A stretch of DNA of 30,992 nucleotides. Origin: a virus. The stretch covers positions 1-30,992 of IMG/VR virus record IMGVR_UViG_3300043470_000170. The stretch is one strand, 5' to 3'. This document shows positions 1 through 30,992 of this stretch, in pieces. Under the pieces are notes generated by a model. It searched no databases. It was not told the DNA's origin and was given only the letters and a program-made list of their open reading frames with translations. The translations under genes and the position numbers were made by a program. How positions within the stretch are numbered: the first letter of the stretch is position 1; each line of letters begins with the position of its first letter.

Positions 1-56
1 TATTTTTCCCGTCTGCTCTTACAGATGCTCAACTAATTGAACTCACTACATTATGA
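1..56 (+). CDS. C-terminal end of LamG-like tail fibre protein (partial)
   Basis: Only the last 17 codons are inside the window. They read FFPSALTDAQLIELTTL and are identical to the end of the complete fibre gene at 28647-30359. The stop TGA (54-56) overlaps the next start as ATGA. This is either the same gene met again at the other end of a circular or terminally redundant genome, or a second copy of the fibre gene whose body lies outside the window. Confidence 0.85.
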   Translation, partial: FFPSALTDAQLIELTTL

Positions 57-433
57 TATTCCGTAAATATGCCTTTGCTGACTGGGCAACATCCAAAGCA
101 GCAATACAAGTAGAAGTAACAACACCCGAAGGGGTAGAACTCGTCTGGAATCAAGACCTCGTTGCCTGCGTTGTGGAAATCGGCCACCTATGTACGCAAT
201 GGGGAACCGATGCCGAGGGTATGCAAGTATGCGAAGCAACAGACCCACTCTACGCCGTGGATATTGTATGGCAGGACACGGCTCTTGCTGCTTACGATAG
301 TGCGTTGGTATGGCCTAACCCCGTTGGCGTAAACTCTTTTGGTTACACTCTGGACACCGAATACGCCCAAGCGTTTTGCGTAGCCAATCCCGAAGCAGCA
401 TACTGTCAACCTCCAGCACCAATCGAACAATGA
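53..433 (+). CDS. Hypothetical protein between fibre and lysis genes (126 aa), copy 1
   Basis: The function is not recognised. The protein is acidic and soluble-looking, with no signal peptide or membrane segment. It contains several Cys (CVVEIGHLC, then VCEATDP, AFCVANP, YCQPP) and ends in a Pro-rich tail. It starts in an ATGA overlap with the fibre gene and ends in an ATGA overlap with a small membrane protein, so it is probably co-translated with both. Its place between a receptor-binding fibre and the lysis genes would suit a fibre chaperone or small tail protein, but that is inference. A second copy with about ten residue changes lies at 30356-30736; the changes cluster in the middle (MQ/LP, DT/ES) and at the C-terminus. 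Confidence 0.85.
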   Translation: MIFRKYAFADWATSKAAIQVEVTTPEGVELVWNQDLVACVVEIGHLCTQWGTDAEGMQVCEATDPLYAVDIVWQDTALAAYDSALVWPNPVGVNSFGYTLDTEYAQAFCVANPEAAYCQPPAPIEQ

Positions 434-591
434 AAGCAGATAGCTCAAGTGCGGTAGCGACCTCTTGGAGTTTAGCCGTTGGAGGATTGACGATAGCCGA
501 GGTGCATCAGATTGCAGGGATGCTTGTAATGCTGACCTCTTTTGTGTATACGTTGTGGCGTTGGAATCGGGATATTCGTAATGATAAGTAG
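430..591 (+). CDS. Small membrane protein, holin candidate (53 aa), copy 1
   Basis: The start is the ATG at 430, which overlaps the upstream stop (ATGA); this fits better than the longer upstream reading of the frame. The protein has a polar N-terminus (MKADSSSAVATSW), a moderately hydrophobic stretch at about residues 13-25, and a clear membrane helix at about 27-43 followed by a basic tail (WRWNRD). Holins are small proteins that permeabilise the inner membrane at lysis. Size, topology and position just ahead of an endolysin fit that role, but sequence alone cannot prove it. The next gene, also a small membrane protein, overlaps its end; the pair could be holin and antiholin. Confidence 0.75.
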   Translation: MKADSSSAVATSWSLAVGGLTIAEVHQIAGMLVMLTSFVYTLWRWNRDIRNDK

Positions 592-823
592 AATCTTCCG
601 TAATCCAAAAACTACCGTTATAGGGCTTATCTTAATTTCATTCGGGGGTATCCTCGTTTGGTTTGAGAAAGCGTCGCTAACGGAGTTTAGTGCGTTTATT
701 ATGGGTGGGTTTGCGTTAATGATGAGCAAAGATGGCGAAGCAACAGGAAACAACAAAAATCAAGAAGTCCAAAAGAAAACTCGGACGGCACACAAAAAGC
801 CAGAACAAAAGGGTGACGAGTAA
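581..823 (+). CDS. Two-helix membrane protein, holin candidate (80 aa)
   Basis: The ATG at 581 overlaps the preceding stop by 11 nt and gives MISRIFRNPKTTVIG; a longer reading from 542 only adds residues shadowed by the upstream gene. There are two predicted membrane helices, at about 12-29 and 34-50, split by a short turn (FEKASLTEF). A strongly charged hydrophilic tail follows (KKTRTAHKKPEQKGDE). Two short helices with a charged C-terminus is the class II holin layout. It precedes the endolysin at 951 by 128 nt. Confidence is good that this is a real lysis-region membrane protein and moderate that it is the holin. Confidence 0.8.
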   Translation: MISRIFRNPKTTVIGLILISFGGILVWFEKASLTEFSAFIMGGFALMMSKDGEATGNNKNQEVQKKTRTAHKKPEQKGDE

Positions 824-873
824 ACCGTACCGGGGGCAAGGGCGGTAATTCGGAAAATGTCAGAATTATCCAC

Positions 874-900
874 CATTAACTTGCACTTTGGTAGTTAATG
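874..900. promoter_or_regulatory. Inverted repeat upstream of the endolysin gene
   Basis: A perfect 8-bp inverted repeat (CATTAACT at 874-881, AGTTAATG at 893-900) is separated by 11 nt. It lies about 50 nt before the endolysin start in the 127-nt gap 824-950. It has no T-run after it, so it is more likely an operator or RNA hairpin than a terminator. No TAnnTTTG box was found in the gap. Confidence 0.4.
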
Positions 901-950
901 ATGCTTAAAAGGGACAAAATGACTACAAATAGTGCGTTTTATTACACGTT

Positions 951-1379
951 ATGAAACTATCTGAAAACTTTACACTTGCCGAACTTACGGATACGGATAC
1001 CGGGATTGCAAACAATCCAAGCCAGGGGGAAATCAATAACTTGAAACTATTGGTGCAAAAGGTTCTTCAACCGGTACGGGATAAGTTCGGAGTGATAAAC
1101 GTAACGAGTGGTTTTCGTTCACCATTAGTAAACTCTGCTGTTGGCGGTAGCGCAACAAGCGACCACGTACACGGTAGAGCTGCTGACATACAATGCGAGG
1201 ATATGGCTGCTGTATTTAATTACATACGCAAAAAGCTGCCGTTTAAGCAACTCATTTGGGAATTTGGTACGGATACACAACCAAAGTGGATTCACGTTGC
1301 CTACGACGTTAATAACAACAAATCAGAAGTATTAAAAGCAATCAAGAAAGGTGGAAAAACAAAATACGTCCAATTTTAA
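951..1379 (+). CDS. Endolysin, M15-family zinc peptidase (142 aa)
   Basis: This is a D-Ala-D-Ala carboxypeptidase-like peptidase (M15_3 type) predicted to cut peptide cross-links in host peptidoglycan. The family signature SxHxxGxAxD is present as SDHVHGRAAD at residues 70-79, giving zinc ligands His72 and Asp79. The third ligand is His115 in WIHVAY, and Glu104 in LIWEFG is the likely catalytic base. SGFRS at 53-57 is the usual upstream motif. No signal peptide is visible, so the enzyme should reach the wall through a holin, which fits the two membrane proteins just upstream. The full-length domain occupies nearly the whole protein. The start is ATG at 951, preceded by an A/T-rich leader. A spanin gene follows after 11 nt. 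Confidence 0.92.
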   Translation: MKLSENFTLAELTDTDTGIANNPSQGEINNLKLLVQKVLQPVRDKFGVINVTSGFRSPLVNSAVGGSATSDHVHGRAADIQCEDMAAVFNYIRKKLPFKQLIWEFGTDTQPKWIHVAYDVNNNKSEVLKAIKKGGKTKYVQF

Positions 1380-1390
1380 CGACTGGTTAA

Positions 1391-1801
1391 ATGAGCTTCA
1401 AGAAATTCCCACACCCCCTACTTGCTCTATTGATAATCCTGATTGCGAGTCTTGCTCTGGGTAGTTGTAGTGCTGAGTACCATTTGCGTAAAGCCGTAAA
1501 GAAAGGTGCTAATGTTTGGCAAACCAAGTGGGATACCACAATCGTAACTAAGGAACGTAACCTTTGGGATACGCTCACGCTTAACAATGTTGATACCGTA
1601 GTTGTCCAAAAGGACAACATTCGCATTAAACTTGTTAGGAACTTTGATACAATCCGATTGCAAGCGACGTGCTTACCGGATACGGTGCAAGTGACAAAGT
1701 ACATTAACACCAAGATTGCGACCAAAGGAAAAGGTGATTGGGAGAAATACCTAATGATATTTGCAGTTGGTATGCTGCTCGTAGTCCTAATAAGGCGATA
1801 G
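1391..1801 (+). CDS. Unimolecular spanin (u-spanin) candidate (136 aa)
   Basis: Residues 1-25 form a lipoprotein signal peptide: basic start (MSFKKF), hydrophobic core, then the lipobox LGSC with the lipidated Cys at 26. A periplasmic stretch of about 90 residues follows, rich in Thr, Val and charged residues. It ends in a single membrane helix (about 117-134) and a short basic tail (IRR). An outer-membrane lipid anchor plus an inner-membrane helix on one chain is the defining architecture of a u-spanin, which fuses the two membranes in the last step of Gram-negative lysis (known from phage T1 gp11). Its place directly after the endolysin supports the call. The assignment rests on topology rather than sequence similarity. 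Confidence 0.75.
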   Translation: MSFKKFPHPLLALLIILIASLALGSCSAEYHLRKAVKKGANVWQTKWDTTIVTKERNLWDTLTLNNVDTVVVQKDNIRIKLVRNFDTIRLQATCLPDTVQVTKYINTKIATKGKGDWEKYLMIFAVGMLLVVLIRR

Positions 1802-1813
1802 AGGTACTTTAGG

Positions 1814-1827
1814 TGCGTTCTAACGCA
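1814..1827. repeat. Palindrome TGCGTTCTAACGCA, copy 1
   Basis: A 14-nt palindrome (TGCGTT, 2-nt centre, AACGCA) lies 13 nt after the spanin stop. A near copy is at 1872-1885. It could be a protein-binding operator or part of a hairpin ending the lysis transcript; there is no T-run directly after it. Confidence 0.5.
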
Positions 1828-1871
1828 TTATCTATCTAAATTGGATAGATTGTATACCTTGACTAATAAAA

Positions 1872-1885
1872 TGCGTCTAAACGCA
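1872..1885. repeat. Palindrome TGCGTCTAAACGCA, copy 2
   Basis: Related to the palindrome at 1814-1827 (stem TGCGT/ACGCA, 4-nt centre). It is followed by GATTTTCTTTTATTTTT, so hairpin plus T-rich tract could act as a terminator for the lysis operon. The two copies start 58 bp apart. Confidence 0.5.
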
Positions 1886-2009
1886 GATTTTCTTTTATTT
1901 TTAATTTTACCTAACTATCAAGTTACTTAAGTTAGTTTTAAGTTTAGTTATAGTTATTTAGATATTTAAGTTAGTTAACTTACTAACTAAGTTGTAAAAA
2001 ATAAGCATT

Positions 2010-2023
2010 GGGCGCATACGCCC
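2010..2023. repeat. GC hairpin ahead of the first early promoter
   Basis: GGGCG-CATA-CGCCC forms a 5-bp GC stem with a 4-nt loop in an otherwise AT-rich stretch. No T-run follows. Role unknown; it may be part of the origin/control region. Confidence 0.4.
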
Positions 2024-2055
2024 GACAAATGTTAATAACTTTTTAGTTATCTACA

Positions 2056-2089
2056 TTGGTTAGACCTATCGTTTTCTTTTTTAGGTTTG
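2056..2089 (+). promoter_or_regulatory. Early promoter P1 (Bacteroidetes type)
   Basis: The -7 box TAGGTTTG (2082-2089) matches TAnnTTTG. The nearest TTG (2056-2058) gives a long 23-nt spacer with a T-rich tract. The start codon of the next gene (2094) is only 4 nt past the box, so transcription would begin at or very near the ATG. Confidence 0.6.
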
Positions 2090-2093
2090 CAAT

Positions 2094-2282
2094 ATGGCAA
2101 CAGAACGAAACGACCGACGCAAGAAATATCTTGCAATGGAATTAAAACAAATTCCGAATGACTACACAAACTCCTTCCTTAATCATTTTGGATTCTGCGA
2201 CTATCCAAGAAGCGAAAACGAATCCTCAGCCCTCAGAAAATACAACACCTGGGAGCAGGGACGGAAAAACTTTAATAAATGA
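2094..2282 (+). CDS. Small early protein of unknown function (62 aa)
   Basis: Not recognised. It is a basic, hydrophilic protein with an Arg/Lys-rich N-terminus (RNDRRKKY) and no membrane segment or Cys pair. It is the first gene after promoter P1 and ends in an ATGA overlap with the DUF3310 gene. First position in an early unit fits a small host-takeover or regulatory protein, but nothing in the sequence shows which. Confidence 0.75.
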   Translation: MATERNDRRKKYLAMELKQIPNDYTNSFLNHFGFCDYPRSENESSALRKYNTWEQGRKNFNK

Positions 2283-2599
2283 GCATCAAGGATTCCACCA
2301 AGTATTTATCTATTGGGACGAGCGTCCCTGATTACTACATTGGGAAGTTCAAGGGAATAGAAGCGTTTGATGTGGTGCAGGACTTTGCCCACGATAACTA
2401 TAACCTCGGCGTAGCAATCGCCTACCTACTCCGTGCCGGAAAGAAAGACGGCAACCCTGCCGAGCAAGATATTACCAAAGCAATAATCCACTTACAACGT
2501 GAACTCCAACAACTTAAAGACTATGCCGTATTACAACAATCCAGAAGTCAAGAGGCAGATAGATTTGATTCTATCGGAGGTTGCGATTCTTTTCGCTAA
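2279..2599 (+). CDS. DUF3310 family protein (106 aa)
   Basis: The core matches the DUF3310 pattern: YYIGKFKGIEAFDVVQDF, then YNLGVAIAYLLRAGKKDGNP, then a helix with HLQREL (about residues 19-75). The domain also occurs in phage T7 gp1.7, which is linked to nucleotide metabolism, and is common in early regions of phages. A role in nucleotide handling is therefore plausible but unproven here. The last ~27 residues lie beyond the domain and overlap the 61-aa frame at 2523-2708. The start overlaps the previous stop (ATGA). Confidence 0.85.
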   Translation: MSIKDSTKYLSIGTSVPDYYIGKFKGIEAFDVVQDFAHDNYNLGVAIAYLLRAGKKDGNPAEQDITKAIIHLQRELQQLKDYAVLQQSRSQEADRFDSIGGCDSFR

Positions 2600-2708
2600 T
2601 TGTGATGCCAAAGGCCGTGCCTACGCCAAAGCCCAGGAGCAAACCCTCCTTAAAGAAGTCCACAAGCTCGACCCTGCCTTTGCAGCCCGCTGCGGATATA
2701 GAGATTAG
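2523..2708 (+). CDS. Small overlapping protein of unknown function (61 aa)
   Basis: Starts at ATG 2523 (MPYYNNPEVKRQIDLILSE) and is helical and charged, with codon choice (GCC, CGT, AAG) like real genes nearby. It overlaps the end of the DUF3310 gene by 77 nt and the annotated N-terminus of the RusA-like gene by 104 nt, each in another frame. The competing RusA N-terminus looks like out-of-frame translation (rich in Pro, Ser, Lys), which favours this frame being coding. The function is unknown. Confidence 0.55.
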   Translation: MPYYNNPEVKRQIDLILSEVAILFANCDAKGRAYAKAQEQTLLKEVHKLDPAFAARCGYRD

Positions 2709-3054
2709 TGTAACGCTATCTAAGGTTCCCTCCCTTAATCAGTTCTACGCCTCCAAGCATTGGATAGTTAGAAAGAAGGCCAAGGATAAATTTACCGAGG
2801 AGGTGCTTACCCAGTTAGCAGCATACGATAAAACAAGATTCCAAACCATTACAGCTACGCTACGCCATAACTACGGCTACGATAACGATAACTGCATTAT
2901 GGCGATTAAGTTTGCTCTGGATGCATTACGCAAGTGGGGAGGTATCCAAGACGATAATACTAACTTTGTAACTAAGGTTACTATTAGCCGAAACCACGAA
3001 ATAGAAAAAAACACCGGGCAAGTAATTTTTTTTGGTAAGGGTGTTGTATGTTAA
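2605..3054 (+). CDS. RusA-like Holliday junction resolvase (149 aa)
   Basis: RusA-family enzymes are small dimeric endonucleases that resolve four-way DNA junctions, in phages usually during recombination and before packaging. The family pattern is present: YDNDN at 92-96 (Asp93, Asp95), then a helix with Asp106 in FALDALRK, then GGIQDDN with Asp116-Asp117. These acidic residues correspond to the metal-binding Asp set of RusA. The early SLNQFYASKHW segment fits the N-terminal strand region. The first ATG is 2605, but the first ~28 residues are low-complexity and clash with the 61-aa frame, so a TTG at 2680 (124 aa) may be the true start. The gene ends just before promoter P2. Confidence 0.82.
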   Translation: MPKAVPTPKPRSKPSLKKSTSSTLPLQPAADIEISVTLSKVPSLNQFYASKHWIVRKKAKDKFTEEVLTQLAAYDKTRFQTITATLRHNYGYDNDNCIMAIKFALDALRKWGGIQDDNTNFVTKVTISRNHEIEKNTGQVIFFGKGVVC

Positions 3055-3072
3055 TTTTTTTGCGTATGTTTG
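3044..3072 (+). promoter_or_regulatory. Early promoter P2 (Bacteroidetes type)
   Basis: TTG (3044-3046), 18-nt T-rich spacer, TATGTTTG (3065-3072): the best match to the Bacteroidetes consensus in the window. It begins inside the 3' end of the RusA-like gene. The leader contains ACACCTAAAAC at 3082-3092, shared with promoter P4. Confidence 0.72.
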
Positions 3073-3099
3073 CCTTGTGTAACACCTAAAACTAATCCA

Positions 3100-3261
3100 A
3101 TGGAACACACAACACGGACAAACTGGTCACAAGAATCTGCTCAACAGATGGTTGAGTTCTTACAGCATCGAGTCGAGGCGATGGCATCTAAGATGGAATT
3201 CCTCGAAGCAGAAAACGAAGTATTAAAAAGAACCCTATTAAACGAATTACACAATGCCTAA
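3100..3261 (+). CDS. Short coiled-coil protein (53 aa)
   Basis: The ATG at 3100 is chosen over a TTG at 3070 that lies inside the -7 promoter box. Residues ~15-50 form a regular heptad helix (MVEFLQHRVEAMASKMEFL, EAENEVLKRTL), a likely short coiled coil that could dimerise. The function is unknown. Its end overlaps the SSB-like gene by 8 nt, and it is the first gene behind promoter P2. Confidence 0.75.
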   Translation: MEHTTRTNWSQESAQQMVEFLQHRVEAMASKMEFLEAENEVLKRTLLNELHNA

Positions 3262-3682
3262 AATTACAAGCATCACCCCCAACGGCCAATGGCAAGAGTT
3301 CTACAAGTTAGAGCTGCGTTTTGATAACGGCGATTTCGGAACCGCATTCGCCAAAAGCGAAACCCCACCTTACAAAGTAGGCGATGAGGTTGAGTACACC
3401 AAGAACGAGAAAGGTACCGTTAAAATTCAACGTGGAGACCGTCCAGCTTGGACACCCTCAACACCAAAGGCAAACGATGACCGTTCGGCGTCTATCATTC
3501 GCCAGGTGGCGTTGAAGTCGGCTGTTGAGATGTCAGCAGCATACGTTGCCCAAGGTTCTACAATTCCCGTAGAGAAAATCTTTGAGTTAGCAGAGAAGTT
3601 TAACGCTTGGATGTCTGGCACCCACGGAGCCACGCACCAAGAACACTTTGCAGCTCGTACAGAAGAAACCAGTCCGTTTTAG
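3254..3682 (+). CDS. OB-fold/SSB-like protein candidate (142 aa)
   Basis: The N-terminal ~55 residues look like short beta strands (YKLELRFDNGDFGTAF, YKVGDEVEYTKN, GTVKIQR), compatible with a small OB fold. A helical segment follows (about 78-118, IIRQVALKSAVEMSAA, VEKIFELAEKFNAW). The protein ends in EETSPF, resembling the acidic tail with terminal Pro-Phe by which bacterial SSBs recruit partners. Location just before the helicase, among recombination genes, fits a single-strand DNA-binding or annealing accessory protein. No definite family match is claimed. Confidence 0.6.
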   Translation: MPKITSITPNGQWQEFYKLELRFDNGDFGTAFAKSETPPYKVGDEVEYTKNEKGTVKIQRGDRPAWTPSTPKANDDRSASIIRQVALKSAVEMSAAYVAQGSTIPVEKIFELAEKFNAWMSGTHGATHQEHFAARTEETSPF

Positions 3683-3707
3683 GTGTTTCAGTAGCGACTG
3701 GTTGACA

Positions 3708-3723
3708 GCCCGGAAAGACGGGC
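3708..3723 (+). promoter_or_regulatory. Hairpin just upstream of the tRNA-like element
   Basis: GCCCG-GAAAGA-CGGGC makes a 5-bp GC stem with a 6-nt loop, 5 nt before the tRNA-like acceptor strand. It is followed by AATTT only, so it is a weak terminator at best. Its 5' arm could also pair with CGGG in the acceptor strand, so the two structures might compete. Confidence 0.4.
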
Positions 3724-3728
3724 AATTT

Positions 3729-3849
3729 AGTCGGGTGGCGCAATGGTAAACGCATCAAATTAGGTTACTGCATAAAATACTTACTAATTTGATTATTCAC
3801 GGCAGCGGATAGTATCCGAGTATTGTAGGTTCGATTCCTACCCCGACTA
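3729..3849 (+). tRNA. tRNA-like element with aberrant anticodon arm
   Basis: Most of a cloverleaf is present. The acceptor stem AGTCGGG (3729-3735) pairs with CCCGACT (3842-3848), followed by an A discriminator. The D arm is TGGCGCAATGGTAAACGC (3736-3753) with a 3-bp stem and the GG of the loop. The T arm is GTAGG-TTCGATT-CCTAC (3825-3841), fully canonical. A 5-bp hairpin CGGAT-AGT-ATCCG sits where a class II (Leu/Ser-type) variable arm would be. The anticodon arm is abnormal: ATCAAATTAG (3754-3763) pairs perfectly with CTAATTTGAT (3784-3793) around a 20-nt loop, so no anticodon can be assigned. Total length is 121 nt against about 75-95 for a normal tRNA. No CCA is encoded. A strong terminator follows at once. 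It may be a tRNA with an insertion, a decayed tRNA, or a tRNA mimic serving as an RNase P processing site. Confidence 0.6.
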
Positions 3850-3850
3850 C

Positions 3851-3880
3851 AAAGACCCCTCTCCGGAGGGGCTTTTTTTT
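3851..3880 (+). terminator. Intrinsic terminator after the tRNA-like element
   Basis: CCCCTC-TCCG-GAGGGG (6-bp GC stem, tetraloop, 3856-3871) is followed by C and eight Ts. AAAG before the stem can pair with CTTT after it. It ends the P2 transcript and abuts promoter P3. Confidence 0.92.
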
Positions 3881-3893
3881 GCCCAATGTTTTT

Positions 3894-3919
3894 TTGTATT
3901 GATTTTTTGTTTACGTTTG
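3894..3919 (+). promoter_or_regulatory. Early promoter P3 (Bacteroidetes type)
   Basis: TACGTTTG (3912-3919) matches TAnnTTTG, with TTG at 3894-3896 (15-nt spacer) in a T-rich tract. The helicase ATG (3924) is 4 nt past the box, so the transcript may be leaderless. The stretch 3881-3919 resembles the one at promoter P4. Confidence 0.65.
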
Positions 3920-3923
3920 CCCT

Positions 3924-4862
3924 ATGAAACACCCTGACCTAATTTCTAACGAAAAAGTATTACCGTTCCTGGAAAGAGCAAGAGGCGGTAAATACTACGA
4001 CACCGGTAAACTTGGCCACCCGGTAATTGATGAGTTCCTTCGTTTCAAAGACGGCGAGTTCGTAGTTGTAACTGGACACGCCAACGTGGGCAAGACGCAT
4101 ACGCTGATTTATCTGATGCTTATGCAAACAATGAATTACGATAAAAAGTGGCTTGTGTATTCCTCAGAGAACGAGGTACACTCCTTGAAGCGTAAGTTAA
4201 TCGAGTTCCTTTCCTGCGAACCAATACAGAACGTAACGGAGGCAAAGATGTATCGCCACCTTGATTACATTGACGAACACTTTAGATTTATAGACAGCAA
4301 CAATTTATACAACGCATTCGACCTGCTTCGGGTAATGGAGGAAATCCTCGAAGAATGGCAGTACACCGGATGCTTAATTGACCCTTACAACTCCCTTGTA
4401 ACCGACCAAAGAAAACTTGGAAAGTCAGGTATGCACGAATACCATTACGAGGTAGCGTCTGCGGTGCGAATCTTCGCCCATAAGAACTCAGTTACAACGA
4501 TTGTAAATACACACCCGGTAACGGAGGCAATGCGTAGAACGCATCCTAACGGCCACGCTTACGCAGGGCTTCCAACCCCGCCAATGACCTCCGATATTGA
4601 GGGTGGTGGTAAGTGGGGTAACCGTGCTGATTCGGTAGTTATCATTCACCGTTACGCCCAACACTTAACCGACTGGGTTTTTACTGAAATCCATTGCCGT
4701 AAAACAAAAGAGATGGAGACCGGGGGAAGACCTACGCCTTTGTCCGACCCTATCCGGATTCGCTCTATGAAGGGCAATGTCGGGTTTACCCATAATAATC
4801 TTAACTTGCTGGACGTTCAAGCACCTATTCAAACAATAATTTATTCTGATGACCCATTTTAG
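3924..4862 (+). CDS. DnaB-like replicative helicase, RecA-fold ATPase (312 aa)
   Basis: Predicted to unwind DNA at the phage fork. Walker A is GHANVGKT at 51-58. The Walker B-like strand is GCLIDPYNSL with Asp153, and VNTHP (194-198) matches the sensor strand after it. Residues 30-300 cover one RecA-like core of the DnaB C-terminal type. The protein lacks the long N-terminal domain of cellular DnaB (about 450 aa), so it is a compact phage form, or could be a RepA/Gp4-type ATPase. It is the first gene after promoter P3, with the ATG only 4 nt past the -7 box. It overlaps the next gene by 14 nt. The C-terminus IYSDDPF is another acidic tail ending in Pro-Phe. Confidence 0.88.
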   Translation: MKHPDLISNEKVLPFLERARGGKYYDTGKLGHPVIDEFLRFKDGEFVVVTGHANVGKTHTLIYLMLMQTMNYDKKWLVYSSENEVHSLKRKLIEFLSCEPIQNVTEAKMYRHLDYIDEHFRFIDSNNLYNAFDLLRVMEEILEEWQYTGCLIDPYNSLVTDQRKLGKSGMHEYHYEVASAVRIFAHKNSVTTIVNTHPVTEAMRRTHPNGHAYAGLPTPPMTSDIEGGGKWGNRADSVVIIHRYAQHLTDWVFTEIHCRKTKEMETGGRPTPLSDPIRIRSMKGNVGFTHNNLNLLDVQAPIQTIIYSDDPF

Positions 4863-5166
4863 TCAAGATTCCTGGGAGATTTATATGCGGGATAAAATTC
4901 TGCAAGTAAGCGACGTTACCCGTTGGTTAAACGAGATGGCCTTGGCCAACCCAAACGAAAAGCACGTAGTCGACTATATGCTATCCGTATGGCGTGCAAC
5001 GCAGATGCTGGAGGATATGGTAGATATGAAGCGGCACTTGGACAAGCGTATTAACGAGGCACGGGTAGAAAACGGCCGCTTGCTTATTCAAAACCGGGAG
5101 CGATTAATTGAGATTGATGCTCTGAAAAAAGAGCTTGAGCAAATCAAAGAAAACCTAACCTTATGA
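4849..5166 (+). CDS. Coiled-coil protein of unknown function (105 aa)
   Basis: Not recognised. The N-terminal ~55 residues are predicted helical (DVTRWLNEMAL, VVDYMLSVWRATQMLEDM). The C-terminal half is a long charged coiled coil (KRINEARVENGRLLIQNRER, then LKKELEQIKENL). It overlaps the helicase by 14 nt and the next gene by 4 nt, so it may be a helicase partner or loader, but no loader motif was seen. Confidence 0.75.
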   Translation: MTHFSQDSWEIYMRDKILQVSDVTRWLNEMALANPNEKHVVDYMLSVWRATQMLEDMVDMKRHLDKRINEARVENGRLLIQNRERLIEIDALKKELEQIKENLTL

Positions 5167-5378
5167 TTATTCCAGTTCCCTTCTCGCCAAACGAGGTGTT
5201 TGCAATCAATGGCAAAAAGTTTTTGGTATTGGACTATTGGCGACCCGTAAGCTGGAGCCAATGGAGTGCGTGGTATTTAATTGAGGACGAAGGTGGCAAG
5301 CAATACGAAGTTCCGTACTTCCATATTTTAATTCAAAAAGAAAGAGGCAACGCAAAATACGTTGGAACCAAAAGATGA
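5163..5378 (+). CDS. Small beta-rich protein of unknown function (71 aa)
   Basis: Not recognised. Short strands alternate with turns (FAINGKKFLVLDYW, WYLIEDEGGKQYEV), suggesting a small SH3-like or OB-like barrel. It is rich in Trp and Tyr. ATGA overlaps on both sides place it in the helicase operon. Confidence 0.75.
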   Translation: MIIPVPFSPNEVFAINGKKFLVLDYWRPVSWSQWSAWYLIEDEGGKQYEVPYFHILIQKERGNAKYVGTKR

Positions 5379-5767
5379 CCTACAAACAATTCTGCCAAAA
5401 TATCGGCTACAAGGATAATGGCCGTCGGGATTGGAATAACGTAAAAATCCGAACCGCATACGCAAAGGCATTCCGGCCGTTCTTTACCTTGGAGCAGCTG
5501 GGCAATCAAATGGGCAAGTCTCACGCCACGATTATCCATTACCTAAAATTGAAATTCCCACGGGACAAGTTCTACGAATCAGCATACGATATAGCACAAA
5601 AACTTCGAGGTACCATTCCGGTACCGCAAGATGACGAGGATGAGGTAATGGTTACGAAGGTTATCAATTACGATTATTTGTTAGAACGGAATGCTGAATT
5701 GGTACAACAAGTAAAGGACTTGGAGGCGAAGTTGGCAGAGGTTAAGAAATACATAAATGGGATTTAG
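5375..5767 (+). CDS. DnaA domain IV-like HTH protein with coiled coil (130 aa)
   Basis: Residues ~30-55 (FFTLEQLGNQMGKSHATIIH) match the helix-turn-helix of the DnaA C-terminal DNA-binding domain, where the signature is DHTTV; here it reads SHATI. No ATPase domain is present. An acidic linker (PQDDEDEVM) leads to a C-terminal coiled coil (about 97-127, NAELVQQVKDLEAKLAEVKK). A stand-alone DnaA-type HTH that dimerises could bind the phage origin, help load the neighbouring helicase, or act as a regulator. The AGTTA-rich region at 1910-2000 is a possible target (inference). Confidence 0.7.
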   Translation: MTYKQFCQNIGYKDNGRRDWNNVKIRTAYAKAFRPFFTLEQLGNQMGKSHATIIHYLKLKFPRDKFYESAYDIAQKLRGTIPVPQDDEDEVMVTKVINYDYLLERNAELVQQVKDLEAKLAEVKKYINGI

Positions 5768-5768
5768 T

Positions 5769-5909
5769 ATGAATTTTTACCCGTTGTACGGGTTTCTGCT
5801 GGGTGCTAATTGGAGTAAGACCGAGTTTGAAGATTGCGACGTACATACGTTGGAGATTTGCCTCGGCCTTATATTAGTCGAAGTATTATGGGAATCCTAC
5901 CCCGATTAG
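5769..5909 (+). CDS. Small protein of unknown function (46 aa)
   Basis: ATG at 5769, 1 nt after the previous stop, gives MNFYPLYGFLLGANWSKTEF and ends at TAG 5907-5909. The C-terminal half (LEICLGLILVEVLW) is hydrophobic and may be a short membrane or core helix. It overlaps the sigma-like gene by 22 nt, which supports the ATG at 5888 for that gene. The function is unknown. Confidence 0.6.
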   Translation: MNFYPLYGFLLGANWSKTEFEDCDVHTLEICLGLILVEVLWESYPD

Positions 5910-6424
5910 CAAAGCGGCACGACGATTGGCTGCGTATGGCAAAGTCCTTCGGTCTTGACCGAGACGATGCCCACGACCTTGTACAAGATATGTACCTGCG
6001 CTTGCACCAGTACGTGGACAACCCAGAGAAACTTGAATACGGAGACGACGACGTTAACACGTTTTTCGTTTACATTACCCTGCGGAATATGTACCTCCGT
6101 GAGATGACCAACCGAGCAAGAATCAAATTCGTATCAATCGAGGAGTTCGACGATAAGGAGGAAATTTACAATATCGAATCCGACCAAGCATTAACCGTAC
6201 TTCTGGAAGCTGTAAAAGGCGAGGTATCTAAATGGGATTGGTACGATAACAAATTATTTACTATTTACCACGACGGAGACGTATCGCTCCGCAAGTTATC
6301 CGAGGCAACAAAGATTTCTTTAAGGTCTATTTACAATACGTTAAAAAATGGAAGAGACAAAATCAAAGCTAACTGCGACGACGAGTACCAAACGTGGGCG
6401 GAAGCCAAAGGGGTTAGGGGATAG
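5888..6424 (+). CDS. Sigma-70-like (ECF-type) RNA polymerase sigma factor (178 aa)
   Basis: Layout fits a two-domain ECF sigma. Region 2 is at about 14-76, with DDAHDLVQDMYLRLHQY resembling the polymerase-binding helix, and TFFVYITLRNMYLREM as the promoter-melting helix. Region 4 HTH is at about 118-160 (LSEATKISLRSIYNTLKN). Such factors bind host core polymerase and redirect it, so this is a candidate switch to later genes, most of which lack a TAnnTTTG box. ATG 5888 is preferred; a TTG at 5834 would add 18 residues overlapping the 46-aa gene. The end overlaps the next gene by 77 nt. Alternative: a non-sigma HTH regulator. Confidence 0.72.
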   Translation: MGILPRLAKRHDDWLRMAKSFGLDRDDAHDLVQDMYLRLHQYVDNPEKLEYGDDDVNTFFVYITLRNMYLREMTNRARIKFVSIEEFDDKEEIYNIESDQALTVLLEAVKGEVSKWDWYDNKLFTIYHDGDVSLRKLSEATKISLRSIYNTLKNGRDKIKANCDDEYQTWAEAKGVRG

Positions 6425-6770
6425 AATCGAGCAGATAACCGAAGCCACCGGAATCAAGGCGGTAGTCGATTGGTTTGCAGAAGCAACCGGAGTAGACTGC
6501 GGCTGCGAAGCCCGCAAGGAAAAGTTAAACCGATTGTTTCCAAGCAAGAATCCTAAATGCCTGGAGGAACCGGAATACAAATGGCTCGACCAATTCTACA
6601 AGGAATACAAAAGCACTTTGTCCAGCGACCAAAGTAAAGAGATAGCAACAATCCACGCACGGGTATTCAATCACCAATACCACGTTCCTTGCGGATGCAA
6701 CCCGAAGCTCTGGAAGCAATGGGTAGAGGAGTTGCGTTCCGTATATACTGCCTATGAATCATTCGGGTAA
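6348..6770 (+). CDS. Cys-rich protein with AT-hook-like start (140 aa)
   Basis: The N-terminus carries KRGRKPKG, like an AT-hook that binds the minor groove. GLGDRIEQITEATGIKAVVD is followed by a DCGCEARKEKLNRLFP motif (about 50-65), a pattern I associate with conserved small phage proteins of unknown role. A second CGC (PCGCNPKLWKQW, about 114-125) could complete a metal site with His and Cys residues between. It overlaps the sigma-like gene by 77 nt, an unusually long overlap, and the next gene by 17 nt. DNA-binding is inferred from the hook only. Confidence 0.75.
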   Translation: MEETKSKLTATTSTKRGRKPKGLGDRIEQITEATGIKAVVDWFAEATGVDCGCEARKEKLNRLFPSKNPKCLEEPEYKWLDQFYKEYKSTLSSDQSKEIATIHARVFNHQYHVPCGCNPKLWKQWVEELRSVYTAYESFG

Positions 6771-7260
6771 ATACGGCGAAGCACTCTGGAAGGCGTATCT
6801 TGAAACAAAGGGATACGATGTTGAGGATGCCCCGAATTACAAGTTCTACGACTGGGACTTGCGAGCAACAAAGCGGGAAGCAGACCAAGATACAAACTTC
6901 CAGCCCGTATATACCTTCGAGGTTAAGTACGACGAGAAAGCGTATTGGTGGGCAAATAAACGAGGAACTCCGGATAACCCGAATCTCTATATTGAGTACC
7001 GCAATACCAATAGAAACGAGGATTCCGGTATATTGATGAGCAAAGCGGACTTCTACGTTTATATTATCAAGGCACAAACCGATATTGCTTATTTATTTAA
7101 TACCGACAAACTACGAACGCACCTAACAAGTGCCAGTTACAAGAGCGTTGGGAATAGCGCAACCGGAGACGATAACGCTATGGGCTGGATTCCCTCGCTT
7201 GCCGTTCTTATGCAAACCAATTCATTCATTAAACAAATAGAGCTTTATGCCCTTACCTAA
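6754..7260 (+). CDS. PD-(D/E)XK-fold nuclease candidate (168 aa)
   Basis: The core of the restriction-endonuclease fold is visible: GKYGEALWKAYLETKG (Glu9 in the first helix), then FYDWDLRAT with Asp35, then TFEVKYD with Glu56 and Lys58. The Glu-Asp-ExK spacing matches small phage and Holliday-junction-type nucleases. The remaining ~100 residues are of unclear structure. It sits in the replication operon among other DNA enzymes, so a role in recombination, host DNA breakdown or end processing is likely. Overlaps the neighbours by 17 and 14 nt. Confidence 0.72.
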   Translation: MNHSGKYGEALWKAYLETKGYDVEDAPNYKFYDWDLRATKREADQDTNFQPVYTFEVKYDEKAYWWANKRGTPDNPNLYIEYRNTNRNEDSGILMSKADFYVYIIKAQTDIAYLFNTDKLRTHLTSASYKSVGNSATGDDNAMGWIPSLAVLMQTNSFIKQIELYALT

Positions 7261-7387
7261 ACCAAAATCAGGAGAAAAACAAAAGGAGTTTATTCAGCGT
7301 TGCGTTACGGATAACACAATGGCCAAGGAATTTCCCCAACAAGACCAAAGGGTAGCGGTATGCTATCAGCAATGGAAAGAAAAGTAG
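7247..7387 (+). CDS. Small conserved phage protein (46 aa)
   Basis: Begins MPLPKPKSGEKQKEFIQRC and contains KEFPQQDQRVAVCYQQW. The pattern of a Cys, then EFP, then QRxAVCYxxW recurs in short phage proteins and in tails of some head-gene proteins (from general knowledge, not searched). The two Cys may bind metal or form a disulfide. The stop TAG (7385-7387) is part of the stem of the following terminator. It is the last gene of the P3 unit. Confidence 0.75.
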   Translation: MPLPKPKSGEKQKEFIQRCVTDNTMAKEFPQQDQRVAVCYQQWKEK

Positions 7388-7408
7388 AGCTTCGGCTCTA
7401 TTTTTTTT
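7385..7408 (+). terminator. Intrinsic terminator with TTCG loop
   Basis: TAGAGC-TTCG-GCTCTA forms a 6-bp stem with a UUCG tetraloop (7385-7400), directly followed by eight Ts. Upstream AAAG can extend the pairing into the T-run. It ends the P3 unit and directly precedes promoter P4. Confidence 0.94.
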
Positions 7409-7418
7409 GCCCTGATGT

Positions 7419-7447
7419 TTGGTGTATTGTTTTTTTTTATATGTTTG
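7419..7447 (+). promoter_or_regulatory. Promoter P4 (Bacteroidetes type)
   Basis: TTG (7419-7421), 18-nt T-rich spacer, TATGTTTG (7440-7447). The leader carries ACACCTAAAAC at 7458-7468, as in promoter P2. It would drive the recombination/accessory genes and possibly everything to the terminase. Confidence 0.72.
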
Positions 7448-7469
7448 TCGAAACAAAACACCTAAAACA

Positions 7470-7598
7470 ATGAATCAGAAACTCCAAGACCTAATCATTA
7501 ACGTAACCGTTCCGCTTGCGTGGATGGCTATTGTTACGGCATTCTTATTTTGTGCAATCCTGCTTCCGCAGATTTTTATCTATGCGGTATGCAAGTAA
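7470..7598 (+). CDS. Small single-pass membrane protein (42 aa)
   Basis: ATG at 7470 follows the conserved leader box of P4 by 1 nt. MNQKLQDLIINVTVPLAWMA leads into one membrane helix (about 14-36, with FLFCAILLP). It overlaps the next gene by 10 nt. The function is unknown; a first-in-operon membrane peptide could act on host entry exclusion or membrane physiology, but nothing proves it. Confidence 0.65.
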   Translation: MNQKLQDLIINVTVPLAWMAIVTAFLFCAILLPQIFIYAVCK

Positions 7599-7891
7599 CA
7601 TACATTGATTTATTGGAAACTGCGGCTGACCAGAACGTAGGCCCAGAGGATAACTTTGATACGGTAATTGCTTTCCACGAAGCGTTTGCTGCTTGGGCAG
7701 GATTCAAGAACGTAGAAGAGTTCTACGACTGGCGGTTAGAGTTGGACGGCGCATACGAGCAAGGCCCCGACGGGCTTGCTTATTACGGTGGATTTATCCA
7801 AGAGCCAAGAGAAATAGAATTCCCAGAGGAGTTTACTATTGCTCCTTTGTACTTACTTGCGGAAGCTCACTGCGAATACCTTGCGTGGTAA
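7589..7891 (+). CDS. Acidic protein of unknown function (100 aa)
   Basis: The start is ATG 7589 (MQVTYIDLLETAAD); earlier non-ATG starts would run through the 42-aa gene. The protein is acidic and aromatic (WAGFKNVEEFYDWRLELDGA, YYGGFIQEPREIEFPEEF), with no Cys motif and no membrane segment. Strong acidity is common in DNA-mimic and inhibitor proteins of phages, but that is only a possibility. Confidence 0.72.
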   Translation: MQVTYIDLLETAADQNVGPEDNFDTVIAFHEAFAAWAGFKNVEEFYDWRLELDGAYEQGPDGLAYYGGFIQEPREIEFPEEFTIAPLYLLAEAHCEYLAW

Positions 7892-7916
7892 ATTTTAACT
7901 ACCTAAACTTTTAATT

Positions 7917-8078
7917 ATGACAATAGTAGAATATATGCGCCTGCTTATCAAGCAGTACGGTAGCGACATTCCGCAGGAGGAAATGGACAAGGCAATCAAC
8001 TACGAATCGATGCTTCTGGACATTGCCTTTAACAAGGGCAGTATGGCAGCACACGATAAAATCAGAAAGATGCTATGA
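7917..8078 (+). CDS. Small helical protein of unknown function (53 aa)
   Basis: ATG 7917 to TGA 8076-8078, overlapping the next start as ATGA. It is a helical protein (MTIVEYMRLLIKQYGSD, then SMLLDIAFNKGSM). The upstream stretch ACCTAAACTTTTAATT resembles the leader box of P2/P4. Its role is unknown, perhaps a partner of the exonuclease that follows. Confidence 0.7.
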   Translation: MTIVEYMRLLIKQYGSDIPQEEMDKAINYESMLLDIAFNKGSMAAHDKIRKML

Positions 8079-8854
8079 AAATTATTGAACTATTAGATGG
8101 CAGCACCTGGGATAGGGATACCATCTTAGAAAAGATGAAGGATGATTCGTTTTACTACGGGCACCTTGCAAAACACGCCTTGTCCTCGTCCGCTTGTAAG
8201 CTGTTGTTATCCTCACCCAAAACGTACCACTACGTTACAAAGTACGGGCAGGAGGATTCCGATGCGTTCACCGTGGGGCGATTGGTTCACTTGATGGCGT
8301 TAGAACCAAACCGAATGCAGGAGTACGACATTATCGACGTACAGAGCAAGAATACCAATATGTGGAAGGACGCTAAAGCAAAAGGCGGACAAATAATCAC
8401 AAAGAAAGAATACAACGAAGCCAGAAGGATTGCCGATGCCTTACTACGCAACGAACACGTCCTTGGCTACATTCAGGGTTGCAAGTTCGAGGTGCCCGCT
8501 ATTGGGATGATAGACGGTATTCCTTTTAGAGGCAAGGCCGATATCCTTGGGGATGGATTCATCGCAGACCTTAAAACCACTACCGACCTGCGTGCGTTTC
8601 CTTACAGCGCAAAGAAGTACGGGTACGACTTGCAAGCGTTTATTTATACCCGATTGTTTGGAGTGCCGATTGATAAGTTTATTTTTATTGCCGTGGACAA
8701 AGCTTCTCTTGATGTTGGGATTTACACCGTATCCCCAGAGTTTGTAGCGGAAGGTGAGCGCAAGGCGCAAGAGGCGATTAAACTATACAAAGAGTTCTTT
8801 ATGGGAAAAGACAACCCAGAGCTTGACAACTATACCATTATCGGTCAACTTTAA
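8075..8854 (+). CDS. RecE-like PD-(D/E)XK exonuclease (259 aa)
   Basis: Predicted 5'-3' dsDNA exonuclease of the RecE/Cas4-like superfamily, which makes single-stranded ends for phage recombination. The N-terminal LSSSACKLLLSSPKTYHY (36-53) is the usual opening motif. GRLVHLM has the conserved His72. The active site is GKADIL (Asp156), IADLKTT (Asp165, Lys167) and YGYDLQAFIY (Gln187). Length fits the nuclease domain alone; E. coli RecE is far longer. A recombinase partner (RecT or Erf) was not recognised, so the SSB-like protein at 3254 or an unknown gene may anneal strands. Overlaps the upstream gene as ATGA. Confidence 0.87.
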   Translation: MKIIELLDGSTWDRDTILEKMKDDSFYYGHLAKHALSSSACKLLLSSPKTYHYVTKYGQEDSDAFTVGRLVHLMALEPNRMQEYDIIDVQSKNTNMWKDAKAKGGQIITKKEYNEARRIADALLRNEHVLGYIQGCKFEVPAIGMIDGIPFRGKADILGDGFIADLKTTTDLRAFPYSAKKYGYDLQAFIYTRLFGVPIDKFIFIAVDKASLDVGIYTVSPEFVAEGERKAQEAIKLYKEFFMGKDNPELDNYTIIGQL

Positions 8855-8864
8855 CCTTTACAAA

Positions 8865-8957
8865 ATGGATAAATTTATTAGGGATATTGTAGTGCTGTGC
8901 GTATTATGTATTGCGCTCGGATGCTTAGTCGGGTTTTATTTTTACGAATATATTTAA
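8865..8957 (+). CDS. Single-pass membrane peptide (30 aa)
   Basis: MDKFIRDIVVLCVLCIALGC continues into a short aromatic end (YFYEYI). One membrane helix spans about residues 7-26. It lies between the exonuclease and a Cys-rich protein with 10-nt and 3-nt gaps. Its small size limits confidence, but coordinates tile well with the neighbours. Confidence 0.55.
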   Translation: MDKFIRDIVVLCVLCIALGCLVGFYFYEYI

Positions 8958-8960
8958 GCA

Positions 8961-9116
8961 ATGACCGACATTACTAAATGCACAGGGGAAGGGTGCGAAC
9001 TAAAAGAAACCTGCTACCGCTACACTGCCCCTATGGGAATGTATCAATCGATGTTTGTTGAAGTACCTATTGAAGATAATAATTGTAATTACTACTGGAA
9101 AACCAACGAGAAATGA
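8961..9116 (+). CDS. Small four-cysteine protein (51 aa)
   Basis: Begins MTDITKCTGEGCELKETCYR, with Cys at 7, 12, 18 and a fourth at 42 near NCNYYW. The Cys spacing suggests one metal site or a knuckle. Proteins of this form recur in Bacteroidetes phage accessory regions (general recollection). The end overlaps the next gene as ATGA. The function is unknown. Confidence 0.7.
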   Translation: MTDITKCTGEGCELKETCYRYTAPMGMYQSMFVEVPIEDNNCNYYWKTNEK

Positions 9117-9337
9117 AAACACTAACATTCAAAATTGCAGACCGTCTGGACGAATTAGCTGGAGAGTGGTCTAAACACACCCCACAATGCGAGGCATTGA
9201 TGATGGCAGCAAAAGAGGTTGCGACATTTGAGCAAGAGGAAAAAGACCGAATGGTTGACTTCGCATACAAATACGGAAACTTGACCCTTCGTGAGATTTC
9301 AGATGCTTTTAACAAGGAATATAAGAACGAGAAATGA
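9113..9337 (+). CDS. Helical protein of unknown function (74 aa)
   Basis: Not recognised. It is a charged, all-helical protein. Its C-terminal part (KYGNLTLREISDAFNKEY) could be a degenerate HTH. ATGA overlaps with both neighbours. No membrane segment or metal motif. Confidence 0.72.
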   Translation: MKTLTFKIADRLDELAGEWSKHTPQCEALMMAAKEVATFEQEEKDRMVDFAYKYGNLTLREISDAFNKEYKNEK

Positions 9338-9549
9338 AAATAGACCATATCGCACACTTCTGGGCTGGGATGGCAATCCTTGCCGTTACGGGTAGCTGGC
9401 CGATTCTTATTGCAGCAGCATTCGGCAGAGAATTAAAAGGAATCCTACTCGACGGCCGCAGGGATTACAACGATAGCGTTTGGGACGTTGTGTACACTTT
9501 AGTTGGCGGAGTAGCTGCAATGGTAGGTAAATTATTCTTTACCTTATGA
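9334..9549 (+). CDS. Two-helix membrane protein (71 aa)
   Basis: Two hydrophobic helices (about 7-29 and 49-68) flank a polar loop with GRELKGILLDGRRDYNDS. The N-terminal DHIAHFWAG and the loop acidic/Lys pattern recall small DUF2279-like membrane proteins, though the match is loose. It lies outside the lysis module, so a holin role is less likely than for 430-823, but not excluded. Confidence 0.7.
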   Translation: MKIDHIAHFWAGMAILAVTGSWPILIAAAFGRELKGILLDGRRDYNDSVWDVVYTLVGGVAAMVGKLFFTL

Positions 9550-9764
9550 AAGCGGTATTGGAGTTCACACTCCCCGACGAGGAGGTTGAGTTTATGGAAG
9601 CCGTCAACGGAGGGATGTTTAAGCACGTCCTTTGGCAGTTAGACCAAAAGCTACGAGGCAACTTAAAATACGGAGAACTTCCAGACGTTGAATACAAATG
9701 CTACGAAACGATACGGAAAGATTTGTATCGGCTACTTAATGCCAATAATTTGACAATAGAATGA
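9546..9764 (+). CDS. Conserved small phage protein of unknown function (72 aa)
   Basis: Starts MKAVLEFTLPDEEVEFMEAV and has HVLWQLDQKLR in the middle. A strand followed by helices with LPDEEVEF and WxLDxxLR is a pattern I associate with a recurrent small phage protein without known role. ATGA overlaps with both neighbours. Confidence 0.75.
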   Translation: MKAVLEFTLPDEEVEFMEAVNGGMFKHVLWQLDQKLRGNLKYGELPDVEYKCYETIRKDLYRLLNANNLTIE

Positions 9765-9907
9765 AAACCCAAATCCAAGAGCTGATTGCCCTTTATCATT
9801 TGCTCGACGAAATCACTCAAATAATCGAATCGGAGAATAGCGGTTTATCAGCGGAGCAAAGGTTGGGCGAGATTGAAATCACAATAAAAAACTATTTCAA
9901 AGAATGA
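9761..9907 (+). CDS. Small helical protein (48 aa)
   Basis: Helical, acidic protein (MKTQIQELIALYHLLDEITQ then a second helix). It tiles between neighbours with ATGA overlaps on both sides, which is the main evidence that it is translated. The function is unknown. Confidence 0.65.
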   Translation: MKTQIQELIALYHLLDEITQIIESENSGLSAEQRLGEIEITIKNYFKE

Positions 9908-10020
9908 AAGACCAGTTTATGCGGATAGCAATGGCTCGCTTAAAGTCCATCTATCCTTTCAAACCACAACGCAGAGCAGTTGCTGCAAAGATGTGGGTTA
10001 AGTTCTTGGAACGGCAATGA
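9904..10020 (+). CDS. Small basic protein (38 aa)
   Basis: A 38-aa basic, amphipathic protein (MARLKSIYPFKPQRRAVAAK) tiled by ATGA overlaps on both sides. It could bind nucleic acid, but no domain is visible. Confidence 0.6.
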   Translation: MKDQFMRIAMARLKSIYPFKPQRRAVAAKMWVKFLERQ

Positions 10021-10271
10021 AGAACCACACAAAGGTTTATCTTAAGGCAATGGGGTTGTCCGCTGTGGAATTTATCCCTTGCGAAGTCTGCAATCGTAGA
10101 GCTGTTGACATTCACCATATCGAACCCCGTGGTATGGGAGGTAGTAAACTTATGGACACTCCAGAGAACTTAATGGCGTTGTGCCGGGAGTGCCACCACG
10201 AAGCCGACTTTGGTGTTGAACTATCCAAGGACTTCTTAAAAGCTGTACACCTAAAAAAGCTAAACAAATGA
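10017..10271 (+). CDS. HNH endonuclease-like protein (84 aa)
   Basis: CEVC (22-25) and CREC (56-59 region) form a zinc knuckle pair around DIHHIEPRGMGGS, the HNH beta-beta-alpha core, with Asn in PENLMALC and HHEAD at the end. This is a compact HNH nuclease domain with little else. Free-standing HNH proteins in phages can be homing enzymes, packaging cofactors or nicking enzymes. It is not next to the terminase here, so its role is open. It shares ATGA overlaps with both neighbours and base use like them, which argues against a recent insertion. Confidence 0.85.
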   Translation: MKNHTKVYLKAMGLSAVEFIPCEVCNRRAVDIHHIEPRGMGGSKLMDTPENLMALCRECHHEADFGVELSKDFLKAVHLKKLNK

Positions 10272-10798
10272 TTCATATCATTACGCCCTGCTCACGCCCG
10301 GAGAATCTTTCAACAATCAAGCAAACCATTCCAGAGGATTGCAGTTGGACGGTAGTCGTTGACGAGAAAGCAATAGGCGATTTCCCAAACGGAATTACCT
10401 ACCTACGTCCTAACGTATCCGGTAGTTGGGGGCATCCACTACGGAATGTCGGTATGGAGTTTATATTGGCGTTAAAGGCCAAAAGAGGCGATTACATATA
10501 CTTTCTCGACGATGATAACATAATTCACCCGGATTGGTACGAGGCCGTTAAAAACGAGTTTTACCCAGTTATCACCTGGGGGCAAGTATTTAAGAATGGC
10601 CACCCAAGATTACACCCGACTAAAGAGCCAAGAGTAGGCACAATCGATACCGCCTCGTTTATGGTTCGTTGCGATGCTATTGGTGAAGTAAGATTCGGAA
10701 ACGAATACGAAGCAGATGGATTGTTCGCTCAACAAATGGCTAAGTGGAATGTAAACACGCTCGATGCCTACCTTTGTTACTATAACTATTTGAAATGA
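10268..10798 (+). CDS. GT-A type glycosyltransferase (176 aa)
   Basis: The N-terminus HIITPCSRPENLSTIKQTIP matches the first strand and helix of family 2-like or GT43-like GT-A enzymes. YIYFLDDDNIIHPDWYEA supplies the DxD-type metal/nucleotide-sugar site, and the later FMVRCDAIGEVRF fits the acceptor side of the fold. It is short for the family (usually about 230 or more) and probably minimal. It directly precedes a second glycosyltransferase and shares an ATGA overlap with it. Possible targets are phage DNA, a virion protein or host surface sugars; no hydroxymethyl-base synthesis gene was seen, so DNA glucosylation as in T4 is not supported. Confidence 0.8.
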   Translation: MIHIITPCSRPENLSTIKQTIPEDCSWTVVVDEKAIGDFPNGITYLRPNVSGSWGHPLRNVGMEFILALKAKRGDYIYFLDDDNIIHPDWYEAVKNEFYPVITWGQVFKNGHPRLHPTKEPRVGTIDTASFMVRCDAIGEVRFGNEYEADGLFAQQMAKWNVNTLDAYLCYYNYLK

Positions 10799-11760
10799 AA
10801 GTCCTTTGCATTGGTGACCCGGATTCCGGGGTGGTGTACCACCGGATTTACAAGCCCTTCACTCTACTCAAGGAGAAAGGGCTTTTAGATTTTCAGATAA
10901 TTAACTATAGACATCCAATTCCTGAGGGCGATTGGGAAGGAGTTACTCACGTTATCTTTTCCCGTGCGCTGCCGTTTACCGGAGAATCTTTTTCTAACTT
11001 CTTTGCTATCTGTAAAGCGCTGGGCAAGAAGGTTATCATTGATAACGACGATTGGTGGCACCTGGCATTAGACCACCCCTCAAAAGCAACATACGATAAA
11101 ATAAACTTATCAGGAAGGATAGTAAACTCTATGTACTTTGCGGATGAGGTTTGGACAACCCAAAAGTATTTAGCAGATAAAATCAAGAAGGTAAATAGAA
11201 ACGTACATATTATCCCAAACGGATTAGACCCTTCCGACCCGCAATGGCAAATTACCCGCCAGGAAGCAGACGAAGTACGGTTCGGTTACGTCGCCGGCAT
11301 ATCCCACCTTCCAGACCTTTTGCAAAATAAGATAGACCTTTCCCCTTACGAATCCTACGTTGCTGACCTTGGTGGATACCCACAAGCTGCAAAAGCAAGA
11401 TTCGCATTAGAAACAAAATCCCCAGAGGAATACGGACAACTTTACCAAATGTTTGATGTTGCATTGGCTCCGTTATTGCCAAGTGAGTTTAACCGCTGCA
11501 AATCAAATCTTAAAATGGTAGAAGCAGGGTTTGCTGGTTGTGCGTTAATTGTAAGTGATGTAGCACCGTACTCTAAACACCTAACGGATAAGAACTGCAT
11601 CGCTGTAAAACATAACGGCGATTGGAATAAGGCAATTAAATACCTACACGAGAACCCAAACAAAGCCGGGGATATTGCCCTGACCCTTCACGAGGATATG
11701 ACCACGAACTTTAATATACACGATTTTAACGATATTAGATTAGAGCGTTTATGCAAATAG
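10795..11760 (+). CDS. GT-B type glycosyltransferase, family 4-like (321 aa)
   Basis: Two Rossmann-like halves are apparent. The N-half has KKVIIDNDDWWHL and VWTTQKYLADKIKK, then VHIIPNGLDP, the usual hinge of GT4 enzymes. The C-half has FDVALAPLLPSEFNRCKSNL and KMVEAGFAGCALIVSD, matching the donor-sugar binding region in which the E-A/G motif sits. The ~320-aa length is somewhat short but covers both halves. It follows the GT-A enzyme with a 4-nt overlap and overlaps the methyltransferase by 10 nt, so the three are probably co-translated. The acceptor is unknown. Confidence 0.82.
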   Translation: MKVLCIGDPDSGVVYHRIYKPFTLLKEKGLLDFQIINYRHPIPEGDWEGVTHVIFSRALPFTGESFSNFFAICKALGKKVIIDNDDWWHLALDHPSKATYDKINLSGRIVNSMYFADEVWTTQKYLADKIKKVNRNVHIIPNGLDPSDPQWQITRQEADEVRFGYVAGISHLPDLLQNKIDLSPYESYVADLGGYPQAAKARFALETKSPEEYGQLYQMFDVALAPLLPSEFNRCKSNLKMVEAGFAGCALIVSDVAPYSKHLTDKNCIAVKHNGDWNKAIKYLHENPNKAGDIALTLHEDMTTNFNIHDFNDIRLERLCK

Positions 11761-12905
11761 TACCAATTACCCAAGTGGTTCCCAATACGAGCAACCCACG
11801 AATTATCAAAGACGATAAGTTCAAGAAGCTCGTAAAATCAATCCAGGAGTTCCCGCAAATGCTTGAGCTGCGCCCTATCGTTGTAGATGCAAATATGGTA
11901 GTCCTTGGTGGTAATATGCGCTTAAAGGCGTGCAAAGCCGCTGGGCTTAAAGAAGTGCCGATTGTTATTGCCGATAAGCTAACGGAGGAGCAACAAGCGG
12001 AGTTCATAATCAAAGACAACGTAGGGTTCGGAGAATGGGACTGGGACTTATTAGCAAACGAATGGGATGAGCAGTTATTGCAGGAATGGGGATTGGACTT
12101 ACCATTTGACAATACGCCCGTTCTGGAAGCGGAGGAAGATGATTACGAAGCACCATCCGAAATAAAGACAGACGTAGTATTAGGGGACTTGATAGAGATA
12201 GGCAACCACCGTTTGTTATGTGGTGACGCTACGGATAGCGATGCAGTCGCAAGGTTAATGAATGGGGAGAAGGCGGATATGGTATTTACTGACCCGCCTT
12301 ATGGTGTTAATTATCAATCAAGCTGGAGAAACAATAAAAGCGAAAAGAAATTTGATGTACTTGAGAACGATGATAAGTTTCTCGATTTCAAAGCTAATTT
12401 GGTTTTATTTACAAAAGAAAGCTCTCCTTGGTTTATTTGGACATCGCATCAAGTATATCCAATCTGGAGAGATATGTATGAAGAATTTTATCTGAATACT
12501 ATTATTTGGAATAAGGGTAAAATGGGAATGGGGGATTTAAGCAGTTACGGCAATAATTACGAAATGGCATTGTTCTGCTCACAAGGTAAACCAAAGCTAA
12601 AGGGGGAAAGAAAAAAAGCAATATGGGACATAAACGTAGAATCGGGCTCGGACTATATGCACCCAACACAAAAACCAATTAGTCTTTCTGCTTATGCAAT
12701 TCCAGATTTTATAAATGAAAAAGATTTAATATTAGACCTCTTTCTCGGCAGTGGTTCTACAATGGTAGCAGCACACCAACTCAACCGCAAATGCTATGGT
12801 ATGGAACTTGACCCCAAGTATTGCCAGGTGATTATAGACCGAATGCACAAGCTCGACCCCTCACTTGAAATTAAAATAAACGGCAAACCTTATGGACAGG
12901 ACTGA
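11751..12905 (+). CDS. ParB-like domain fused to DNA methyltransferase (384 aa)
   Basis: Residues 1-95 are a ParB/Srx-like domain (VPNTSNPRIIKDDKFKKLV, with GGNMR at 53-57). Residues ~140-375 are an amino-methyltransferase: DPPY at 181-184 (catalytic), HPTQKP at 304-309 and FLGSGST at 331-337 (SAM binding). DPPY before the SAM motif gives the beta-class order (N6-adenine or N4-cytosine). Phage enzymes of this type protect DNA from host restriction; no partner restriction gene is present. The stretch coding about residues 180-330 (12290-12745) is visibly more AT-rich than both ends, suggesting an exchanged target-recognition part. It overlaps the small terminase by 14 nt. Confidence 0.9.
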   Translation: MQIVPITQVVPNTSNPRIIKDDKFKKLVKSIQEFPQMLELRPIVVDANMVVLGGNMRLKACKAAGLKEVPIVIADKLTEEQQAEFIIKDNVGFGEWDWDLLANEWDEQLLQEWGLDLPFDNTPVLEAEEDDYEAPSEIKTDVVLGDLIEIGNHRLLCGDATDSDAVARLMNGEKADMVFTDPPYGVNYQSSWRNNKSEKKFDVLENDDKFLDFKANLVLFTKESSPWFIWTSHQVYPIWRDMYEEFYLNTIIWNKGKMGMGDLSSYGNNYEMALFCSQGKPKLKGERKKAIWDINVESGSDYMHPTQKPISLSAYAIPDFINEKDLILDLFLGSGSTMVAAHQLNRKCYGMELDPKYCQVIIDRMHKLDPSLEIKINGKPYGQD

Positions 12906-13239
12906 ACAGCATAAAAAGGCAATGCTCGATGCATTGGAAAAATCGCTTGGAGTTGTAACCTCGGCTTGCAAGACGGTAGGCATTGGGAGAACTACGCATT
13001 ACCTTTGGATGGATAGCGACCCTGAATACAAAGCAGCAGTCGATTCACTATCAGACGTTGCCCTTGACTTTGCGGAAAGCCAGTTGCATAAACAAATTAA
13101 AGAAGGTAATTCAACCGCAACAATCTTTTTTCTAAAAACAAAAGGAAAGAAGCGTGGCTATGTAGAGCGGCAGGAGTTAGACGTATCCACGGGCAAGATG
13201 TTCCAAATAGAAGTACTTGGCAACGATACAGACCAATAA
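12892..13239 (+). CDS. terS: Terminase small subunit (115 aa)
   Basis: An N-terminal HTH (VVTSACKTVGIGRTTHYLWM) followed by DPEYKAAV and the helical pair ESQLHKQIKEGNSTATIFFL, then KTKGKKRGYVERQE, is the homeodomain-like small-terminase pattern. It recognises phage DNA and hands it to the large subunit. It overlaps both the methyltransferase and the large subunit, and its order next to TerL supports the call. Confidence 0.87.
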   Translation: MDRTEQHKKAMLDALEKSLGVVTSACKTVGIGRTTHYLWMDSDPEYKAAVDSLSDVALDFAESQLHKQIKEGNSTATIFFLKTKGKKRGYVERQELDVSTGKMFQIEVLGNDTDQ

Positions 13240-14374
13240 GGTATTTAACCACCTAATTAAAAGCGATAAGCGTATTATCGTTGAGCAAGGCGGTACACGG
13301 AGCGGGAAAACTTACAATATCCTGCTCTGGCTTATTTTCTATTACACCGAACGCAATACCGCCAAGACCATAACCATTTGCCGTAAGTCGTTCCCGTCCT
13401 TGCGGGCTTCGGTTATGCGGGACTTCTTTGATATTTTGCGTGAACACGATTTATACCGGGAGGAATACCATAACAAGTCCAGCCACGAATACCACCTTAA
13501 CGGGAACCTTGTTGAGTTTATATCGTTAGACCAGCCGCAGAAGATTAGGGGACGTAAGCGGAACCTACTTTACATTAACGAGGCAAACGAATTGTTTTAC
13601 GAGGATTGGCAGCAGCTTATCTTTCGTACCGATGGGCGTATTATCCTTGATTACAACCCTTCCGAATCTTTCCATTGGATTTACGACCGGGTAATACCCC
13701 GTGAGGATTGCGACTTTTACCAAACCACCTACCGGGATAACCCGTTCCTTGACGAGAAGATTAAGCAGGAAATTGAACGGCTAAAAGAAACCGATGATGA
13801 CTATTGGCGTATCTACGGTCTGGGTGAGCGTGGTATGTCACGAGCGACCGTCTTCCAATTCGGAACGTCTGAAATCCCACAAGAAGCAAAACTACTATCC
13901 TATGGCCTTGACTTTGGTTTTACAAATGACCCGTCCGCTATTGTGGCAATCTACCAGCACGGGGACAATCTTTACCTGGACGAGCTGCTCTACCGGACGG
14001 GTATGACCAACCGTGACCTTCACCACCACCTGCAATCGTTAGGACTTGACCGAAGGGACGAAATCTTTGCAGATAGTGCCGAACCGAAATCAATCGAGGA
14101 ATTGCACCGATTCGGCTGGAACGTGAAGCCAACCGCCAAGGGGCAAGATTCGATTAACGCAGGTATTGATATTCTTAAACGCCATAAGATATTTGCAACA
14201 GCACGGAGCAACAATCTAATTAAAGAATTGCAGAACTACAAATGGACGGAGGACAAGAACGGCAACCTGCTTAATAAGCCAATAGACGTTATGAATCACG
14301 CCCTCGATGCGGCACGTTATGCCGTGTACAATAAACTTTCTAAACCAAACTACGGTAGGTATTCTATCCGTTGA
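13217..14374 (+). CDS. terL: Terminase large subunit (385 aa)
   Basis: The packaging motor and nuclease. Walker A is GGTRSGKT at 25-32; Walker B is LLYINEAN at 117-124 with Glu122 catalytic. The RNase H-like nuclease carries YGLDFGF (Asp232), FADSAEP (Asp286) and, near the end, NHALDAARYA. The set fits the PBSX-like (Terminase_3) group. An in-frame TAG at 13208 and the lack of any ATG before residue ~68 leave TTG 13217 as the only plausible start; the N-terminus then reads MATIQTNKVFNHL, right for the family. It overlaps the small subunit by 23 nt. Confidence 0.95.
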   Translation: MATIQTNKVFNHLIKSDKRIIVEQGGTRSGKTYNILLWLIFYYTERNTAKTITICRKSFPSLRASVMRDFFDILREHDLYREEYHNKSSHEYHLNGNLVEFISLDQPQKIRGRKRNLLYINEANELFYEDWQQLIFRTDGRIILDYNPSESFHWIYDRVIPREDCDFYQTTYRDNPFLDEKIKQEIERLKETDDDYWRIYGLGERGMSRATVFQFGTSEIPQEAKLLSYGLDFGFTNDPSAIVAIYQHGDNLYLDELLYRTGMTNRDLHHHLQSLGLDRRDEIFADSAEPKSIEELHRFGWNVKPTAKGQDSINAGIDILKRHKIFATARSNNLIKELQNYKWTEDKNGNLLNKPIDVMNHALDAARYAVYNKLSKPNYGRYSIR

Positions 14375-14385
14375 GTTATTTATCT

Positions 14386-15039
14386 ATGGAACTTAAATTA
14401 GTAGTACCAACTTCGCTTGACGAAATCACGCTCGAACAATATCAGCGATTCGCTCGTATTGAAGGGGAGGGTGAGTTCAAACAAATGAAGATGCTCGAAA
14501 TCTTCTGCGGGGTTCCATTTTCAGAGTTGCCGAATGTCCGCTTGATAGATGCAGTAAGCGTATTGGAACGCCTGACTAAGACCCTATCCGAGAAGCCCGG
14601 ATTAACTAAATTCTTTGAACTCAACGAGGTTAAATACGGATTCATTCCAGCACTTAACGAAATTTCCCTCGGTGAGTTTGTCGACCTTGATTCGTACCTA
14701 TCCGATTGGGCAACGATGCACCGTGCAATGGCTGTACTGTATCGCCCGGTCGTAAAGGAAAAGGGTGAGCGTTACGATATTGAGAAATACGCAGCAACAG
14801 ACGAACGAGACGAAATAATGAAACAGATGCCCGCTTCGGTAGTGCTTGGTGCGCTGGTTTTTTTTTATCGTTTAGGGAACGTATTGGCAGCGCATACCCT
14901 TCGCTCTTTGGAGAAAGAACTGAAAACCCATACACCAGAGAAGCCCAGTTCGGACAGCGATGGGGATGGTATCAATCAATCTATGCGCTTGCTCAAGGAG
15001 ATGTCCTCAAATTTGGAGACGTTACTCAACTTCCAATAA
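14386..15039 (+). CDS. Putative tail assembly chaperone, unshifted product (217 aa)
   Basis: The ATG at 14386 gives MELKLVVPTSLDEITLEQYQ; a TTG 15 nt upstream is less likely. The protein is mostly helical with EISLGEFVDLDSYL and HRAMAVLYRPV segments in the middle, then a polar end with SSDSDGDGINQ and a last helix. It is placed between the terminase and tail genes. The nine Ts at 14858-14866 read as T_TTT_TTT in frame, and an overlapping -1 frame without a start codon follows. Two products from one start by -1 slippage is the hallmark of siphophage tail assembly chaperones (lambda G/GT), which coat the tape measure. The chaperone label rests on this layout. Confidence 0.62.
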   Translation: MELKLVVPTSLDEITLEQYQRFARIEGEGEFKQMKMLEIFCGVPFSELPNVRLIDAVSVLERLTKTLSEKPGLTKFFELNEVKYGFIPALNEISLGEFVDLDSYLSDWATMHRAMAVLYRPVVKEKGERYDIEKYAATDERDEIMKQMPASVVLGALVFFYRLGNVLAAHTLRSLEKELKTHTPEKPSSDSDGDGINQSMRLLKEMSSNLETLLNFQ

Positions 15040-15110
15040 ACCAAGCCCTTACATACCTAACATTCGAGAAAGAGAAAAACGATATTGAAATATCAATGAT
15101 AAAAAAATGA
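14784..15110 (+). CDS. Initiator-less -1 frame, frameshift extension of the putative chaperone
   Basis: The -1 frame is open from 14784 (after TGA 14781-14783) to TGA 15108-15110. It has no ATG, GTG or TTG until an ATG five codons from its end, yet encodes a convincing sequence: AQFGQRWGWYQSIYALAQGD, then VTQLPINQALTYLTFEKEKN. Its stop overlaps the next start as ATGA, like other junctions here. Entry by slippage on T_TTT_TTT (14859-14865) would give a fusion of about 241 aa. The WGWYQSIYALAQGD block resembles a motif I recall from Bacteroidetes phage proteins. From about 14866 to 15039 the DNA would be coding in two frames. A missing T in the run (sequencing error) is the main alternative. 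Confidence 0.7.
   Translation, partial: EIRSNRRTRRNNETDARFGSAWCAGFFLSFRERIGSAYPSLFGERTENPYTREAQFGQRWGWYQSIYALAQGDVLKFGDVTQLPINQALTYLTFEKEKNDIEISMIKK
14859..14865 (+). promoter_or_regulatory. Candidate -1 slippery heptamer T_TTT_TTT
   Basis: Within the run of nine Ts (14858-14866), frame 0 reads GTT TTT TTT TAT, giving a perfect X_XXY_YYZ site. It lies 75 nt into the open part of the -1 frame and 177 nt before the frame-0 stop. No strong hairpin was found directly downstream by eye. Confidence 0.55.
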
Positions 15111-15574
15111 GAAGTTTTTATTTAGCCACCGAAAAGATAAACGACTACCTATCCTCGCATCCACTTGTGAAGGTTGTAACCTTTGGGGATATTTTTGATG
15201 TTGACCTTAACAAGCAAACGATATTCCCGTTGGCGCATATTATGGTTAACCAAGCAACATTCGCAGACCACGTAATACGATTCAACGTATCGGTGTTATG
15301 TATGGATATTGTGGACGAAACGAAGCAGGATATTAGAGACCAAAATGAGCCGTTCTTTGGCGTGGATAACCAGCAGGATATTCTTAATACAACCTTGGCT
15401 ATTCTAAACGGATTGCAATCCCAGTTGCGCCGTGGTACGTTGTACACGGAGAAGTACGAAATCGAAGGCGATATTATTTGTGAACCGTTTACCGAGCGAT
15501 TCGAGAGCCTGCTCACCGGTTGGAACCTGACCTTTGACTTGATTGTACCGAATACGGAAATATCTATTTGCTGA
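15107..15574 (+). CDS. Putative tail terminator/completion protein (155 aa)
   Basis: The protein has an alpha/beta pattern: an N-terminal helix, TFGDIFDVDLNKQTIFPLAH, VSVLCMDIVDETKQD, then EPFTERFESLLTGWNLTFD and a final strand (LIVPNTEISIC). A family with these blocks seems to recur in Bacteroidetes phages near tail genes; the size and fold pattern suit a tail terminator or neck protein. It sits directly between the putative chaperone and a gp10-like protein, with ATGA overlaps on both sides. Confidence 0.55.
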   Translation: MRSFYLATEKINDYLSSHPLVKVVTFGDIFDVDLNKQTIFPLAHIMVNQATFADHVIRFNVSVLCMDIVDETKQDIRDQNEPFFGVDNQQDILNTTLAILNGLQSQLRRGTLYTEKYEIEGDIICEPFTERFESLLTGWNLTFDLIVPNTEISIC

Positions 15575-16080
15575 TGAGCCGCAAAGAACTCGTACAAGCC
15601 GCATTAACGACGTTTGCAAAGCGTGTAATTCAACAGGCGAGGCAGAACCTCACAAAGAAGAAAAAGAACAGCACAAAGGAGCTGTACAATTCTCTTGACT
15701 ACGACTTGGCGGTTGGGCCTAACTCTTTCTCCCTTACGTTCTCGATGGAGCAGTACGGGGAGTTTCAAGACAAAGGTGTAAGCGGTGTGAAACGCAAGTT
15801 CAACACGCCATATAAATATACCAATAAGATGCCACCACCCAAGGCGTTTGCAAACTGGGTAGTGCGTAAGGGATTGCAAGGTGTCCGGGATAAGAACGGA
15901 AGGTTTATCCCACGCAAGAGCTTGCAATGGGCAATAGCAAAGTCGGTGTACAACAATGGTATTAAACCGAGTTACTTTTTTAGCGCACCATTCAAAGTCA
16001 ACTTTAAGAAACTACCACAAGAAATAGTCCAGGCGTTTGAACTTACGCCCGATGACTTCCAAGCATTCACACGTAAATAA
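15574..16080 (+). CDS. HK97 gp10-like head-tail/neck protein (168 aa)
   Basis: The ATG at 15574 (overlapping the previous stop) is used; two extra residues from a TTG are not needed. A basic N-terminal helix (FAKRVIQQARQNLTKKKKNS) precedes MEQYGEFQDKGVSG, typical of gp10-like proteins in which a Tyr-Gly-x-Phe-x-Asp/Glu-x-Gly block is followed by basic loops. A YFFSAPFKVNF strand lies near the C-terminus. It probably helps close the tail or the head-tail joint. Overlaps the next gene by 1 nt. Confidence 0.65.
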   Translation: MSRKELVQAALTTFAKRVIQQARQNLTKKKKNSTKELYNSLDYDLAVGPNSFSLTFSMEQYGEFQDKGVSGVKRKFNTPYKYTNKMPPPKAFANWVVRKGLQGVRDKNGRFIPRKSLQWAIAKSVYNNGIKPSYFFSAPFKVNFKKLPQEIVQAFELTPDDFQAFTRK

Positions 16081-17330
16081 TGGGACTACCAATAGCCGCC
16101 TTTCCGACCTCGTTGCAATTTACAAGGTCTCCGATATTTATCACGCTAACAAAAGGCACAGCCGTTAACGACGGCCTTGTTGATGCTACGCTTACCCTGC
16201 GTATTTTCCAAGGTAGCAGCGCATCCAGCCCAACTGCGGACTATACGTTATTCAAGACCTCGATTAACGACGAACCTATTGTATTTGAAATCAGCGAGTT
16301 AATACGTGAGAAGATTACCACCGTATTAAAGAACGACCCTATTAGCGATTGGGAGAACGCAACAACCGAGGACGTATGGTGTAAGTTTTCTTTATCGTCT
16401 AACTACGTTAATGCAGGAACTCCAGGAAGCGGCTTAATTCAAAACAATCAATCGTTCCTATGTACTGACGGCTGGTTGCCGTTTACTACGCAATCCGGGG
16501 GTATCGTTGCGGGTGCTGGCTTAATCACCAACCGCACCATTCAAGTTATGGGAGGATACGAGCAGTCCTTGCCCGCTTTGTACGATGCGAACACCGACCT
16601 TAACGGAGTGCTGTACAACGTAAACGGAACCGACTATTTTTACGTGCTATCTGACGAGCTTGGATTCTCAAACACAAGTACCCAGTCAACACAAAAGATT
16701 ATCTATATTCCCGCTGGCCCGAATAGCGTGGATTCTTTCTTGGGTGTTGAGCCGATTGAGGATTACACCATTTCATTGATTAGTGATAGCGCAGCAGTCA
16801 ACTACAAAGCACGGGTAGAAGCCGACGGCGGTACGTGCGAGGGGTTTGCTTGCCTACGTGCAGCACTTGCTGAATTGGGATACGAGGAGAACGCTACCGA
16901 TTACAATTACGAATTGGTTTGCGAACCTAAATACACCCCGGTACGTGTTACCTTCATTAACCGATACGGGGTAAGCGATTACCTGACTTGTTTCAAGGTA
17001 TCTACCCGAAGCGGAGGATTCACACGGGAAAGTTATATGCCGCAGTTACCACGTCCTTACGACGTAACCCAGCAGTTGCAGTACCGTAACTTTGACGTCA
17101 ACAGCCGAGAAACGATTACCGTTAACACCGGGTGGGTGGACGAGAATTACGACGATGTTATCCGTGAGCTGCTTATGAGCGAAAAGGTATCGCTTCTTTA
17201 CGATGGGCAAGAGTTCACGGCTAACCCAACCGACGGAGGTGTTGAATACTTTAAAGAGGTGAACGCCAAAATGATTAACTACACCTTGACGTTTGAGATT
17301 GCTTGGAACATTAGGAACAACATTCGATGA
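16080..17330 (+). CDS. Structural tail/baseplate protein (416 aa)
   Basis: No enzyme motif. It is a beta-rich protein (FTRSPIFITLTKGT, ATLTLRIFQGSS, PIVFEISELIREKI) with repeated turn-rich segments and a late VRVTFINRYGVSDYLTCFK stretch. Size, composition and position before the 674-aa protein and the tape measure make it a likely baseplate or distal-tail component. It overlaps the next gene by 4 nt. Confidence 0.6.
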   Translation: MGLPIAAFPTSLQFTRSPIFITLTKGTAVNDGLVDATLTLRIFQGSSASSPTADYTLFKTSINDEPIVFEISELIREKITTVLKNDPISDWENATTEDVWCKFSLSSNYVNAGTPGSGLIQNNQSFLCTDGWLPFTTQSGGIVAGAGLITNRTIQVMGGYEQSLPALYDANTDLNGVLYNVNGTDYFYVLSDELGFSNTSTQSTQKIIYIPAGPNSVDSFLGVEPIEDYTISLISDSAAVNYKARVEADGGTCEGFACLRAALAELGYEENATDYNYELVCEPKYTPVRVTFINRYGVSDYLTCFKVSTRSGGFTRESYMPQLPRPYDVTQQLQYRNFDVNSRETITVNTGWVDENYDDVIRELLMSEKVSLLYDGQEFTANPTDGGVEYFKEVNAKMINYTLTFEIAWNIRNNIR

Positions 17331-19351
17331 AAAATAAGGTAACGCTATTTGTAGGGGACGAGGAACTTGATATGTTCGGGGACGAGGATATTGTAATTAA
17401 CCTTTCCGTACAAAACATTCAAGACATAAGCAAGGTATTTACCGACTTCAGTCAGGGCTTCAGCGTTCCGGCATCGCCAAGGAATAACGCTATCTTTTCC
17501 CATTACTACCGCACGGATATTGTTGGTGGTGCTGACTACCGATTGCGTGCCGAGGGCTACATTGAAATTAACGGCTTGCTATTCCGTTACGGCTCTATTG
17601 AACTAGAAGGTGTACAGATGCGCCAAAATGCGCCCTACGCTTACGATATTACGTTCTACGGGCTGTTGGTGAATCTTACGGACTTGTTCGGTGAGGATTA
17701 TTTGTACGACCTTGCATCACTTTCCGATTACAATTTAGATTATACCCCGAATAATGTTTATACGGGCTTGCGTGGCCGCACGTTATATCCTATTGTTTTC
17801 CCGTTAATCACGGCGCAGGACGTTTGGTTATACGAAAGCGATAATACCAATAATGACCCGAACAACATTTATTGGCATAATCAAAACCAACAACACGGAG
17901 TTCAATACTACGACTTGAAGCCCGCCATTACTATTGACGCAATAGTTGCAGCGATAGAAACAAATTACGGCATTACGCTTAACGTAAGCGGGATTGAGGA
18001 TTATGAGAACTTGTATATGTGGTGCCACCGCAGGGCTGGTTATATGTATAAGGATATTCCGAATGCTATGCGGTGGGTTGCGTTAATTGCACCGACCCCA
18101 TATACTGTAATTGCAACTGATTGGTGGAATTATGGAAATAGCACGTTTACCCCACAAGGAATAACTGGTTCCGGGAATGTTTACGATATGACTATTTCGA
18201 TAGACGTTGGGGCTTATGCCAATGATTACACGGTTGGTGTTTTCGTTGACGATGTATTGGTGGCGCAGCAAGTCGAAAACGGAAGTGCTGTTTTTGCGTT
18301 CTCATCAATACCAGTAACTAACAATTCGGTTGTGTATTTTGCTTTTAAGCAATCCACCAACGAAACGACCACCTGCACAGTTGACGAAGTGGCGATACAA
18401 TTATCTTTTTCGCCGAACACGCAATATGTTTCAGCATACAACCCCGGAGCGCAATCAGCGATTGCTGTTATAGATATACCTTCTTTGATGCCAGAGCAAA
18501 AGGTTTCTGACTTTTTGGCTTCGCTATGCAAGATGTTTAATCTGGTTATTATTCCAACGAGCAGTACGGAGTTTGATTTGAAGCCGTTGAGCGATTGGTA
18601 TGGCACGGGTACGGATGTTGACCTATCCCAATACTTTGATATTACAGAAAGCCAAGTAGAGCGTCCACAGCTTTACAAGCAGATTCAATTTCAATACAAC
18701 GAGACCGGAGCAATTACCGGAGAAGAATACCGACTAACTAACGACGTTGGATACGGCGATTTGCGCTCGGAGTTTGTATTCGATACGGACGAGGAGTTGA
18801 CGGTGCAACCGCAATTCGACCAGATGCTTTTCACCCGGTTAACCGACCAAGATGGAGGAGCGTTAACAAAGTTGTTAGCAGGATACGCAGTAACCCGTGA
18901 GCTGGAAACGTATTTAGGGCAACCATTTTTATTCTATGTAGCAACCCCGGTAACTCTTAGCCCAGCAACATTATCGTTTATTGACCCAACCAATACGATT
19001 ACCGGCCACGACGCCGTATCCGTTACAACGGTTGTGTACGCAAACGCATCCAATAAAAATACAAACACCGCATTAACCTATTCGTTAAACTACGGAGCCG
19101 ACCTCGACCCGTGGTTTTTTGAATCAGTAAACAATTCGCTCTACAATACTTATTGGAGTGATTATGTTACGGACTTGTATGACCCTTCCCGTAGATTGGT
19201 ACGCATTCCTGCTATATTGCCTTTGGGCAAGATTCTAAACTTCGACCTAAAAAACAAGTTAATTTGGAATGGCGAGAAGTGGATTGTAAACAACGTGCAG
19301 ATTAACCTTACCACGGGCAAGGCAGAGTTCGAACTATTAAATGATGTATGA
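17327..19351 (+). CDS. Large tail/baseplate hub-like protein (674 aa)
   Basis: The N-terminus has INLSVQNIQDISKVFTDFSQ and GFSVPASPRNNAIFSHYYR, a block I associate with large tail proteins of Bacteroidetes phages. A later FDLKPLSDWYGTGTDVDLSQ region and strands resemble hub or tail-lysin-like scaffolds, but no catalytic motif is visible. Residues ~258-390 (about 18100-18500) have a different composition, rich in Thr, Ser, Asn and Val strands (YDMTISIDVGAYANDYTVGV), and look like an inserted beta-sandwich domain, perhaps carbohydrate-binding. The tape measure follows after a small gene. Confidence 0.62.
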   Translation: MKNKVTLFVGDEELDMFGDEDIVINLSVQNIQDISKVFTDFSQGFSVPASPRNNAIFSHYYRTDIVGGADYRLRAEGYIEINGLLFRYGSIELEGVQMRQNAPYAYDITFYGLLVNLTDLFGEDYLYDLASLSDYNLDYTPNNVYTGLRGRTLYPIVFPLITAQDVWLYESDNTNNDPNNIYWHNQNQQHGVQYYDLKPAITIDAIVAAIETNYGITLNVSGIEDYENLYMWCHRRAGYMYKDIPNAMRWVALIAPTPYTVIATDWWNYGNSTFTPQGITGSGNVYDMTISIDVGAYANDYTVGVFVDDVLVAQQVENGSAVFAFSSIPVTNNSVVYFAFKQSTNETTTCTVDEVAIQLSFSPNTQYVSAYNPGAQSAIAVIDIPSLMPEQKVSDFLASLCKMFNLVIIPTSSTEFDLKPLSDWYGTGTDVDLSQYFDITESQVERPQLYKQIQFQYNETGAITGEEYRLTNDVGYGDLRSEFVFDTDEELTVQPQFDQMLFTRLTDQDGGALTKLLAGYAVTRELETYLGQPFLFYVATPVTLSPATLSFIDPTNTITGHDAVSVTTVVYANASNKNTNTALTYSLNYGADLDPWFFESVNNSLYNTYWSDYVTDLYDPSRRLVRIPAILPLGKILNFDLKNKLIWNGEKWIVNNVQINLTTGKAEFELLNDV

Positions 19352-19497
19352 GGGAATCTTATTTGAGTTATTTGATTGCACTCCTTAACAGCGAGCATTA
19401 CTTCGGCGTATCGCCGGAGATTGATATTGCAAAGGGTATGTACAAGATAGGTGGTAAAAATGCAAATTATCGTAAATGGCGGTCGTTGAAACAGTAA
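19348..19497 (+). CDS. Small basic protein before the tape measure (49 aa)
   Basis: ATG 19348 overlaps the previous stop (ATGA) and gives MRESYLSYLIALLNSEHYFG; the stop is TAA 19495-19497. The C-terminus is Lys/Arg-rich (NYRKWRSLKQ). It overlaps the tape measure start by 22 nt in another frame. The function is unknown; it may be a tail assembly factor. Confidence 0.62.
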   Translation: MRESYLSYLIALLNSEHYFGVSPEIDIAKGMYKIGGKNANYRKWRSLKQ

Positions 19498-21317
19498 AGA
19501 TTCAAGGGGATGGTTCGGGGTTAGAGGCAACTCTTGAAAAACTTAACGCCACCGTTGAAAAATTAGCAGATACCCTCGGAACCGTACAAACGGAATCCAA
19601 GCAGGGGTTTGAATCTATGGCCAAAGGCGTTAAGAACGTCGAGAAGCAAACGGGCAAAACCACCGGGGCAATAGGACGCCTTGTGAGTTCAATTAAAGGG
19701 CTTGCGATTGTTACCGCCGTCGGTGATACCATTTTAGATGTATTTACTTCAAACCAAAAGGTTGTTGACTTTTTTAACACGAGCATCAATACAATCAAGA
19801 TTCTATTCTCCGAATTGGCGGAGGTAGTATTCCCGGTTGTAGAAAAAGCGTTGGATTCCTTATTTACCGACCCGGTACAAGCAATTAAGGACTTTGGCGC
19901 ATTGGTATATGAATACGGCATTAACCTATTTAAGCAAATGGGTAACGCTATTGGGGAACTTGGTGGTGCTATTGTATCGTTCTTTAAGGGGGATTTTGCA
20001 AAGGCATCCAAGCAAGCCAAGGAAGCGTTTAGCGAGGTTGTGGACGGCGTTGTAGGCGTAGAGGAAGGTGGACTTGAAATAATTGAAAAAGCCGCAGAGC
20101 GTGTATCTAAAAGAGTTAAGGAGGCAATCAAGGAAGGCCAAAAGCTTACAGCACTTGAAAAGGCCGCAGCACTTGCAGACGTTAAACGACAAAAAATTCA
20201 GTTAGAGCAACAGCGGTTGGCGGAATTGCAACGCCAGGCACGGGACGATGAGTTTGCTTCTATTGAGGATAGGATTAAGGCCAATGAGGAATTGGGCAAG
20301 ATTCTTGAAAATCAATACACCCTGGAAGCGGAGCAGATACAAAAGAAGATTGCCTTTGCCCAAGCGCAATACAACATTAACAAGACCACGGAGAATGCCG
20401 TAGCATTGGCACAGGCCAACTTGGAACTTACAGACCTTGGCGAGCGTTTGGAAGGTCAACGCTCCGAGCAGAAAATGAATTATATTTCTTTGCTCCGTGA
20501 GGAAAAGGATATTGAGCGCACTAATACGGAGGCGTATATCGCCCGGTTAGAAGCGCAGTTAAACCTTGATTCCGAATTGCTTAATTCCGAGCGTGAGCGT
20601 TTGAACGTACAACTGCAAAACATTGAAACCTTAAAGACGGCACGTATTGCCGCTATCGAAGACGAGTTAGCATTAACAAAAGAAGGAACCGCACGTTACA
20701 ACGAGCTTATTAACCAACGTGCTGAGGTTGAGCAGAACTCCGCTATTGAAACGGCGAAGATTAAAAAAGACCTTAATCAGAAGGATATTGAAGACCGCAA
20801 GATGGTTAACGATGCCTATATGAATTTAGCGCAGCAGTCGATATCAGCGCTTACTTCTATTTCCGAATTGTTTGCCGGTGGTAACGAAGCCCGCCAACGT
20901 AAGGCATTCCAGCTTAACAAGGCCCTGCAGATTGCAGACGCTACTATGGCTACTTACACGGCGGTTGTGGGTGCGTTAGGCGCAAAGGGTGCTGATGGCT
21001 TATTACCGTTCCCGGTACGGGTTGCTAACGCCGTTGCAGCGGGTGTTATCGGTGCCGCTAATGTAGCAAAGATTGCAGCTACAAAGTTTAGCGCATCCGA
21101 ATCACCGACCCCGGATACTAACGCCCCGGATATGAGTTCCGCTGGTGGTTCAATGTCTCCGCAATTTAACGTAGTGGGGCAAGGTGGAATAAACCAATTA
21201 GCCGCAAGTGTAAACGGGCGCAATCAGCAACCGATTCAAGCATACGTGGTAGCAGGTCAAGTTACCAACGCACAACAATTAGCAAGACGCAGAGCAAGAA
21301 CAGCAACATTCGGATAG
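19476..21317 (+). CDS. Tape measure protein (613 aa)
   Basis: Long helical protein that sets tail length and is threaded through the tube. Features: an N-terminal helical part (LEATLEKLNATVEKLADTLG), a hydrophobic zone at about 65-165 (GLAIVTAVGDTILDVFTSNQ, then VVEKALDSLF), a very long coiled coil (about 210-450, rich in Glu, Lys and Gln), and an Ala/Gly-rich hydrophobic end (AVAAGVIGAANVAKIAATKF). The Arg-rich tail is QLARRRARTATFG. At about 1.5 A per residue this predicts a tail of roughly 90 nm. No peptidase motif was seen. The next gene starts immediately after the stop. Confidence 0.85.
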   Translation: MAVVETVKIQGDGSGLEATLEKLNATVEKLADTLGTVQTESKQGFESMAKGVKNVEKQTGKTTGAIGRLVSSIKGLAIVTAVGDTILDVFTSNQKVVDFFNTSINTIKILFSELAEVVFPVVEKALDSLFTDPVQAIKDFGALVYEYGINLFKQMGNAIGELGGAIVSFFKGDFAKASKQAKEAFSEVVDGVVGVEEGGLEIIEKAAERVSKRVKEAIKEGQKLTALEKAAALADVKRQKIQLEQQRLAELQRQARDDEFASIEDRIKANEELGKILENQYTLEAEQIQKKIAFAQAQYNINKTTENAVALAQANLELTDLGERLEGQRSEQKMNYISLLREEKDIERTNTEAYIARLEAQLNLDSELLNSERERLNVQLQNIETLKTARIAAIEDELALTKEGTARYNELINQRAEVEQNSAIETAKIKKDLNQKDIEDRKMVNDAYMNLAQQSISALTSISELFAGGNEARQRKAFQLNKALQIADATMATYTAVVGALGAKGADGLLPFPVRVANAVAAGVIGAANVAKIAATKFSASESPTPDTNAPDMSSAGGSMSPQFNVVGQGGINQLAASVNGRNQQPIQAYVVAGQVTNAQQLARRRARTATFG

Positions 21318-22253
21318 ATGAAAAAAGTAATTGAACTTGTCCTTGAGGAAACCGAAGGACTAAACGGAATCAACGCAATATCTATCGTTGAACACCCAGC
21401 GATTGAGGAGAACTTTATTACCCTTGCAAAGGAATACGAGGTAGAGTTCAAAGCGCAAGACGAGGAGAAGCGTATCTTAATGGGTGCAGCCCTTATCCCA
21501 AACAAAACAATTTACCGCAACCAAGGTGGTGAGGAGTTTTACGTGTACTTTTCAAAGGATACGGTACGCAGGGCTTCGGAGTTATTCTTAATGCGTGGCT
21601 ATCAAGGTAACACCACACTCGAACACGCCGCAGAATTAAGCGGCTTGTCGGTAGTGGAATCTTGGATTGTAGAAGACCCACAAAAAGACAAGACCGCTAT
21701 CTACGGAATGGAATTACCCGAAGGTACCTGGATGGTTTCAATGAAAGTCAACAACGACGATATTTGGAATAACTACGTTAAGACCGGACGGGTTAAGGGC
21801 TTTTCTATTGAGGGGTACTTTGTGGATAAGATGCAAATGGAATCCCACCTTGAACGCATCGAGGAGGAGGAAGCAGAGTTTATGCTTTCCAACATTATCG
21901 CCAAAATTAAAAAGGATGGCCGTTTGAAAAGCAAGAAGCGAATCGAAATGGAATCCTACACGGACTACCCAGAAGCGGTACGCAATAACGCCAAGCGAGG
22001 AATCGAACTAAACGAGAAAGGCGGTAACAAATGCGCTACGGCAGTTGGCAAGATTCGAGCGCAACAGCTCGCAGACGGACGGCCTATCAGCGTAGAGACC
22101 ATTACCCGTATGTACTCGTACCTATCCCGTGCTGAAGCATACTACGACGAAAACGATATGCAGGCGTGCGGTACTATTTCCTTCCTGCTATGGGGCGGGT
22201 TAGCCGCAAAGCGTTGGGCAGAATCTAAACTTAAAGAATTAGGCAAACTATGA
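21318..22253 (+). CDS. Head maturation protease (XkdF-like) with C-terminal conserved domain (311 aa)
   Basis: Residues ~50-170 resemble the XkdF-like serine protease of phage heads: RILMGAALIPNKTIYRN, then TTLEHAAEL with candidate catalytic His103, VVESWIVED, and VKGFSIEGYF with candidate nucleophile Ser163. Such proteases trim scaffold and capsid during prohead maturation. Residues ~213-311 are a second domain (NEKGGNKCATAVGKIRAQQL, TITRMYSYLSRAEAYY, CGTISFLLWGG) that I recall as a recurrent domain attached to phage head proteins, function unknown. It starts 1 nt after the tape measure and overlaps the next small gene as ATGA. Confidence 0.75.
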   Translation: MKKVIELVLEETEGLNGINAISIVEHPAIEENFITLAKEYEVEFKAQDEEKRILMGAALIPNKTIYRNQGGEEFYVYFSKDTVRRASELFLMRGYQGNTTLEHAAELSGLSVVESWIVEDPQKDKTAIYGMELPEGTWMVSMKVNNDDIWNNYVKTGRVKGFSIEGYFVDKMQMESHLERIEEEEAEFMLSNIIAKIKKDGRLKSKKRIEMESYTDYPEAVRNNAKRGIELNEKGGNKCATAVGKIRAQQLADGRPISVETITRMYSYLSRAEAYYDENDMQACGTISFLLWGGLAAKRWAESKLKELGKL

Positions 22254-22390
22254 AACAGACCCCAAGCCGTTCCTCCCCCAAAGGAGACAAGCGTGGCTGC
22301 TTGTGCAAGAATAACACCTATTCCAAAAAGTGCTGCGATGGCTCGTTGCAAGCACAAGGCGTAGGCGTTACCGTGAAGGTGCCAGTATAA
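22250..22390 (+). CDS. Small Cys-rich protein (46 aa)
   Basis: KRGCLCKNNTYSKKCCDGSL (residues 14-33) carries four Cys (17, 19, 28, 29) and is followed by QAQGVGV. The pattern is a recurrent micro-protein motif in Bacteroidetes phages (general recollection) and could bind one metal ion. The last 23 nt overlap the 3' end of the minus-strand HNH gene in tail-to-tail orientation. The function is unknown. Confidence 0.78.
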   Translation: MKQTPSRSSPKGDKRGCLCKNNTYSKKCCDGSLQAQGVGVTVKVPV

Positions 22391-23144
22391 GGTTGTTGTA
22401 ATCTTCCCTTGTTATTCGGATGATGCCTTGTTCGGTAATAATTTCCCCGTACTTATTACCCTTGCGGATATTGTCCGCATTCCACTTTGGGCCAAGATTC
22501 GTGTAATGACAAAGATTAAACAATTCCCTACGGTTCCTTGCCCAGCTCAATGGAATCAAGTGGTCTACTGCCCATCCTTTTTTACCGTAGTTGTTTGCTA
22601 ACATACCTGGCTCAAATTGTGAAGATATGTATTTTATCAATGTCTTAGCATCGCATCCGATTAGCTTATAGAATGATTTTTTCTTTTCTCCAGCCGCAAG
22701 CAACATTCTTAACCTTGTTGCGTGAGCAATTCTAAATTTTGTCAAAAATTCAAATTCCTCATCAGCAGCCATTCTTTTTTTAGTGCTTTTACCAACCTTT
22801 TTAGCTTGACAGGACGAGCAATTTGAAACCTTGAACGATACGCAACTATCGTGTATTTCAAATTTTGATAGTAGAGTGTGTTTTATTACTTTGCCTATTT
22901 TATTACACCCACTACACATAACGTACGAGCCAACAATCCCTGGGACGTCTTTTCCGTAAACCCCAGAAGTTTGTTGAATCTCTACAATAGCATCAGCTGA
23001 AATTGGAAAATAGTTTATATAAAAGCCTTCATCTTCTTCTTTGTCATACAATATCTCGTCTTGAAAAACGCTGTTTACCTTTTTAATATAGTCATTTAAT
23101 AAATCAATGTTTGAATCCTTGACTTTATATTGTCGCTTAACCAT
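22368..23144 (-). CDS. HNH homing endonuclease-like protein (258 aa)
   Basis: The only convincing minus-strand gene. The start is the ATG at 23144 (MVKRQYKVKDSNIDLLND); a longer upstream reading runs into the facing gene. A zinc-ribbon pair CSGC and CSSC lies in the middle (about 77-80 and 109-112). An HNH core follows near the C-terminus: KKGWAVDHLIPLSWARNR, then LCHYTNLGPKWNADNIRKGN. The preceding LIGCDAKTLIKYISSQFEPG block is typical of phage HNH homing enzymes. It is clearly more AT-rich than its neighbours and inserted between head genes in the opposite direction, so it is probably a recent mobile arrival with its own promoter. Confidence 0.88.
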   Translation of the reverse strand: MVKRQYKVKDSNIDLLNDYIKKVNSVFQDEILYDKEEDEGFYINYFPISADAIVEIQQTSGVYGKDVPGIVGSYVMCSGCNKIGKVIKHTLLSKFEIHDSCVSFKVSNCSSCQAKKVGKSTKKRMAADEEFEFLTKFRIAHATRLRMLLAAGEKKKSFYKLIGCDAKTLIKYISSQFEPGMLANNYGKKGWAVDHLIPLSWARNRRELFNLCHYTNLGPKWNADNIRKGNKYGEIITEQGIIRITREDYNNLILAPSR

Positions 23145-23174
23145 ATCGCAATTTAAGTCAAAAATGTAACATAT

Positions 23175-23182
23175 CAAAATTA
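23175..23182 (-). promoter_or_regulatory. Possible minus-strand promoter for the HNH gene
   Basis: On the minus strand the box reads TAATTTTG (TAnnTTTG), about 30 nt before the HNH start codon. No TTG is evident about 18 nt upstream, so it is only a moderate match. Confidence 0.4.
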
Positions 23183-23211
23183 CTGAGTCTTCTTTATAGA
23201 CATAAAAAAAT

Positions 23212-23769
23212 ATGAAAGCAACAGAAATTTTCCAAAAATTCTTTGCCGAACTGTCCGCAGTTGAGACCTCCGGTGTTGAGTTGGCGCAAGCCAAGCTCGA
23301 TAACGGCACCGTCTTGGAAGCTGAATCATTTGAGGCAGGCCAACCCATTTTCATCGTATCAGAGGAAGACCGTATCGCAGTCCCAGTCGGTGAATATCAA
23401 ATGGAAGATGGCCGCATCTTGGTTGTAGCCGAAGAAGGTGTTATCGGTGAAATCAAAGAAGCAGCAGCCGAGGTAGAAGAAGAAGCCCCATCAGTTGAAA
23501 TCGAAGTTGAAGCAGCTATCGAGCCAACTATGGAGGAGAAAATCAAGGAGATGGTTATGCCACTCATTGAGGAGATGCGTGCAGAAATGTCCGCAATTAA
23601 GGAGGAAATGGGAGCGTACAAAAAGAAGCAGGAGATGTCCTCGGATATGCCCGCTGCTATGCCCATCCGCCACAATCCAGAAGCAGCCCCTGCACCTGCA
23701 CGAGTTAACCTCGCACAGAACGCACCGGAGACTGCTATCGACCGAGTTCTCGCACGTCTAAACAAATAA
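23212..23769 (+). CDS. Scaffold-like head protein (185 aa)
   Basis: N-terminal ~80 residues form strands (NGTVLEAESFEAGQPIFIVS, RIAVPVGEYQMEDGRILVV). The rest is a very acidic helical part (AAAEVEEEAPSVEIEVEAAI, then KIKEMVMPLIEEMRAEMSAI), a Pro/Ala-rich linker and a final helix (TAIDRVLARLN). Acidic coiled-coil proteins directly before the capsid gene are usually scaffolds or prohead core proteins removed by the head protease. Here the protease is upstream, separated by the HNH insertion. The N-terminal beta part is unusual for a pure scaffold and may be a decoration domain. Confidence 0.68.
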   Translation: MKATEIFQKFFAELSAVETSGVELAQAKLDNGTVLEAESFEAGQPIFIVSEEDRIAVPVGEYQMEDGRILVVAEEGVIGEIKEAAAEVEEEAPSVEIEVEAAIEPTMEEKIKEMVMPLIEEMRAEMSAIKEEMGAYKKKQEMSSDMPAAMPIRHNPEAAPAPARVNLAQNAPETAIDRVLARLNK

Positions 23770-23782
23770 AATCAATTAAAAA

Positions 23783-24712
23783 ATGGCTACGACCACTTCA
23801 ATCACTACTACGTATGCTGGCGAGTTTGCCGGTAAATACGTTGCCGCCGCTCTTTTGAGCGCACCGACCTTGGACAAAGGTCTTATCGAGGTAATGCCCA
23901 ACGTGTATTACAAATCCGTTATCCAAAAGGTAGGTACTGACGATATCTTGAAGAACGCTACTTGCGACTTTGACCCTACGTCTACCGTTACCTTGACCGA
24001 GCGTGTTTTGACCACCGAGGAGTTCCAAGTTAACTTGCAAATGTGCAAAAAGGACTTCGAGCAAACTTGGCAAGCCGTTGAGATGGGTTACTCTGCATTC
24101 AAGAATGTACCTGCCTCTTTTACTGACTTCATCGTAGCTTACGCTGCCGAGAAGGTTGCTGCTCGTATCGAGCAAAACATTTGGGCGGGTGTTAACGCTT
24201 CTGCTGGCCAGTTCGACGGTTTCCAAACTTTGTTTGCTGCTGATGGTGACGTTATTGACGTAACTGCTACGACTGTTACCGCTGCTAACGTAATCGCTGA
24301 ATTGGGTAAGGTTGTAGACGCTATCCCATCTACCTTGTACGGCAAGCAGGATTTGACTATCTACGTTCCACAAAACGTAGCCAAGGCCTATGTACGTGCT
24401 TTGGGTGGCTTTGCTGCTGCTGGAGTAGGTGCTAACGGTGTTGACAACAAGGGTACTATGTGGTACGGTTCTCAGGACTTGTACTTCGATGGTATCAAAG
24501 TTGCACTTGCTGAAGGTTTGTCTTCTAACAAAATGGTGGCTGCACAGAAGTCAAACTTGTTCTTCGGAACTGGCTTGTTGAGCGACAAGAACGAGGTTCG
24601 CCTGATTGATATGGCTGACATCGACGGTTCTCAGAACTTCCGTTTGATTATGCGTATGAGCGCTGGTATCCAGTACGGAATCGGTAGCGACATCGTTTAC
24701 TACGGAGCTTAA
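23783..24712 (+). CDS. Major capsid protein (309 aa)
   Basis: The mixed alpha/beta sequence fits an HK97-type shell protein: an N-terminal arm, a spine-like helix (FIVAYAAEKVAARIEQNIWA), an Ala-rich A-domain part (ANVIAELGKVVDAIPSTLYG, DLTIYVPQNVAKAYVRALGG) and a C-terminal strand region (DIDGSQNFRLIMRMSAGIQY). Its codons are notably T-ended (GCT, GGT, GTT, TTG), unlike genes around it, as expected for very high expression. It lies directly after the scaffold-like gene and is followed by a strong terminator. Sequence similarity to known capsids is inferred from context. Confidence 0.83.
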   Translation: MATTTSITTTYAGEFAGKYVAAALLSAPTLDKGLIEVMPNVYYKSVIQKVGTDDILKNATCDFDPTSTVTLTERVLTTEEFQVNLQMCKKDFEQTWQAVEMGYSAFKNVPASFTDFIVAYAAEKVAARIEQNIWAGVNASAGQFDGFQTLFAADGDVIDVTATTVTAANVIAELGKVVDAIPSTLYGKQDLTIYVPQNVAKAYVRALGGFAAAGVGANGVDNKGTMWYGSQDLYFDGIKVALAEGLSSNKMVAAQKSNLFFGTGLLSDKNEVRLIDMADIDGSQNFRLIMRMSAGIQYGIGSDIVYYGA

Positions 24713-24730
24713 TCATTCTAAATTTCCTTG

Positions 24731-24772
24731 AAGGGGGTGGTGGTGTAATAACGCCCCACCCCTTTCTTTTTT
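24731..24772 (+). terminator. Intrinsic terminator after the capsid gene
   Basis: AAGGGGGTGGTGGTG pairs with CGCCCCACCCCTTT around TAATAA (one bulged G), followed by a T-rich tract (TTTCTTTTTT). The strong GC stem would stop most transcription after the capsid gene; read-through or a new promoter must serve the tail tube gene. Confidence 0.85.
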
Positions 24773-24793
24773 AACTTACTAAATACAAATAAA

Positions 24794-25327
24794 ATGGCTT
24801 GTGCATTATCCCTTGGCCGAATTGAACCCTGCAAGGACGTTGTAGGTGGAATCACATCGGTTTACTTCCTGAACTATCAGGAATTAACGGTTACATACGA
24901 CGTAACCAACACGGACGCTATCGACGTTTTGGGTAGCGGTTTGACGGCTTACAAATACGACTTAAAGGGCAGCTCTTCTTTTGAGCAAACCGTAACTTCA
25001 AGCCGTGATACCGGAACCACGTTTTTTGACCAGAACTTGAACTTGACCTTGCACAAATTGAGCAAGCAGTCTAACAAGGAAATCAAATTGATGGCTTACG
25101 GGCGTCCGATTGTAATCGTTGAGGACTACAATGGTAACTACTTTGTTGCTGGTTTGGAGAACGGTTGCGAAGTAACTGGAGGTACGATTGTAACGGGTGC
25201 TGCTATGGGTGACCTTTCTGGTTACACCTTGACGCTGAACGGACAAGAGCAGGTTCCTGCTAACTTCTTGGACGGCACTTTGGCTGCTGCTGGAATTTCT
25301 ACTATCGTTGTAGGTACCGACTTCTGA
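24794..25327 (+). CDS. Major tail tube-like protein (177 aa)
   Basis: The sequence is a run of beta strands: SVYFLNYQELTVTYDV, a KYDLKGSSSFEQTVTSSRD segment, GTTFFDQNLNLTLHKLS, then GRPIVIVEDYNGNYFVAGL. The GTTFFxQxLxLxL block is like phage tail-tube monomers. T-rich codon use matches the capsid gene, another sign of an abundant structural protein. It starts MACALSLGRIEPCKD after an A-rich leader. It follows the capsid terminator, so it needs read-through or its own promoter, which was not found. Confidence 0.68.
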   Translation: MACALSLGRIEPCKDVVGGITSVYFLNYQELTVTYDVTNTDAIDVLGSGLTAYKYDLKGSSSFEQTVTSSRDTGTTFFDQNLNLTLHKLSKQSNKEIKLMAYGRPIVIVEDYNGNYFVAGLENGCEVTGGTIVTGAAMGDLSGYTLTLNGQEQVPANFLDGTLAAAGISTIVVGTDF

Positions 25328-25329
25328 TT

Positions 25330-25707
25330 ATGAGCAAGCAATCTATCTACAATATGCTTGCTTCAAAGGCGGTAAAGGTTGAATTGTCTTTAGTTAGCGA
25401 ACTTATCACACGAGTTCAAGAATCAAAAGAAAAAGTAAAATCTTTGCGTGATGCAGAAGTAAAGTTGTTCAACATATTTGATGAGGCTACTCGCTTGGCT
25501 AAAGATTTAGATGTTGAATACGGAGGCGCACTTTCTTTGACTAATGTTATTACAAAGTCTATTGAAAGAACGGAAGTAGCAGCAAAAGAATTAGGACTTG
25601 ATGTAAATTCAATCAAAGAGATTAAAGACGTTAAGGCTGCTGAACAAGATTTGCTTACGGCCATATTAAAAGCAGATAACACAATTAAAGCTTATCGCTC
25701 ACTTTAA
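25330..25707 (+). CDS. Helical protein following the tail tube gene (125 aa)
   Basis: Almost entirely helical and charged (VELSLVSELITRVQESKEKV, then KSIERTEVAAKELGLDVNSI). No known motif. Position directly after the tail tube gene would suit a tail chaperone or tube-associated protein. Its codons are less T-biased than the preceding gene and its base use is more AT-rich. A terminator follows after 18 nt. Confidence 0.72.
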   Translation: MSKQSIYNMLASKAVKVELSLVSELITRVQESKEKVKSLRDAEVKLFNIFDEATRLAKDLDVEYGGALSLTNVITKSIERTEVAAKELGLDVNSIKEIKDVKAAEQDLLTAILKADNTIKAYRSL

Positions 25708-25725
25708 TAAGAAAGCAATTTTCAG

Positions 25726-25751
25726 AAAGGCCACCTCCGGGTGGCTTTTTT
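25726..25751 (+). terminator. Intrinsic terminator before the portal block
   Basis: GCCACC-TCCG-GGTGGC (25730-25745) forms a 6-bp stem followed by six Ts, with AAAG before the stem able to pair into the T-run. Confidence 0.92.
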
Positions 25752-25794
25752 GTTTGTAAGAAAAACAAAACGTCCGACTTGAGTTAATTAGAGG

Positions 25795-26130
25795 ATGAAC
25801 ATTTTAACTACAAGCGCAACAGCGCAGAATTTACAAATTATCCCTCGCTCGTTTCCTGCTTCTGTATCGGCACGGTTAACGAATGAATCTACCAATACCA
25901 CCCAGACGCAAACAATCGCACCTACAAGCGCAAACGGGTATATGACCTTGAATGCTGCTTGGACTTTGAAGGCACAAAACTTTTACCTATTGGAGGTGTT
26001 TAGTGGTGTAAATTTGATTTATCGTGGCCGGGTATTCTGCACCGACCAAACAAACTTCGAGAAGTTCACCGTGAATGCCGGGGTGTACGACCAAGAAACC
26101 GCAGGAGATAATACGTTCGTAATTATATGA
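25795..26130 (+). CDS. Beta-rich structural protein of unknown function (111 aa)
   Basis: A strand-rich protein (LQIIPRSFPASVSARLTN, then FYLLEVFSGVNLIYRGRVFC, and a final TFVII strand). It looks like a single Ig-like or jelly-roll domain. It is the first gene of the portal block, overlapping the portal start as ATGA. A head decoration or connector role is plausible. No promoter with the TAnnTTTG box was found in the 43 nt between the terminator and the gene. Confidence 0.65.
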   Translation: MNILTTSATAQNLQIIPRSFPASVSARLTNESTNTTQTQTIAPTSANGYMTLNAAWTLKAQNFYLLEVFSGVNLIYRGRVFCTDQTNFEKFTVNAGVYDQETAGDNTFVII

Positions 26131-27890
26131 GCAACATACGATTTATGGCCTTAAATTCCTACGTTAAGCCGCAGGTAAAGGAGGTTAGTGGAAAGAATTG
26201 GATTGAGTACGGGAATGATAACAATTATTTCCAATACTTAATCGACCGCTACAACGGGAGCCCTACCAATAACGCAATCATTAACGGCGTTATCGATATG
26301 ATTTTCGGCAAGGGTCTGGCTGCAACAGACGCAGCCCAGAAGCCCGACGAGTACGCAATGATGATGGGCTTATTCACCAAGAATTGCGTTAAGAAGGTCG
26401 TTAGCGATTTTAAGATGATGGGCAACGCTGCCTTTCAGGTTATTTACAACCAAGACCACTCAAAGGTTGTGGGGATTGAGCATATCCCAGTCGAGACCTT
26501 GCGTGCTGAAAAGTGCAACGAGGAAGGTTTTATCCCTGCTTATTACTACGCAAAGAATTGGGATAGGGTAGCACAACGCAAGGAAGTTCCGGTACGCATT
26601 GATGCTTACGGAATGTCCAAGGCGGGTATCGAGATTCTGTACATTAAACCGTACAAAGCAGGATACTACTACTACGCCCCAACGGACTACCAAGGTTCCT
26701 TGCCTTACGCAGAGCTGGAGGAAGAGGTAGCGAATTACCATATCAGCAACATTAAGAACGGACTTGCTCCGTCTATGCTGATTAACTTTAATAACGGAAC
26801 ACCTACCGAAGACGAGCAGAGCTTAATTGAGGCACGTATTGCCGATAAGTTTTCCGGTAGCTCGAATGCTGGCCGTTTTATCTTGGCGTTTAACGATAAC
26901 AAGGAACTCGCAGCAACAATCGAACCCGTACAATTATCCGACGCAAGCGAGCAGTACCAATTCCTTTCCTCGGAATGTACGCAAAAGATTATGGTAGGTC
27001 ACCGGGTCACAAGCCCGATGCTTTTGGGCATTAAGGATAGCAGCGGACTTGGTAATAATGCCGACGAGTTGAAGACGGCTTCTATCTTGTTTGATAACGT
27101 GGTTATTAGACCATTACAAGAGATTATCCTCGATGCAATAGAGCAAGTGCTATCTTTCAACGGGGCGGCCTTAAATATCTATTTTAAGACGTTACAGCCG
27201 TTGGAGTTCAAAGAGGAAATTGTTGCTCCTTCCGAGGTGGTGGAGGAATCTACCGGAGTGGAGGATAGCGGTATTGCAATGTCCGCCGACGTGAGCGACG
27301 AAGTTCTTAACGGAATGTTCGATGCGTTGAACGAGTTTGGCGAAGACGAGGACTTGGACGAATGGGAATTGGTGGACGAACGCCCCGTTGACTACGAGCA
27401 AGAGGAGTATTTGGATTCAATCTTAAAGTTCGCCAAGACCGGTGAGGCGTTTCCCAACGCAAAGAGTGAGCAAGACGGAGTAACCAAAGACGGACGCAAG
27501 TACAAGATTCGTTATTCCTATGCCCCTGGCACAACCAAGACCAATAGCCGTGAGTTTTGCAAGCTGATGGTAAACGCAAAGAAGGTGTACCGCAAGGAGG
27601 ATATTATGCGTATGCGCAAGCAGGAAGTTAACGCAGGATTCGGGCCTCGTGGCGCAGCAACATACGATATATGGCTCTACAAAGGAGGCGCACGTTGTCA
27701 TCACTTCTGGATGCGTAAGACCTACCTGGCAAAAGCCGAAGGCGTAACTCCTGACGCTAAAAACCCGAATGCCGACGTATCGGTAAACCAAGCTCGTAAG
27801 GCAGGCGTAAAGCCAGAGACGAATAACCCAAAGGTTGCAAAGCGTCCGGTAGATATGCCCCACCAAGGATTCTTAAAACCTCGTAAATAA
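26127..27890 (+). CDS. Portal protein with MuF-like C-terminal domain (587 aa)
   Basis: Residues 1-~380 fit a portal: NNYFQYLIDRYNGSPTNNAI, IINGVIDMIFGKGL, then DFKMMGNAAFQVIYNQDHSK with VVGIEHIPVETLR, and the later QKIMVGHRVTSPMLLGIKD. An acidic linker (about 385-440) leads to a C-terminal domain (about 450-530) with TNSREFCKLMVNAKKVYRKE and GGARCHHFW at 520-528. The latter two resemble the SRxFC and C-H blocks of MuF-type minor head proteins, usually a separate gene next to the portal. The portal forms the 12-fold DNA channel. It overlaps both neighbours by 1-4 nt. Confidence 0.82.
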   Translation: MSNIRFMALNSYVKPQVKEVSGKNWIEYGNDNNYFQYLIDRYNGSPTNNAIINGVIDMIFGKGLAATDAAQKPDEYAMMMGLFTKNCVKKVVSDFKMMGNAAFQVIYNQDHSKVVGIEHIPVETLRAEKCNEEGFIPAYYYAKNWDRVAQRKEVPVRIDAYGMSKAGIEILYIKPYKAGYYYYAPTDYQGSLPYAELEEEVANYHISNIKNGLAPSMLINFNNGTPTEDEQSLIEARIADKFSGSSNAGRFILAFNDNKELAATIEPVQLSDASEQYQFLSSECTQKIMVGHRVTSPMLLGIKDSSGLGNNADELKTASILFDNVVIRPLQEIILDAIEQVLSFNGAALNIYFKTLQPLEFKEEIVAPSEVVEESTGVEDSGIAMSADVSDEVLNGMFDALNEFGEDEDLDEWELVDERPVDYEQEEYLDSILKFAKTGEAFPNAKSEQDGVTKDGRKYKIRYSYAPGTTKTNSREFCKLMVNAKKVYRKEDIMRMRKQEVNAGFGPRGAATYDIWLYKGGARCHHFWMRKTYLAKAEGVTPDAKNPNADVSVNQARKAGVKPETNNPKVAKRPVDMPHQGFLKPRK

Positions 27891-28390
27891 TGGCCACGGC
27901 TCTTTTTATCAAACGTGAGGATATTGTACGCAATACGGTTATTTCCGGCAACGTCGATACGGATAAGTTTATCCAGTTTATCAAGATTGCCCAAGAGATT
28001 CATATCCAGAATTACACGGGTACAAAGCTGTACGATAAGATTTCCTCGGATATTATCGCTAACACCCTTTCAGGTAATTACCTATCCCTTGTAACGGATT
28101 ACGTGCAGCCAATGCTTATTCACTTTGCAATGGTTGAGTATTTACCGTTTGCTGCTTACACAGTTGCTAACGGAGGCGTGTACAAGCACACGAGCGAGAA
28201 CGCAACAAACGCAGAGAAAATCGAAATTGATTATTTAGTCGAAAAGGAACGCACCATAGCCAAATACTACACGGAGCGTTTTATCGACTATATGAGCTTC
28301 AATCAATCTTTATTCCCAGAATACAATGCCAACGTCAACGAAGACATCTACCCAGACCGAGATTCCCGCCCGGCCTCGTGGGTTCTATAA
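27890..28390 (+). CDS. Head-tail connector-like protein (166 aa)
   Basis: A mostly helical protein beginning MATALFIKREDIVRNTVISG, with FIQFIKIAQEIHIQNYTGTK and LYDKISSDI following, then an acidic end. The KxxxIxYxGTxLYDKI block is typical of a connector/adaptor family found after portals in Bacteroidetes phages (DUF6712-like, from recollection). It starts on the last base of the portal stop. Confidence 0.68.
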   Translation: MATALFIKREDIVRNTVISGNVDTDKFIQFIKIAQEIHIQNYTGTKLYDKISSDIIANTLSGNYLSLVTDYVQPMLIHFAMVEYLPFAAYTVANGGVYKHTSENATNAEKIEIDYLVEKERTIAKYYTERFIDYMSFNQSLFPEYNANVNEDIYPDRDSRPASWVL

Positions 28391-28434
28391 AGTAAAAACC
28401 GAGAATCTAATTAAATTAAAAAAGTACCTGGAAA

Positions 28435-28647
28435 ATGGCAAATAGCATCGGTTGGGGTAATATCTACTGCTCCTCTAATTGGGGAGACGAGGACTACAAT
28501 ACACGGGCAATAGGTGACGTACCTACTTGCTTTGGTAATGCTTATATATATGCGGATGCGTATGTTGCTCGTGTAGCCGCCGATAGCGGAACCACTGAAG
28601 GATACGAGTGTTTGGTAAATTCAATAGACGCCTTAAATTTTAACTAA
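28435..28647 (+). CDS. Small protein before the fibre gene (70 aa)
   Basis: A short acidic Gly/Tyr-rich protein (NSIGWGNIYCSSNWGDEDYN, later VPTCFGNAYIYADAYVARVA). No domain recognised. It overlaps the fibre start by 1 nt and has its own A-rich leader (AATTAAATTAAAAAAG). It may be a structural or fibre-attachment protein. Confidence 0.65.
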   Translation: MANSIGWGNIYCSSNWGDEDYNTRAIGDVPTCFGNAYIYADAYVARVAADSGTTEGYECLVNSIDALNFN

Positions 28648-30359
28648 TGAGTTTTTACGACGACAGTTCTCTGGTAGTAATTCCCAGCGGATACAAGACA
28701 AGCAAGGTATATGCCGAGAAGCCAACAGATGGCTCAGGGGATTTAGCGTTCACCCGTACAGGGGATACGGCTACTCGTGTAAATTCTGCGGGGCTGATTG
28801 AGAAGGTGCGGACTAATTTGTACACATACTCGCAAGCATTTGCAAATGCAGCTTGGTTAACTATTGATACAACAAAGGTCTCAACTTCTGCAACCGACCC
28901 AAATGGCGGAACAACCGCAGCAAATGTGACTTGGACTGCTGGAACTGGTAGGTATTTTTACCAAAACGTCGGCACTTCAAACATAGCGACTGTTTCATTT
29001 TATGTAAAATCAAATGGAGGAGGAAATAACTTTCGTTTTTTTGCAAATGGAGCAACATCGTTTAGCGCAAATTTAACGGCTACTTCAACTTGGACTCGCT
29101 ATTCTTTTTCTTTTACTGGTACTGGTGCGGTAGGCGTTGGAATTACAAACGCTTCAGACAATTCAGCTGCTAATTTACTATTTGCCTTTGCCCAGCTCGA
29201 AACGGGCGACATAGCAACAGACTACATACCCACCACCACCGCAGCCGTATCAGTTGGCCCAGTTGCTAACGTACCCCGTCTTGACTATTTAGGTAGCACT
29301 TGCCCCCGCTTGTTGCTGGAGCCACAGCGGACGAATAGTGCCCTATACTCGGAGCAGTTTAATAATGCGGCTTGGTCTAAAAATCAATCTACAATATCTA
29401 TAAATTCAGCGACATCGCCAGATGGAAATATGAGCGCAGATAAATTAGTTGAAGATTCATCGAATGCGTTTCACGACATAAACCAATTACCATTTAGCAC
29501 AACTGGCGGTCAAACTTATACCTTTTCTATATTTGTAAAACCAGATACAAGAAGTAAAATTAGAATAGGGTATGGGGCTCTTGTTAATTTTGACGCATTC
29601 GGAGGCGATGTTTTCGCAATTATTGACGTTAGTAATAAAAGCGTAATTTCTTCAGTTTTAAGCCCTACCATTTTATTTTCTGATTTTGAAAATGGATATG
29701 TTAGGGTTACTTTCTTAAAACAAGCCACTGGTAGCGGGCAGTTTAATTTAATTTTTGGCTTGGTAAATAACTCAAACGCAGCTTCATATTTAGGTGATGG
29801 AAGTAGCGGTTTATTTATTTGGGGCGCACAAGTTGAAGCGGGAGCCTACGCCACCTCTTACATTCCAACGCTTGCAGCATCCGCAACCCGTGGGGAAGAT
29901 TTTTACGCAAAAGCTGGCTTTGGTAATGTTTCAACGGCTGGCACTTTGTATTATGAATTTCAAAACTACCAAAGCCCAGCAGCTGCAAACGGCCTTTATA
30001 TGGTATGCCTTTTCGCTGGCTCTGCGGTAACGAGTACCGCTTATTCACCTGCCGAAAGTATTAGCATTATCAATAATGGAGTTACCGTTCAAGGTAGAAA
30101 TGACGGCCTTGCAACTACTTTGTTTAGTATTACGCCAGCTCTAAACGCAACGGTAAAGGTTGCTTTGCGCTACGACGGAACTAATGTAGTGGCTTTTGTA
30201 AACGGAGTGAAGGGGACAGTATTCTCCGATACTGCCGTAGGTGCAAAAAACGCAATACGAGTAAACAACGGAGAGAACGCAACGCACGCAACAAAGCAAC
30301 TATTATTTTTCCCGTCTGCTCTTACAGATGCTCAACTAATTGAACTCACTACATTATGA
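28647..30359 (+). CDS. Tail fibre with two carbohydrate-binding-like modules and a LamG-like end (570 aa)
   Basis: Likely receptor-binding protein. After a short N-terminal part with TRTGDTATRVNSAGLIEKV, two related modules follow: residues 55-196 (RTNLYTYSQAFANAAW ... TDYIPTT) and 228-408 (RTNSALYSEQFNNAAW ... TSYIPTL). Each begins with RTN and a Y-S-x-x-F-x-N-A-A-W motif and ends with YIPT, as in phage sugar-binding modules. The C-terminal ~160 residues (GTLYYEFQNYQSPAAANGLY, VKVALRYDGTNVVAFVNGVK, FPSALTDAQLIELTTL) are a concanavalin/LamG-like jelly roll. Base composition inside both modules drops in GC against the flanks, suggesting module exchange. The stop overlaps the 126-aa gene as ATGA. 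Confidence 0.82.
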   Translation: MSFYDDSSLVVIPSGYKTSKVYAEKPTDGSGDLAFTRTGDTATRVNSAGLIEKVRTNLYTYSQAFANAAWLTIDTTKVSTSATDPNGGTTAANVTWTAGTGRYFYQNVGTSNIATVSFYVKSNGGGNNFRFFANGATSFSANLTATSTWTRYSFSFTGTGAVGVGITNASDNSAANLLFAFAQLETGDIATDYIPTTTAAVSVGPVANVPRLDYLGSTCPRLLLEPQRTNSALYSEQFNNAAWSKNQSTISINSATSPDGNMSADKLVEDSSNAFHDINQLPFSTTGGQTYTFSIFVKPDTRSKIRIGYGALVNFDAFGGDVFAIIDVSNKSVISSVLSPTILFSDFENGYVRVTFLKQATGSGQFNLIFGLVNNSNAASYLGDGSSGLFIWGAQVEAGAYATSYIPTLAASATRGEDFYAKAGFGNVSTAGTLYYEFQNYQSPAAANGLYMVCLFAGSAVTSTAYSPAESISIINNGVTVQGRNDGLATTLFSITPALNATVKVALRYDGTNVVAFVNGVKGTVFSDTAVGAKNAIRVNNGENATHATKQLLFFPSALTDAQLIELTTL

Positions 30360-30736
30360 TATTCCGTAAGTACGCCTTTGCTGACTGGGCAACAGCCAAA
30401 GCAGCAATACAAGTAGAAGTAACAACACCCGAAGGGGTAGAACTCGTCTGGAATCAAGACCTCGTTGCCTGCGTTGTGGAAATAGGCCACCTATGTACGC
30501 AATGGGGAACCGATGCCGAGGGCTTACCCGTATGCGAAGCAACAGACCCGCTCTATGCCGTTGACATCGTGTGGCAGGAATCGGCTCTTGCTGCTTACGA
30601 TAGTGCGTTGGTATGGCCAAACCCAGTCGGAGTTAATTCTTTTGGTTACACTCTGGACACCGAGTACGCCCAAGCGTTTTGCGTAGCGAATCCTGATTCC
30701 GAATACTGCCAACCTCCAGCACCATTCGAGATATGA
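30356..30736 (+). CDS. Hypothetical protein between fibre and lysis genes (126 aa), copy 2
   Basis: The counterpart of 53-433, same length, with about ten residue changes (for example S14A in ATAKAAI, GLPVCEA for GMQVCEA, QESALAA for QDTALAA, and the end PAPFEI for PAPIEQ). The conservation of length and frame with many silent changes shows purifying selection on both copies. It starts within the fibre stop as ATGA. Confidence 0.85.
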   Translation: MIFRKYAFADWATAKAAIQVEVTTPEGVELVWNQDLVACVVEIGHLCTQWGTDAEGLPVCEATDPLYAVDIVWQESALAAYDSALVWPNPVGVNSFGYTLDTEYAQAFCVANPDSEYCQPPAPFEI

Positions 30737-30894
30737 AAACAGATAGTTCAAGTGCGGTAGCGACCTCTTGGAGTTTAGCCGTTGGAGGATTAACGATTGC
30801 CGAGGTGCATCAGATTGCGGGGATGCTTGTAATGCTGACCTCTTTTGTGTACACCTTGTGGCGTTGGAACCGAGATATCAAGAATGATAAATAG
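30733..30894 (+). CDS. Small membrane protein, holin candidate (53 aa), copy 2
   Basis: The counterpart of 430-591, also beginning in an ATGA overlap. The membrane helix is unchanged; only MKT for MKA at the start and DIKNDK for DIRNDK at the end differ at protein level. Most base changes are silent. Confidence 0.75.
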   Translation: MKTDSSSAVATSWSLAVGGLTIAEVHQIAGMLVMLTSFVYTLWRWNRDIKNDK

Positions 30895-30992
30895 AATCTT
30901 CCGTAACCCAAAAACTACCGTTATAGGGCTTATCTTAATTTCATTCGGGGGTATCCTCGTTTGGTTTGAGAAAGCGTCGCTAACGGAGTTTA
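30884..30992 (+). CDS. Two-helix holin candidate, truncated by the window end, copy 2
   Basis: The first ~36 codons of the counterpart of 581-823. It reads the same MISR-type start (MINRIFRNPKTTVIG, one Ser to Asn change) and is cut at the window end before the second helix. The last 83 nt are identical to the left copy. Confidence 0.8.
   Translation, partial: MINRIFRNPKTTVIGLILISFGGILVWFEKASLTEF

Follow-up and report, generated by a model that had tools for sequence, protein, structure and literature searches.

What is encoded at a site where a DNA sequence has the shape of a tRNA gene and a hairpin stands where the anticodon arm should be? This question is raised by a 30,992-base virus record of IMG/VR (the window, that is, the whole stretch of DNA analyzed here), in which such an element follows the last gene of an operon and precedes the terminator of that operon. 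The gene next after the terminator resembles a DnaB-type helicase. A sequence-only reading of the window had proposed that the element is either a tRNA mimic or a tRNA carrying a small insertion. The features of the locus are as follows.

3703-3723, plus strand: 5' module, TGAC-A and the hairpin GCCCG-GAAAGA-CGGGC (3708-3723), followed by AATTT; one of the recurrent GARAGA hairpins
3729-3849, plus strand: whole tRNA-like element, 121 nt (Rfam tRNA model 44.2 bits; family model R2 69.2 bits)
3729-3735, plus strand: acceptor 5' strand AGTCGGG, partner of 3842-3848 (7/7 pairs here; all 7 covary family-wide)
3738-3753, plus strand: D arm of Leu type, stem GCG/CGC, loop CAATGGTAAA (sequence reading, isotype comparison)
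3754-3793, plus strand: 10-bp hairpin ATCAAATTAG/CTAATTTGAT with a 20-nt loop, at the place of the anticodon arm (sequence, folding)
3754-3763 and 3784-3793, plus strand: the two strands of the 10-bp stem (sequence, folding)
3776-3824, plus strand: possible pseudoknot helix of AATACTT (3776-3782) with GAGTATT (3818-3824), abutting the T stem (read from the sequence)
3806-3818, plus strand: 5-bp hairpin CGGAT-AGT-ATCCG, resembling a variable arm (folding)
3825-3841, plus strand: T arm GTAGG-TTCGATT-CCTAC, 5/5 pairs (sequence, Rfam alignment)
3842-3849, plus strand: acceptor 3' strand CCCGACT and discriminator A (sequence)
3856-3880, plus strand: intrinsic terminator CCCCTC-TCCG-GAGGGG, then C and T8 (sequence; kept in relatives without the element)

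The sequence, its folding and the Rfam search agreed that the acceptor, D and T arms are intact, as had been read. That is, RF00005 matched the element from end to end with 44.2 bits (gathering threshold 29) and aligned the anticodon region as insertions, and no Rfam family other than tRNA reached its threshold. The perfect 10-bp stem with its 20-nt loop and the variable hairpin were also found where they had been described; after the D arm come this stem-loop, 12 nt, the 5-bp hairpin and 6 nt. An anticodon arm with a 7-nt loop and U33 is absent from the element and no CCA is encoded at its 3' end, again in agreement with the sequence-only reading, and the GC hairpin 5 nt upstream and the terminator downstream are both present. 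The minimum free energy (MFE) of the whole element is unremarkable (z -1.85). The loop pairing of AATACTT with GAGTATT may form a pseudoknot together with the 10-bp stem, and this candidate helix conflicts with the last pair of the hairpin at 3806-3818.

We compared the site with that of viral contigs encoding a helicase of 94-99% identity. Most of these relatives are without the element, and only a few bases separate GACTGGTT from the terminator; a normal anticodon loop, which the earlier reading had named as a finding in related phages that would speak against it, was found in none of them. Judged from this empty site in most close relatives, the window element is therefore an accessory insertion. 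Near-identical copies are present in six contigs (L001, L003-L006 and L008), and a further one (L002) has the 3' end only. The sole variation among the copies is a change of T to C at 3815 in L005, L006 and L008, by which a pair of the 5-bp hairpin is lost. The 10-bp stem is unchanged in the complete copies, all known copies being near-identical. A phage about 84-89% identical to that of the window (L235) carries a different element, of 89 nt, at a site corresponding to about window position 9332. Its relatives and promoter-like TANNTTTG motifs are the grounds for assigning the window phage to Bacteroidota, and they do not prove it. A 300-nt direct repeat, 94% identical, lies at the ends of the window (1-300 and 30304-30603) and spans near-identical 126-aa ORFs (53-433 and 30356-30736); an imperfect terminal repeat and a duplicated gene are the two possible explanations.

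The exact parts of the window element matched only its near-identical relatives. A looser pattern (AATGGTANNCGC, 45-75 nt, GGTTCGANTCC), which specified portions of the D and T arms and left the acceptor, position 48 and the discriminator free, matched at least 120 stretches in viral contigs. These matches are tRNA-like elements, mostly with the ends AGTCAGGTGGCGGAATGGTAGACGC ... ACAGGTTCGAATCCTGTCCTGACTA flanking very different interiors. When the exact 3' end was used as the query, at least 120 viral contig stretches were again obtained, which gave, among the matches listed, 169 unique elements of about 143 interior types, their acceptors being AGTCAGG or AGTTAGG. The D arms also vary in this sample and are non-standard in many of the AGTCAGG elements. 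After pooling and filtering of both samples, 245 unique elements of 59-182 nt and 199 types remained among the matches listed. Across this family the interiors vary far more than the ends. The phages that carry it span from about 30 kb to more than 200 kb, including one of 31 kb without any tRNA gene called by ARAGORN.

The window element scored 69.2 bits (E 4.3e-18) against a covariance model of 113 other elements, an alignment from which the window was absent and whose members were gathered with a first model holding the window as one of 60 members. Its match to the family is not due to chance. In the 60 aligned elements, 99.3% of the cells of the acceptor, D and T stems were paired (about 35% in slid structures), and two-sided changes occurred at all 7 acceptor pairs and at 3 T pairs. 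The covariation score was reached by none of 500 shuffles, and the result was repeated on the 113 elements.

The chassis resembles tRNA-Leu in particular. The D arm score was highest for Leu among 21 isotypes, in a comparison whose classes are slightly mixed because ARAGORN also names some family elements. The Leu-identity positions A15, T48 (3824) and A73 (3849) are present in the window element; across 96 interior types, A15-T48 was found in 90 and A73 in 80, and T48 was kept in 90 although the search had left position 48 out. On the same contigs, 37 of 39 tRNA-Leu genes have A15-T48, and Ser tRNAs mostly have G15-C48.

We also looked for an anticodon arm in the 96 interior types and found it no commoner than in shuffles, so that no tRNA appears to be interrupted; the suggestion of a tRNA with a small insertion was thus not borne out. 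In tRNA, the parts that are constant here are used by RNase P, the 3'-end enzymes and the CCA-adding enzyme and, for Leu, by the synthetase, and the anticodon part is used for decoding. The parts kept in the family are those of processing and of the synthetase and the part dropped is that of decoding, which fits a tRNA body serving as a chassis with the interior as its payload.

The interior itself bears signs of structure. Its folding was more stable than that of shuffles (mean MFE z -1.0, 96 types), and a helix of at least 6 bp ended 2 nt before the T stem in 33 of 90 types, compared with 9.7 in shuffles; the family prefers a helix that ends 0-4 nt before the T stem. Among altered interior pairs within types, 17% were compensatory and 36% broken, whereas the values in slid controls were 6% and 64%. 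No short sequence motif was common to the interiors above the level of shuffles. An antisense guide was considered and rejected: the longest complement of the interiors in their own contigs was 9.25 against 9.30 in shuffles, and for the window interior a match to the phage's own nearby sequence reached 9 nt and is not supported.

The elements appear in unrelated genomic settings. For 20 of 25 recurrent types the flanks on either side were unrelated between occurrences, and the interiors were often identical (as in L088/L091/L092 and L139/L168); recombination between the conserved ends would be a possible route of exchange. In four contigs (L100, L125, L149 and L201) one element has a common upstream flank and differing downstream flanks, which suggests recombination breakpoints at its 3' end. 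In some phages, several elements of different kinds alternate with ordinary tRNAs, and in the same arrays we observed a further chassis (L090:1635-1724 and L137:3767-3866) with the acceptor TGACTA or TGGCTA ... TTAGTCAA, the D arm GGTGTAATGG and a variable interior.

Matches in genome contigs were to Chitinophaga, Dysgonomonas, a Helicobacteraceae MAG contig and Paenibacillus; the Paenibacillus copy has terminase and portal-like genes (identified by eye) in its neighborhood and is prophage-like. None of 395 genomes from the phylum to which the Chitinophaga locus belongs had the AGTCAGG 3' end, against at least 120 viral stretches, which points to a phage-specific family. A host tRNA was rejected as the source, this 3' end being in no genome of the Bacteroidota sample, and the acceptor, D loop and T loop of the window element at a normal tRNA gap were found in none of the genome contigs.

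The GC hairpin that the earlier reading had placed upstream is a recurrent module. GARAGA hairpins with 5-bp stems occurred 24 times in 1.1 Mb of loci (about 1.1 expected), with TGAC before most of them and a tRNA-like element or a tRNA 3-6 nt after. A Microcystis phage and a gut phage each have the hairpin of the window ahead of tRNA-Leu genes. An unannotated tandem pair of GAAAGA hairpins lies upstream of a tRNA-Tyr region in cultured Vibrio phages of one group (L213:840-1080, L214:840-1100).

A second chassis was found in cultured Lactobacillus plantarum phages of several families. It reads GTGCTTG-TGGCGGAATAGGTAGACGC ... TGTAGGG-TGCAAAT-CCCTAC-CAAGCAC-A, with the ends GTGCTTG and CAAGCACA, and holds different interiors in elements of 59-214 nt, none of which is annotated as RNA. 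The elements of 8014-B2 and Bacchae (214 and 213 nt) are about 96% identical, stand in different flanks and belong to separate phage families, and a Hujiaoplasma phage record has one element of the GTGCTTG type too. In phage LP65, a tRNA-OTHER marked as a pseudogene (L327:570-652) adjoins the relative of the 8014-B2 element, and this relative overlaps a predicted ORF (orf80). The T loop of this chassis has G, not U, at position 55; together with the non-standard D arms of many AGTCAGG elements, this weakens any strict requirement for tRNA processing or leucylation.

From these findings taken together, we think that the element encodes an accessory phage RNA without a decoding function, in which a tRNA-Leu-like chassis defines and protects the ends of a variable structured payload, a reading to which we give a probability of roughly 0.6. 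The element would be transcribed as the 3'-terminal part of an early operon, RNase P and the 3'-end enzymes of the host would excise the RNA at its tRNA-like ends, CCA would be added, and the tRNA-like fold would shield the product. Leucylation by host LeuRS is possible and would be secondary. The diversity of the payload may be maintained through conflict with host defences or rival phages; this role, which is suggested by how diverse and numerous the elements are and by their transfer, is the weakest step of the reading. More tentatively, and with clearly less assurance than the chassis-and-payload reading, we consider that phages may share a natural tRNA-scaffold system. Its constant Leu-type chassis would be adapted to the host lineage and would accept many different small structured RNAs, exchanged even among unrelated phages, as effectors in conflicts with host defences or with other phages.

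The most serious alternative, which we nevertheless regard as unlikely, is a cis-acting signal for processing or stability, at which RNase P and 3' enzymes trim the operon mRNA or split the RNAs of arrays, the interior being filler. The position between the last gene and the terminator, the punctuation of tRNA arrays in other phages and the constancy of the ends agree with it, but the interior keeps its pairs by compensatory change and its type on transfer, and the relatives manage without the element at the same site. A leucylated decoy, whose acceptor half would bind host LeuRS, EF-Tu or a tRNA-sensing defence and in which only the missing anticodon arm matters, is somewhat less probable still. 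It draws on the Leu-type D arm, A15-U48 and A73, and bacterial LeuRS does not read the anticodon; however, it leaves the 199 interior types among the matches listed and their pairing constraint unexplained, and G55 in the L. plantarum chassis and the often altered D arm do not suit it.

The readings that keep a true tRNA fare worse. ARAGORN called no tRNA in the window at default settings and, with introns allowed, gave Ser(tga) or Pro(agg). These fits would speak for a functional tRNA with a small intron, but they contradict each other, the anticodon arm of the family is not above chance, and only 34 of the 169 elements in the 3'-end sample were called, with scattered anticodons. The 10-bp stem is without bulges, so that the bulge-helix-bulge motif of archaeal-type splicing is not visible, and we consider an intron very improbable. 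A decaying pseudogene could account for the absence of an anticodon and for a general tRNA model score below that of most normal tRNAs, but it deserves hardly any weight: in the family, more than 99% of the acceptor and T stem cells are paired, intact units are transferred repeatedly, and the strong covariation refutes decay. Neither a normal tRNA nor simple decay is supported. Of the two interpretations first offered, the tRNA mimic has thus held, as have the absence of an anticodon and the case against decay.

Among known systems, tRNA-Leu (class II, RF00005) shares the 7-bp acceptor, the 3-bp D stem, the Leu-type D loop, A15-U48, A73, the T arm and a variable-arm-like helix, whereas the family has no anticodon arm, its interiors are nearly all different, and ARAGORN names few of its members. 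RNA C and RNA D of T4 (species 1 and 2) are stable phage RNAs of a tRNA cluster whose function is unknown (PMC9697503). RNA C likewise has a tRNA-like T arm at its end and a large structured body, but its own D arm does not match, its acceptor is incomplete, and it is one fixed RNA without swapped interiors. As homologues both were rejected: RNA C scored 26 bits, mainly from the T arm, and RNA D gave no match. GOLLD and ROOL are phage or prophage RNAs, also of unknown function, found near tRNA islands (PMC12286853); unlike the family, they are much larger, conserved, cage-forming RNAs without a tRNA-like chassis. One contig (L161) has a GOLLD RNA at 1293-1710 (RF02032, 262 bits) and also four family elements and a tRNA cluster. 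Like tmRNA, the family retains the acceptor and T arm and replaces the anticodon arm, but it also retains the D stem; tmRNA was rejected for the window, where ARAGORN -m finds none and no tag reading frame was identified. In the engineered tRNA scaffold, foreign RNA is carried in a tRNA body that the cell processes and protects (PMC3753655); that is a laboratory construct, whereas the elements here are natural.

The component parts, namely the tRNA fold and phage tRNA arrays, are familiar, and an analogue exists in T4 RNA C. What appears to be new is a class with constant tRNA-Leu-type ends and freely exchanged, non-decoding interiors. The family is large and apparently undescribed: we found no description of this RNA class in the open-licence literature, and a preprint could exist. 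The usual view of phage tRNA genes is that they act as codon supplements or replace tRNAs destroyed by the host. The present elements are widespread tRNA-shaped phage genes that are unable to decode. Cultured L. plantarum phages carry such elements, so the question is directly testable. If they are expressed, the tRNA enzymes of the host would be producing a large and so far unexplored store of phage RNAs, and the laboratory tRNA scaffold would have an equivalent in nature.
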